Assembly (NCBI GenBank): GCA_028753945.1
Contig: JAPNXP010000012.1
Span: 3,658,001-3,722,000, forward strand
From: Hexactinellida sp. DTS-2022
Lineage: Eukaryota; Porifera; Hexactinellida
Direction of reading: 5' to 3'
Length of the DNA: 64,000 nucleotides
Under the pieces are notes generated by a model that worked only from the letters and a program-made list of their open reading frames with translations, did no database searches and was not told where the DNA came from. Below are positions 1 to 64,000 of the stretch, in pieces. Each line of letters begins with the position of its first letter. The stretch's first letter is position 1. A program made the translations under genes and the position numbers.

Positions 1-390
1 AGGATTTAACAAGTTAAATCAATATAATTATTACAAGTTGAAACAATAGAATTAGATTTAACACTTTACTGAAATTGAAGTGTGAGTAAACAAAGAAATT
101 TCAACCCCCATTTATGGCAGAAATTGACCCCTTTATTGGAAAATCTATTCTCCCATCAGACGCAGAATTCTATGGCGTATCCAAATATGAATTAAAATTT
201 GGGGGTTTAGTAAAACATATTTTGAGTTATGGACCAGACAATTTTTTAAAGGTGTTAAAGATGTGTCAAAAATTTGTTAACGAAAAATCGTAACCCCAGG
301 TGCAAATTAGACGGTCCCATCGCACCTACATGCCAAGTTTCAGCCCATCAACAATTAAGCTCTGGCCAGGGCACCGTCTACGGAGAAAAA

Positions 391-512
391 AAATCCAAAA
401 TTGCAGCCTGTGCCGACGCATGTTCCTTTGGTGGCACTATATTTTGGTGTGGTTTATTGATAGTGCCTCCAATGGAACATGCTGTAGGCACAGGCTGCAA
501 TTTTGGATTTTT
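391..512 (+). repeat. Foldback hairpin at the core of each array unit (first copy)
   Basis: Arms of about 50 bp pair around a ~20-bp loop: ATCCAAAATTGCAGCCTGTG opens the left arm and CACAGGCTGCAATTTTGGAT closes the right one. Two asymmetries recur in nearly all copies: GACGCATG on the left against GACAGCATG when the right arm is read in reverse, and TGGTGGCAC against TGGAGGCAC. Copies therefore descend from one founder hairpin. Changes in single copies, such as GATCC for GTTCC near 7275 and 10240, are not matched in the opposite arm, which argues against selection on an RNA fold. Around eighteen copies occur in the window, including 12149-12276, 13588-13701 and 15000-15119 (reverse), 17996-18113, 18939-19059, 19783-19900, 21067-21188, 22673-22793 and a diverged one near 33700-33820. 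Confidence 0.8.
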
Positions 513-2789
513 TTTCAGCCATGTCATCATCACTATGAAGTTGTTAAATTATTTCAGAAAGGTGTTTCAAAAGGCAACGACCCTTAGTGAGTTGTAAGTT
601 TCGTTTTTGCTCACTTCAATTCAAAGATATTCAAGTTTCAGTTGAATATAATAGTTGATGACTCACCTTTTTTTATGTGAGTGTTGGGTCATCACCCAAC
701 ATCAACTAACCCATTTTCAATATCGAATTAACAAAATTGTAAAAACACATTTTTTTAACAATGTCATCATCACCTCAAGGTGTCAAGACCCACTTGTATA
801 GGTGGCACGTGCCATAAGGACTAATTGATAAATTGAAAGTTTGTTTCCATCTTATATCATTTCTGAGATGAATGAAATTTAGATAATTAGTATAATATTT
901 AATTAATCTATTAATAATTTAACACCAATATTATGGTCATCAAAATAAATTAAGTTCAATTATTTGTAAGTATTATTAATCTAAATTGAATTTCACTATC
1001 ATATTTGAATTCAGCGCACTCGATAACCCCACTAATCTATTTGGAACCATCTCTATAAGTTAAACACAGAGCGAATTAATTAGAATTAAATTTGTCATGT
1101 ATCCATTGTGCAAGAATATTATCGCAGAAATAAATATAATCACATAATCTGTCGTTGTTATGGAATGTAGAATCTTAGTTTTCAATTATAAAATAGAAGC
1201 CTACTCGATCTCACAAGTTGAATCACTAGAATTATCGCAAGGTGAAACAATAGAATTTGATTTAACACTTTCAATTGAACTGAAGTGTTAGTAAACAAAG
1301 GAAACTTGCAACTCAATTGTGGCACAAACGAAACCCAATTTAAAATTCGTGCACTGTGAAAAGGTGTAGAATTTAATTCTCTATCGAATGCATAGAAATT
1401 AAATGTCGCGCACTATTTATTGTTATTTTTCAAATATTAAACAGGTGCAAAAATGTGTCCAAAAAAATGTAATAAAAAGTCGTGACCCCAGGTGCACATC
1501 TGTAACCCATGAGACACCCAACCTAAAAATTTGGGCTCTTAGTTGATAAAACTCTGTTCTGTGGAGTGGCTACGGATAAATAATAATAATAATAATAATA
1601 AAATCCAAAATTGCAGCCTGTGCCGACGCATGTTCCTTTGGTGGCACTATATTTTGTTGGTGGTTTATTGATAGTGCCTCCAATGGAACATGCTGTCGGC
1701 ACAGGCTGCAATTTTGGATTCTTTTTGCCAAGTCATCATCACTATAAAGGTGTTAAATTATTTCATGAAAGGTGTTTCAGAAGGCTACGCCCCTTAGAGT
1801 GGTAGGAGTTTCCATCTTGCTCACTTCATTTGAGAGATATTCAAGTTTCAGTAGAATATAATATGTGCTGAGTCAGCGTTTTTTTAATGTGAGTGTTGGG
1901 TCATCACCCAACATCAACTAACCCATTTTAAATATCGAATTATCAAAATTGTAAAACACATTTTTTTAACGATGTCATCATCACCTCAAGGTGTCATGAC
2001 CCACTTGTATAGGTGGCACGTGCCAAAAGGACAATTTGATAATTTGAAAGTTTGTTTCTATCTTCTATGATCTCTGAGATTTATGATATTTAATTAATTA
2101 GTATAAATAATTATTGATAATTTAACACCAATTTCAATGTCAACTTATATTTACTAAGTTTAATTATTTTGTCATAAATAATATTAATTAATTTAGCTAC
2201 CAAATTTCAATTCCGCACACTCGATAACCCCTAATACACAAATTGGAAGCATCTATATAAGTCATATACTGACAGAATTAATTATAATAAATTACGTCAG
2301 TCTATTAACAGTGCAAGAATATTCTCGCAGAAATAAATATAATCACTTAATCTGTCGTTGTTGTGGAATGTAAAATCTTAGGTTTCAATTAGAAAATAGA
2401 AGCCTACTCGATCTCACAAGTTGAATCAATATAATTATTACAAGTTGAAACAGTAGAATTCGATTTAACACTTCAATTGAACTGAAGTGTTAGTAAACAG
2501 AGGAAACTTGCAACTCAATTGTGGCACAAACGAAACTCAATTTAAAAATTCGTGCACTGTGAAAAGGTGTAGAATTTAATTCTCTATCGAATGCATATAA
2601 ATTAAATATTTGTGCACTATTTATTGTTCTCTTTCTAATATTAAACAGGTGCAAAAATGTGTCCAAAAAAATGTAGTAAAAAATCGTGACCCCAGGTGCA
2701 CATCTGTAACCCATGAGACACTTGTCCTGAAATTTTGGGTTCTTAGTTAATTAAACTCTGTTCAGTAGAGAGGCTACGGACCAATAATA

Positions 2790-2978
2790 TACCAAAGCAC
2801 TAAGACCAATACTGGGCCACTATACTATAGTATAGTCGGCACAGTAATAACTAACCAAGGCAGTAAGATTAGAACTGGGCCACTATACTGTAGTATAGTC
2901 GGCACAGTAATAATAATATACCAAAGCACTAAGACCAATACTGGGCCACTATACTATAGTATAGTCGGCACAGTAATA
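2790..2978 (+). repeat. Three copies of the ~53-bp palindromic repeat
   Basis: Each copy runs from AAGCACTAAGACC or AAGGCAGTAAG through CTGGGCCACTATACTATAG to TATAGTCGGCACAGTA, and AT-rich TAA tracts separate them. The core ACTATACTATAGTATAGT is a perfect palindrome. The last copy runs directly into a hairpin that has lost its left arm. Confidence 0.85.
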
Positions 2979-5900
2979 ATGTTCCTTTGGTGGCACTATA
3001 TTTTGTTGGTTTTTTATTGATAGTGCCTCCAAAGGAACATGCTGTCGGCACAGCTGCAATTTTGGATTTTTTTTTCGCCCAGTCATCATCACTATGAAGG
3101 TGTAAAATATTTCAGAAAGGTGTTTCAGTATGCAACGACCCTTAGAGTGGTGGAAGTTTCCATTTAGCTCACTTCATTTGAGAGATATTCAAGTTTCAGT
3201 AGAATATAATCTGTGATGACTCAGCATTTTTAAAGTGCGTGTTGGGTATTCACCCAACTCCAACCAACCCATGCGAATTATTTAATTCACAAAATTGTAA
3301 AAATACATTTTTTTGACGATGTCATCATCACCTCAAGGTGTCAAGACCCACTTGTATAGGTGGTACCTGGCATAAGGACCAATTGATATATTGAAAGTTT
3401 GTTTCTATCTTGTATCATCTCTGAGATTAATGAAATTTACCTAATTAGTATAAATATTTAATTAATAAATTAATAATTTAACACCATTATTATGTACAGC
3501 AAAATAAATAAAGTTCAATTATTTGCACTTATTATTAATTTAAGTCGAATTTCACTATCATATTTGAATTCAGCGCACTCAATAACCCCAATAATCCAAT
3601 TGGAAAATTCTATAAGTTAAATACAAAAGGAATTAATTTTAATAAATTACGTCAGTACATTAATTGTGCAAAAAGAATATTCTCGCCGAAATAAATATAA
3701 TCACTTAATCTGTCGTTGTTGTGGAATGTAAAATCTTAACGGTTCTATCATAAACCATCTTTAGTTTAATGCCATTCATTCATTACTTATTGATAATAAA
3801 TTAAATTATTAGTTATATATTTTAGCAATGTTATCCACGGTGAGTTGAGTAAAGTCAACAAATTCCTTATATAAATTAATTTAATTTAATCCATTGTATA
3901 GTAATGCTACAATTAAATAGAAGCCAGCTGGAATTTATAAGTTGAATCAATATAATTATCGCAAGTTGAATCACTAGAGTAGGATTTAACAAGTTAAATC
4001 AATATAATTATTACAAGTTGAAACAATGGAATTTGATTTAACACTTTTACTGAAATTGAAGTGTGAGTAAACAAAGAAATTTCAACCCCCATTTATGGCA
4101 GAAATTAAACCATTTATTTAAAATTTTCTTCGCCCATCAGACGCAGAATCTTATGGTGAATCCAAATATGAAATAAAATTTGGGGGTTTAGTAAAACAAC
4201 TTTTGAGTTATGGACCAGACAAAATTTGAAAGGTGTTAAATATGTGTCAAAAATTTCTTAATCAAAAATCGTGACCCCAGGTGCAAATTAGACGGTCCCA
4301 TCGCACCTACATGCAAAGTTTAAGCCCATCAACGATAAAGCTCTGGCCAGGGCACCGTCTACGGAGAAAAAATAAATAAATAAAAAATCCAAAATTGCAG
4401 CCTGTGCCGACGCATGTTCCTTTGGTGGCACTATATTTTGTTGGTTGTTTATTGATAGTGCCTCCAATGGAACATGCTGTCGGCACTGGCTGCAATTTTG
4501 GATTTTTTTTCGACAAGTCATCATCAGTATAAAGGTGTTAAAATATTTCAGAAAGGTGCTTCAGGAGGCTACGACCCTTAGAGTGGTGGAAGTTTCCATT
4601 TAGCTCCCTTAATTTGAGAGATATTCAAGTTCCAGTAGAATATAATATGTGCTGAGTCAGCATTTTTAGGTGCGTGTTGGGTATTCACCCAACTCCAACC
4701 AACCCATGCGAATTATTTAATTCACAAAATTGTAAAAATACATTTTTTGCCGATGTCATAATCACCTCAAGGTGTCAAGATCCACTTGTATAGGTGGTAC
4801 CTGGCATAAGGACCAATTGATAAATTGAAAGTTTGTTTCTATCAAGCAACATCCCTGAGAGTAATGAAATTTAGCTAATTAGTATAAATATTTAATTAAT
4901 TTATTAATTATTTAACACCATTATTATATATAGCAAAATAAATAAAGTTCAATTATTTGCAATTATTATTGATTTAAATTTAATTTCACTATCATGTTTG
5001 AATTCAGCGCACTCGATAACCCCAATAATCCAATTGGAACCGTCTATAAGTTTAATACAAAACGAATTATTTATAATTAATTACGTCAGTACATTAATTG
5101 TGGAAGAATATTCTCGACGAAATAAATATAATCACTTAATCTGTCGTTGTTGTGGAATGTAAAATCTTAACGGTTCTATCATAAACCATCTTTAGTTTAA
5201 TGCCATTCATTCATTATGTATTGATAATAAATTAAATTATTAGTTATTTATTTTAGCAATGTTATCCACGGTGAGTTGAGTAAAGTCAACAAATTCCTTA
5301 TATAAATTAATTTCATTTAATCCATTGTATAGTAATGCTACAATTAAATAGAAGCCAGCTGGAATTTATAAGTTGAATCAATATAATTATCGCAAGTTGA
5401 ATCACTAGAGTAGGATTTAACAAGTTAAATCAATATAATTATTACAAGTTGAAACAATGGAATTTGATTTAACACTTTTACTGAAATTGAAGTGTGAGTA
5501 AACAAAGAAATTTCAACCCCCATTTATGGCAGAAATTAAACCATTTATTTAAAATTTTCTTCGCCCATCAGACGCAGAATTTTATGGTGAATCCAAATGT
5601 GAAATAAAATTTGGGGGTTTAGTAAAACATATTTTGTGTTATGGACCAGACAAATTTAGAAAGGTGTTAAAGATGTGTCAAAAATTTGTTAATCAAAAAT
5701 CGTAACCCCAGGTGCAAATTAGACGGTCCCATCGCACCTACATGCCAAGTTTCAGCGCATCAACTATAAAGCTCAGGCCAGGGCACCGTCTACGGAGAAA
5801 AAATAATAAAAAAATCCAAAATTGCAGCCTGTGCCGACGCATGTTCCTTTGGTGGCACTATATTTTGTTGGTTGTTTATTGATAGTGCCTCCAATGGAAC

Positions 5901-8900
5901 ATGCTGTCGGCACAGGCTGCAATTTTGGATTTTTTTTCGCCATGTCATCATCACTATGAAGGTGTTAAACTATTTCAAAAAAGTGATTCAAAAGGCATCG
6001 ACCCTTAGTGAGTTGGAAGTTTCGTTTTAGCTCACTTCATTTGAGAGATATTCAAGTTTCAGTAGAATATAATATGTGCTGAGTCAGCATTTTTTAGGTG
6101 CCGTTTGGGTATTCACCCAACTCCTACCAACCCATGCGAATTATTTAATTCACAAAATTGTAAAAATACATTTTTTTGACGATGTCATAATCACCTCAAG
6201 GTGTCAAGGCCCACTTGTATAGGTGGTACCTGGCATAAGGACCAATTGATAAATTCAAAGTTTGTTTCTATCTTGTATCATCTCTGAGATTAATGAAATT
6301 TAGCTAATTAGTATAAATATTTAATTAATTTATTAATTATTTAACACCATTATTATATACAGCAAAATAAATTAAGTTCAATTATTTGCAATTAGTATTA
6401 ATTTAAATTGATTTTCACTATAATATCTGAATTCCACGCACTCGATAACCAAAATAATCTATTTGGAACCATCTCTATACGGTAAACACAGAGCGAATTA
6501 ATTAGAATTAAATATGTCAGTACATTAATTGTGCAAGAATAGTCTCGCCGAAATATATATAATCACTTAATCTGTCGTTGCTGTGGTATGTAAAATCTCA
6601 ACGGTTCTATCATAAACCATCTTTAGTTTAATGCCATTCATTCATTACTTATTGATAATAAATTAAATTTTTAGTTATTTATTTTAGCAATGTTATCCAC
6701 GGTGATTTGAGTTTAGTCAACAAATTCCTTATATCATTATATTTTATTTAATCAATTGTATAGTAATACTACAATTAAATAGAAGCCAGCTGGAATTTAT
6801 AAGTTGAATCAATATATTTATCTCAAGTTGAAACAATAGAGTTAGATTTAACAAGTCAAATCAATATAATTATTACAAGTTGAAACAATAGAATTAGATT
6901 TAACACTTTTACTGAAATTGAAGTGTGAGTAAAAAAGAAATTTCAAACCCCATTTATGGCAGAAATTAAACATATTTTTGAAAATATTCCTCTCCCATCA
7001 GACGCAGAATTTTATGGTGAATCCAAATATGAAATAAAATTTAGGGGTTTAGTAAAACATATTTTGTGTTATGGACCAGACAAATTTTGAAAGCTGTTAA
7101 AGATGTGTCAAAAATTTGTTAATCAAAAATCGTAAGCCCAGGTGCAAATTAGACGGTCCCATCGCACCTACATGCCAAGTTTCAGCCCATCAACTATAAA
7201 GCTCAGGCCAGGGCACCGTCTACGGAGAAAAAATAAAAATAAAAAAAAAATCCAAATTTCAGCCTGTGCCGACGCATGATCCTTTGGTGGCACTATATTT
7301 TGTTGTTGGTTTATTGATAGTGCCTCCAAAGGAACATGCTGTCGGCACAGGCTGCAATTTTGGATTTTTTTTTTCGCCATGTCATCATCACTATGAAGGT
7401 GTTAAATTATTTCAGAAAGGTGTTTCAGAAGGCAACGACCCTTTAGAGTGGTGGAAGTTTCCATTCAGCTCACTTCATTAAAGAGATATTCAAGTTTCAG
7501 TAGAATATAATCTGTAATGACTCAGCATTTTTTAAGTGGGTGTTGGGTCATCAACCAACATTAACTAACCCATTTTAAATATCGAATTGTCAAAATTGTA
7601 AAAACACATTTTTTTAACGATGTCATCATCACCTCCAGGTGTCAAGACCCACTTGTATAGGTGGCACGTGTCATAAGGACCAATTGATATATTGAAAGTT
7701 TGTTTCTATCTTCTATGATCTCTGAGATTTATGATATTTAATTAATTAGTATAAATAATTATTAATATTATTTATAATATGACACCAATTTCAATGTCAA
7801 CATACAATTATTAAGTTCAATTATTTTGTCATAAATAATTAATTAATTAATTTATCTATCAAATTTCAATTCCGCACACTCGATAACCTCTAATATACAA
7901 ATTGGAAGCTTCTATATAAGTTAAATACAAACTGAATTATTTATAATTAATTACGTCAGTATATTAACAGTGCAATTATATTCTCGCAGAAGTAAATATA
8001 ATCACATAATATGTCGTTGTTATGAAATATATAATCTTAATTTTCAATTGCAAAATAGAAGCCAGCTTGAATTCACAAGTTAAATCAATATAATTATAGC
8101 AAGTTGAATCACTAGAGTAGGATTTAACAAGTTAGATCAATATAATTATTACAAGTTGAAACAATGGAATTAGATTTCACAGTTTTACTGAAATTGAAGT
8201 GTGAGTAAACAAAGAAATTTCAACCCCCATTAATGGCAGGAATAAAACCTTTTTTGAAGGTTTTCTTCTCCCATCAGACGCAGAATTTTATGGGGAATCC
8301 AAATATGAAATAAAATTTGCGGGTTTAGTAAAACATATTTTGAGTTATGGACCAGACAAAATCTGAAAGGTGTTAAAGATGTGTCAAAAATTTCTTAATA
8401 AAAAATCGTAACCCCAGGTGCAAATTAGACAGTCCCACCGCACCTACATGCCAAGTTTCAGCCCATCAACTATAGAGCTCTGGCCAGGGTACCGTCTACG
8501 GAGAAAAAAAAAAAAAAAAAAAATCCAAAATTGCAGCCTGTGCCGACGCATGTTCCTTTGGTGGCACTATATTTTGGTGGTGGTATATTGATAGTGCCTC
8601 CAAAGGAACATGCTGTCGGCACTAGCTGCAATTTTGGATTTTTTTTCGCCTAGTCATCATCACTATGAAGGTGTTAAATTATTTCAGAAAGGTGTTTCAG
8701 TATGCAACGACCCTTAGAGTGGTGGATGTTTCCATTTAGCTCACTTCATTTGAGAGATATTCAAGTTTCAGTAGAATATAATCTGTGATGACTCAGCATT
8801 TTTAAAGTGCGTGTTGGGTATTCACCCAACTCCAACCAACCCATGCGAATTATTTAATTCACAAAATTGGAAAAAATACATTTTTTTGACGATGTCATCA

Positions 8901-9973
8901 TCACCTCAAGGTGTCAAGACCCACTTGTATAGGTGGTACCTGGCATAAGGACCAATTGATAAATTGAAAGTTTATTTCTATCTTGTATCATCTCTGAGAT
9001 TAATGAAATTTACCTAATTAGTATAAATATTCAATTAATAAATTAATAATTTAACACCATTATTATGTACAGCAAAATAAATAAAGTTCAATTATTTGCA
9101 CTTATTATTAATTTAAATCGAATTTCACTATCATATTTGAATTCAGCGCACTCGATAACCCCAATAATCCAATTGGAAAATTCTATAAGTTAAATACAAA
9201 AGGAATTAATTATAATAAATTACGTCAGTACATTAATTGTGCAAAAAGAATATTCTCGCCGAAATAAAAATAATCACTTAATCTGTCGTTGTTGTGGAAT
9301 GTAAAATCTTAACGGTTCTATCATAAACCATCTTTAGTTTAATGCCATTCATTCATTACTTATTGATAATAAATTAAATTATTAGTTATTTATTTTAGCA
9401 ATGTTATCCACGGTGATTTGAGTTTAGTCAACAAATTCCTTATATCATTATATTTTATTTAATCCATTGTATAGTAATACTACAATTAAATAGAAGCCAG
9501 CTGGAATTTATAAGTTGAATCAATATATTTATCTCAAGTTGAAACAATAGAGTAAGATTTAACAAGTTAAATCAATATAATTATTACAAGTTGAAACAAT
9601 AGAATTAGATTTAACACTTTTACTGAAATTGAAGTGCGAGTAAACAAAGAAATTTCAAACCCCATTTATGGCAGAAATTAAACTTATTTTTGAAAATATT
9701 CCTCTCCCATCAGACGCAGAATTTTATGGTGAATCCAAATGTGAAATAAAATTTGGGGGTTTAGTAAAACATATTTTGAGTTATGGACCAGACAAATTTT
9801 GAAAGGTGTTAAAGATGTGTCAAAAATTCGTTAATCAAAAATCGTAACCCCAGGTGCAAATTAGACGGTCCATACGCACCTACATGCCAAGTTTCAGCCC
9901 ATCAACTATAAAGCTCAGGCCAGGGCACCGTCTACGGAGAAAAAATAAAAATAATAATAATAATAATATAAAT

Positions 9974-10206
9974 AAAGGCAGTGATTCCAATACTGGGCCA
10001 CTATACTATAGTATAGTCGGCACAGTAAAAATAAAGGCAGTGAGATTAGAACTGGGCCACTATACTATAGTATAGTCGGCACAGTAATAATAATAAAGGC
10101 AGTGATTCTAATACTGGGCCACTATACTATAGTATAGTCGGCACAGTAATAAAGGCAGTGATTCCAATACTGGGCCACTATACCATAGTATAGTCGGCAC
10201 AGTAAT
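9974..10206 (+). repeat. Four copies of the ~53-bp palindromic repeat
   Basis: Copies at about 9974-10027, 10036-10086, 10096-10149 and 10152-10206 are separated by (TAA)n or TAAA tracts. They lie between the CTACGGAGAAAAA end of the 5' module and the hairpin. One copy has a changed core (CTATACCATAGTATAG). Confidence 0.85.
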
Positions 10207-10903
10207 AAAAAATCCAAAATTGCAGCCTGTGCCGACGCATGATCCTTTGGTGGCACTATATTTTGTTGTTGGTTTATTGATAGTGCCTCCAAAGGAACAT
10301 GCTGTCGGCACAGGCTGCAATTTTGGATTTTTTTTTTCGCCATGTCATCATCACTATGAAGGTGTTAAATTATTTCAGAAAGGTGTTTCAGAAGGCAACG
10401 ACCCTTAGAGTGGTGGGAGTTTCCATTCAGCTCACTTCATTAAAGAGATATTCAAGTTTCAGTAGAATATAATCTGTAATGACTCAGCATTTTTTAAGTG
10501 GGTGTTGGGCCATCAACCAACATTAACTAACCCATTTTAAATATCGAATTAACAAAATTGTAAAAACACATTTTTTTAACGATGTCATCATCACCTCAAG
10601 GTGTCAAGACCCACTTGTATAGGTGGCACGTGTCATAAGGACCAATTGATATATTGAAAGTTTGTTTCTATCTTCTATGATCTCTGAGATTTATGATATT
10701 TAATTAATTAGTATAAATAATTATTAATATTATTTATAATATGACACCAATTTCAATGTCAACATACAATTATTAAGTTCAATTATTTTGTCATAAATAA
10801 TTAATTAATTAATTTATCTATCAAATTTCAATTCCGCACACTCGATAACCTCTAATATACAAATTGGAAGCTTCTATATAAGTTAAATACAAACTGAATT
10901 ATT

Positions 10904-11080
10904 ACTGTGCCGACTATACTATAGTATAGTGGCCCAGTATTAGAATCACTGCCTTTATTTATATTATTATTACTGTGCCGACTATACTATAGTATAGTGG
11001 CCCAGTATTGGAATCACTGCCTTTTTACTGTGCCGACTATACTATAGTATAGTGGCCCAGTATTGGTCTTAGTGCTTTGT
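10904..11080 (-). repeat. Three reverse copies of the ~53-bp repeat
   Basis: These are reverse complements of the 53-bp family (TACTGTGCCGACTATAC ... CACTGCCTTT) at the left edge of the inverted block. Their position at the block boundary may mark the breakpoint used. Confidence 0.85.
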
Positions 11081-14000
11081 TATTGGTCCGTAGATCCTCC
11101 ACAGAACAGAGTTTTAGTAACTAAGAACTGAAATTTTCAGGATATGTGTCTCATGAGTTACAGATGTGCACCTGGGGTCACGATTTTTTATTACATTTTT
11201 TTGGACACATTTTTGCACCTGTTTAATATTAGAAAAAGAACAATAAATTGTGCGAGAATATTCAATTTATATGCATTCGATAGAGAATTAAATTTTACAC
11301 CTTTTCACAGTGCACGAATTTTCAAATTGCGCTTCGTTTGTGCCACAATTGAGTTGCAAGTTTCCTTTGTTTACTAACACTTCAGTTCAATTGAAGTGTT
11401 AAATCGAATTCTATTGTTTCAACTTGTAATAATTATATTGATTCAACTTGTGAGATCGAGTAGGCTTCTATTTTCTAATTAAACCTAAGATTTTACATTC
11501 CACAACAACGACAGATTAAGTGATTATATTTATTTCTGCGAGAATATTCTTGCACTGTTAATAGACTGACGTAATTTATTATAATTAATTCAGTCAGTAT
11601 ATGACTTATATAGATGCTTCCAATTTGTGTATTAGGGGTTATCGAGTGTGCGGAATTGAAATTTGATTACCAAATTAATTAATTAATTATTTATGACAAA
11701 ATAATTAACTTAATAATTGTAAGTTGACATTGAAATTGGTGTTATATTATAAATAATATTAATAATTATTTATACTAATTAATTAAATATCATAAATCTC
11801 AGAATTCAAATAAGATAGAAACAAACTTCCAATTTATCAATTGGTCCTTATGGTACGTGCCACCTATACAAGTGGGTATTGACACCTTGAGGTGATGATG
11901 ACATCGTTAAAAAAATGTGTTTTTACAATTTTGTTAATTCGATATTTATAATGGGTTAGTTGATGTTGGGTGATGACCCAACACTCACATAAAAAATGCT
12001 GAGTCATCAGCTATTATATTCTACTGAAACTTGAATATCTCTCAAATGAAGTGAGCTAAATGGAAACTTCCACCACTCTAAGGGTCGTAGGCTTCTGAAA
12101 CACCTTTCTGAAATAATTTAACACCTTCAAAGTGATGATGACTTGGCGAAAAAAAAATCCAAAATTGCAGCATGTGCCGACAGCATGTTACTTTGGAGGC
12201 ACTATCAATAAACATCCAACAAAATATAGTGCCACCAAAGGAACATGCGTCGGCACAGGATGCAATTTTGGATTTTTATATTATTATTATTTCTCCGTAG
12301 CAGGTGCCCTGGCCACACCTATATACATAGAGGGCTGAAACTTGTTATGTAGGTTCGGAGTCGACGTCTAATTTGCACCTGGGGGTACGATTTTTTATTA
12401 ACACATTTTGGACACATCTTTAACACCTTTCAAAACTTGTCTGGTCCATAACTCAAAAAATGTTTTAATAAACCCCCAAATTTTATTTCACATTTGGATT
12501 CACCATAAAATTCTGCTTCTGATGGGAGAAGAAAAGTTTCAATAAGGTGTTTAATTTCTGCCACAAATGGGGGTTAAAATTTCTTTGTTTACTCACACTT
12601 CAATTTCAATAAAACTGTGAAATCTAATTCCATTGTTTCAACTTGTAATAATTATATTGATTTAAACTTTTAAATCTTACTCTATTGATTCAACTCGCGA
12701 TAATTATATTGATTTAACTTATAAATTCCAGCTGGCTTCTATTTAATTATAGTATTACTATACAATGGATTAAATATAATAAAGTATTATACGGAATTTG
12801 TTGACTCAACTCAACCAACCGTGGATAACATTGCTAAAATAAATAACTAATAATATAATTTATTATCAATACATAATGAATGAATGGCATTAAACTAAAG
12901 ATGGTTTATGATAGAACCGTTTTACATTCCACAACAACGACAGATTAAGTGATTATATTTATTTCGGCGAGAATATTCTTGCACAATTAATGACTGACTT
13001 AATTAATTATAATTAATTCATTTTGTATTTAACTTATAGACGGTTCCAAATAGATTATTGGCGTTATCGAGTGCGTGGAATTCAAATATTATAGTGAAAT
13101 TCAATTTAAATTAATAATAATTGCAAATAATTGAACTTAATTTATTTTGCTGTATATAATAATGGTGTTAAATAATAAATAAATAAATTAAATATTTATA
13201 CTAATTAGATAAATTTCATTAATCTCAGAGATGATACAAGATAGAAACAAACTTTCAATTTATCAATTGGTCCTTATGCCAGGTACCACCTATACAAGTG
13301 GGTCTTGACACCTTGAGGTGATTATGACATCGTCAAAAAAATGTATTTTTACAATTTTGTTAATTCGATATTTAAAATGGGTTAGTTGATGTTGGGTGAT
13401 GACCCAACACACACATAATAAATGCTGAGTCATCAGCTATTATATTCTACTCAAACTTGAATATCTCTAAAATTATATGAACTAAATGGAAACTTCCACC
13501 ACTCTAAGGGTCGATGCCTTCTGTAACACCTTTTTGAAATAATTTAACACCTTCATAGTGATGATGACATGGCGAAAAAAAAATCCAAAATTGCAGCCTG
13601 CGCCGACAGCATGTTCTTTTGGAGGCACTATAAATAAACAACCAACAAAATATAGTGCCACCAAAGGAACATGCGTCGGCACAGGCTGCAATTTTGGATT
13701 TTTATTTCTCCGTAGCAGGTGCCCTGGCCACACCTGTATACATAGAGGGCTGAAACTTGGCATGTAGATTCGGAGTCGACGTCTAATTTGCACCTGGGGT
13801 TACGATTTTGTATTAACAAATTTTTGACACATCTTTAACACCTTTCAAAATTTGTCTGGTCCATAACTCAAAAAATATTTTACTAAACCCCAAAATTTTA
13901 TTTCACATTTGGATTCGCCATAAAATTTTGCGTCTGATGGGAGAAGAAATTTTTCAATAAAGGGGTCAATTTCTGCCATAAATGGGGGTTGAAATTTCTT

Positions 14001-15120
14001 TGTTTACTGACACTTCAATTTCAGTAAAGTGTTAAATCTAATTCTATTGTTTCAACTTGTAATAATTATATTGATTTAACTTGTTAAATCCTACTCTAGT
14101 GATTCAACTTGCGATAATTATATTGATTTAACTTATAAATTCCAGCTGGCTTCTATTTAATTTTAGTATTACTATACAATTGATTAAATTAAATAATATA
14201 ATATAAGGAATTTGTTGACTCAACTCAACCAACCATGGATAACATTGCTAAAATAAATAACTAATAATATAGTTTATTATCAATACATAATGAATGAATG
14301 GCATTAAACTAAAGATGGTTTATGATAGAACCGTTAAGATTTTACATTCCACAACAACGACAGATTAAGTGATTATATTTATTTCGGCGAGAATATTCTT
14401 GCACAATTAATGACTGACTTAATTAATTATAATTAATTCATTTTGTATTTAACTTATAGACGGTTCCAAATAGATTATTGGGGTTATCGAGTGCGTGGAA
14501 TTCAAATATTATAGTGAAATTCAATTTAAATTAATAATAATTGCAAATAATTGAACTTAATTTATTTTGCTGTATATAATAATGGTGTTAAATAATAAAT
14601 AAATAAATTAAATATTTATACTAACTAGATAAATTTCATTAATCTCAGAGATGATACAAGATAGAAACAAACTTTCAATTTATCAATTGGTCCTTATGCC
14701 AGGTACCACCTATACAAGTGGGTCTTGACACCTTGAGGTGATTATGACATCGTCAAAAAAATGTACTTTTACAATTTTTTTAATTCGATATTTAAAATGG
14801 GTTAGTTGATGTTGGGTGATGACCCAACACACACATAAAAAATGCTGAGTCATCAGCTATTATATTCTACTCAAACTTGAATATCTCTAAAATTATATGA
14901 ACTAAATGGAAACTTCCACCACTCTAAGGGTCGATGCCTTCTGTAACACCTTTTTGAAATAATTTAACACCTTCATAGTGATGATGACATGGCGAAAAAA
15001 ATCCAAAATTGCAGCCTGCGCCGACAGAATGTTCTTTTGGAGGCACTATAAATAAACAACCAACAAAATGTAGTGCCACCAAAGGAACATGCGTCGGCAC
15101 AGGCTGCAATTTTGGATTTT
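10904..15120 (-). repeat. Reverse-oriented 4.2-kb block of three array units
   Basis: All unit landmarks appear here in reverse complement: modules near 11170, 12388 and 13790, and hairpins near 12149, 13588 and 15000. The block starts with three 53-bp repeats and ends at the outer edge of a hairpin. The flanks join seamlessly: sequence up to 10903 (CTGAATTATT) plus sequence from 15121 (TATAATTAATTACG) recreates the uninterrupted unit seen at 7931-7955, with no target duplication. Reversing the block in place would not restore a normal unit, so it was inserted in this orientation rather than simply inverted. Confidence 0.8.
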
Positions 15121-15810
15121 TATAATTAATTACGTCAGTATATTAACAGTGCAAATATATTCTCGCAGAAGTAAATATAATCACATAATATGTCGTTGTT
15201 ATGAAATATATAATCTTAATTTTCAAATGCAAAATAGAAGCCAGCTTGAATTCACAAGTTAAATCAATATAATTATAGCAAGTTGAATCACTAGAGTAGG
15301 ATTTAACAAGTTAAATCAATATAATTATTACAAGTTGAAACAATGGAATTAGATTTAACACTTTACTGAAATTGAAGTGTGAGTAAACAAAGAAATTTCA
15401 ACCCCCATTTATGGCAGAAATTGACCCCTTTATTGGAAAATTTATTCTCCCATCAGACGCAGAATTTTATGGCGAATCCAAATATGAAATAAAATTTGGG
15501 GGTTTAGTAAAACATATTTTGAGTTATGGACCAGACAAATTTTGAAAGGTGTTAAAGATGTGTCCAAAATTTGTTAATCAAAAATCGTAACCCCAGGTGC
15601 AAATTAGACGGTCCCATCGCACCTACATGCAAAGTTTAAGCCCATCAACTATAAAGCTCTGGCCAGGGCACCGTCTACGGAGAAAAAATAATAAAAATAA
15701 TAATAAAAATAAGCCCATCAACTATAAAGCTCTGGCCAGGGCACCGTCTACGGAGAAAAAATAATAAAAATCCAAAATTGCAGCCTGTGCCGACGCATGT
15801 TCCTTTGGTG

Positions 15811-16605
15811 CAGTGATGTGCTCCGTTACTAGTAACGGAGTAACGGTAACGGTAACGGTAACGGAAAAAGTAACGGTAACGGAAGAAAAAAAGTAACGGT
15901 AACGGAAAAAAGTAACGGTAACGGAGGAAAAAAAGTAACGGTAACGGAAAAAAGTAACGGTAACGAAAAAAAGTAACGGTAACGGAAGTAAAGTAACGGT
16001 AAAGGAAGAAAAGAAGTAACGGTAACGGGAGAAAAAAGTGTAAGGAAATCATTTACATTTATCTTTATTCAGTCACTCTTACCATTCCATTACCGTTGCT
16101 CTCTTACCGTTCCTATGTTAAACTTTTCCATTACCGTTACTCAGTTACTCCATTATTCCGTTATTCCGTTACTCCGTTATTCCGTTACTCCGTTACTCCG
16201 TTATTCCGTTACTTTTAATTAATTACTGTTATCTTTAATTACATTACCGCACTGTTACATCGTTATCTTTAGTCCGTTACTTTGTTACTTTTAATCAGTT
16301 ACCGTCCGTTACATTAAGCTAAAGGTAACTGATTGAATGTAACGGCTTAACGGTAACGGAAGAAATAAAGTAATCGTAACGGGGGGAAAAAAGTAACGGT
16401 AACGGAAGAGTTAAAGTAACGGTAACGGAAGAAATAATGTAACGGTAACGGAGTAACAGTAACGGAAGAAATAAAGTAACGGTAACGGAGTAACGGTAAC
16501 GGAAGAAATAAAGTAACGGTAACGGAGTAACGGTAACGGAAGAATTAAAGTAACGGTAACGGAGTAACGGAGTAACGGAAGATTTAGTAACGGAGCACAT
16601 CACTG
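15811..16605. mobile_element. hAT-type MITE with GTAACG minisatellite arms
   Basis: The terminal inverted repeats are CAGTGATGTGCTCCGTTACT and its complement. They are flanked by an exact 8-bp duplication, CTTTGGTG, at 15803-15810 and 16606-16613, the length expected of hAT elements. The interior is dozens of GTAACG/CCGTTA repeats in opposite orientation on the two sides, giving a long foldback. It landed in the left arm of an array hairpin; removing it and one duplication restores the hairpin sequence. It encodes no transposase; the long reading frames through it are minisatellite artefacts. Confidence 0.92.
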
Positions 16606-18893
16606 CTTTGGTGGCACTATATTTTGGTGGTGGTTTATTGATAGTGCCTCCAAAGGAACATGCTGTCGGCACTAGCTGCAATTTTGGATTTTTTTTCGCC
16701 TAGTCATCATCACTATGAAGGTGTTAAATTATTTCAGAAAGGTGTTTCAGTAGGCAACGACCCTTAGAGTGGTGGAAGTTTCCATTTAGCTCACTTCATT
16801 TGAGAGATATTCAAGTTTCTGTAGAATATAATCTGTGATGACTCATCATTTTTAAAGTGCGTGTTGGGTATTCACCCAACTCCAACCAACCCATGCGAAT
16901 TATTTAATTCACAAAATTGTAAAAATATATTTTTTTGACGATGTCATCATCACCTCAAGGTGTCAAGACCCACTTGTATAGGTGGTACCTGGCATAAGGA
17001 CCAATTGATAAATTTAAAGTTTGTTTCTATCTTGTATCATCTCTGAGATTAATGAAATTTAGCTAATTAGTATAAATATTTAATTAATAAATTAATAATT
17101 TAACACCATTATTACGTACAGCAAAATAAATAAAGTTCAATTATTTGCACTTATTATTAATTTAAATCGAATTTCACTATCATATTTGAATTCAGCGCAC
17201 TCGATAACCCCAATAATCCAATTGGAAAATTCTATAAGTTAAATACAAAAGGAATTAATTTTAATAAATTACGTCAGTACATTAATTGTGCAAAAAGAAT
17301 ATTCTCGCCGAAATAAATATAATCACTTAATCTGTCGTTGTTGTGGAATGTAAAATCTTAACGGTTCTATCATAAACCATCTTTAGTTTAATGCCATTCA
17401 TTCATTACTTATTGATAATAAATTAAATTATTAGTTATTTATTTTAGCAATGTTATCCACGGTGAGTTGAGTAAAGTCAACAAATTCCTTATATAAATTA
17501 ATTTAATTTAATCCATTGTATAGTAATGCTACAATTAAATAGAAGCCAGCTGGAATTTATAAGTTGAATCAATATAATTATCGCAAGTTGAATCACTAGA
17601 GTAGGATTTAACAAGTTAAATCAATATAATTATTACAAGTTGAAACAATGGAATTAGATTTAACACTTTTACTGAAACTGAAGTGTGAGTAAACAAAGAA
17701 ATTTCAACCCCCATTAATGGCAGGAATAAAACCTTTTTTGAAGGTTTTCTTCTCCCATCAGACGCAGAATTTTATGGGGAATCCAAATATGAAATAAAAT
17801 TTTCGGGTTTAGTAAAACATATTTTGAGTTATGGACCAGACAAAATCTGAAAGGTGTTAAAGATGTGTCAAAAATTTCTTAATAAAAAATCGTAACCCCA
17901 GGTGCAAATTAGACGGTCCCATCGCACCTACATGCCAAGTTTCAGCCCATCAACTATAAAGCTCAGGCCAGGGCACCGTCTACGGAGAAAAAAAAATCCA
18001 AAATTGCAGCCTGTGCCGACGCATGTTCCTTTGGTGGCACTATATTTTGATTGTGGTTTTTGATAGTGCCTCCAAAGGAACATGCTGTCGGCGCAGGCTG
18101 CAATTTTGGATTTTTTCGCCAAGTCATCAACGCCCAAGGTGTGAAGAACCATTTGTTAATTGGTCGGAGTCACAAGGAACGATTGTTGAATTTGAAGTTT
18201 GTTTCTATCATAAACCATCTAGAGTTTAATGCCATTCACTCTTTGTGTATTGATATTAAATTATATTATTCGTTATTTATTTTAGCAATGTTATCCACGG
18301 TTGGTTGAGTTGAGTCAACAAATTCCTTATATTATATTATTTTATTTAATCCATTGTATAGTAATACTACAATTAAATAGAATCCAGCTGGAATTTATAA
18401 GATGAATCAATTTAATTATTACAAGTTGAAACAATAGTGAAAGATTTAACAAGTTAAATCAATATAATTATCGCAAGTTGAAACAATAGAGTAAGATTTA
18501 ACAAGTTAAATTAATATACACGTATTTATTACAAGTTGAAACAATAGAATTAGATTTAACAGTTTTACTGAATCTGAAGTGTGAGGAAACACTTGAGATT
18601 GGCACCCCAATAATGTCACAAACCTAGGCTAAATTGAATATTTGTGATTTGCCAAAAGGTGTAGAATTTATTTCTCTATCAGTACATATAAATTTTATCA
18701 AGCTCAATATTAAATATTTCATGTTATGAGCCATAATTAGTTTAAATAGGTGTTGAAATCATTTGATAAAAAATCGTAACCCCAGGTGCAAATTAGACGG
18801 TCACTCCGCAACTACATGCCATGTTTCAGCCCTCAATGTATACAGGTGTGGCTAGGGCACCTGCTACGGAGAAAAAATAAAAATAAAGGCAGT

Positions 18894-18940
18894 GATTCCA
18901 ATACTGGGCCACTATACTATAGTATAGTCGGCACAGTAAA
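18894..18940 (+). repeat. Single ~53-bp palindromic repeat
   Basis: One copy (AGTGATTCCAATACTGGGCC ... GTCGGCACAGTA) between an A-rich tract and a hairpin. Confidence 0.8.
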
Positions 18941-20644
18941 AATCCAAAATTGCACCCTGTGCCGACGCATGATCCTTTGGTGGCACTATATTTTGTTGGT
19001 AGTTTATTGATAGTGCCTCCAAGGGAACATGCTGTCGGCGCAGGCTGCAATTTTGGATTTTTTTTCGCCAAGTCATCAACGCCCAAGGTGTGAAGAAGCA
19101 TTTGTTAATTGGTCCGAGTCACAAGGAACGGTAGATAAATTTGAAGTTTGTTTCTATCTTAAACCATCTTGAGTTTAATGCCATTCATTCATTATGTATT
19201 GATAATAAATTATATTATTAGTTATTTATATTAGCATTGTTATCCACGGTTGAGTTGAATTAAGTCAACAAATTCCTTATATTATATTATTTTATTTAAT
19301 CCATTGTATGGTAAATTAAATAGAAGCCAGCTGCAATTTATAAGTTAAATCAATTTAATTATCGCAAGTTGAAACAATAGTGAAAGCTTTAACAAGTTAA
19401 ATCAATATAATTATTACAAGTTGAAACAATGGAATTAGATTTCACAGTTTTATTGAAATTGAAGTGTTGAGTAAACAAAGGAATTTCAACCCCCATTTAT
19501 GGCAGAAATTAAACCAATTTTAACAAATTTTCTTCTCCCATCAGACGCAGAATTTTAAGATGAATCCAAATATTAAATAAAATTTTGGGGTTTATTAAAA
19601 CATATTTCGAGTTATGGACCAGACAAATTTTGAAAGGTGTTAAAGATGTGTCAAAAATTTGTTAATCAAAAATCGTAACCCCAGGTGCAAATTAGACGGT
19701 CCCATCGCACCCACATGCCAAGTTTCAGCCCATCAACTATAAAGCTAAGTCCAGGGCACCGTCTACGGAGAAAAAATAAAAAAATCCAAAATTGCAGCTG
19801 TGCCGACGCATGTTCCTTTGGTGGCACTATATTTTGTTGGTGGGTCATTGATAGTGCCTCCAAAAGAACATGCTGTCAGCACATCTGCAATTTTGGATTT
19901 TTTTTCGCCAAGTCATCAACGCCTCAAGGTGTCATGATCCATTTGTTAATTGATCCGAGCCACAAGGACGGGAGATAAATTTGAAGTTTGTTTCTATCAT
20001 AAACCATCTTGAGTTTAATGCCATTCATTCATTATGTATTGATAATAAATTATATTATTAGTTATTTATTTTAGCAATGTTATCCATGGTTGGTTGAGTT
20101 GAGTCAACAAATTCCTTATATTATATTATTTAATTTAATCAATTGTATAGTAATACTAAAATTAAATAGAAGCCAGCTGGAATTTATAAGTTAAATCAAT
20201 ATAATTATCGCAAGTTGAATCACTAGAGTAGGATTTAACAAGTTAAATCAATATAATTATTACAAGTTGAAACAATAGAATTAGATTTAACACTTTACTG
20301 AAATTGAAGTGTCAGTAAACAAAGAAATTTCAACCCCCATTTATGGCAGAAATTGACCCCTTTATTGAAAAATTTCTTCTCCCATCAGACGCAGAATTTT
20401 ATGGCGAATCCAAATGTGAAATAAAATTTTGGGGTTTAGTAAAACATTTTTTGAGTTATGGACCAGACAAATTTTGAAAGGTGTTAAAGATGTGTCAAGA
20501 ATTTGTTAATACAAAATCGTAACCCCAGGTGCAAATTAGACGTCGACTCCGAATCTACATGCCAAGTTTCAGCCCTCTATGTATACAGGTGTGGCCAGGG
20601 CACCTGCTACGGAGAAATAATAATAATAATAAAAATAATAATAA

Positions 20645-21062
20645 AGGCAGTGATTCTAATACTGGGCCACTATACTATAGTATAGTCGGCACAGTAAAAA
20701 TAATAAAAATAAAGGCAGTGATTCTAATACTGGGCCACTATACTATAGTATAGTCGGCACAGTAAAAATAATAAAGGCAGTGATTCTAATACTGGGCCAC
20801 TATACTATAGTATAGTCGGCACAGTAATAAAGGCAGTGATTCTAATACTGGGCCACTATACTATAGTATAGTCGGCACAGTAATAAAGGCAGTGATTCTA
20901 ATACTGGGCCACTATACTATAGTATAGTCGGCACAGTAAAAATAAAAATAATAAAGGCAGTGATTCCAATACTGGGCCACTATACTATAGTATAGTCGGC
21001 ACAGTAATAAAGGCAGTGATTCCAATACTGGGCCACTATACTATAGTATAGTCGGCACAGTA
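20645..21062 (+). repeat. Seven copies of the ~53-bp palindromic repeat
   Basis: This is the largest cluster, with copies near 20645, 20718, 20774, 20827, 20884, 20954 and 21008. Some adjoin with only TAA between them, others are separated by (TAAAAA)n. The first five read GATTCTAATACTGG and the last two GATTCCAATACTGG, so the cluster grew by local duplication of at least two variants. Confidence 0.85.
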
Positions 21063-21235
21063 AAAAAAATCCAAAATTGCAGCCTGTGCCGACGCATGTT
21101 CCTTTGGTGGCACTATATTTTGTTGGTTGTTTATTGATAGTGCCTCCAAAGGAACATGCTGTCGGCGCAGGCTGCAATTTTGGATTTTTTTTCGCCATGT
21201 CATGAACGCCTCATTGTGTTTAGTCTCATTTAACA

Positions 21236-22374
21236 AGTTGTACGGGACAAAGGAACCATTGTTGATTATATATTATTTCTATCTTGAACCATCTTGGGTT
21301 TAATGCCATTCATTCATTATGTATAGATAATAAAAGATATAAATAGCTAATTATTTTAGCAATGTGAGTTGAGTTGAGTTAAGTAAACAAATTTCCAATT
21401 AAATTTAATTTGCTTTAATCCATTGAATATTAATATACTGTTTAAAATTGGAAATCAGCATACTTGTTTACTTAGAATGACAAAGGGGATCTAGTTTATA
21501 TTTCTATTATAACCCCCTATCACTCTAATACAATTCGACCACCAAACACGCACACAGACGAATAGTCATTTAAAAGATATTCCATTTCATTAATCCATTG
21601 TTTGTATAGCAGTCATCGTTTTAAAATTAAATCAGCATACTCGCTTACTTTGAATGACATATGGGATTAAGTTTATATTTCAATTATACGTAAATGCTAT
21701 ATAAACCCCCCCCCTTACACTCTAATACATTTCGGGCACCAAGCACACAAATAGACAAATATTTATACAAATAGATATTCCATCTCATTAATCCATTGTT
21801 TGAATATCAGAAATCGTTCTGAAATTGAATAACTGTTGAGTGAAATTGAATTTTCATATAGGAGAAAACTTTAATACAACTATTGTATTAGAAATCGATT
21901 TATATACTATTGAATCAAATTGAATTATTCATATAAATAGAATAAATTATTGTAACTATGATATCAGAAATTGATTTGTATAGTAATAGCTATTGAATGT
22001 AAATTAGTTATTCATATATACTAGAATTCTTTATTGTAATTATGATATCAACAATAACTTGAATCGAAATAACACTGAATCAATTGAATTATTCATAAAT
22101 AGTTTATTTCATTGAAAACACGAAATGATTGCATAATTGAATATTAATGAATTTACGATTTTATAAAGTTAAGGGTGTATTGTGGCAACTTTGAGCCTAG
22201 TTATCAGGAAAATGAGGACAGTTTTAAAAAGTCGTGAAGAGCTATCAGTTGCAAAATAGTTTTCTGATACTAATGATTTAAAAAAATTTCTTGTTATTGC
22301 ATGTATTTTCTTATGGGACAAAAAAAGCTTAAAGTCCCGTTAAAAATTTTCCCAAGTCGAAATTAATAAATCGT
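21236..22374. other. AT-rich stretch without a gene; two degenerate direct repeats
   Basis: No convincing coding sequence. Segments at about 21471-21560 and 21640-21740 are related direct repeats (AATCAGCATACT ... CACTCTAATACA), each ending near a CA-rich tail. They resemble the end module of the minisatellite family near 61.1 and 62.4 kb. The rest is AT-rich with recurring GAATTATTCATA motifs. Confidence 0.5.
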
Positions 22375-22483
22375 GACCCCAGGTGCACATCTGTAACCCA
22401 TGAGACACCTATCCTGAAAATTTCAGTCCTTAGTTAATTAAACTCTATTCAGTAGAGAGGCTACGGACCAATAATAACCAAGG

Positions 22484-22672
22484 CAGTAAGATTAGAACTG
22501 GGCCACTATACTATAGTATAGTCGGCACAGTAAAAATAAAAATAAAAATAATAATAAAGGCAGTGATTCCAATACTGGGCCACTATACTATAGTATAGTC
22601 GGCACAGTAAAAACAATAAAGGCAGTAATTCCAATACTGGGCCACTATACTATAGTATAGTCGGCACAGTAA
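22484..22672 (+). repeat. Three copies of the ~53-bp palindromic repeat
   Basis: Copies near 22484, 22560 and 22619, spaced by AAAATAAAAATAA tracts and leading into a hairpin. Confidence 0.85.
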
Positions 22673-23869
22673 AAATCCTAAATTGCAGCCTGTGCCGACG
22701 CATGTTCCTTTGGTGGCACTATATTTTGGTGGTTGGTTTATTGATAGTGCCTCCATAGAGACATGCTGTCGGCTCAGCTGCAATTTTGGATTTTTTTTTC
22801 GCCATGTCATCATCACGATGAAGGTGTTAAATTATTTCAGAAAGCTGTTTCAAAAGGCAACGACCCTCAGGGAGTTGGAAGTCTCCATTTAGCTCATTAT
22901 AATTGAGAGATATTCAAGTTTCAGTAGAATAGAATATGTGATGACTCAGCATTTTTAAGTGCGTGTTGGGTATTCACCCAACTCCAACCAACCCATGCGA
23001 ATTATTTAATTCACAAAATTGTAAAAATACATTTTTTTGACGATGTCATCATCACCTCAAGGTGTCAAGATCCACTTGTATAGGTGGTACGTGGCATAGG
23101 GATCAATTGATAAATTGAAAGTTTGTTTCTATCTTATATCATTTCTGAGTTTAATGAAATTTAGCTAATTAGTATAAATATTTAATTAATCTATTAATAA
23201 TATAACACCAATATTATGTACATCAAAATAAATTAAGTTCAATTATTTGCAATAATTATTAATTTAAATTGAATTTCACTATCATATTTTAATTCAGCGC
23301 ACTCGATAACCCCAATAATCCAATTGGAACTGTCTCTATAAGTTAAATAAAAACTGAATTAATCATAATTAATATGTCAGTGTATCCATTGTGCAAGAAT
23401 ATTCTCGGATAAGTAAATATAATTACATAATCTGTCGTTGTTATGAAATATATAATCTTAGTTTTCAATTGGAAAATAGAAGCCATCTCACAAGTTGAAT
23501 CAATATAATAATCACAAGTTGAAACAATAGAATTAGATTTAGCACTTTATTGAAACTGAAGTGTGAATAAACAAAGAAATTTCAACCCCTTTTTATGGCA
23601 TGAATTAAACCGTTTATTAAAAAATTTCTTCTCCCATCAAACACAGAATCTTATGATGAATCCAATCGTAAAATAAAAATAGGGAGTTTAGTATAACATT
23701 TTTTGAGTTATGGATCAGACAAATTTTTAAAGGTGTTAAAAATATGTAAAAAATTTGTTAATCAATAATCGTAACCCCAGGTGCACATCTGTAACCAATG
23801 AGACACCCATCCTAAAAATTTGGGCTCTTAATTAATAAAACTCTGTTTGTGGAGTGGCTACGGATAAAA

Positions 23870-23902
<33 letters not shown>

Positions 23903-23906
23903 TAAC

Positions 23907-24104
23907 CAAAGCACTAAGACCAATACTGGGCCACTATACTATAGTATAGTCGGCACAGTAAAAATAATAATAATAATATTAAAGGCAGTAAGATTAGTAC
24001 TGGGCCACTATACTATAGTATAGTCGGCACAGTAAAAATAATAATAATAAAGGCAGTGATTCCAATACTGGGCCACTATACTAAAGTATAGTCGGCACAG
24101 TAAT
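23907..24104 (+). repeat. Three copies of the ~53-bp repeat at the array edge
   Basis: Copies near 23907, 23982 and 24051, separated by (TAA)n. No hairpin follows; the third copy has a mutated core (CTATACTAAAGTATAG). Confidence 0.85.
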
Positions 24105-24110
24105 TATTGA

Positions 24111-24532
24111 TAAACTAAGTGGCTAATATTTAATTTAAGTACTTTGTGTCCATTGTAAATAAAATAATGTCATATACCCTTTGCTTGTATGAATTAGCTA
24201 ATATCACTAATGATTGGACTGGACAATAATTAATAAATTTACACACATCTATATAATAGTTAAGTAGAAAACATACATTAATGTATTATACATTTTCTTA
24301 AACAAGATACAATAATACACATTATAGATTATACAAGTAACATTAGATTAAACGATACAGACCGAAATGGTGCTCTAGTGGGTCTGACTGTAAGATGTTA
24401 GAAGATAAGAAAATCCACAATTTTCGAACAGGTGGCTAGTTGTTTGGGGTAAAGCAACACAAGCATGTCTAAAGCTTGTAAAAGTTTGGAGACTTAATTT
24501 TCCTTCCTTTCCAGGGAGTGGTCTCCAGGCTT
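24111..24532. other. No gene recognised between the array and the THAP pseudogene
   Basis: AT-rich sequence with no repeat landmark of the array. It probably contains the 3' flank of the minus-strand P-element remnant that follows, but no boundary is visible. Confidence 0.4.
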
Positions 24533-25507
24533 CTAAATAGACAACTCGACTAAAAAAAAGCGCTCGTCATTACCCACGAATGGGCTAGATAATGCATCGT
24601 TTAAACGGACATGGTTATGTGGAATGTTTACATTAAACATTTTCCAGAGCGAGAGAAGAATTTTGTATAAAATCCGCGTATCAGTTTGGAATTCTAGACA
24701 AAGTAGGTCATTTTGAACAGCTAAAGCAGCTACTGTTGATTCTGAATAACTTTTAAGACAACTTTTAAGTTGATTCATGAATAACCTTTTTGACTCTCTA
24801 GAATAGAAGGGTAACAAGATTTCAAAGTTAGGCGTTGGGCAAGTTTGGTTGCTCTGAATTGTAAAGGACTCTGACATCCCGAAAAGAAGCTGAACATAAT
24901 CTCAAATGAAAGGAACAGTAATCTGTGTGAAAATTGTCTAAATCAGGATAAGCGAAAGTTTTGCTGTCAGATATTTGATTGAGCCAATTATTTCGAATCG
25001 TTTTTAGAATGTGGACAAAATAAAACGTAAGAAAAAGTGGCCTGTTGATATCATAAGGATGAGATACTCGAGTCTCTAGCTTACCAACGGGGAAAACAAT
25101 TTGAAGAGTTCACATTTAGAGGATAGTTACCAGTTGAAATTACCTGAACCAGTAGTCCCACAAATTTCAATATCTTCAATACAAGATTGTATAACAGAAA
25201 ATATCTTTTCAGCAGAAATAGATGCGCATGGCAATAAACGGACAATATAGGACCATTTTATGAAGACTAGATACCATGATAGCAAATACTGTTTTGGTTG
25301 GATCATCAGGATTTAGATTTCAATATCTTCCTCCAGAAAATGCTTAGAACAAACATACACATTTTTGAGATCACAAATATCTTCACGATGGAGAGCACAT
25401 ATCCAAGCCTGGCGAATCTCAGGTGGACCTTCAGGGAGTTTAAATACTGTAACACGTTCTTCCAGGGGTATAATTACCTTACATCCGGGAGCAGAACAGT
25501 TAGGCAT
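24533..25507 (-). pseudogene. Broken P-element-like THAP transposase, internally deleted
   Basis: Reading leftwards from an ATG at 25507, about 65 codons encode a THAP zinc-finger start: C-x4-C (NCSAPGC), a conserved-type W in QAWICALH, and the closing C-x2-H in VCSKHF. A stop follows at 25313-25315. Just beyond it the frames resemble the catalytic part of the plus-strand copy at 27532-28743: DPTKTVFAIMVSSL here, DPPTTVFSMMISSL there. About 300 residues between finger and catalytic region are therefore missing. The motif GAAGATATTGAAAT (minus strand) occurs at the deletion point and again near 25185, which could have mediated the loss. A C-terminal open stretch survives at 24533-24877. The remnant is non-functional; family assignment is from motif layout and resemblance to the other copy. 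Confidence 0.65.
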
Positions 25508-25689
25508 TGAAAAACTAGTTCTAATTATAAATGTTTGGGAAAATGTCAATTAAATAAGACATTGTTTACTCTGGCCTAAACAGAGCAAACAAAGGGGTGA
25601 ATAAGGAATTGACAACCCATAAAGGTTGGGAAAGACAGGGAAAGCCTGATTGAATACATAATCGGGTGACTACTGGGAAAATATATATA

Positions 25690-25876
25690 CAGTAGAGCCT
25701 CTGAACAACGGACACCTTGGGACCGGAACCGTTGTCCGTTATTTAGAGGTTGTCCGCTATTTAGAGGTTGCTTTTCTATTAGACATATGCTAAATAAATA
25801 AATCCGTGCCACGAGGGTTGTCCGTTATTTAGAGGTTGTCCGCTATTTGGAGTGTCCGTTATGGGAGGCTCCACTG
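25690..25876. mobile_element. pogo/Tigger-like MITE (intact copy)
   Basis: The terminal inverted repeats CAGTAGAGCCTC and GAGGCTCCACTG are flanked by TA on both sides, the duplication used by Tc1/mariner/pogo elements. The 187-bp interior repeats TTGTCCGTTATTTAGAGG and contains no gene. It serves as the empty-site reference for the related MITE at 55234-59177, which carries a large insertion. Confidence 0.8.
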
Positions 25877-25957
25877 TATATACAAAACCATAGCATTCTA
25901 TACATAAGGCAATGGTGCTGATTGATGGACTTGGACCAGGGATTTCTTAGGTCAGTC

Positions 25958-27036
25958 ATGGCCTACTTAATATACGGCTATATATGTCGCCGAGAAGGCC
26001 ATAAAACAAAGAGGCCAGTTTCTAATTTTCAAAATGGAGAATTGATCTTTATTCGAATAATTAGCAATGATAGAGCTGAAAAGTGTATTATAACTATATA
26101 GGAATATGGTATCCAGGTATACATAGCACCCTCCAGAATTGTGATATGTCATCATCTGATGACGTTATGGTTATTTTGGTTGCGAATTATCTTGTTTTTC
26201 TAGCATACTTTTAACATAGTTAAACGCGTTATAAATGTTCAAAATTGGAACATGGTTATACCCAGAAGTAGTAGAATAAAATATATCGAAATTATAAATG
26301 GAATGTTGACACATTCCTCGGTTGCCATGGAAAATGTATATTTCCTAAAATGTGCCATAACTCAAAAACTATGAATGTTATGTAAACTAGACTGGTACTG
26401 ATCTGCCCGGAATAGGTAACTTCCTATTCATCGATAATACATTTTATATGCCTAACTTCAATTATTTTTGAGATAGTGAGTCATTACCTAATAATGAATT
26501 AAGTGTTAATTATCTCATTATCTCAAAAATAATTGAAGTTAGGCATATAAAATGTATTATCGATGAATAGGAAGTTACCTATTCCGGGCAGATCAGTACC
26601 AGTCTAGTTTACATAACATTCATAGTTTTTGAGTTATGGCACATTTTAGGAAATATACATTTTCCATGGCAACCGAGGAATGTGTCAACATTCCATTTAT
26701 AATTTCGATATATTTTATTCTACTACTTCTGGGTATAACCATGTTCCAATTTTGAACATTTATAACGCGTTTAACTATGTTAAAAGTATGCTAGAAAAAC
26801 AAGATAATTCGCAACCAAAATAACCATAACGTCATCAGATGATGACATATCACAATTCTGGAGGGTGCTATGTATACCTGGATACCATATTCCTATATAG
26901 TTATAATACACTTTTCAGCTCTATCATTGCTAATTATTCGAATAAAGATCAATTCTCCATTTTGAAAATTAGAAACTGGCCTCTTTGTTTTATGGCCTTC
27001 TCGGCGACATATATAGCCGTATATTAAGTAGGCCAT
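25958..27036. mobile_element. Palindromic foldback element, 1.08 kb
   Basis: Two arms of about 525 bp look identical in reverse complement (the same 62-codon frame can be read in each), with a spacer of about 35 bp near 26498. The ends are ATGGCCTACTTAATATACGG and complement. The flanks AGGTCAGTC (25949-25957) and GGGTCAGTC (27037-27045) match at 8 of 9 bases, as in Mutator-like duplications. No transposase is present. A relative with diverged arms occurs at 39783-40548. Confidence 0.8.
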
Positions 27037-27335
27037 GGGTCAGTCAAATTAAATTTTGCGTAAAGCTTATTTACTGCTGGCATTTAGCATTGTACACCGT
27101 TTACTAACCATTACAATTCATTTCATTCTACATCAATTTGCACCAAAAATGGTACATAGGAAGGAAGGAATGTCGAAAACTTGTGATTATCTAATTTTTA
27201 ACCAACCATAATATTTATATATTATTTTACTACTTAGTTAAAAAGTTTAAAAAATCACTGTTAAATTCATTTCACGACACTATCTTCATCAGAAACGTTC
27301 CCCAACAATACAATTCATTTGGAACTTCTAATAGC
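27037..27335. other. Flank upstream of the THAP gene; no gene seen
   Basis: AT-rich sequence between the palindromic element and the ATG at 27336. It would contain the promoter of the P-element-like gene, but no motif can be assigned. Confidence 0.35.
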
Positions 27336-28743
27336 ATGTCTTGTGTTGTCCCAGGCTGCAAGTCTAATTATAAAAGCCAAGATGAGTCTATCTCCGCTTT
27401 TCATTTCCCAAGAGACCCGAAGGTACTTGAAGAATGGTTCAGGGCAACTATGAAACCAACAAGCAGATGAGGGTAAGTACCTATCTATAATTTCCATTTA
27501 TTGATTGCCATATTTACATTAGTTTCTTTAGGTATGCATTCGTCATTTCAAAGAAGATGACATCGAAAGGACCATATCCTACAATGACGGGGTTCATACT
27601 GTTACAGTTTCCAGAGAGAGAATAGCTCTGAAGAAGACCGCAGTACCCAGCATTTTTCCCAACTGTCCTTCCTATCTTTCTGAATTCAATTCCAAGCCAA
27701 AGAGACTATGCCTAGATGATAAAGAACGACTGCTGATGGAATCTGCATACTCCAAGAGCATAACTGACAACGAAGAAACGGTGGATAAGTTCCTAGTTAA
27801 TTCATATTCTGATCTTCTTTCTAAGCTAAATTTAATCGACCTACCAAACGGCTGGATAACTAACGTGTCTAATAACACCCCTTTATTTTTTATAAAAATC
27901 GTTATTTTAGAAACCGGACCTTTCATCGACCGATCTGTATTAATTAACGATGATTTGTACATCAAAGCATTTGAAAATAAAAACGTCACCATTCCGATCT
28001 CGCGAATTTTTATTAATGACACTCGCCAAGTTGAGACCATCCTCGATGAAGTAGATACATTTTCATTCATACTTGAAACTATTAACTCTCAAACTGAATG
28101 TTCTATTAACAACCATATAAAACTTGCTATCCATGAACTCGAAAGTGCAATTAAGCTTGTTGATGGTGACTCGATAGACCTAGACATAGATGATTTACAT
28201 TGCAGTAGCGAATCTCTGAGTATTTCATTCCACTTTTTAGTTGGGCAATTGAGAAATTTGATAAATGCTAAAAGTCGTCGACGGTATAATATTTTAACTC
28301 AAGTATTTTCACTAAAAATTCATGGAATATCACCTGCATGTTACCGACTTATTCAATCATCCAATTGCTTAATCTTGCCTCACGAGAGAAATTTGATTGG
28401 TATAAAAAACACTCTGGGTATTGAAGGTGATTACTTTCAAATTCTAAAGGAAATAACTTCCAAATTTAGCCATAGGGAACGCCATGTGATACTTCAAATG
28501 GACGAAGTTCACATCCGTAGTGATGCTTCATATAAAGGAGGTAAAGTTTTGGGTGCCATCGACAACCCTAGCGACCCCCCCACAACTGTGTTTTCAATGA
28601 TGATTTCCAGTCTTATGAAAAAGTTTTCCACCATTGTTCGTCTGATTCCGTTAGGGTCTTCCTCCGCGGCTGATTTATATCCAATTATTACAAAAAAAAA
28701 TTGTGATATAGAGAGTTGTGATCTATTTGTTGAGGCAATATAA
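27336..28743 (+). pseudogene. P-element-like THAP transposase, damaged
   Basis: Exon 1 (27336-27472) starts a THAP finger: C-x4-C (CVVPGC) followed by AFHFPRD and EEWFRA. A consensus donor GTAAGT follows, and the acceptor TTTCTTTAG precedes exon 2 at 27532. Exon 2 opens with VCIRHF, the closing C-x2-H of the finger, and stays open for 403 codons to a stop at 28741. The catalytic part includes ILQMDEVHIR and KGGKVLGAI, the acidic RNase-H-like core expected in P-element transposases. Two defects: exon 1 meets an in-frame TGA at 27468 and is one base out of phase with exon 2, as if a base were lost near ACCAACAAGCAG; and the C-terminal half of the transposase is missing, the frame ending where a GC-hairpin element begins. 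Some P elements have a spliced THAP exon, so exon 1 is credible despite the defect. Confidence 0.7.
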
Positions 28744-28852
28744 CTATGTAATCAATTGTTTAGTGAGGAGTAAGGCCGCGTAGCGGCCGTTAACTTCAGG
28801 TGCGTGGCACCGATCTGTCGCAAAGCGACCGAGACCGAAGGGCTCGTAATAC
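28744..28852 (+). repeat. GC-rich multi-hairpin element, copy 1
   Basis: A short GC-rich island in AT-rich DNA with consecutive tight stem-loops: GGCCGC-GTA-GCGGCC, GGTGC-GTG-GCACC, GTCGC-AAA-GCGAC and a weaker GAGACCGAAGGGCTC. The leading sequence CTATGTAATCAATTGTTTAG is shared with the copy near 60760 (opposite strand), so the mobile unit is longer than the hairpins. It abuts the truncated transposase. Related copies: 34950, 50525, 51117, 51652, 60662 and 61225. Confidence 0.75.
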
Positions 28853-29089
28853 TAAAAGAAAAACATGCAATAGAATAGACAAATTATTGATTGATTAGAT
28901 GAATTTATTTTCAATCAATCAAAATTGTAGCCTCAGAAAATCTTTGTATTATGTACAGTCTATTTATACTAAATGATGAAGTCTGCTAATCCATACTAAC
29001 AAACCCTCGAATTTAATTGGCTAACATATTTTGTCACCTTAAAATGTAAATACACACACATATAGATAGATAGAAGCTTCTCTCATTTG
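28853..29089 (+). repeat. Single copy related to the 50.7-52.1 kb tandem units
   Basis: It matches the middle of the tandem units (ATAGAATAGACAAAT, TTTTCAATCAATCAAA, CTGCTAATCCATACTAAC), in the same order after a GC-hairpin cluster, as an isolated diverged copy. Confidence 0.65.
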
Positions 29090-29601
29090 TTTATTAGGGG
29101 TTATCAAGCTGGCGGAATTGAATTTAATAGCCAAATTAATTTTATTTACTATTTATGACAAATAATTAAACTTAATACATTTATGTTGACAAGGAAATTG
29201 GTGCTAAAGTATTAATAATTTTAATAATTATTTATACTAATTTGCTATATAGCATTAATCTCAGAGATGATACAAGATAGAAACAAACTTCAAATTGATC
29301 AATTGATCCTTATGCCACGTAACACCTCTATAAATGGGTCTTGACACCTTGAGGTGATGATGACATATTCAAAAAATGTCTGTTTACAATTTAGTGAATT
29401 ATTATTTCGAATGGGTTGGTTGGTGTTGGGTGAACACCCAACATGCACATAAAAAATACAGGCTCATCGCCTATTACGTTATACGGATACTTGAATATCT
29501 CTGAAATGAAGTGAGCTAAAACGAAACATCCTATTACTAAGGGTCGTTACATTCCGAAAAACCTTTCTGAAATGGTTCAACACCTTCATAGTGGTGATGA
29601 T
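29090..29601 (-). repeat. Diverged reverse copy of the array unit, left part
   Basis: Landmarks in reverse orientation include GACACCTTGAGGTGATGATG near 29343, GTGTTGGGTGAACACCCAAC near 29423 and CACCTTCATAGTG near 29581. The unit is cut by the 4.1-kb foldback element and resumes at 33689 with its hairpin. It is clearly more diverged than the main array. Confidence 0.75.
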
Positions 29602-30273
29602 GTTGCAGGCCAAATGCGTTTCCAGGCGAAACGCGTTTCGCCTAGGCCAAACGCGTTTCGCCTGAGAAAAGACTCCAAACGCGTTTTCATTTTAATATAA
29701 TCTTCATGGGTGTCTATTATTAGATATTGAAATCACTATATGCTATTTATCGTTGATGTGGTAATTAGAGGCTATTATTAAGCAGTTAATTAAGATCATC
29801 CAAACTCTTCCTTTTCATTCACACACGTATTTATTTATTATTTATTTATACGAATTAACTTAACCTTCGTTATAGTATAGTATTTTATTATAATAATTCA
29901 TTATTAATTAAGGATCAATACAATTTACACAAATTCTAATACTGAGCAGCGAATTTTTATATCTAAGTGGCCGATTTTGTGATTAGTATCTTATGTGACT
30001 TATGTAGCATTCCTATTACATACTGACAACTAATTTTTAATATGAATGTTAACTAACAATACATAATTGACAACATGAAACAATTTGCCATTGAAGCCAG
30101 TTACAGAATTTCCATATACATGATTAAAACTGTGTCATTATCCTATGTAGAACAATAGTAATTTTACTTTATCAATCGAGATGTAACTACGTATTTGTAG
30201 AACCGGTTATTTCCGTAGTTTTATCCCAGTGACCATGATTTAACCGTATCTGAACATTGTTATAAGTATGGTA

Positions 30274-30810
30274 GGTTCTGGTTATAAACATGATTAGTTC
30301 CGGTGTCGGAATGCCAGCGGTCCCCCGAGACATGTGGCTATAGGGTTAGATCTCCCCCTTGGATCAGATGTCCTCGGGCTCCTCAACACTAGGATCCCAG
30401 AATAGTTAAATTTCACAATGCACATTACTAGTTTTATATTCTTTATTTAAGTGTTGCATATTTTCCCAATACTATACATTTTTATCACTTTAGTTTAGTA
30501 ACTATGTTTCCTCCATCAAAAATGCCACGGAAAATGGGCTTTAAAGAGATGATGCTAGTTAAATAGATTTCTAAGTAATACATGTAGTTATAGTAGCGAT
30601 TCTATAGTTTTCAACATGATACAGTGTCAGCTTCAGGATATGGGATAATTGCTGTCGGGAGAACATCTGGCCCTAGGGTGAATAGTCCGAGTGGGGAATA
30701 CCTGACACTTAGAGGGGACAGCTGGCCCTAGTGCAATAGGTCCGGGACCGGGAGATATTATTTTGGGGGACCGCTGGCACCATTATTACCATGGTTGTTA
30801 TAACCAGAAC
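30274..30810. mobile_element. Foldback MITE with GTTCTGGTTATAA ends
   Basis: GTTCTGGTTATAA at the left mirrors TTATAACCAGAAC at the right. Inside, GCCAGCGGTCCCCC and GGGGGACCGCTGGC pair again. The interior has CTGGCCCTAG and GGTCCGGGACC motifs. There is no gene, and the target duplication is unclear. Confidence 0.6.
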
Positions 30811-31005
30811 TAACTTTGCATATAACTAAGGGTAGATCCAATTATCACGATTGTAACTGGGATATAATACAAGCTGCTTAACCGACCCCCTATAATCCGG
30901 AATTCGCCATAAATCCGATACGAATTTCTTATCCCAACGAGTGTCGAATTAGGCAGATTCTACTGTACGGTTATAACATGTTACACACATTAATTTACCT
31001 ACAGG

Positions 31006-32164
31006 TGTAGCGGCCCAGATTATACCCCCCACCAGAATATACCCCGGTATAAACTAACCTAGCCTAGTTTATACCAGGGGGTTAAACTGGGCTAGCCTAG
31101 ATTATACCCCCATAGCCCAGATTATACCCAATTGGTGGTATAATCTGGGCTAGGACAGAATAATGTTTGCACACGGATTGTTATACCATACTTGTTTATA
31201 TACCGTAATGGTGGAAATATCTATGTTATTAAAACTCGATTGTTGTTTGTATTTGTTGTCCACATTGTATTAAGTTAGGATAATAGAAACCGAATTTATA
31301 TTGGAGATATAAACTAACTTCCAAAAGTTAGATAAGGTAAGCAAATCTAGTCAGGTTCTTTTATTTTGAACATTCAAGGGACCAATACTGTTCATAATAG
31401 AGACTTCATAATAAACGAACACGACTTAATACAAACCCTATGTAAGTTGTTAAATTGGACCCATATACATAATAAAAAGTTTTTCATATTAAAAAATTGT
31501 TCACAATAAGCAGACCTGACCTAACTGTATTATCCGCCCCAAAGCGACCGAGACAGAAGGGCTCTCAAAAAGAGAAACATAGAAATTATTTTGTGGTGCT
31601 ATGTCCGGGTGCAGATCCAAGTTTATTCACAGGGGAGTTGCATGTTTTTCGAGTAATACAAGAGGGATTTGGGGGCTTGTCTACCATAATTATTTTAAAC
31701 CTCTTATACGATACTTTAAATTAATAATACTTTCTTGTTAATTAGCAATAAAATTAATCAACCGGTGAACAAATTAGAGAGGTATGTAGAATAGTTTTGA
31801 CCGTGGTATAGAGACTGCTGTTAGGACTAATATACTTTCCTGCCCCCACCCCATTGATTCGCACATGTTGTCTATCTATAAATGTGATACAAATATAAAG
31901 AGTAGCTGCAATGGATTTTACTAACTCTGAGGCGGTTTCCTATTTATGAAACAGTCTGTACTCTGTAACTCATACAACATAATGCTATCATAGATTACAC
32001 CAAATAATCTATATTTTTGCACATGCTATTATAAACGAAGACAGGAGGAATATTCTGAGCTAGCCCAGTTTAACCCCCGGGGTACAAACTAGGCTAGGCT
32101 AGGCTAGTTATACACCGGGTATATTCTGTATATTCTGGTGGGGGGTGTAATCTGGGCTGCTACA
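31006..32164. mobile_element. Non-autonomous Ginger-like element
   Basis: The termini TGTAGCGGCCCAGATTATAC and complement (with small differences: GCTGCTACA at the right) are flanked by CAGG on both sides (31002-31005, 32165-32168). TGT...ACA ends with a 4-bp duplication are typical of Ginger DNA transposons. Subterminal parts repeat AGCCTAG and CCCAGATTATACCC in both directions. The 1.16-kb interior contains an old MITE and a fragment of a GC-hairpin element but no integrase. Confidence 0.6.
31350..31535. mobile_element. Old pogo-like MITE, CAGGT family
   Basis: It is a degenerate inverse copy of the MITE at 46121-46314. Shared motifs are AGTCAGGTTCTTT, TTCAAGGGACC, GAGACTTCATAATAA, ACAAACCCTATGTAAGTTG and AAGCAGACCTGAC. 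Confidence 0.6.
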
Positions 32165-32847
32165 CAGGGCGACGATCCGCTTTGAATCATGGTTACGTTA
32201 GTTGTGTATCCAGAACACAGCTATTAGATAGGTCTCATTGTACACCCATTAAATGTCATACTGTTGACAAAGAAATTACTTGAGGAGACACCTTACAGTA
32301 AATATTCCTACAATTAGTTTTTAACTTACAGTCACTTTAAATTTGTGCCACCTGTGCCACAAGTGGAACATGGTAGGAATATGCAGGCCACTTTTGAAAT
32401 GTCGACGGCCCCAATTGTCCCAAACATTTAGCATAACAAGCAATCAACCAAACTTGGAAAATTTTATTTTTCAGATTAGATTAGTCAGATTAGTTTGATA
32501 AGATACACATTAATTTCGCAACTCATTTCCGCCATTTGGAATTTGTGGTACAAATTATTGATTGGTACGAATACTATGTATAGGTATATCTAGAGAGAAA
32601 TATTAATATAATATTACTATTTAGTATTTACTAATGTATTCAGACTCCGAAAAACATAGTTAACATTCATATTAAAAATTAGTTGTCAGTATGTAATAGA
32701 AATGCTACATAAGTCACATAAGATACTAATCACAAAATCGGCCACTTAGATATAAAAATTCGCTGCTATGTATTAGAAATTGTGTAAATTGTATTGATCC
32801 TTAATTAATAATGAATTATAAATTTATATTAATAAAATACTATACTA

Positions 32848-33415
32848 CACTGACCGGCCAAAAGTATTTGAACAGCAATAATTTGTATTTTTACATTCAG
32901 GCTTCTAGCAGCATAATAACATTGGTAGATTATTCAACACAACTTTTTACTTAAACGATATGTAAAGTATAATAAAATAGCAAAATTTTTGAATTTAAAT
33001 TTATATGGAGGTGTCAAACTCATTAACTATATAATTAGTTAATTAAATATATAATTTCTGATCATTAAGATGCAATGAGAATATAGAACTTCTGATTGCA
33101 GATTTGAATTCCACATGTTCGAATTACTCTAGGTGCATAATTTCAAATCAATACGATTATATTCTACTGAGATACAGCCACATTACATTTTGTGCCACTT
33201 GTGCCACAATTGGCACATGGCAGAGACACTTATGCCACTTCATAGATATTTTCTTATATTACTTGAAAATTGAAATCACAATTTTTATAAATTTATAACT
33301 ATAGTAAGATATTTAACGTCATTTCAGAGTAGTTTAAACACTAGTAATTAGTTACCAGACGACCTTTGTGTCTGCATTAACTTCCAATTGTTCAAATACT
33401 TTTGGCTGGTTAGTG
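32848..33415. mobile_element. Tc1/mariner-like MITE
   Basis: The ends CACTGACCGGCCAAAAGTAT and CTTTTGGCTGGTTAGTG are inverted, with TA on both sides. The matching arm of the host foldback element near 29870 still shows the uninterrupted site, so boundaries and TA duplication are certain. The interior (TTTGTGCCACTTGTGCCACA) has no transposase. A relative lies at about 59178-59702. Confidence 0.85.
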
Positions 33416-33688
33416 TATAACGAAGGTTAAGTTAATTCGTATAAATAAATAATAAATAAATACGTGTGTGAATGAAAAGGAAGAGTTTGGATGATCTTAA
33501 TTAACTGCTTAATAATAGCCTCTAATTACCACATCAACGATAAATAGCATATAGTGATTTCAATATCTAATAATAGACACCCATGAAGATTATATTAAAA
33601 TGGAAACGCGTTTGGCCTAGGCGAAACGCGTTTGGAGTCTTTTCTCAGGCGAAACGCGTTTCGCCTGGAAACGCATTTGGCCTGCAAC

Positions 33689-33830
33689 AATGACATGGCG
33701 AAAAAAATAATAAATTGCATCTATGCACACACAGCATTTTCCTTTGGATGCACTATCAATTATAAGTTATATAATTATCCCTCCACTAGCTTGCGGCACA
33801 GCAGCAATTTGGATTTTATTTAGCTAATCT
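33689..33830 (-). repeat. Diverged array hairpin resuming after the foldback element
   Basis: GACATGGCGAAAAAAATAAT is the array's standard lead-in to a reverse hairpin. A degraded hairpin follows (GCATTTTCCTTTGGATGCAC ... GCAGCAATTTGGATTTT). Confidence 0.65.
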
Positions 33831-34360
33831 ATATATTGAAAGCACAATTGTTGTTTGTGTGTGTGTCCAGAATTCATAGGAAACACCACAACCTCTAGAA
33901 ATCTGAAAATTTGCATGCAGGGGTAATTTTACACGCTGACAACGTTCTATTAGTTTTCTAAACATAATAACGATTTTATGACGTCATTAAAGCACATATT
34001 TTTCTATAATAGATTGTATTGCATTATTAAATCTCGATTGTTGTGTGTTTGTGTGTTTGTTTGTTTGTCCGGATTGTAATAAAGTGATGGGGGAATAGAA
34101 ACCGCATATATATATAAGATATAAACTAACATTTAATGTTAAAATTGGTAAACAAATGTTATAAGGGGTAAACAAGTATGCTGATTTCAAATTTCGCATT
34201 TACTTATTTATAATATGAATATTTATTGTTGTTGTTTACACAAAATAGGTAAACAAATAAATGAAAATTCAAAATCAACCTAGCTTTCAACGGGTATTAT
34301 AGGTAAACAAGTATGCTGAACACGAATTTCGCGTTTATAAATTTATAATCCTTGAGTCAA
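33831..34360 (-). repeat. Reverse copies of the ~145-bp minisatellite family
   Basis: After a GTGTGTCCAG module near 33865, the stretch 34030-34350 reads as the reverse of the 61-62 kb family: a TTGTTTGTCCGG end module with AAAGTGATGGGGGAATAG, then GGTAAACAAG and AGTATGCTGA repeats and one ~145-bp monomer containing CAACGGGTATTATAGG. No gene. Confidence 0.65.
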
Positions 34361-34498
34361 TGTATATTATAGTTGCTTTTTGAGAAAAGGAGCTACCATG
34401 ACAGTCTCGATTCTAAATTCCAAAGCTAACAGATCAAATCTATCTCCTAAAATCGTAACATACCAAAGTTACCCGAACTAATTAATCTTAAGAAATAA

Positions 34499-34880
34499 TG
34501 TCAAGTATTAATGAATTAATTACTAACTAATTAATGTACCATAAAAGTTCTAGAACATTCCCTATATTAAATACTAATTTACAGTACAAATTTATCTTAT
34601 TAAATTATTACGTAATACTCCAACGTGACTTGGGGTTAAAGGTATAAATAGATTTGACCCAACTTTCACTTTCTGTTTCAATTGAATCCGAATATTTTTC
34701 AGTTTCACCGAAACATTTCTAGACTTTAGAGTGTTTAACTTAACCCTCGGCTGGCTTGGGGTAAAAGGTATAAATAGAAAAACCCCACTTTCACTTTCAC
34801 TTCCAATTGAAATTCAATTAACTTTCAGTTTCAATTTTACATTCCTAGCCAGACGAGGGTTAAGTTGAAGTAACTAATCA
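34499..34880 (+). mobile_element. Possible solo LTR with primer-binding-like tail
   Basis: It starts TGTCAAGTATTAATG and ends TAACTAATCA, immediately followed by TTGGTGCCAGAACAGTG, which resembles a tRNA primer-binding site. The interior has two direct copies (about 34625-34735 and 34745-34865) of a promoter-like block: TTGGGGTTAAAGGTATAAAT or TTGGGGTAAAAGGTATAAAT, then ACTTTCACTTTC. Each contains a TATAAATA box. No gag or pol remains downstream and no second LTR is visible, so this is an inference from end motifs only. Confidence 0.4.
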
Positions 34881-34949
34881 TTGGTGCCAGAACAGTGTCA
34901 ATTAAAAAATACTAAACCAATTAAAATATATAATTATCACTTAGTATAG

Positions 34950-35038
34950 TGAGGAGTAAGGCCGCATTGCGCCCGTTAACTTGAGATGCGTAGCACCGAT
35001 CTGTCGCAACGCGACCGAGACCGAAGGACTCGTATATT
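34950..35038 (+). repeat. GC-rich multi-hairpin element, copy 2
   Basis: Same order of stems as copy 1: GGCCGC-ATT-GCGCCC (one mismatch), GATGC-GTA-GCACC and GTCGC-AAC-GCGAC, ending ACTCGTATAT. Loop bases differ from copy 1 more than the stems do. Confidence 0.75.
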
Positions 35039-35308
35039 GTATTGCATGTGTCTACAAATTTTTATATTTTTCGCATTTAATCTGCGCCAGGCAATAAAAA
35101 AATGTAACCTCCTTTTGCTGCGACATTGCACATATTGAGGTTGATGATTTAATCTTTACCTACATTAATTCAGAAATTACATGTACACTTTGATTAATCC
35201 AGTTTGGCTTCTATAAATCAGTTTACTTCTATTGGTGATTTATTATTAGCTTACGTAAATCACATAATCATACATAATATTACTTCTCACATAATTCAAC
35301 GATTTACT
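35039..35308. other. AT-rich spacer, no gene seen
   Basis: There is an open stretch but no recognisable domain and no repeat family seen elsewhere in the window. Confidence 0.35.
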
Positions 35309-35476
35309 GGCCTGTTGCATGAGAAATTGACCCCCCCTTCAATGGACCATGGATACCGTTCAGGGGGTAATTTTATCACGGGGGCTTGCATAAATAAATG
35401 ACCCCCTGAACGGTATCCATGGTACATTGAAGGGGGGGTCATTTTCTCATGGGGTCAATTTCTCATGCAACAGGCC
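35309..35476. mobile_element. Short foldback MITE, GGCCTGTTGCATGAGAAA ends
   Basis: GGCCTGTTGCATGAGAAATT and complement bound a 168-bp foldback. Inner arms include ACCCCCCCTTCAATG and ATGGATACCGTTCAGGGGG. There is no clear target duplication and no gene. Confidence 0.7.
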
Positions 35477-35568
35477 TATATCTTCTGCCATAGTAGATGA
35501 TCTATTCTTCTGCATAAATAGATGACATATTGAAATGAGAGTAATTAATTAGTTGACAACCTTGGCTC

Positions 35569-35868
35569 CAGTGTTCGACAAAATGAAATTTTGATGGTGG
35601 CTAATTAAGCCACCACCTCACTTTTTCTGGTGGCTAAAGAATAAACAACGGCCGATTTAACAAACCACTGATGACTTAACAAAGTTCTGATGCCGTAAAA
35701 CAACACTAATATTAATCACAAATGATGCCACGAAAAATATAATCTACACAAAGTAAAATAATCAACAATTTATGGTAGATTATTTAAGCCACCAAAGGCA
35801 AAATTTGATGGCTTATATAAGATTTTTGGTGGCTAAAGCCACCAAACCACCTAATTTGTCGAGTACTG
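35569..35868. mobile_element. hAT-type MITE with GCCACCA repeats
   Basis: The inverted ends CAGTGTTCGACAAAATG and TTTGTCGAGTACTG are flanked by an exact 8-bp duplication CTTGGCTC (35561-35568, 35869-35876). The interior repeats TGGTGGCTAA and TTAAGCCACCA in opposite orientation. 300 bp, no gene. Confidence 0.9.
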
Positions 35869-36183
35869 CTTGGCTCCCAACAACAAACTGAACTGGATCA
35901 ACTATACGTTACTTCACAAACCAAAAGTTTAACTTATTTAATATCAGCTAGGGTGCGACCCGTAAAGCCCGTGACCCGTGGCCCGCTAGAGTACAAATTT
36001 CTGAATAACAACTTATAAATTTAGGTACAAACATTTTACATATTGTATATATAGTTTATATATAAAGTATTATATAAATGTGGCCATGTGGGTGAGAAAA
36101 GATAATAATAATACCTGTATAATTACTTTATAATCATTGAAAATGAAATAATACTATATTACATTTCCGATGCAACTTAACTA

Positions 36184-36348
36184 CAGTGGAGTTGCTTTAT
36201 TAGCAACTCGGGTTTTGTTGCAAAAATAGTTGCTATTAAGCGAGTTGCTAATAGGGGAACTTGACTTTATAGAATTCCCCATGCTTTTGATCGGGACTTG
36301 TAAATTGGATGCTAATAGACCAGTGTTGCTAATAAAGCAACTCCACTC
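36184..36348. mobile_element. pogo-like MITE
   Basis: CAGTGGAGTTGCTTTATTAG and CTAATAAAGCAACTCCACTC are inverted, with TA on each side. 165 bp, no coding content. Confidence 0.75.
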
Positions 36349-36960
36349 TATATTTATAATCTTCAAATTCCATTAAGTGGTTTCGAGATTCGCTATAATT
36401 CACGGATTCGTTGATTAATTGTAATTTGAAGTTAATTGCAATTGTAGAAACATTTAATGGCATCTGTTAGTACTGTTACCATTTTATTGCTACTAAGAAC
36501 TAGTTGTTAAAATTTTATGAATGCCGTGACTATATCAATTAATATATAACATGCTCCTAATATCTGATTTTATGCTTACATCTTACTTACTGCTTTTGAA
36601 AAAAAATATATATACCCACCCAAATTACGCATAAACTATTTTATTATATAACTGAAACAATTTGAGATTGCATTTTGATATTCTTAAGGGATGTACCTTC
36701 GGTGAGGATGTTATGGTTTCACTATTTAGATTGTACTCTCTAAGTTTCACATAAATCTCAGCTAATTCCGAGGATTATATTCGAAACTGTATCTATTTTT
36801 AGTCTGATAAAGTGTATTAACCCAGAAACTTAGTTTTGTTGTTTCGGAATCGAATTGATATCTCAAGGCCCTACATAAAATTAATTTTGTTGAAAATTAC
36901 CACTAAAATCTGCATGAACGGAATTCTAACATTAATTACAATTATCTGCAATTGTGCGTA
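36349..36960. other. AT-rich spacer, no gene or repeat recognised
   Basis: Low-complexity AT-rich DNA upstream of the decayed gene. Nothing supports a gene. Confidence 0.35.
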
Positions 36961-37887
36961 ATTATGGACGAAAGTGAAGAGAAAATATCTTCAGCAGACT
37001 TGCTAGATTAGAAGATATTATTGTTAGTGATGAATTATTCAACAAATTTATCCAAATATTACCCAAATGCTCGGAGATTTCAGCTGACATGTTCTCCTCT
37101 CAAGATTTGAGAGGTATTGTTCGACAGGAAAGTAAACTAATAAGTAATCAACTGCATGTATTCACATCATATATTTGAATTGGAAGCTGTGTCGTAAGGG
37201 AAATGAATCAATACCAGATGTGATCAGGCATTCTGTTGAAAATATCAAACCAACAACAAAGGAAAATCCGAAACTTTCAGAAAATAATTATTGTGTGATT
37301 AGCTAGTTAGTCTCTTGTCTAGATTAGTTAACAAAAACGTATATTCGGATTAAGTCGATTTCTCTTACTAATTAATTGGGCCACTTTGGTCAGGAGTAGT
37401 TTGACCCAATAACACGAATTATAATGCATTAATTTTATTGACATGATTCTATTGATGGAAGAATGTCCCAATTAAGTGGTGGACGCGGCCCAATTAAGTG
37501 AAGTATGATTGTATTTTGTTCTTTTCAATTAATTTTTCATTTGACTCTTATTCAGACGAATATTTGGTGATGTCAAGTGTGATATATATTGTACAAACTA
37601 CATTTACGCAAGAGAGCATTTGAGAACGAATAAATACACTATACGGAACCATCCGGATTTTATGTAAAACAATTGTGTTAGATTTACTAAGAAAATTTAC
37701 AAACAATATGAATGCAGGTACTAGTACTTCTATAGATATTGAGAATTCTGTTATTAAATTTGCTCTAGTAAAAACTAGGTTAGAGAATATTCGGATATCC
37801 GTTCGATTAAAAAAAGAGTATAATCGTTTTGATTTCGAATTTTCGTTTTATCATACTTGAGTATTATATATTTGAAATTACTTATAT

Positions 37888-38038
37888 AGAGCTGAGCTTT
37901 GTAGAGTTCAGTTTTTCACTATGTGTATTCATGCACTGAGAAAGGTCAGTTTTTTTCCAGAGTTTGAAATTGACCTTTAGAAAGTAAGCCTGGGCTTTTA
38001 GTATGGGAAAAAATCTGAACTCTACAAAGCTCAGCTCT
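37888..38038. mobile_element. Short foldback MITE, AGAGCTGAGC ends
   Basis: AGAGCTGAGCTTTGTAGAGT and complement face each other, flanked by ATAT on both sides. 151 bp, with inner TTTTTTCC tracts and no gene. Confidence 0.75.
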
Positions 38039-38345
38039 ATATAAGGATTCCCTATATATTTAACAATATTTAACAATATTTAAAATATATAGGGTACATC
38101 TCATGGATATTTGCTGAAAAAGGTTGAAAAAATAGTACTGTCAGTCGGAATGTTGCCAATAGCGATAAAATGGTTTCATGATAAGTTGAACCATCCAAAG
38201 CATGCAACACTTAATAATTCATTAAAATATCATTTTCACATTTGGGGCGTTGAAAATGATAGCATTAAGAACTACTACAACGAATTGAATTGTGAAGTAT
38301 GTCTGTCTAATCTCACACTCCCAAAACGAGGACATCACAAACACA

Positions 38346-38530
38346 CAGGGTTTCATCCAGGCGTATGCAACGCGCCTTGAGGCGCGTAAATTTGGATGAA
38401 AAAATTTCTAGGCCCGCGAAAATCGAGAGATGCTCCCATAGACTTAATACAAAATGAGTAATTTAGGCGCGTGTGAGCGATCTCAAACTAAATCTAGGCG
38501 CGCGGGAAAATTAGTCTGGATGAAAGCCTG
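38346..38530. mobile_element. hAT-type MITE inside the decayed gene
   Basis: The ends CAGGGTTTCATCCAG and CTGGATGAAAGCCTG are flanked by an exact 8-bp duplication CAAACACA (38338-38345, 38531-38538). The interior has GGCGCG motifs and AAAATCGAGAGATGCTCCCA. A partial relative lies at about 54160-54281 in a dynein intron. Confidence 0.9.
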
Positions 38531-39190
38531 CAAACACATAAAAACTTTTGCTGTTTTTGTTCGGGTTCAAATTACTATAATAAACGATTGGCAACAAAAA
38601 ATCTTCCGAGCGCTGTTGATGACATAGATAACATTCTACAAATATACAATAAAAGTTGTTTAGGCAAGCATTCAAGCGAGCAATTTGATAAGGAGGAGGA
38701 AATCTCAAACGATTCAAATTGTGAAAAGCCTGCCAAATATTCCAAATTGGATAATGATCATTTGATTGTTTCTCTTCCTTTGAAATTAATTGATTATTAT
38801 ACTGAATCGAAGAACTCATTGGGATTCGCAAACAGAAGAAATCAATAACCTATTTTGTGTTCGAAGAAAATTGTTAATGTTTATGAATACGTCATCTCTC
38901 TGCGAAAAGTATGTCTTGGTAAAGAATAATCAAAAGGTTGATGAATACATTTCTAAAAGTAATTTATCAAAACTATCTGTTTGGGGAGTGGATGTAGAGT
39001 TATTTTGTGCAGCAATCTGGCTGAAAATTGATGTTCTAGTCCTGAAATAAGAAGAATGGCAGAAATTTTCCTTTATGGGTTTCAATCCCAAAAGAGGAAA
39101 AAACATTTCAAGCTCGTCGAATATCTATCTTGAAAATAAATATCAACTCTATGAACCTATAATTTCTGTTATTTGCAAATCTACATTATG

Positions 39191-39782
39191 ATTAGCTTTG
39201 TTCACTTAGAATATGACTAGTAATTCATTTGTAATTCATTAATAATTCATTTGTAATTCATTAACTAAACTTCGGAAACTCATTAAATTAATATTTATTT
39301 ACAATTTTTGAGAGTTGTTGTATTATATTAATTTTAGATCAGAGAAAATTGGCCATCTTAATTGGCCAATGAAACTCTTTTAATTCTACATTTACTTGGA
39401 ATGATTGTAACTTATTGGGAATAAATATACGCAAAAGACAAGCAGAAAATAGTAAGCACTAACAGTATAATATCAGCAAGCCAGGTTCAACAAATATCGA
39501 TAAAAAACTCCGAAATCCATACGATTTTTAATCATTTTTTGCAAAAATGGCCGATATCTCGACATTTTTTAAATATCGAAATATGGGGTAATTCCGATAT
39601 TTACCGAGATTTAATAAAAGGATCGTGATAATTTTGCTGGAATTTATCGTATCAAACTTTTGATATTATTGTAACCCCGATATTTCAATGTCAAACCTTG
39701 ATATCACGATCGGCCAATCTGGTCATGCTGAACCAATTTTTTTAGCTCCCAATAGCCAGGCACATTATTTTTATTTGGCAGG
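39191..39782. other. AT-rich spacer with a possible foldback at 39476-39740
   Basis: From about 39485 the sequence repeats CGATAT and ATATCG motifs, and CCAGGTTCAAC on the left loosely mirrors GCTGAACC on the right. This resembles the minisatellite-armed MITEs elsewhere in the window, but the ends and duplication cannot be fixed. Confidence 0.35.
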
Positions 39783-40548
39783 ACATGGCCTACTTAATAT
39801 ACGGCTAGATATGTCACCGAGAAGGCCAGTTTCTAATTTTCATTTAGGATAAACAATGCCTCCTATTGTTGTTATTTGGGTTGTATATGGGGTAATCAAC
39901 CATTGCGAGTCCATTAGAACCACTTTTGAGAATCTCAGATTTGTGGTTAAGCTGTTTAGGCGCCATTTAATGATGACGGTAACAATTTATGGTAAAATGA
40001 AATTCTTTTCAAATATCAGAAATTTCAGTTTCTTCCTACTTTCTAATAATTTTATAATAGGAATACTAATATAGGGATATATTCCAAACCCCAAAGGCTA
40101 CTAAATCACAAGATGGCGACATTCTAAAAAAATTAAAAATTATTAAGCAACCACATGCTAAAATACAAGTAGTATCCGAATTAAAACTTACTATTTTCGT
40201 ACATAAAACGTATATAATTGCTGGTTTATATATATATTCATTCTCATTATATATTAGGAAAATTTATTCTAAGTATATTAGCAAATTATTTTCATTTTCT
40301 CGCAGTTCTTTAGACTCGAATTTTATATTTTTGTATATTTGTGGTGTCATCATTAAATGGCGCCTAAACAGCTTAACCACAAATCTGAGATTCTCAAAAG
40401 TGGTTCTAATGGACTCGTAATGGTTGATTACCCCATATATAATGCAAATAATAACAATAGGGGGCATAGTTTATCCTAAATGAAAATTAGAAACTGGCCT
40501 TCTCGTTTTATGGCCTTCTCGGTGACATATCTAGCCGTATATTGGGCA
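39783..40548. mobile_element. Foldback element related to the 1.08-kb palindrome
   Basis: The left end ATGGCCTACTTAATATACGG is shared with 25958-27036. Inverted arms of roughly 190 bp (39785-39980 and 40345-40548) surround a unique centre. Both arms can be read as PPIVVIWVVYGVINH-like peptides, an artefact of the inversion. The right terminus lacks the last bases of the family end, so it is probably truncated. Confidence 0.65.
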
Positions 40549-40854
40549 GGATCAAAAAAAAAATTTCAGCCCTCCCAAATAATACCCTACATTAGTCGAC
40601 ACAGTAATATTATATTATAATCATCTATATTATTAAGAAAGCTTGGTCCGCCCGTCTGTCTGTCCGTCCGCCCCACTGTAACTATTTGCTAAATTACCCG
40701 ATCCTGACGAAATAAATATCAATCGAAAGCTCTTCCAAGGGAGACCTCGGGAAATATACTGGTTCCACTAAAAGGTGTTAATTCCAGAATTACACAACAT
40801 TTTGTGTTTACGTACTAATGTGCATATATAAGCCTATTGTTCAAGATATAATCC
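40549..40854. other. Spacer with a GTCTGTCTGTCCGTCCG tract
   Basis: Starting TCTATATTATTAAG near 40624, a tract of GTCTG/GTCCG repeats and a stretch like the start of many Helitron-related repeats precede a fragment of array unit. No coding sequence. Confidence 0.4.
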
Positions 40855-40989
40855 TATTGGTTAATCTGTCGTTGTTATGGAATTCCTACTCGATCTCACA
40901 AGTTGAATCACCAGAATTATCACAAGGTGAAACAATAGAATTAGATTTAACACTTTCAATTGAACTGAAGTGATAGTAAACAAAGGGAA
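40855..40989 (+). repeat. Isolated array unit, left part
   Basis: TCTGTCGTTGTTATGGAAT, CTACTCGATCTCACAAGTTG and TTCAATTGAACTGAAGTG match 1151-1310. The unit resumes at 47586 after the nested transposons. Confidence 0.8.
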
Positions 40990-42134
40990 CAAGGCTGGAT
41001 TCGGTTAACCGGTTAACCGTTGCTGACATCGGTTAACGGTTAGATATTTTATTAACCAGTTAGCCGGTCTGTTGAATAACAGCAGAGTTATTGGGAAATT
41101 AATGTATAAAGTATTAATTTTTTTGAATTTTATCAGAATATGTAGTCCTGTTTCATGCTATTTTCACCCATATGCTAATTTCACCCAAACCATGGATATT
41201 CTATATCTATGCTGTTTTCACCCACGTGTTAAATCACTACACTGTCCTTTTAATGTTTCACTAACTTGTTGATGATTTGATTACAAATTATTTCGTTTTT
41301 GACACCACGGAATCGCACTGTTTAAGTTCAATTTGATATGTTGGAAAGTCCAGGAAACAAATATGACGGTGGATCATCTATACAAGTTGACAATGCACTA
41401 TAAGCTACATACTAAATTACTAAATTACATTCATTGGAAGATGCCATTATAGTCGGATAAGTTATAGTCGCCTAAGCTCGACAATAAATGTTGATAACCT
41501 CAGTCTTAATTTTAGTCCATTTAATGGTTTCAGCACTAGACAAAGTTTCTAGTATACATTTAGACTGAATATAAATAAGTAAATAATTAAAACACCATTT
41601 CTTTGAGAGCGTGGCATACGCGTCTAATTATTTGTCTGTGAATGCTATTGTAATGCCATATTGCGAAATAATGTAAATACCTGTTGCAATGTTGTTTAGT
41701 TGTAGAAAGTAAATACGTTTTAAGTTTAAACTTTTAACCTAATAAAATTAGTGTAGCTTAAAGTTAATAAGGAGAGTCGATAACTTGGGTGGAATTCGAA
41801 TTAATTAATAGTCAGTTAATACTCAATATATCCTAAGTTAAATTTATGAATTTAGTTAATTCTTAAGATACAAGTACAGAGCTTCTCGTTGTAGGAAAGC
41901 CAGGGGACCGTCGTAATTTGTTCGTATTAACCGAAGTCACCTACATTTACTTGTATAGGTTAGGCCCGTTAGGGGGAATTAAACTTTCTGTTCTTTAACC
42001 GATATTTCGCCTTATCCGTGTTCACTTTATGAGAGTATACTGCATTAAGAAATCTAAAATCATGCTGTTCTTCTAATATAAATTTGCATAATTGAATAAA
42101 TCATACTAAATTGTAAAATCTTTATATGACATGA

Positions 42135-45100
42135 TCATTCTATAGAAATAATATTTTGATCGTCTTCAGCGTATGTGGGGTATCCACTATTGATTAATGT
42201 TCTTACGGGCTCATAGTGTTTTTTGAAATTAGTAATGTATATCGCAAAAGAATTATCGTAATTGTTTGATGCATTGTAGCGATGCCACCTTATGGCAGGG
42301 TTGCCGTGGGAATGGGAATTCCCATGGGAATGGGATGGGAATGGGAATCGTATTTATCCCATGGGAATTCCCACGGGTTTTCCCATGGGAATTCCCACAG
42401 ATTTTCCCATGGGAATTCCCACAGATTTTCCCATGGGAATTCCCACGGGTTTTCTCATGGGAATTCCCACAGATTTTCCCATGGGAATTCCCACGGGTTT
42501 TCCCATGGGAATTCCCACGGGGTTTCCCATGGGAATTCCCACAGGTTTTCCCATGGGAATTCCCATATGGGAATCTTGAAATTCCTTATGGATTCCCATG
42601 GGAATTCCCATGGGAAAACCCGTGGGAATTCCCATGGGAAAACATGTGGGAATGGGATGGGAATGGGAATGAAAATTCCCTTCCCACGGCAACCCTGCCT
42701 TATGGTCTTTTGAGGAATATTATATGAAGAAGATTCTTTGCTAGAGTCATCACATTCAACAGCAACATAAATATCTGTTTCTAAAATTGCAGAAGCAGCA
42801 AATATTTCAACTTCACTACCCCAAACTTTATCTTGTTGCATTATAGTCCGTGTCAAGTAACTCAATGAAGTTTCAGATATAGCATGAAAATACCACTTTA
42901 ATACCTCTCTCCCATCTTTCGCTATGAATCTGCATATTTCCCCACGGATTTTAGCATAGTGCTCTTGAGACCCAGAAATTATTTTCGAAATACATCGGAA
43001 TAAACAATTCCCATCTTTTTCAATATCTTCATATTGCCAAGGAAGATAATCACGTAGTTTATACCCTACTAGTGCTGATGGTTGTTCAATTGCTTGTCTA
43101 TAGAGTATCCCAAGCTTTAAGCATTTGTCCATTTGCCAATTCACATTCAAAGGAGCTATGGTAGGATTATGATGGAGTATAATCTTGGTATTCGGATCTG
43201 CTGTCTTGTTTAATGGAGCTACTTTTCCCATGAATGAGAAATTTATAGATTCCATTGCCTACAAATAATACAACTTTAATAAGCACAATCTTGAAGGTTA
43301 TATCTAATCTAAGTTGCATAATTCGCGTATTACGTATAATACACACACACGTAATATGTGAGGGAGAATTCATGTATTATACAATTTTATATCTGATAGC
43401 TTTTAATGATTAACTTACCACGCCATAAATAACTTTTAAGACATGATCACATGTTGCTGTTGCCCCCAATGTAGGATTCATTCTTTGTGTGAGTTCCATT
43501 AAGGAATTTACAATTTTTGATTTCTAAAAGAGTGATGAGAAAGGTAATTTCAGGTTTTTCTAAAATACTGAATGTGTCTCGAAATGTATAGAGATAATTA
43601 AATAACTAAAATAAAAATTATAATCCATAAAAATATTGTTGTTATGGTATTTATTCATACCATGTCCAATCTCCCAACATCCTTGGTAAGATCACATATC
43701 AATCCGTCAGCTATGAAGAATCCTTTTTTTGTCTTTTCGCCATCAAGTAGTTTATGGAGCTTAGAAAAATAGACTCCTTGTTTCCAGTGGTCGTAGTAAT
43801 CAGTCTAATTTGTACACAAATTATAGACAAATAATTCAAAGTCATTGCTAAATTATCAGTACCTTGAACAAATCTAGCTGTCTAATTACTTCCTCTTCCT
43901 CAAACCCATATCGCCATATTTCAGAGTTGTATTTTTCTTGTGGTTTGGAAACAGTTGGGGTTTGTTCTATTTTGGAATCTGTATTATTCTATAAAATATA
44001 TATTGATGTAACATAAGTGTACTGGTGAACAGGCAAATTTTAATATAAGAATTAGTAATAACCTTTTCCTTTGAAAAATACTTTTTAGCAAGATGATTTG
44101 GTATTTTCTTTGTTTTGGTTTTACCAATTTTGATTGGAGTATATTCGATAAAAGTAGGTGTTATCCTTTCTGCAGTAAATGGTCCTAGATATTTTGTTTG
44201 ACTTTTGGTACCCGGTATCTTCTTCTCTTTGAGAATGTTTCTAATGACAAATTGATCATCCTCTTCAATTTTAGGCCTATAAATGAAAACAGTTTAAAAA
44301 TGTATTTAAGAGAGTGTAATTTTAAAAAAATATTATAATCTTAGTTATACCTCTTGTGCTGGACCTTTGCATCAAAAATACGTTTTTGAATAGTTTGCTC
44401 ACGAAGAATGCTTTCTCGGGCTATATTCCGTGAAACTTTCCTTTTTTCATCGAAATTAGATTCATCAAAATCAGTGAAATCATCGCCATCTTCAACATCA
44501 CTTAGCAAATTTTCACCTTCACTTGATGTGATTTCCTCCTCAACTGAATCAAACTGTATTAATTTGAGTAGATTAATACAGGTGCTTTCTCTTCCAAACA
44601 TTATTTTAAGTGGAGTGGTTCTAATCGATCGTTTGTAACTACAATTCATTTTAAAGACAGCAGCAGGTAGCAGTTCAAACCATCCTTTGCCAGATTGGAT
44701 TGTCATCTTCGTTAGCACTCTATAGTTTATTTATTCCATTAATTGAATGGGTATAACAGATTTATTTAAAAGCGTAACATTGAACTTACAATATAACTCG
44801 GTTAGTACTCGGTTAGTAAAAAAGTACGTATTATCCAACTGTACGTACTAACCGAGTTGAAACTACATAGAGATACATATAAATTGACAAACTTTGTTTA
44901 TACAAGTTAGTACGTACTAAACTAGGTATATTTTGAGTTCTACTGTATTTACCTTTTCAATATTTTATTGTGAGACTCTACCAAGCCATTTGCTTGAGGA
45001 TGGTATGGTGCCGTGGATCGATTATCAATTTTGAGTTGTTCCGCAAATTTCCTGTATTCCTAGTTGATATATACACATAGTTAAGAATACAAAATATTAT

Positions 45101-47093
45101 CTGACAAAAGAAGTTCAAAATATATCGCAAGTAAGTATTCTTACGACCCTCACAAATGTTTAACTACCTTGCTAGTAAACTCTGGCCCTTGGTCGTGTTG
45201 GATTGTGTTTGGCACACCATAAGCGAGAAATATGGATTTCAGACTGCAAATTACCTCGGAACTTCTTTTGCTCCTTATTGCATGGGCACAAACGAATTTG
45301 CTTAAATAGCACACTGTGACAAAAATATGCTTAAATTCATCATTGTGTGATCCAAAATCTGAGATTATATCAATGCCCAAATGTTTCCATGGATGACTTG
45401 GAGGGCGGATAGGTTGTAATTCTCTGTCGTGATTGCGAGGAATTGAAGCCTCCACTTGACAGTAATGACAATTTTTTACCTTAACAAAAAGTACATAAAC
45501 AATTTACATCTACAGTACCTGGTGTTATGTTATGGGCAATATGCAAAATGGGGAATTTCGCATACTGCCCATAACATATATATAGGAATGGTTTTAATAG
45601 CAATATTATATAGTATATATGCAAAGTGCAATTTAGCCTACGGGCTACTAATTAAATTTTCTTTATATATTTACCCACATTTTTTCTCAATCGCTGCGCT
45701 CGCTCGTGCTAGGTATAAATCCATGTACACTTAAGTTATAGTAAAATGAATTACACCAACCAAATATTGCATTTTGTTGTTAATGCATGCCAAAATATAC
45801 TATCATGTTATTTATATTGGTTAAAGTTGACATATATCAAATTAATCACTTTGGAAAGAAGAAAACATTGAATTATATAGACAGGGAATCCCTTTACGTT
45901 TGAATAGGAACTGTCAATTTACACAAAACAAAATGCTACATTTTGAGGGGTGCAGATTGTTTTAGATAATATTAGACTCACAATCAGTAATTTTGTTCCA
46001 ACTAAAAATCTCTGTGCAAATATAATAAATACAGAACAGCTAAAATTGTTAAAATCCTGTACTGCGCTGTACAGGGAATCCCTGTACGTATGGTTGGCAG
46101 GTATGGAATAATAAGTTATACAGTCAGGTCTGCTTATTATGAACAAGATTTCGTCTGCTTAATATGAAGATTTTTTATTATGAACAAATCCTACGGTCCC
46201 AATTTAACAACTTACATAGGATTTGTATTAAGTTGAGTTCGCTTATTATGAAGTCTCTCCATTATGAACACAATTTTTGGTCCCTTGAATGTTCATAAAT
46301 AAAGAACCTGACTGTACTTATTAAATATAATTCACATATAAATATACGGTAGTAGAGTACTTGTTACTATATTGTAAGTATACGTAGACAGGCCGATTTT
46401 AAAAATGACAAAAAGTTTGGATAAACTGGTTGCATATGAGGTAGTAAATATATATATATATATAATATGATATATATATATCACTCACATATTCTTTAAC
46501 ATCTTTTGACATTCCTTTCCAGTAAAATTCACTAGTAATGTTGCAGAACGTCGAGTTGATGCCATCGTGACCAGACATATCATGGAATGTTTTCAGTAAT
46601 TCTTGTACTTCATGTTTCTTAGCACATTTTAAGAACTTAGTTTCTGCATCATTTTTCTTGATCTACAGGTGTATATGTAAATACTAAATTATATGTGAAA
46701 TTCTATATTCTTAGCAGTGACTTAGTTAGAAATTTCCCACGGCGGTGGCGCGGTGCCATACTTGGCTTTGCTTTGATAAATTATTTCAAATATCTTAAAA
46801 ATACAGAATTATAATAAAATATTATTATAATTCGGGAGCTACGTTGGCTACGCCATTGATTTTTAGCTAAATGAACCGAAATTAATTAATTTTGAACAAT
46901 AATTTTTGTTTGCTTGGTTGTAATGCTGATTTGAAATCCTTACCTTATAAATAGAATTTTCTTTTGTCATATAACCTGCTGCCATAGCTCTATAATTCTT
47001 CACAGAATATCTGGAACTTGCTTCAAGAACTCGTACGGGGATTATATTATCATTCAAATATTTAAACAAAGAATCGTAAAATTCAATCTCCAT
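42135..47093 (-). CDS. Ginger1 integrase-OTU transposase, ten exons, last one interrupted
   Basis: Exons (minus): 47093-46944, 46662-46489, 45479-45168, 45059-44953, 44719-44351, 44276-44063, 43988-43863, 43804-43661, 43523-43419, 43258-42135. All junctions are GT-AG, phases agree, and the frame is open throughout if the 402-bp MITE at 42296-42697 and one 8-bp duplication are disregarded, giving 804 residues. Domains: H2C2 finger H77-x4-H82-x29-C112-x2-C115; integrase triad D145, D204, E240 (exact D,D35E spacing, YHPQANGLVES around the Glu); acidic linker ~290-330; GPF at 402-404, the Gypsy/Ginger1 GPY/F motif; OTU domain from ~630 with D649-G-N-C652 and His778 in HYEP. The MITE lies between C652 and His778, so this copy's OTU domain is split. 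The integrase part would cut and join transposon ends in the nucleus; the OTU role is unknown. Start chosen as the first ATG, preceded by a stop-rich leader. Confidence 0.85.
42296..42697. mobile_element. hAT-type MITE in the OTU exon, CCCATGGGAATT minisatellite
   Basis: The ends CAGGGTTGCCGTGGGAATGG and CCCACGGCAACCCTG are flanked by an exact 8-bp duplication CCTTATGG (42288-42295, 42698-42705). The interior is about ten copies of a ~24-bp repeat, CCCATGGGAATTCCCACGGG plus TTTT, then two reversed copies at the right. The repeats keep open frames in several phases, which makes spurious ORFs on both strands. Inserted into the OTU coding exon of the Ginger1 gene. Confidence 0.93.
44790..44946. 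mobile_element. Probable pogo-like MITE in a Ginger1 intron
   Basis: ACTCGGTTAGTAC motifs on the left mirror TTAGTACGTACTAAAC and GAGTTCTACTG on the right, near TA dinucleotides. The ends are imperfect. Confidence 0.45.
46121..46314. mobile_element. pogo-like MITE, CAGTCAGGT family, in a Ginger1 intron
   Basis: CAGTCAGGTCTGCTTATTAT and AAAGAACCTGACTG are inverted, with TA on both sides. 194 bp, no gene, located in intron 2 of the transposase gene. An older inverse copy lies at 31350-31535. Confidence 0.8.
46440..46483. repeat. TA microsatellite
   Basis: Runs of TATATATATA immediately downstream of the exon 2 donor site in the Ginger1 gene. Confidence 0.8.
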
Positions 47094-47585
47094 TGGACAA
47101 AACAATCGATTAATTTAATTGAAGGGATAATAATTTATTAGGACTATTTCATTTCATAGGAATTGTGTATAAATATTAAATGTGTATAACACCATTGTAA
47201 ACAAATCATCAACAAGTTAGTGAAACATTAAAAGGACAGTGTAGTGATTTAACACGTGGGTGAAAACAGCATAGATATAGAATATCCATGGTTTGGGTGA
47301 AATTAGCATATGGGTGAAAATAGCATGAAACAGTCCTAAATCCATTTCTCATCCCCAATTAATTAATTTTATTGGACAACATAGATTTAAATTTACCTAA
47401 AGCACGAAATGTATCAATTAATATACTTATGCGGTTATACTTTATACAGCTGAGTCTTATTCTGTAGTGTAATCAAATTTTTATAAAGGATTTAATGTAT
47501 TGAGTAGGATGGGCGGTTAACCGGTTAACCGTGGCGAGAAATCGAATTGTAATAGCCTCAGATCGGTTAACCAATCCCACCCTTG

Positions 47586-47975
47586 AAGGGAATTTGCAAC
47601 TCAACTGCGGCAGATACGAAGCCCAATTTGAAAATTCGTACACTGTGATAAGGTGTAGAATTTAATTCTCTATCGAATGCATATAAATTGAATATTCGGG
47701 TACTATTTATTGTTCCTGTTTTAATATTAAACAGGTGCAAAAATGTGTCCAAAATAATGTGATAAAAAATCGTGACCCCAGGTGCACATCTGTAACCCAT
47801 GAGACACGGACACCTGTCCTGAAAATTTCAGTTCTTAGTTAATTATGCTCTGTTCTGTGGAGACGATACGGACCAATAATATACCAAAGCACTAAGATCA
47901 AAACTGGGCCACTATACTATAGTATAGTCGGCACAGTATTATTATAACTAACCAAGGCACTGAGATTAGAACTGG
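47586..47975 (+). repeat. Isolated array unit, right part
   Basis: It continues the unit broken at 40989: TTGCAACTCAACTGCGGCAG, AAACAGGTGCAAAAATGTGT, then the ACCCCAGGTGCACATCTG module near 47774 and two copies of the 53-bp repeat (47885-47938 and from 47954). This is the first subfamily of the array. Confidence 0.8.
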
Positions 47976-47983
47976 GCCACTAT

Positions 47984-48292
47984 CAGAGATGGAACCGGTC
48001 GGGATTTTCATGACCCGATCCGACCGGCCGGTCGACCGGTCAATCATAGCTAGCAATAATTTATAAATAAAAGAATAAGAATCTACTGTAGTGTCATGTC
48101 ATATAACTTAGGATAAATATTATGGCCATAGACCATTTAAGGAAGCCTCCTTTAAGACTACTAAGCTCTCAGGGGATATTGGAGCCAGATTCAATCAAAA
48201 CAAATTATGATTTTATGATATCGAATATATAGAGATCTCAACCGGCCGGTCAAGGTTCCAACCGGTACCCGACCCGACCGGTTCCGTCTCTG
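47984..48292. mobile_element. hAT-type MITE with ACCGGTCGGG repeats
   Basis: The ends CAGAGATGGAACCGGTCGGG and GACCGGTTCCGTCTCTG are flanked by an exact 8-bp duplication GCCACTAT (47976-47983, 48293-48300). The subterminal parts repeat CCGGCCGGTC. 309 bp, no gene, inserted in a 53-bp repeat. Confidence 0.92.
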
Positions 48293-48305
48293 GCCACTAT
48301 ACTAT

Positions 48306-49371
48306 TAGTAGGGTCAAAAATGAAGGTTCCGTGACCAACCTCTGGCTAGTTAAGTTTTATGCCTGATTCTGATACTTTAGGATATAACTCTCGATTTAAG
48401 CTCCCATGCCGCTCTGGAAAGTTTGGGCAAACTTTTTTATAGCGACAAATTCAAAGGGCCTCCGGCAATCATTTTGAAAAATTAAGGCCCCTCTCTGAAC
48501 ATTTCATAAATTGAGATTAGAGTATTTTTGAACAGTATGCAATAAGTAGTAGCTGCACTGAAAATTTCAACTCAATCGGGACTATACTTTTAATGTAGTA
48601 ACCTTTTGAAGATTCTTACGTCATTTGTCACCATGGGAGGTCCCTTCTTTAAACTATTTTTTTAAGGGATTTGAAGCATATCTCATCCTATATACATGCA
48701 ATAACCTTTTAACTCGCTATGTAGTATGTCCCCATGTAAATCACGGTAATAGACCTAAATTTACCACTTTGACTATACAAAAATTAAAAAATCCAGTCAT
48801 TTGACGTCAAAATTGTGATAATTATATATATAAAGTGGCCGATTAAAACGATTATGGGTCAATTTTCTTTGCTTCGTCACCCCCATGTGAGATCTCCAGA
48901 AGAGTCAAAGTGGTAAATTTAGGTCTATTACCGTGATTTACATGGGGACATACTACATAGCGAGTTAAAAGGTTATTGCATGTATATAGGATGAGATATG
49001 CTTCAAATCCCTTAAAAAAATAGTTTAAAGAAGGGACCTCCCATGGTGACAAATGACGTAAGAATCTTCAAAAGGTTACTACATTAAAAGTATAGTCCCG
49101 ATTGAGTTGAAATTTTCAGTGCAGCTACTACTTATTGCATACTGTTCAAAAATACTCTAATCTCAATTTATGAAATGTTCAGAGAGGGGCCTTAATTTTT
49201 CAAAATGATTGCCGGAGGCCCTTTGAATTTGTCGCTATAAAAAAGTTTGCCCAAACTTTCCAGAGCGGCATGGGAGCTTAAATCGAGAGTTATATCCTAA
49301 AGTATCAGAATCAGGCATAAAACTTAACTAGCCAGAGGTTGGTCACGGAACCTTCATTTTTGACCCTACTA
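48306..49371. mobile_element. Palindromic foldback element, 1.07 kb
   Basis: Arms of about 460 bp (48306-48766, 48912-49371) start TAGTAGGGTCAAAAATGAAG and appear almost identical in reverse complement, around a ~145-bp centre. The flanking TAT on both sides is the likely duplication, since removing the element and one TAT restores the core of the 53-bp repeat. No transposase. A 3-bp duplication hints at PIF/Harbinger or Chapaev3-type mobilisation but cannot decide. Confidence 0.75.
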
Positions 49372-49393
49372 TATAGTATAGTCGGCACAGTAA

Positions 49394-49919
49394 AAATACA
49401 AGGTAGTTGAACTGTCATACAACAGTACTATTCAAGTCTCCAATGTAAGCCACCAAAACACACCAAAACACATCGCAATCTTATATTTTGATTCTACTAT
49501 ACAAGTAATTAGTAGAATATAATTTTATTCATTTGGTTTGTGAATTGATCTAAGTCAGTATTAATTATCCTAGTTAAACTATTCACCCCTAACCAGGGAC
49601 TTATCTAGGTGCGTGGTCGGAACTTTTAGGTGCCAGCTAGGCATCGGTTGAGGTGCAAAGTGCTTGCAATGTGATTCCATTTAGGTTTGTGCCAGGTGTG
49701 CCACGTTTATGTAGAATGTGATCATTCATAATAAATCGGTATTGTGAGCGAAAGTGTTACTAAATATAATTTATTTACTTATAGTGTTGTTGCGTGTGAT
49801 TAGAATAAGTAATTAATTAATTTAATAAGAAAAATAAATAAATAAATTCTATAAAAGTGGATATACAAATAAGAAACTCCTATTAAGTGATGAGTCACAG
49901 GAGTTAATTAAACTAACGA
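49394..49919. other. 3' flank of the Rap1-like gene
   Basis: AT-rich sequence with no repeat family recognised. It would hold the 3' UTR of the minus-strand Rap gene; no poly(A) tract or flanking duplication of a retrocopy is visible. Confidence 0.4.
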
Positions 49920-50477
49920 CTATATGAGTGAACAGAAAACAGAGCGCTTCTTTCTCTTTAAATTCTTCTTGGGAGAACGCAAGTTTATCTGCCTTACGAG
50001 ATCGTAGAACACATCTAGTACGTTTATTCTAGTTTTGGCAGATGTCTCAAAAAAAGAACAACCAAATTGTTTCGCCAAACTTAGCCCCTGATCTTTTCCC
50101 ACATTCCTTTCGTCTTCTAAGTCAGATTTATTGCCAGCTAACACCATAGGGACATGATCCTGGTCTTTAACTCTCAGAATTTGTTCTCGTATATCTTGTA
50201 ACTCAATAAATGTTGATTGTTCAGTGATTGAGTATACTAGCAAGAACCCCTGGCCGTTCTTCATGTAGAGATCTCTCATTGCGGTGAACTGCTCAGTTCC
50301 AGCTGTATCCAATAGTTCTAGCATGCACTGTTGGTCATCTATTTCAACAGCTTTCCTATACGAGTCTTCTATAGTTGGGTCATACTTCTCTACAAATATT
50401 CCCTGTACGAATTGCACGGTTAGAGCGCTCTTGCCCACGCCAGCACACCCCAGCACTACCAGCTTATACTCGCGCAT
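49920..50477 (-). CDS. Rap1-like small GTPase, intronless
   Basis: 185 residues, full length for Rap1. It is a membrane-anchored switch GTPase that in animals controls integrin adhesion and cell junctions. Visible motifs: P-loop G10-C-A-G-V-G-K-S17; effector region YDPTIEDSY (32-40), shared by Ras and Rap; DTAGTEQF with Thr at position 61, the residue that marks Rap against Gln61 of Ras; NKSD and ETSAK for base recognition; a basic tail KKNLKRKKR; and CSLI at the C-terminus, a CAAX box whose Ile favours geranylgeranylation. The oddity is Ala at position 12, where Rap and Ras normally have Gly. The gene has no introns, while the dynein and Ginger1 genes nearby have many, and its codons are GC-richer than the surroundings; either a retrocopy or a natural single-exon gene. 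An acceptor-like TATATATTTAG sits 9 bases before the ATG, so a 5' UTR intron is possible. Confidence 0.92.
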
Positions 50478-50524
50478 TGGAAGTAGCTAAATATATACAT
50501 AATTTGAGTGGATACATTTATAAT

Positions 50525-50612
50525 ACGAGCCCTTCGGTCTCGCTCGCTTTGCGACGGTTCGGCGCTTCACGCCTCAATTGACGACCGCTGCGTGGGCCTT
50601 ACTATGCCTTGA
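50525..50612 (-). repeat. GC-rich multi-hairpin element, copy 3 (diverged)
   Basis: ACGAGCCCTTCGGTCTCGCTCG and GGCGCTTCACGCC retain the hairpin layout with altered stems. It lies about 48 bp upstream of the Rap start codon, so it could fall in the 5' UTR or promoter. Confidence 0.7.
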
Positions 50613-51116
50613 AACTAATCATTTAGAATTACACATCTCTGTGGTGAATTAAATAAATTCCTCATAAAGTCCCCTTAATAAGAATGTTACACAATGTAAT
50701 ATGTTTGGGAAATACAAATACGGTACTCCCATTAGTATCTCAATAAATTTCAGTTGCACGATAAGAAGCTCGAATCCAAATAATACTAAAAGAAAACAGG
50801 CAATAGAATATACAAATGATTGATTGGTTAAATGAATTTATTTTCAATCAATCAATCAGATTGCAGCCTCAGAAAATCTTTCTATTATGCACAGGCTATT
50901 TATATAATTGACCCTCGAATTAAATTGGCTAACATATTTTGTCACCTTCAAATGTGAATATTTCTCTTCAAAAATCAATAGATCGTCTTCGCAGTACAAA
51001 ACTACCCCTGTATACAAATTTTCAGCTTTCTGGGACTCGTAGTCTTTCCAATTAATTCTGGACAAACACACAAACACACAAACAAACAAACAAACAACAA
51101 TTGCTCTATTAATATA

Positions 51117-51218
51117 TACGAGCCCTTCGGTCTCGGTCGCTTCGCGACTTTTGTTCGTTCGTGTTAGGCACTACGCGATGCAATTAACGGCCGCTTCGCG
51201 GCCTTTCCCTCCCCAAAA
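51117..51218 (-). repeat. GC-rich multi-hairpin element, copy 4
   Basis: Stems GGTCGC-TTC-GCGAC and GGCCGC-TTC-GCGGCC are separated by a different middle (TTTGTTCGTTCGTGTTAGGC). It joins tandem units 1 and 2. Confidence 0.75.
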
Positions 51219-51651
51219 GCAATCACATTAATAATTAGTTTTAATAGCTCAATAAATTTCAGTTGCACGATAAGAAAGCTCGAATCAAAATAATACTAAA
51301 AGAAAAACAGGCAATGAAATAGACAAATGATTGATTGGTTAAATGAATTTATTTTCTATCAATCAAATTGGAGGCTCAGAAATATTTCTATTATGCACAA
51401 TCTATTTATAATTTTATACTAATTGATGAAATCTGCTAATCCATACTAACAAACCCTCGAATTTAATTGGCTAACAAATTTTGTCACCTTCAAATGTGAA
51501 TATTTCTCTTCAAAAATCAATAGATCCTCTTCGCAGTACAAAATTACCCCTGTATACAAATTTTCAGCTTTCTAGGACTCGTAGTCTTTCCAATTAATTC
51601 TGGACAAGCACACAAACACACAAACAAACAACAATTGCGCTTTTAATATAC

Positions 51652-51750
51652 GAGCCCTTCGGTCTCGGTCGCTTCGCGACTTTTGTTTGTTCGTGTTAGG
51701 CACTACGCGATACAATTAACGGCCGCTTCGCGGCCTTTCCCTCCCCAAAA
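51652..51750 (-). repeat. GC-rich multi-hairpin element, copy 5
   Basis: It is nearly identical to copy 4, as expected from tandem duplication of the whole unit, and joins tandem units 2 and 3. Confidence 0.75.
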
Positions 51751-52175
51751 GCAATCACATTAATACTGAGTTTTAATAGCTCAATAAATTTCAGTTGCAC
51801 GATAAGAAAGCTCGAATCAAAATAATACTAATAGAAAAACAGGCAATAGAATAGACAAATGATTGATTGGTTAAATTAATTAATTTTCAATCAATCAAAT
51901 TGGAGCCTCAGAAAATATTTCTATTATGCACAGGCTATTTATACTAATTGATGAAATCTGCTAATCCATACTAACAAACCCTCGAATTTAATTGGCTAAC
52001 AAATTTTGTCACCTTCAAATGTGAATATTTCTCTTCAAAAACCAATAGATCGTTGTCGCAGTACAAAATTACCCCTGTATACAAATTTTCAGCTTTCTAG
52101 GACTCGTAGTCTTTCCCATTAATTCTGGACAAACAAACAAACACACAAACACACAAACAACAATTCCTCTTTTAA

Positions 52176-52202
52176 TATTTAGATAGATAGATAGATAGAT
52201 GT
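52176..52202. repeat. TAGA microsatellite
   Basis: About six ATAGATAG repeats at the end of the tandem block. Confidence 0.85.
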
Positions 52203-52286
52203 TCGTTTACTATTAATTAATTATGATAATCAATACATAGTACGTATATGTTTGGGATTCAAAATAACTTGCTAATAGACTAATTG

Positions 52287-52938
52287 CAGAGATGCAGCGG
52301 TCTGGACCGGACCGGACTGACCGGTCTCAGGTCGGTCCGGTCTGCTTGTTTTCAAGTGCGGTCTGGACCGGTCCAAATTAACGATATAACGGTCTGGACC
52401 GTTCATCGGTCTGGACCAGTGTATTTTATAAGGAATAAAAAAATGTTTTTATTGTTTTCGTGGAATAAAAAAATGGATTTTCGGTAGAAATGGAATCTTG
52501 AAATGGATATCAGACGATAAAAACTCACTATTCAAGGGAGTAAAAAAATGAAAATAGGAATAAAAAAATGGGCTAGGAATAAAAAAATGGGCTTATAATA
52601 TACCCTGGTCTGGACCGTTCATCGGTCTGGACTCATCCTAGATTGGACAAGCGATCGGGCTCAAATCCGTTATTACCCATTGTTTACAAGCACATAAGTA
52701 ATAAGTATCTTATAAACACAAGTGGATATAATTATCCACCCTACTTTGCGGTCTGTAACGGTCCAAATAAGGGATATAACTGTCTGGACCAGTACATCGG
52801 TCTGGACCGGTTCATCGGTCTGGACCGGTCCAGACCGATCCAATATTTTGATCATACGGTCTGGACTGTCCGGACTGTCCAAAAAAAATCATGACGGTCC
52901 GGTCCGGTCCATGAAATTTCCGGACCGCTGCATCTCTG
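52287..52938. mobile_element. hAT-type MITE with GGTCTGGACCGG repeats
   Basis: The ends CAGAGATGCAGCGGTC and GACCGCTGCATCTCTG are flanked by an exact 8-bp duplication ACTAATTG (52279-52286, 52939-52946). The interior has more than fifteen GGTCTGGACC and GGTCCGGTCC palindromes plus GGAATAAAAAAATG repeats. 652 bp, no transposase. It shares the CAGAGATG start with the MITE at 47984, so the two belong to one TIR family with different internal repeats. Confidence 0.93.
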
Positions 52939-53141
52939 ACTAATTGCCCTTAGGCGTTCAAACACCTGGAGGCGTATAGCGCACTCATCGATGAACCCAG
53001 CCTCAAATAAGTATCGATAATACGTATAAAATATAGTAATATGGAAATAATATGGATAAGTGTTAGATAAACTGAGTTTGTTAAAATAACTACTATACTA
53101 AGAAACTATATAGATAGGGGGAACTAAGCCTAAATCTAGAA

Positions 53142-53332
53142 TTAGTAATCGAGTTGGCATAGCATAGCAACGCCTCTGTTTATCCAATGAGAAGTAAGTC
53201 CATCCGTTGGAATCATGACAGAGAACACATAGTTCGTAGAATGTCCGGTTGTGGATAAAACACCTCTCCGCTTTGAGGTCTTGTACACCGGACACATGTA
53301 TTCATTCGTATCTGGCATACTGTAATGTTGCT
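53142..53332 (-). CDS. Dynein heavy chain, terminal exon
   Basis: It begins with the last two bases of a split Glu codon after acceptor TTCCTTTAG and ends at TAA 53142-53144 after CQLDY. It contains [18 protein letters not shown], among the best conserved stretches of dynein C-termini. Confidence 0.93.
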
Positions 53333-56300
53333 CTAAAGGAAATAACATACATTATAAGCGTTACCATGAAGAAAGAAAGTACAAATTTCAAATTCTAATA
53401 ATTAAAAAAATGTAACGATATGCAGTGTATTATACAGCCATTTGTAAATACTCTCCTAATCCTGGTCTGATCCAATTTCAATACGCCTAAATCACAAATT
53501 AATGTTACGGTATAGCAGAGGATTCCAATTTTCGCGCTCCTAAATTCAAATCTGCCCCAAAACCATGCTCCAAAAGGAGCGTCTCGCAGGTTTGGGATAA
53601 TTCCTTGGTCATATGGACCATTTTGTAGGGAACGGGCAGTAGCGTAACCAGGGTGGTGAGTTAGAAATTTATATAACTCCCATACTTGCCAACCTAGGAC
53701 AGTTAAATCCCTGGCATTTCAGAGTGCTCGTTCAAACTACTACAATTTCACAAGCTCACTATGAAAAAACCCTCACAGAAGGGATGGGAGTGTGCTTCTT
53801 CTGGTTGCACAGGCCGCGCCCAATGTTTGATTTAAGTAATTTATTTACCATACTTTAACATGATACCTATCCAAATCTGAAATAAAAATTCGAAAAAAGT
53901 ATAAGTCAGAAAAAGAAAATCTAAATCTATAAAATCTTCCTTATCAGGAGAGCTATCGACTAAGTCGTGTCGGTTTTCATTCAAAGTTATAGACTTAAGA
54001 TAGTATAACAATAGGATTTCCAGGGGATTCCTGAACGCATCAATAGTCGTAGTTAATTTGCACAAACCAAGATGTATAACTATGCGAATAATTGTCAAGA
54101 ATTAGGTATTATATCAAAGGTAGTAGTATATCAAGTATAAAAACTTTTGAAGGAAACTTGTCTAGGCGCGGAAAAATCGAGAGATGCTCCCATTGAAATA
54201 TACAAATTGAGTATTTTAGACGTGTGTGAGCGAGTTCAAACTTAATCTAGGCACGCATAAAATTTTGCCTAGATGAAAGCCTGGTTAGATCCAACTAAAA
54301 ATGCTAGATTATAAGTAGGAACGAATACAGTCCTGAGATTCATTAAAGTAAACTGTAAAGTCATTGATTGCTTAAATAATTGTACATACCACATAGGTTA
54401 TGAATTATACGAAATATTTTGTCTGGACTTTGGGGAATACATTGGCTGAGGGAAGAATTAGCGAATGAGACCGGAGAACCACCGCAAGTCTAGAGATGGC
54501 TAGGTCACTGGGCCGAGAAATATATATACATTTGTTGATTAGTGCAATAGTGTGAGATGCTTTTTTAAACTACATGTCTCGCTGTATAACTCCTGAGCTA
54601 AGGCATTTTCGAAACTGTTCCATGTCAATTAAGAGCTTAGCTATCAAAGCTACAGACCTGGTTTTATCCATATAACAGGGACTCGGTGATAAATGACTTT
54701 AGGAAGTTGTTCCTCCAAGACTCCCTTTTTTCTATCCCACCTAGCTCCTTCCAGAAACAGCCCGTGTACGTAAGCACCATCTTCTGGGTGAGTATCCATG
54801 TGGTCAACTTGTAATACCTAAAATATTTCAGTAAACATTATAATTTCTAATAGTATTATATTCTAATCGAAATACACGAAACGTAATTATTAGGAATTAT
54901 CTATTTTATCTCTTGTTCTAATATAGCGATGTTTGTTCTAATAAACGATGTTCACAACAAACAACCGTAAATATTCATTGAGAAAATTAATGGATTAAAA
55001 TAACATTCGCTGTCTCTAAGAGGAATTTGATCAGTCCCTCGCTTACCTATATTCAGCACACTACCTTGGTAACAAACCTTGAACTGGAATCCCAGTCTAT
55101 CTAGTGGAATGACATACTTTCTAGCGTAGTTCTGCAAGGTTCCTGTTAGGAAAGCTTGAGGGAAGAAAAAAGCTGAAATCCAAAAAGTGCTCGGTTTGCC
55201 ATTGTCAATCCATTTCTATAAATAGGAACATTACAGTGGAGCCTCCCATAACGGACACTCCAAATAGCGGACAACCTCTAAATAATGGACAACCCTCGTG
55301 GCACGGATTTATTTATTTAGCATATGTCTAATAGAAAAGCAACCTCTAAATAGCGGACAACCTCTAAATAACGGACAACGGTTCCGGTCCCAAGGTTTCC
55401 GTTGTTCAGAGGCTCTACTCACGGGTGTAATATATTTACGAAATATTAAGAAAAATTACCAACGCAAACCACCTTATAAACCACGTTCCTTGATGTCCAT
55501 AGAATAGGAATCCAAGTTTATCTCACTCTGGTGACGTCAATTTTTTTATATATTTTGATTTTATTATGTGACGTCATTATTTTTTTGGGGGAAAAATATT
55601 TTTATTTATTTTTCATTAAATATATATTATATCTACATATTTCTTCAAGAATTATTAATAACTATCATATATGGTATATATTTATGTATTTTCTAAATTC
55701 CCTTGCCAATTTAGGATTTGTCAACTATTAACCTCTATTTCTCTGAGACACAAAAGTATCTTTATTAGCTAATTATCTGGGCTATTATCACACTATATTT
55801 AAAACTCTACTTATTTAAAACTTAATATTTTAATAGAAACACATAATTAGTACAATAATAGTTATTCTTAAATAAGTTTAGATAGGAATCAAATGTGATA
55901 ATCTTAGATTTCGTGCGAAAAATATTCTGTAATTTCAATATCCATTATTTATTACTCTGCATTCATTGTATAAATAGTATGAGACAGTTATAATAATTGA
56001 GTAATTAGCATGTTATTGATTTCTTAATCAATCAGTATCACTTTCATCCGAGTATTCAGAATCAGTTAACCAATTATGTAGTTCTATTCTTTCTTCATCA
56101 TGCTCGTTTGAATCCCCTTCACTATTGAATTATTCGATTGAGTTTTGATCTTCATCCGGATTTCCTACAGATCTAATTGCTTTATCCCACTTTAAGTTAT
56201 AGTTGTATGTTACCATGCAATCCACAAGACGTTGAGAAAATATGGGATTTTCTGCCTTAGTCTTGAATCGTAAATCCCACACCTTTTGCAACCTGGAATG

Positions 56301-59300
56301 TAGCATTTCTCCACTTTGTTCTGAACTAATTGCTGCCCCTGCATTAGCGATATTCTCATAACGGGTGAAGTATTCTTCATAATGATCAGATAGAATATGT
56401 GATTTTAAGGACCATGATAAACCTGTAGCATGCCATGCCTCCCTAAATACTCTGATGCTGCCTTCCCATCCTTCTTTCCTTACCGTCCCTAGGAGATTGT
56501 CTTTTACATCTTTCAAAGCTTTTAATGCTTTGACGAATTTTAGTGAGGTGTTTGGGAAAGGAATATCGTCTAAATGATCTAAAAGTCTCGAGCATGAATT
56601 ACCCTCAAGAGTACCATTCCAATACTCTGAACGATAGATATTATATTTACATAATGCTAAGCAATGAAGCTTGTAGAGCTGACGACCTTTTCTATTTGAT
56701 GTTTCGTGACTAGGTTTTGCTTCAGAAAAAAGCCTATTCACCAAACCAAGCAGAACATGCAATGGCGCTAAAGCAACCTTTTCCATCACTGACTCGGACC
56801 AGTGTATGATTGGCTCGTTAATAACATTGTGACGCTTTTTTTCGAGGTCAACTATCATTTCTTCTCTCTTCCTAGAATGTCCAGGTAAGCCTGTGCATAT
56901 AGTATTATTGCGCCATAAACAGAAAGGGCAGGGGTATTTGCTCGATGCTTGCTGAATGCCGACAAGTAATGCTGCAACCTTAAAGTCACAAGATATTTGC
57001 ACATGACTCTCGAGTGAAAATATTTTGCTTATGGATGGAAAACTAAATAATTCCTTCAGATTATGATAGTTCTCTGGACCATGACCCATTGCGATAACAA
57101 AATTAGAAAGTACGCTATTTGGTGTTGGAGAATAAAGGCAACAAGCCTTCATTGAAACAATGTTCAAAGAAACTTTCAGGAATTCCTTACCTCCATCAAC
57201 TTGTAACTTCAGTCTAGAAATCTGATTCGATTGATTGTGTGTGATGATATCGAGAAGATACTTAACGTCTGTACAAAATCCGAATGGAGTAGGTTTTGGG
57301 GTAATAGTATGATTTTCTCGAATTATAGAAAGGATAACTGGAGAAAAGATGCTTCCAAAAATAGACCATTTTTCATCCCATGCCTCTTTAATTCCTCCTG
57401 GGGGAAAAGAGATCCCATCTCGACGTAAAATTCTGGCCAATTCCCAATAGGTCTGTTTGCCAAGACCTAGATGTCCTAGCCTCTGTATATCCCGTGCAGA
57501 TTCCACGCTCAATTGTTTAAGTACAGTATTTCTACCTTTATATCCAACTGTTGTTACAGCTAGCATGTTATTAGAGTCATAAGGATGATTGAGACTGACT
57601 AGAGGCTTGGAAGAATTTGAGTTATTAATAATATTACTGTCTTCTTCCAGTGTATGTTTAAGGAATTCAGCTGCTACTTTACTTGTAAAACCTCGAGCTT
57701 CTACCCTCTCAGCGAAAAGTTTACCAGCTTCGTAAGAGCTTTTGGGATGTTTTATAATATTTCTACAAAATCTTTCATCATGATTTTCCATATAACTCCC
57801 ACATTTACTACACATCACCTTACAAGGTGACTGTTCCAAAGGTCTTCCGGGTCGTGGACCAAAGGTATTCAATTTGACTATGAAGTTGTTGAGGGATGAT
57901 CCATTGATTTGGCAAACATGACAACGATTATCTACCTTACAGCCCACTTTACTGCGAATGGAATATTGTTGATCTTCAAAACTAGGTAAGATCTCAAGTG
58001 TTTGACGATCGTTCTCAAATTTACACAAAGCAAGTTTGCCTGTGTCTAGATTCGCAAGCCTAGTACGACAACCGCAACAAAGTACTTTGGGCTTTGTCAT
58101 ATCTGAAAGTTCAAACTTGAAATTTATCTGGTAGTAATTTTCAGCTCTTTCAACGACCAGTTGAGTAAGGGGTTTTCTAATGGATTCCTTCGGTAAAACT
58201 TTGGAAGAAATTCTGTTGAAACAAAAGCGACAAACACGATACAGGTTGTCAATATGATGACTATCATAAAGATCTGTCATTTCATTAGGAATTGCCATAG
58301 ATGTAAATGATCAAAATTGGAAATATAGTAAGTCTGAAAATCAGTGTTATATAATCTCAAGTATTGGTTAATCTATTTATTATATAAATTATATCCTACA
58401 TTTGACTTATAAGTATTCAAAGTGTATATATTAAGAGAAAACTATAGTATTTGTGGAATTAGCATGTAATTGATGATCTTTCTAAATCAGAATTGCTTCA
58501 TCCGAGTATTCAGAATCAGTCAGTTCTATTCATTCTTCATTATGCTACCTGATTTCTTTTCAAAACAGGCATTTGTATTATATTTTTCATCACCCGTATT
58601 GATTGTAAATGTTTTCTGGCTTCGTTAAAGAGTAAGAAAAAGTGGCTATAGAAATTACAGAATATTTTCCGTCCGAAATATAAGATTATCACATTTGATT
58701 CCTATCTAAACTTATTTAAGAATAACCTATTATTGTACTAATTATGTGTTTCTATTAAAATATTAAGTTTTAAATAAGTAGAGTTTTAAATATAGTGTGA
58801 TAATAGCCCAGATAAATTAGCTAATAAAGATACTTTTGTGTCTCAGAGAAATAGAGGTTAATAGTTGACTGACAAATCCTAAACTTGGCTAGGAATTTAG
58901 AAAATACATAAATATATACCATATATGATAGTTATTAATAATTCTTGAAGAAATATGTAGATATAATATATATTTAATCAAAAATAAATAAAAATATTTT
59001 TCCCCCAAAAAAATAATGACTTCACTAATAAAATCAAAATATATAAAAAAATTGACGTCACCAGAGTGAGATAAACTTGGATTCCTATTCTATGGACATC
59101 AAGGAACGTGGTTTATAAGGTGGTTTGCGTTGGTAATTTTTCTTAATATTTCGTAAATATATTACACCCGTGTACTGTAGATCCAAAAGTACTTGAACAA
59201 CAACAATTAGCATTCATACATTCAAACTTCTTGCAGCATAATAACATTTATAGATGTTTCAACATGGATGTTTACATAAATCAATTTGCTAAGTTACTAA

Positions 59301-62300
59301 AATAGAAAAAAAATTGAATTTACATATTTGTGGAGCAGTGCAGGTGTTAAACTCATCAATATATAATGAGCTAATTAAATATATAATTTCTGATCAATAT
59401 GAGGCAATTAGAATATACTAATTCTGATTTAGTATTTCAAAAATCATTATTATTATTTTCAACTGAGATGCAACCACATTTCCATTTGCGCCACTTTGCA
59501 CAAGTGCCACATGGCAGACAGTTATGCCACTTCATGGATATTAAATAAATTGGCATGAAATCATAATATTTTTTAATTTATAACTTTTGTAAGATATTTA
59601 TAGTCATTTCAGAGTAGTTTAAACAGCCGTTAATAAGTTACCAAACGAATATTGTGTCTGCATTAAAATTCCTATTGTGCAAATACTTTTGGCTGGATAG
59701 TGAAAACTAGCTGCACCCATAGTATTTAAGAAAATGTACGCATATTTAGAACCTTTATCCCATAATGAAATTGTTACCTGAAGAAAATTCAATCTCTCCA
59801 ACAAGTCCTTAACGTAACTGCCTAGCGGCTTGAGAGATAGATAGGATTTATTTGACCATAAAGTCGGTACTTTCCCTATCAAGAGGCTATCAGCTAAACT
59901 CTCCAACTCTGCACTCATAATGGTTAGTCCCCTAATAGCTTTCTGTAGGTTAATCAGTGTGTCACGCATAACTGAAGTCAGTATATTGAATTTCTCCATT
60001 TCTTGCACTAGTACTGAATTAGTGGATTCCTGGTATGTCACGGGGTAGTTTTCAAGAGCAACTTCTAAGTCGAACTGAGCTACCATCTAAATAGAAGATA
60101 TAGGTATAATGGAGTTGCGTGTTAAGAAAAGTTATACACATCATAGTTACAATATACAGTATCCGGAAATAAGTATTTGAACACTATATAATCTTATAGA
60201 ATTTACTCCCCATTACTAACCCTAAATTTCTGCTGTCTCTATATATCCGAACTTTTCTGTATTATAAAATAATAGTTCCCGAACAAATCTTACTAATGTA
60301 GGTATTCCAGTTCGCTGCTTATTTGACCTGTATTTGTTGAATTAGATTTTCACTATTCCTACTTCACAGTGTAGGTAGTGCTTGTTCTCCGGCCTGCCCC
60401 CCCCCCCCTGCCTACCTATTTCCCCCTAAGGGGACAGAAAGGGGGCAATTTGCCCAAAAATGTTCCACGAGGACAATTTTTAATTCTGGTCCTCTTTTTA
60501 ACATGCTTTAATACTCTAAATTTTGTATATTTTGTTTTAGAATCTAGATACTATAGGAATGCCATGTAGTAACTGACTATTTTACTCTAGCCACAATTTA
60601 ATTAACGTATACACAGTTTACTAGCTAATTTTGTTCTACAAATACTAGTGAACTATATAATATACGAGCCCTTCGGTCTCGGTCGCTTTGCGACAGATCG
60701 GTGCTACGCACCTAAAGTTAACGGCCGATACGCGGCCTTCCTCCCACTAAACAATTGATTACATAGTTAATAATATTTGTCATAGTTATATACTTATAAT
60801 ACCCGTTTACTTATAAGACTCGGTGAAAGCTAACTTCTGGGTTGATTTTGAATTTTCATAATTTTTTTACCTATTTGTGTAAACAATAACAATAAATATT
60901 CATATTATAAATTTATAAACGCGAAATTCGTGTTCAGCATACTTGTTTACCTATAATACCCGTTGGAAGCTAACTTCTAGGTTGATTTTGAATTTTAATT
61001 AATTTGTTTACCTATTTGTGTAAACAACAACAACAAATATTCATATTACAAATTTATAAACGCGAAATTCGAAATCAGCATACTTGTTTACCTATTATAA
61101 CATTTGAAAGTTAGTTTATCTCTCATATATTAATGCGGTTTCTATTCCCCCATCACTTTAATACAATCCGGACAAACAAACACACACACAAACAAACACA
61201 CAACAATCGAGATTTAATAATAATATACGAGCCCTTCGGTCTCGGTCGCTTTGCGACAGATCGGTGCTACGCACCTCAAGTTAACGGCCGCTGTGCGGCC
61301 TTACTCCTCACATTTTCTACCATGGAAATGGTAGATAGGGACGTTATGATTTTGATTTTCATTAATTTGTTTACCTATTTGCGTAAACAACAACAACAAC
61401 AAATACTCATATTAGAATTTTATAAATGCGAAATTCGTGTTCAGCACACTTGTTTACTTATAATACCTATTAAAGGTTAACTTCTAGGTTGATTTTGAAT
61501 TTTCATTAAATTGTTTAGCTATTTTGAGTGAACAACAACAACAACAACAAATATTCATATTATAAAATTTAAACGCGAAATTCGTGTTCAGCATACTTGT
61601 TTACCTACAATACCCGTTGAAAGCTAACTTCTAGGTTGATTCTGAATTTTCATTTTTTTGTTTACCTATTTTGTGTAAACACCAACAACAAATATTCATA
61701 TTAGAAAATTTTAACCGCGAAAATCGTGTTCAGCATACTTGTTTACCTATAATACCCGTTGAAAGCTGACTTCTAGGTTGATTTTGAATTTTCATTAATT
61801 TGTTTACCTATTTTGTGTAAACAACAACAACAAATATTAATATTATAAATTTATAAACGCGAAATTCGTGTTCAGCATACTTGTTTACCTATAATACCCG
61901 TTGGAAGCTAACTTCTAGGTTGATTTTGAATTTTAATTAATTTGTTTACCTATTTGTGTAAACAACAACAACAAATATTCATATTACAAATTTTAACCGC
62001 GAAAATCGTGTTCAGCATACTTGTTTACCTATAATACCCGTTGAAAGCTAACTTCTAGGTTGATTTTGAATTTTCATTAATTTGTTTACCTATTTTGTGT
62101 AAACAACAACAACAAATATTCCTATTATAAATTTTAACCGCGAAAATCGTGTTCAGCATACTTGTTTACCTATAATACCCGTTGAAAGCTAACTTCTAGG
62201 TTGATTTTGAATTTTCATTAATTTGTTTACCTATTTTGTGTAAACAACAACAATAAATATTCATATTATAAATTTATAAATGCGAAATTCGTGTTCAGCA

Positions 62301-63204
62301 TACTTGTTTACATATTATAACATTTGAAAGTTAGTGAATATCTCATATATTAATGCGGTTTCTATCCCCCCGTCACTTTAATACAATCCGGACAAACACA
62401 CACACACACATACACACACAGTCGGATATAAGCACACCGGTTATAAGAACATATCGGATATAAGCACACTGTGTTGGAAAACGTTTGCCATCTACCCTGT
62501 ATAATTTATGCCGGTTATAAGCACCTTAAGTGCAGTTCCCGTCGATGTGCTTATAACCGGCATCCACTGTATACGTATATATACAAGTATACATGTATAT
62601 GTAAAAACTTTTTGGAACGCAAGCCCCAGACCCCCTTATAAGTCGCTCGCTACGCTCGCTTTGTTTCTTGGGCACCCCCTTTTGAACATTTCTGTATCCG
62701 CTAGTGAATTTTCTACCTATAGTAAGGCTATAAGCCAATTAGTTTCATACGAACTCATTTTAGGTGCGGCCGTAATGTTATGTTCTTAGCTAAATGTGGC
62801 CGGTGTGCTGCAAAAGTTTGAGACCCCTGAGTTAAAGTAATTTGACTTAAGTAAAACATTAAAGATATCGTAAATTTATATAATATAATGTTAAAATACG
62901 TTTGCCGAGGCAGTAATACAATGTAGATTCTGAATAGAGTGTACATCAGAAGACCTTATTAAGTCCGAAATTTATCCGGAGTTTATATTAAGTTTATATT
63001 TGTACGATCCCGGAGGGTCGTCAATGAATAAAAATCGAACTTTGTGGGCCATATAACTCGCGCATAATGGTTTCTCTAATAGTAACTTACTTGAGATAGA
63101 ATATGTGAAGAAATATCATATAGTGTTCCCATACTCTTCTTACTACCTCCGGTGCTCGCAGGACATTGTGTTTGCGTTTGCGTCAATAGAACTGAGTCAA
63201 GTAA
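53142..63204 (-). CDS. Axonemal dynein heavy chain, 3' end (five exons, partial)
   Basis: Exons (minus): 63204-63091, 60086-59778, 55215-55078, 54817-54658, 53332-53142. Every junction is GT-AG and phases join without a break, giving the last 302 residues of a protein that would exceed 4,000; the rest lies right of the window. Dynein heavy chains are the ATP-driven motors of cilia and flagella; this is the extreme C-terminal domain after the AAA ring. Recognisable landmarks in order: [89 protein letters not shown] and the terminal CQLDY. The pattern fits single-headed inner-arm axonemal types (DNAH1/3/7/12 group), with DNAH1 perhaps closest; paralogue not settled. Introns reach 4.6 kb and hold many mobile elements, including a complete transposon. 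Confidence 0.93.
53345..54657. other. Dynein intron, no gene; fragment of a hAT MITE at 54160-54281
   Basis: AAAATCGAGAGATGCTCCCA and GATGAAAGCCTG match the MITE at 38346-38530, but the left end is lost. The rest (53345-54150, 54282-54657) shows no repeat family or coding sequence. Confidence 0.5.
54658..54817 (-). CDS. Dynein heavy chain, penultimate exon
   Basis: 160 nt between acceptor ATATTTTAG and donor GTCTGT. It encodes [10 protein letters not shown] to VPVIWIKP and includes [19 protein letters not shown]. Confidence 0.92.
55078..55215 (-). CDS. Dynein heavy chain, exon
   Basis: 46 codons from KWIDNGKPS to LGFQFK, acceptor CTATTTATAG, donor GTTTGT. Contains [15 protein letters not shown]. 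Confidence 0.92.
56130..58298 (-). CDS. Transposase, Chapaev/Transib-like, 722 aa, intact
   Basis: One uninterrupted frame of 722 residues centred between the TIRs. The N-terminal third is cysteine-rich: C23-x2-C26, C74-C-G-C77, C126-x2-C129, C163-x2-C166, with H173 and C178, suggesting several zinc sites for DNA binding. Candidate catalytic acids: D368 in [14 protein letters not shown]438 in [10 protein letters not shown] and E660 or E664 in SSEQSGEML. Between D438 and the Glu lie C457-P-F-C460 and H634-x4-H639, the C-x2-C ... H-x(3-4)-H insertion known from CMC and Transib/RAG1-type transposases. It would cut and paste the surrounding element. Start: ATG 58298, the first in frame. The last coding bases partly repeat upstream of the gene (58459-58545). 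The family call rests on motif spacing and the 4-bp duplication; Transib (5-bp duplication) is less likely. Confidence 0.82.
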   Translation of the reverse strand: MAIPNEMTDLYDSHHIDNLYRVCRFCFNRISSKVLPKESIRKPLTQLVVERAENYYQINFKFELSDMTKPKVLCCGCRTRLANLDTGKLALCKFENDRQTLEILPSFEDQQYSIRSKVGCKVDNRCHVCQINGSSLNNFIVKLNTFGPRPGRPLEQSPCKVMCSKCGSYMENHDERFCRNIIKHPKSSYEAGKLFAERVEARGFTSKVAAEFLKHTLEEDSNIINNSNSSKPLVSLNHPYDSNNMLAVTTVGYKGRNTVLKQLSVESARDIQRLGHLGLGKQTYWELARILRRDGISFPPGGIKEAWDEKWSIFGSIFSPVILSIIRENHTITPKPTPFGFCTDVKYLLDIITHNQSNQISRLKLQVDGGKEFLKVSLNIVSMKACCLYSPTPNSVLSNFVIAMGHGPENYHNLKELFSFPSISKIFSLESHVQISCDFKVAALLVGIQQASSKYPCPFCLWRNNTICTGLPGHSRKREEMIVDLEKKRHNVINEPIIHWSESVMEKVALAPLHVLLGLVNRLFSEAKPSHETSNRKGRQLYKLHCLALCKYNIYRSEYWNGTLEGNSCSRLLDHLDDIPFPNTSLKFVKALKALKDVKDNLLGTVRKEGWEGSIRVFREAWHATGLSWSLKSHILSDHYEEYFTRYENIANAGAAISSEQSGEMLHSRLQKVWDLRFKTKAENPIFSQRLVDCMVTYNYNLKWDKAIRSVGNPDEDQNSIE
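58459..58545 (-). repeat. Direct copy of the transposase gene's 3' end, placed upstream
   Basis: ATTAGCATGTAATTGATGAT and TCATCCGAGTATTCAGAATC correspond, in the same orientation, to 55999-56110 at the other end of the gene. The gene is therefore bracketed by a degenerate direct repeat inside the inverted TIRs. Confidence 0.65.
59180..59702. mobile_element. Tc1/mariner-like MITE, older copy
   Basis: ATCCAAAAGTACTTGAACAA and TGCAAATACTTTTGGCTGGA pair, and the interior (CTTGCAGCATAATAACATT, CAGAGTAGTTTAAACA) matches 32848-33415. The left end abuts the split MITE, so its first bases and TA are uncertain. Confidence 0.7.
59778..60086 (-). CDS. Dynein heavy chain, exon
   Basis: 103 codons, acceptor TTCTATTTAG, donor GTAACA. 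Starts [15 protein letters not shown] (the Met is internal to the protein) and ends LLERLNFLQ. Confidence 0.93.
60087..60660. other. Dynein intron: Tc1-like fragment and C-rich run, no gene
   Basis: CAGTATCCGGAAATAAGTAT near 60160 resembles a mariner TIR without a partner. A run of ten C lies near 60400-60410. Nothing else is recognised. Confidence 0.4.
60662..60762 (-). repeat. GC-rich multi-hairpin element, copy 6
   Basis: GAGCCCTTCGGTCTC, GTCGC-TTT-GCGAC, GGTGC-TAC-GCACC and GGCCGATACGCGGCC follow each other. The outer flank AACAATTGATTACATAGTTA equals the lead of copy 1 in reverse. Confidence 0.75.
60780..61215 (+). repeat. ~145-bp minisatellite element A with end module
   Basis: Two to three monomers (ATAATACCCGTTGGAAGCTA, TTTGTTTACCTATTTGTG, GCGAAATTCGTGTTCAGCAT) are followed by TTAATGCGGTTTCTATTCCC, CACTTTAATACAATCCGGAC and an ACAAACACAC tail. 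Confidence 0.8.
61225..61322 (-). repeat. GC-rich multi-hairpin element, copy 7
   Basis: ACGAGCCCTTCGG, GTCGC-TTT-GCGAC, GGTGC-TAC-GCACC and GGCCGC-TGT-GCGGCC. It sits directly after the CA-rich tail of minisatellite element A, the same order as in the 50.7-52.1 kb tandem units. Confidence 0.78.
61340..62420 (+). repeat. ~145-bp minisatellite element B with end module
   Basis: About seven monomers of 140-147 bp run from 61367 to 62305, each with TTGTTTACCTATAATACCCG, TCTAGGTTGATTTTGAATTT, AACAACAACAAATATTC and GCGAAATTCGTGTTCAGC. Two subtypes alternate (AAATTTATAAACGCGAAATT and AAATTTTAACCGCGAAAATC). The end module TTAATGCGGTTTCTAT ... CAATCCGGACAAACACAC is the same as in element A. Confidence 0.82.
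62420..62569. mobile_element. pogo-like MITE, CAGTCGGATATAAGCAC ends
   Basis: CAGTCGGATATAAGCACACC and GTGCTTATAACCGGCATCCA pair imperfectly, ending CACTG followed by TA. The left TA is not preserved. No gene. Confidence 0.6.
62570..63090. other. Dynein intron with fragmentary repeats
   Basis: TCGCTCGCTACGCTCGC near 62641 is a short GC island. CAAAAGTTTGAGACCCCTG ending at about 62830 looks like one surviving end of a Charlie-type hAT element, with no partner end found. No coding sequence. Confidence 0.45.
63091..63204 (-). CDS. Dynein heavy chain, most upstream exon in the window
   Basis: 38 codons, acceptor TGTTTACAG, donor GTAAGT. Starts [11 protein letters not shown] and ends ISSHILSQ, the variable linker before the FDLE motif of the next exon. 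Earlier exons lie beyond 64000. Confidence 0.85.
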
Positions 63205-63300
63205 CTGTAAACAATGCTCAGAAAATGTAGTCAACAAAGTTTCTTGGAAATTAAAGTTTATAGCAATTCCTCTTCAAAGGTTGTAATTTATATTATACTA

Positions 63301-63377
63301 GCGCGCTTTGTAGCTAGGTCGCTTCGCGGCAGATCACAACCACACACACCAATCGCTTTGCGGTTGGTGTGTGGTTT
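63301..63377. repeat. GC-rich hairpin with long stem
   Basis: AACCACACACACCAATCGC and GCGGTTGGTGTGTGGTT pair around a short loop, after GGTCGC-TTC-GCGGC. It appears related in style, but not in sequence, to the seven multi-hairpin elements. Confidence 0.65.
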
Positions 63378-63565
63378 ATATACTTCTAACATTAATTAGA
63401 AACTCATTATCGCATGATGACGTAATCACTAAAATTTAACATTGTTAAATTTGATTATTTTAGACCAATTTACGCGTAAGCACAATGGCAATCTGGTGTG
63501 ACCAACGTGTTCGCATCATTAAATGTATATGTCGCAGGCGAAATTGAGTACCAGGCGAGATTGAG

Positions 63566-63601
63566 TCTCAATTTGGACTAGTCCAAATTGAGTCTCATTT
63601 T
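63566..63601. repeat. Perfect 36-bp palindrome
   Basis: TGAGACTCAATTTGGACT is followed directly by its reverse complement, with further AGGCGAGATTGAGTC direct copies on both sides. Confidence 0.8.
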
Positions 63602-63746
63602 CGTCTAGGCGAGATTGAGTCATACTTATAGAAAATGTTTAAATAAATATTATGGGTTGTTAAAAATTAATTATATCCCAGGTTGAATCCAGGTATTTCT
63701 TCACTTCAAAATGTGTATACTAGGTAAAACGAGTATGCTGAATACG

Positions 63747-64000
63747 AATTTGACACTCACAAATTTCTATTATGTCTATTTGTTGTAGTTATTGACAATA
63801 TAGGCAAACAAGTTTGTAAAATATTAGAATTTACATAGAGATTAGACGGTTATTTTAAGTAATTGCATATGCTAAACATGCAATTACTTAAAATAACCGT
63901 CTAATCTCTATGTAAATTCTAATATTTTACAAACTTGTTTAGCTATATTGTCAATAACAACAATAAATATTTGTATTAGAAATTTGTGAGTGTCAAATTC
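63747..64000. repeat. Palindrome running off the right edge
   Basis: Arms of at least 125 bp around a few bases near 63872; GAATTTGACACTCACAAATT on the left returns in reverse as the last bases of the window. It contains GGCAAACAAGTTTG, related to the 145-bp minisatellite. The true ends are outside the window. Confidence 0.75.

Follow-up and report, generated by a model that had tools for sequence, protein, structure and literature searches.

Chapaev transposons are placed as a superfamily in the CMC group (Kapitonov and Jurka 2007, as cited in PMC4411706 and PMC4079192), and PMC4411706 itself ranks Chapaev as a clade within the Transib superfamily. Their hallmarks, as printed in PMC4079192, are a DDE transposase with the motifs C(2)C, LH and H(4)H, CAC/GTG ends, and target-site duplications of 3-4 bp (4 bp outside Chapaev3). 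We found in the window, i.e. the whole stretch of 64,000 nucleotides analysed here, an element which is very probably a Chapaev-type cut-and-paste DNA transposon, assigned by these printed hallmarks. The first-pass annotation had called it Chapaev-like, and the hallmarks given in PMC4079192 are all present: the terminus is exact in the window copy, the duplications are exactly 4 bp long at 12 of 13 genomic places with paired ends, that of the window copy being backed by an empty site, and the C(2)C, LH and H(4)H residues are invariant in six aligned proteins together with a DDE set whose E is putative. A cysteine-rich N-terminal region is another feature in common with Chapaev, whereas the TIRs of ~540 bp and a C-terminal acidic tail, carried by these families and lost in the window copy, may set the element apart.

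The element ends in CAC and GTG (CACGGGTG...CACCCGTG), and its true start (Table 1) lies 20 bp further out than the previously annotated 55440. Its TIRs had been described as near-identical and ~510 bp long; the near-identity holds, with 22 substitutions across 544 compared columns, and the length has to be corrected to 539 and 544 bp. The TACT duplication was said to be proved by an unoccupied MITE in the same window, and our data agree: the flanks joined in silico correspond to window positions 25878-25685 at 98.5% over 194 bp, with one TACT. Because the insertion lies near the MITE end, just six bases of this 194-bp match are right of the junction (five of them identical), and the proof rests on the left side and on the restored MITE terminus.

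Table 1. Features of the Chapaev-type element and its insertion site, in window coordinates
Feature	Position	Strand	Remarks
Chapaev-type element	55420..59172		3753 bp
Left target-site duplication TACT	55416..55419		supported by empty site
Right target-site duplication TACT	59173..59176
MITE hit by the insertion, left portion	55232..55419		right remnant 59177-59182
Same MITE without insertion (empty site)	25685..25878
Left TIR	55420..55958		starts CACGGGTGTAAT; 539 bp
Right TIR	58629..59172		finishes ATTACACCCGTG; 544 bp
Transposase frame P0001	56130..58298	-	722 codons + TAA
Cysteine-rich N-terminal region, residues 15-178	57765..58256	-	C23/C26, C74/C77, C126/C129, C163/C166, C178
Core, residues 368-664	56307..57197	-	D368, D438, C457/C460, L513-H514, H634/H639, E660, E664
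Codons 724-756 + TGA, acidic tail cut off by the preceding TAA	56028..56129	-	translation; open in L013, L017, L025
Internal direct repeat, left copy	55961..56104		overlaps most acidic-tail codons
Internal direct repeat, right copy	58415..58546		element bases 2996-3127; upstream of ATG

Transposase core and cysteine-rich N-terminus

The unbroken 722-codon frame reported earlier is indeed open from 58298 to 56130 on the minus strand. All core residues listed in Table 1 are invariant in alignment A2, whose six rows include one 99% copy and two relatives 27-29% identical. The spacings in P0001 are 19 (D438-C457), 3 (C457-C460), 5 (H634-H639) and 21 (H639-E660), and the equivalent spacings of mouse RAG1, taken from the residue numbers printed in PMC4914335, are 19, 3, 5 and 20. 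Measured from H639, E660 fits the catalytic E better than E664 does, a tentative choice since the profile alignment with Transib-like proteins is one residue off there. In the two distant relatives the distance from the second D to the C is 17, not 19. Between the window copy and L017, a member of a diverged family, we obtained a dN/dS of 0.12 (NG86) at a high dS of 1.86, which points to long-term purifying selection.

The N-terminal cysteines are invariant in the five rows having this region, one of which is the 99% identical copy. Several CxxC pairs in the first 200 residues are a likeness to the RAG1 N-terminal region, or Chapa domain, described for Chapaevs in PMC4411706, but profile searches gave no similarity to RAG1. 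At E 10, the profile of the N-terminal region retrieved no RAG1 from a PDB set that includes a 1040-residue RAG1 chain, and the Pfam RAG1 models matched neither the protein nor its N-terminal region. The RAG1 N-terminal model PF12560 gave no match, but it was silent in the control genomes too.

Premature stop and acidic tail

The element had been regarded as apparently complete, which does not stand because the window frame is shorter than those of L013, L017 and L025. Its terminal TAA is replaced by GAA in four of the seven near-identical copies that were aligned. Only L013 among these four is open throughout (756 codons), the frames of L010, L012 and L014 being broken further upstream. The last 34 residues of the L013 product are missing from the window protein, and in the diverged families L017 and L025 the frame continues into this acidic tail as well, which is thus conserved across families with a protein identity of 57-67%. 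The window copy, its near twin and another copy, which is disrupted, all have the stop; therefore the shortened form itself has probably moved, at least once, if the common stop is not due to recurrent mutation or gene conversion. The enzyme responsible may have been its own, shortened one or that of a longer copy.

One could argue that the short protein is inactive and that the window copy, a dead passenger, depended for its movement on a full-length copy of the L013 type acting in trans, and we give this hypothesis slightly less than an even chance. The conservation of the lost tail between the families, the GAA in four of the seven copies and the full 756-codon frame provided by L013 all speak for it. 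However, the 722-residue proteins of the window copy and L009 are 100% identical with all core residues intact, the stop is present in both closest copies of the seven aligned, and the distant relatives L059 and L060 have no such tail in alignment A2, so the acidic tail is not universal. The natural pair of 722 and 756 codons offers a simple test of the role of the tail.

An alternative hypothesis, which we consider unlikely, could be that the tail region has been conserved chiefly for its DNA, e.g. as a putative subterminal binding site of the transposase, its coding role being secondary. The stretch encoding the tail does have a direct repeat inside the opposite element end (73.8% alike over 145 columns), and the share of unchanged residues that keep an identical codon is higher in the tail than in the core, with 15/19 versus 188/355 for L017 (Fisher p 0.033) and 8/12 versus 139/313 for L025 (Fisher p 0.15). 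But these counts are very small, one of the two comparisons is non-significant, and a search of the L017 element for a second repeat copy gave none, just matches of at most 9 bp. We may also speculate, as an improbable scenario, that the acidic tail acts as a brake on transposition, and that the nonsense change freed the youngest subfamily to spread with its catalytic core intact.

Genomic copies and recent mobility

Seven near-identical copies including the one in the window (i.e. at least six besides it) are present in the genome at 98.9-99.9% identity. One of them differs from the window copy by three substitutions in 3753 bp and no indels, and has its own, different duplication, which supports recent activity, as suggested by the first-pass annotation. 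The family has been mobile very recently and is otherwise an ordinary cut-and-paste transposon. We found paired ends at 13 of the 21 places examined, and 12 of these 13 have a duplication of exactly 4 bp, which is not expected by chance. All 13 start with CAC and 12 finish with GTG (L019 finishes with GTA), counts that are not independent at the places other than the window, as the terminus itself, with up to two mismatches, was used to locate them. In addition to these 12, L010 has AGGA on both outer flanks, its left end falling within L053. L013, whose frame is the longest, lacks a matching duplication.

At sites 56132 and 58402 all four combinations occur among the seven copies, so recombination, conversion or recurrent mutation must have taken place, as might be expected if the near-identity of the copies came from gene conversion or assembly error and not from recent jumps. 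We hold such an origin to be very unlikely, since the flanks differ wherever both ends were found, the duplications there also differ except for one common AACT, and the MITE that the window copy has entered also occurs unoccupied elsewhere in the window.

On the basis of the long TIRs with CAC/GTG ends, the 4-bp duplications, the empty site and the near-identical genomic copies, we propose that the transposase would bind both TIRs and excise the element at its CAC/GTG ends; the element would then be joined to staggered 4-bp cuts in the target, and the gaps filled. The Chapaevs, the biology of which is called largely uncharacterized in PMC4079192, thereby gain a recently mobile family whose insertion site is proved.

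Relation to other CMCT lineages, Transib and RAG1

Chapaev3 (Merrow, Garfield, Conan) has the same core motifs and CAC/GTG ends, but its duplications are 3-bp TWA and the Garfield enzyme has 556 aa, as given in PMC4079192, whereas our family has 4-bp duplications of varied sequence and proteins of 722-756 aa. Membership in another CMCT lineage (EnSpm/CACTA, Mirage, Chapaev3, Plavaka, ESTA, Lanisha), and not in Chapaev sensu stricto, is highly improbable: PMC12730594 describes ends that are mostly CA..TG, the C(2)C / H(3-4)H motifs and target-site duplications of 2 to 5 bp as common to these lineages, and our element shows all of them, but 4 bp at 12 of 13 places misfits the 3 bp of EnSpm, the TA of ESTA and the 3-bp TWA of Chapaev3 given in the sources, a contrast that covers these three lineages. 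Scans of viral and prokaryotic contigs found no relatives.

RAG1 is the enzyme behind antibody-gene rearrangement, and profile comparison indicates that our element is distantly related to it. The profile of the family matches that of five Transib-like proteins of the same genome over the core (E 7.8e-7, score 62.4), above all 40 column shuffles (mean 18.2, maximum 25.75) and the reversed control (16.9); a profile restricted to the close families gives a weak match (E 0.017). One of the Transib-like proteins of this genome in turn matches the solved Transib and RAG1 sequences. Given the hallmarks, the profile match and this protein, the earlier reading of the element as Chapaev-like and related to Transib/RAG1 holds.

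Direct searches did not place the element in Transib/RAG1 proper. No Pfam model, RAG1 included, matched P0001 at E 10, Pfam searches with alignments A1 and A6 gave nothing above chance, and PDB sequence searches with P0001 and alignments A1, A2 and A6 gave chance-level matches only, so that neither a RAG1 family model nor a solved Transib/RAG1 sequence was matched. The order D, D, C2, LH, GN, H(4)H is the same as in mouse RAG1 and in HzTransib (PDB 6pqn, entered there as a DNA-mediated transposase). Neither RAG1 nor 6pqn is matched directly at the sequence level, and the D-to-D distance, 70 in our element and 70 or 59 overall, compares with 108 in RAG1. The duplications are of 4 bp, not the 5 bp given for Transib/RAG1 in PMC8355894.

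The RAG1 core model PF12940 has at least 33 matches in the genome, at least 15 of them over the cut-off, among the best candidates listed, none of which is at the Chapaev element; the two loci inspected, L061 and L063, are both Transib-like. The host genome also carries many Transib-like elements, and both relatives of RAG1 are therefore found together in one genome.

Structure and insertion site of the element

Our analysis suggests that the Chapaev-type transposon in the window represents a new family of a kind already known. It lies in a host genome of 18 contigs (112.4 Mb), and the frames near it, of the Ras family and the dynein heavy chain, are eukaryotic. The first-pass annotation had put the start of the element at 55440, which is 20 bp too far inside. 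Its terminal inverted repeats (TIRs) are indeed nearly identical, differing by 22 substitutions over the 544 columns compared, and their lengths are 539 bp (left) and 544 bp (right) instead of the proposed ~510 bp. The unbroken frame of the transposase, P0001, was found as described. The two parts of the direct repeat are about 74% identical over 145 columns, including 24 identical bp; no second copy of this repeat was seen in the element of the diverged family L017.

Features of the window, in window coordinates
Feature	Position	Remarks
Element	55420-59172	3753 bp; ends CACGGGTGTAAT...ATTACACCCGTG; TACT on either flank
Transposase frame	58298 to 56130	minus strand; 722 codons
Direct repeat of transposase 3' end, upstream of its own ATG	55961-56104 and 58415-58546
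MITE copies	25685-25878 (unoccupied); 55232-55419 (left part, occupied)	CAGTRGAGCCTC-type ends adjoining TA
Dynein heavy chain C-terminal domain frame	59619-60086	E 8.5e-35
TNP-like_RNaseH_N frame	27736-28743	E 1.8e-7; probably belongs to a P-element-like transposase
OTU protease domain frame	42455-43255	continues into a low-complexity WEFP-rich stretch

The flanks of the element, joined with a single TACT, align to 25878-25685 over 194 bp with 98.5% identity. At the latter position stands an empty copy of the MITE that received the element, and the TACT duplication is thus established as the first-pass annotation had claimed, with only six matched bases (five identical) to the right of the junction because the insertion is near the end of the MITE. 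The MITE termini resemble those of Tc1/mariner or pogo derivatives. The dynein frame starts about 450 bp to the right of the element, which may therefore have inserted close to or inside a host gene.

Copies in the genome and the shortened transposase

Genome searches gave at least 28 matches to the mid-element DNA, at least 42 to the left repeat and at least 65 to the protein, where several pieces may come from one copy. Seven copies, including that in the window, share 98.9-99.9% identity over the aligned stretches, and an eighth (L024) remains as pieces with 98.3-98.9%. The nearest twin, L009, is located about 412 kb off on the same contig and differs by three substitutions and no indels over 3753 bp, with an identical protein and a different duplication, AGTT in the orientation of the element. 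We scanned 21 places (the window and L009-L028) for paired ends, tolerating up to two mismatches in each 12-letter end. Pairs were found in 13 of them and none in the other eight. Exactly four identical bases stand on both sides in 12 of the 13, the exception being L013, whose two sides carry no matching duplication; L026 has two candidate left ends, the exact one of which yields the 4-bp duplication. The left end of L010, one of the eight unpaired places, was found in L053 behind an insertion, with AGGA on both outer sides. The diverged families (about 70% and 65% DNA identity) have the same termini and 4-bp duplications.

By analogy with DDE transposases, the transposase would bind both ends of the element, cut at CAC/GTG and insert with a 4-bp stagger. 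The TIRs, the duplications, the empty site and the near-identical copies at different sites were seen directly.

The element had been called complete, which does not hold for its protein. Beyond the stop codon (TAA, 56130-56132) another 33 codons follow in the same frame before a TGA. Among the seven near-identical copies, three (the window, L009 and L011) have TAA at this site and four (L010, L012, L013 and L014) have GAA. L013 is open throughout (756 codons); the frames of L010, L012 and L014 are broken further upstream. The diverged L017 and L025, of 747 and 755 residues, are open across this stretch, and both end in an acidic tail that contains the motif ER(I/V)EL(H/R)NWxTD. Taken together, these open frames and the GAA in four of the seven copies indicate that the window transposase is a shortened protein. 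Since the stop is present in both the window copy and L009, which occupy different sites, the shortened form has probably moved at least once, by itself or in trans, barring recurrent mutation or conversion. All four combinations of sites 56132 and 58402 occur among the seven copies, pointing to recombination, conversion or recurrent mutation.

The dN/dS between the window and L017 is 0.12 (NG86; dS 1.86), suggesting long-term constraint on the transposase; this covers the window-L017 pair by NG86, as YN00 gave no value and L025 no dS. The young copies have few changes, and dN is not below dS between the window and L013.

Putative catalytic residues and kinship with Transib and RAG1

We aligned P0001 with five proteins of the same genome: L013 (99% identical), the two diverged families and two distant relatives, L059 and L060 (27% and 29%). 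The invariant residues include D368, D438, C457, C460, L513, H514, H634, H639, E660 and E664. PMC4079192 characterizes Chapaev by CAC/GTG ends, duplications of 3-4 bp and the motifs C(2)C, LH and H(4)H, with a 3-bp TWA for Chapaev3; according to PMC12730594, the wider CMCT group and RAG1 have C(2)C and H(3-4)H in common. The residue numbers printed for mouse RAG1 in PMC4914335 give spacings of 19 (second D to C), 3 (C to C), 5 (H to H) and 20 (H to E), compared with 19, 3, 5 and 21 (to E660) in P0001 and its three close rows and 17, 3, 5 and 20 in L059 and L060. The H-to-E spacings thus favour E660 over E664 as the catalytic glutamate. This assignment is not certain, since the profile alignment places E660 opposite E605 of the Transib-like L063 instead of E606, the residue 20 after the second H.

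P0001 and its profiles matched nothing above chance among Pfam, including the RAG1 models proposed in the first-pass annotation, and the solved-structure sequences. Transib-like frames are numerous in the host genome, with 33 matches to the RAG1 core model PF12940 among the best candidates listed. One 690-residue Transib-like protein gave 69 genome matches, some of them pieces of one copy, with 40 to 99% identity besides itself and several open frames of about 700 codons. L063 matched HzTransib (PDB 6pqn, a DNA-mediated transposase according to its entry) with E 1.7e-22, RAG1L (6b40) with 1.2e-7 and RAG1 chains with 4.5e-6 to 1.9e-5. Against our alignment, a profile of five such proteins, drawn from the 69 matches plus L061, reached a score of 62.4 (E 7.8e-7), and the D, D, C2C, LH, GN and H(4)H positions lined up. 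The mean score of 40 column shuffles was 18.2 (maximum 25.75), and the reversed profile scored 16.9; with fewer rows the match drops to E 1.3e-4 and 0.017. The relation proposed earlier is therefore supported through this Transib-like bridge and not by direct similarity to RAG1.

The N-terminus has four CxxC pairs and C178, invariant in all five rows having the region. According to PMC4411706, which places Chapaev as a clade within the Transib superfamily, Chapaevs have a Chapa domain, a complex zinc finger that is present in RAG1 too, and a RAG1 likeness of this cysteine-rich region would be plausible from these printed descriptions. Profile searches of the region against PDB sequences and Pfam did not find RAG1, and the RAG1 N-terminal model had no match in the host genome or in any control genome.

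L059 (G000:C8:1420000-1424500) is a distant Chapaev-like frame of 676 codons, the first part of which recurs inverted ~2.5 kb downstream (476 bp, 99.8%), where it reaches the limit of the DNA analysed.
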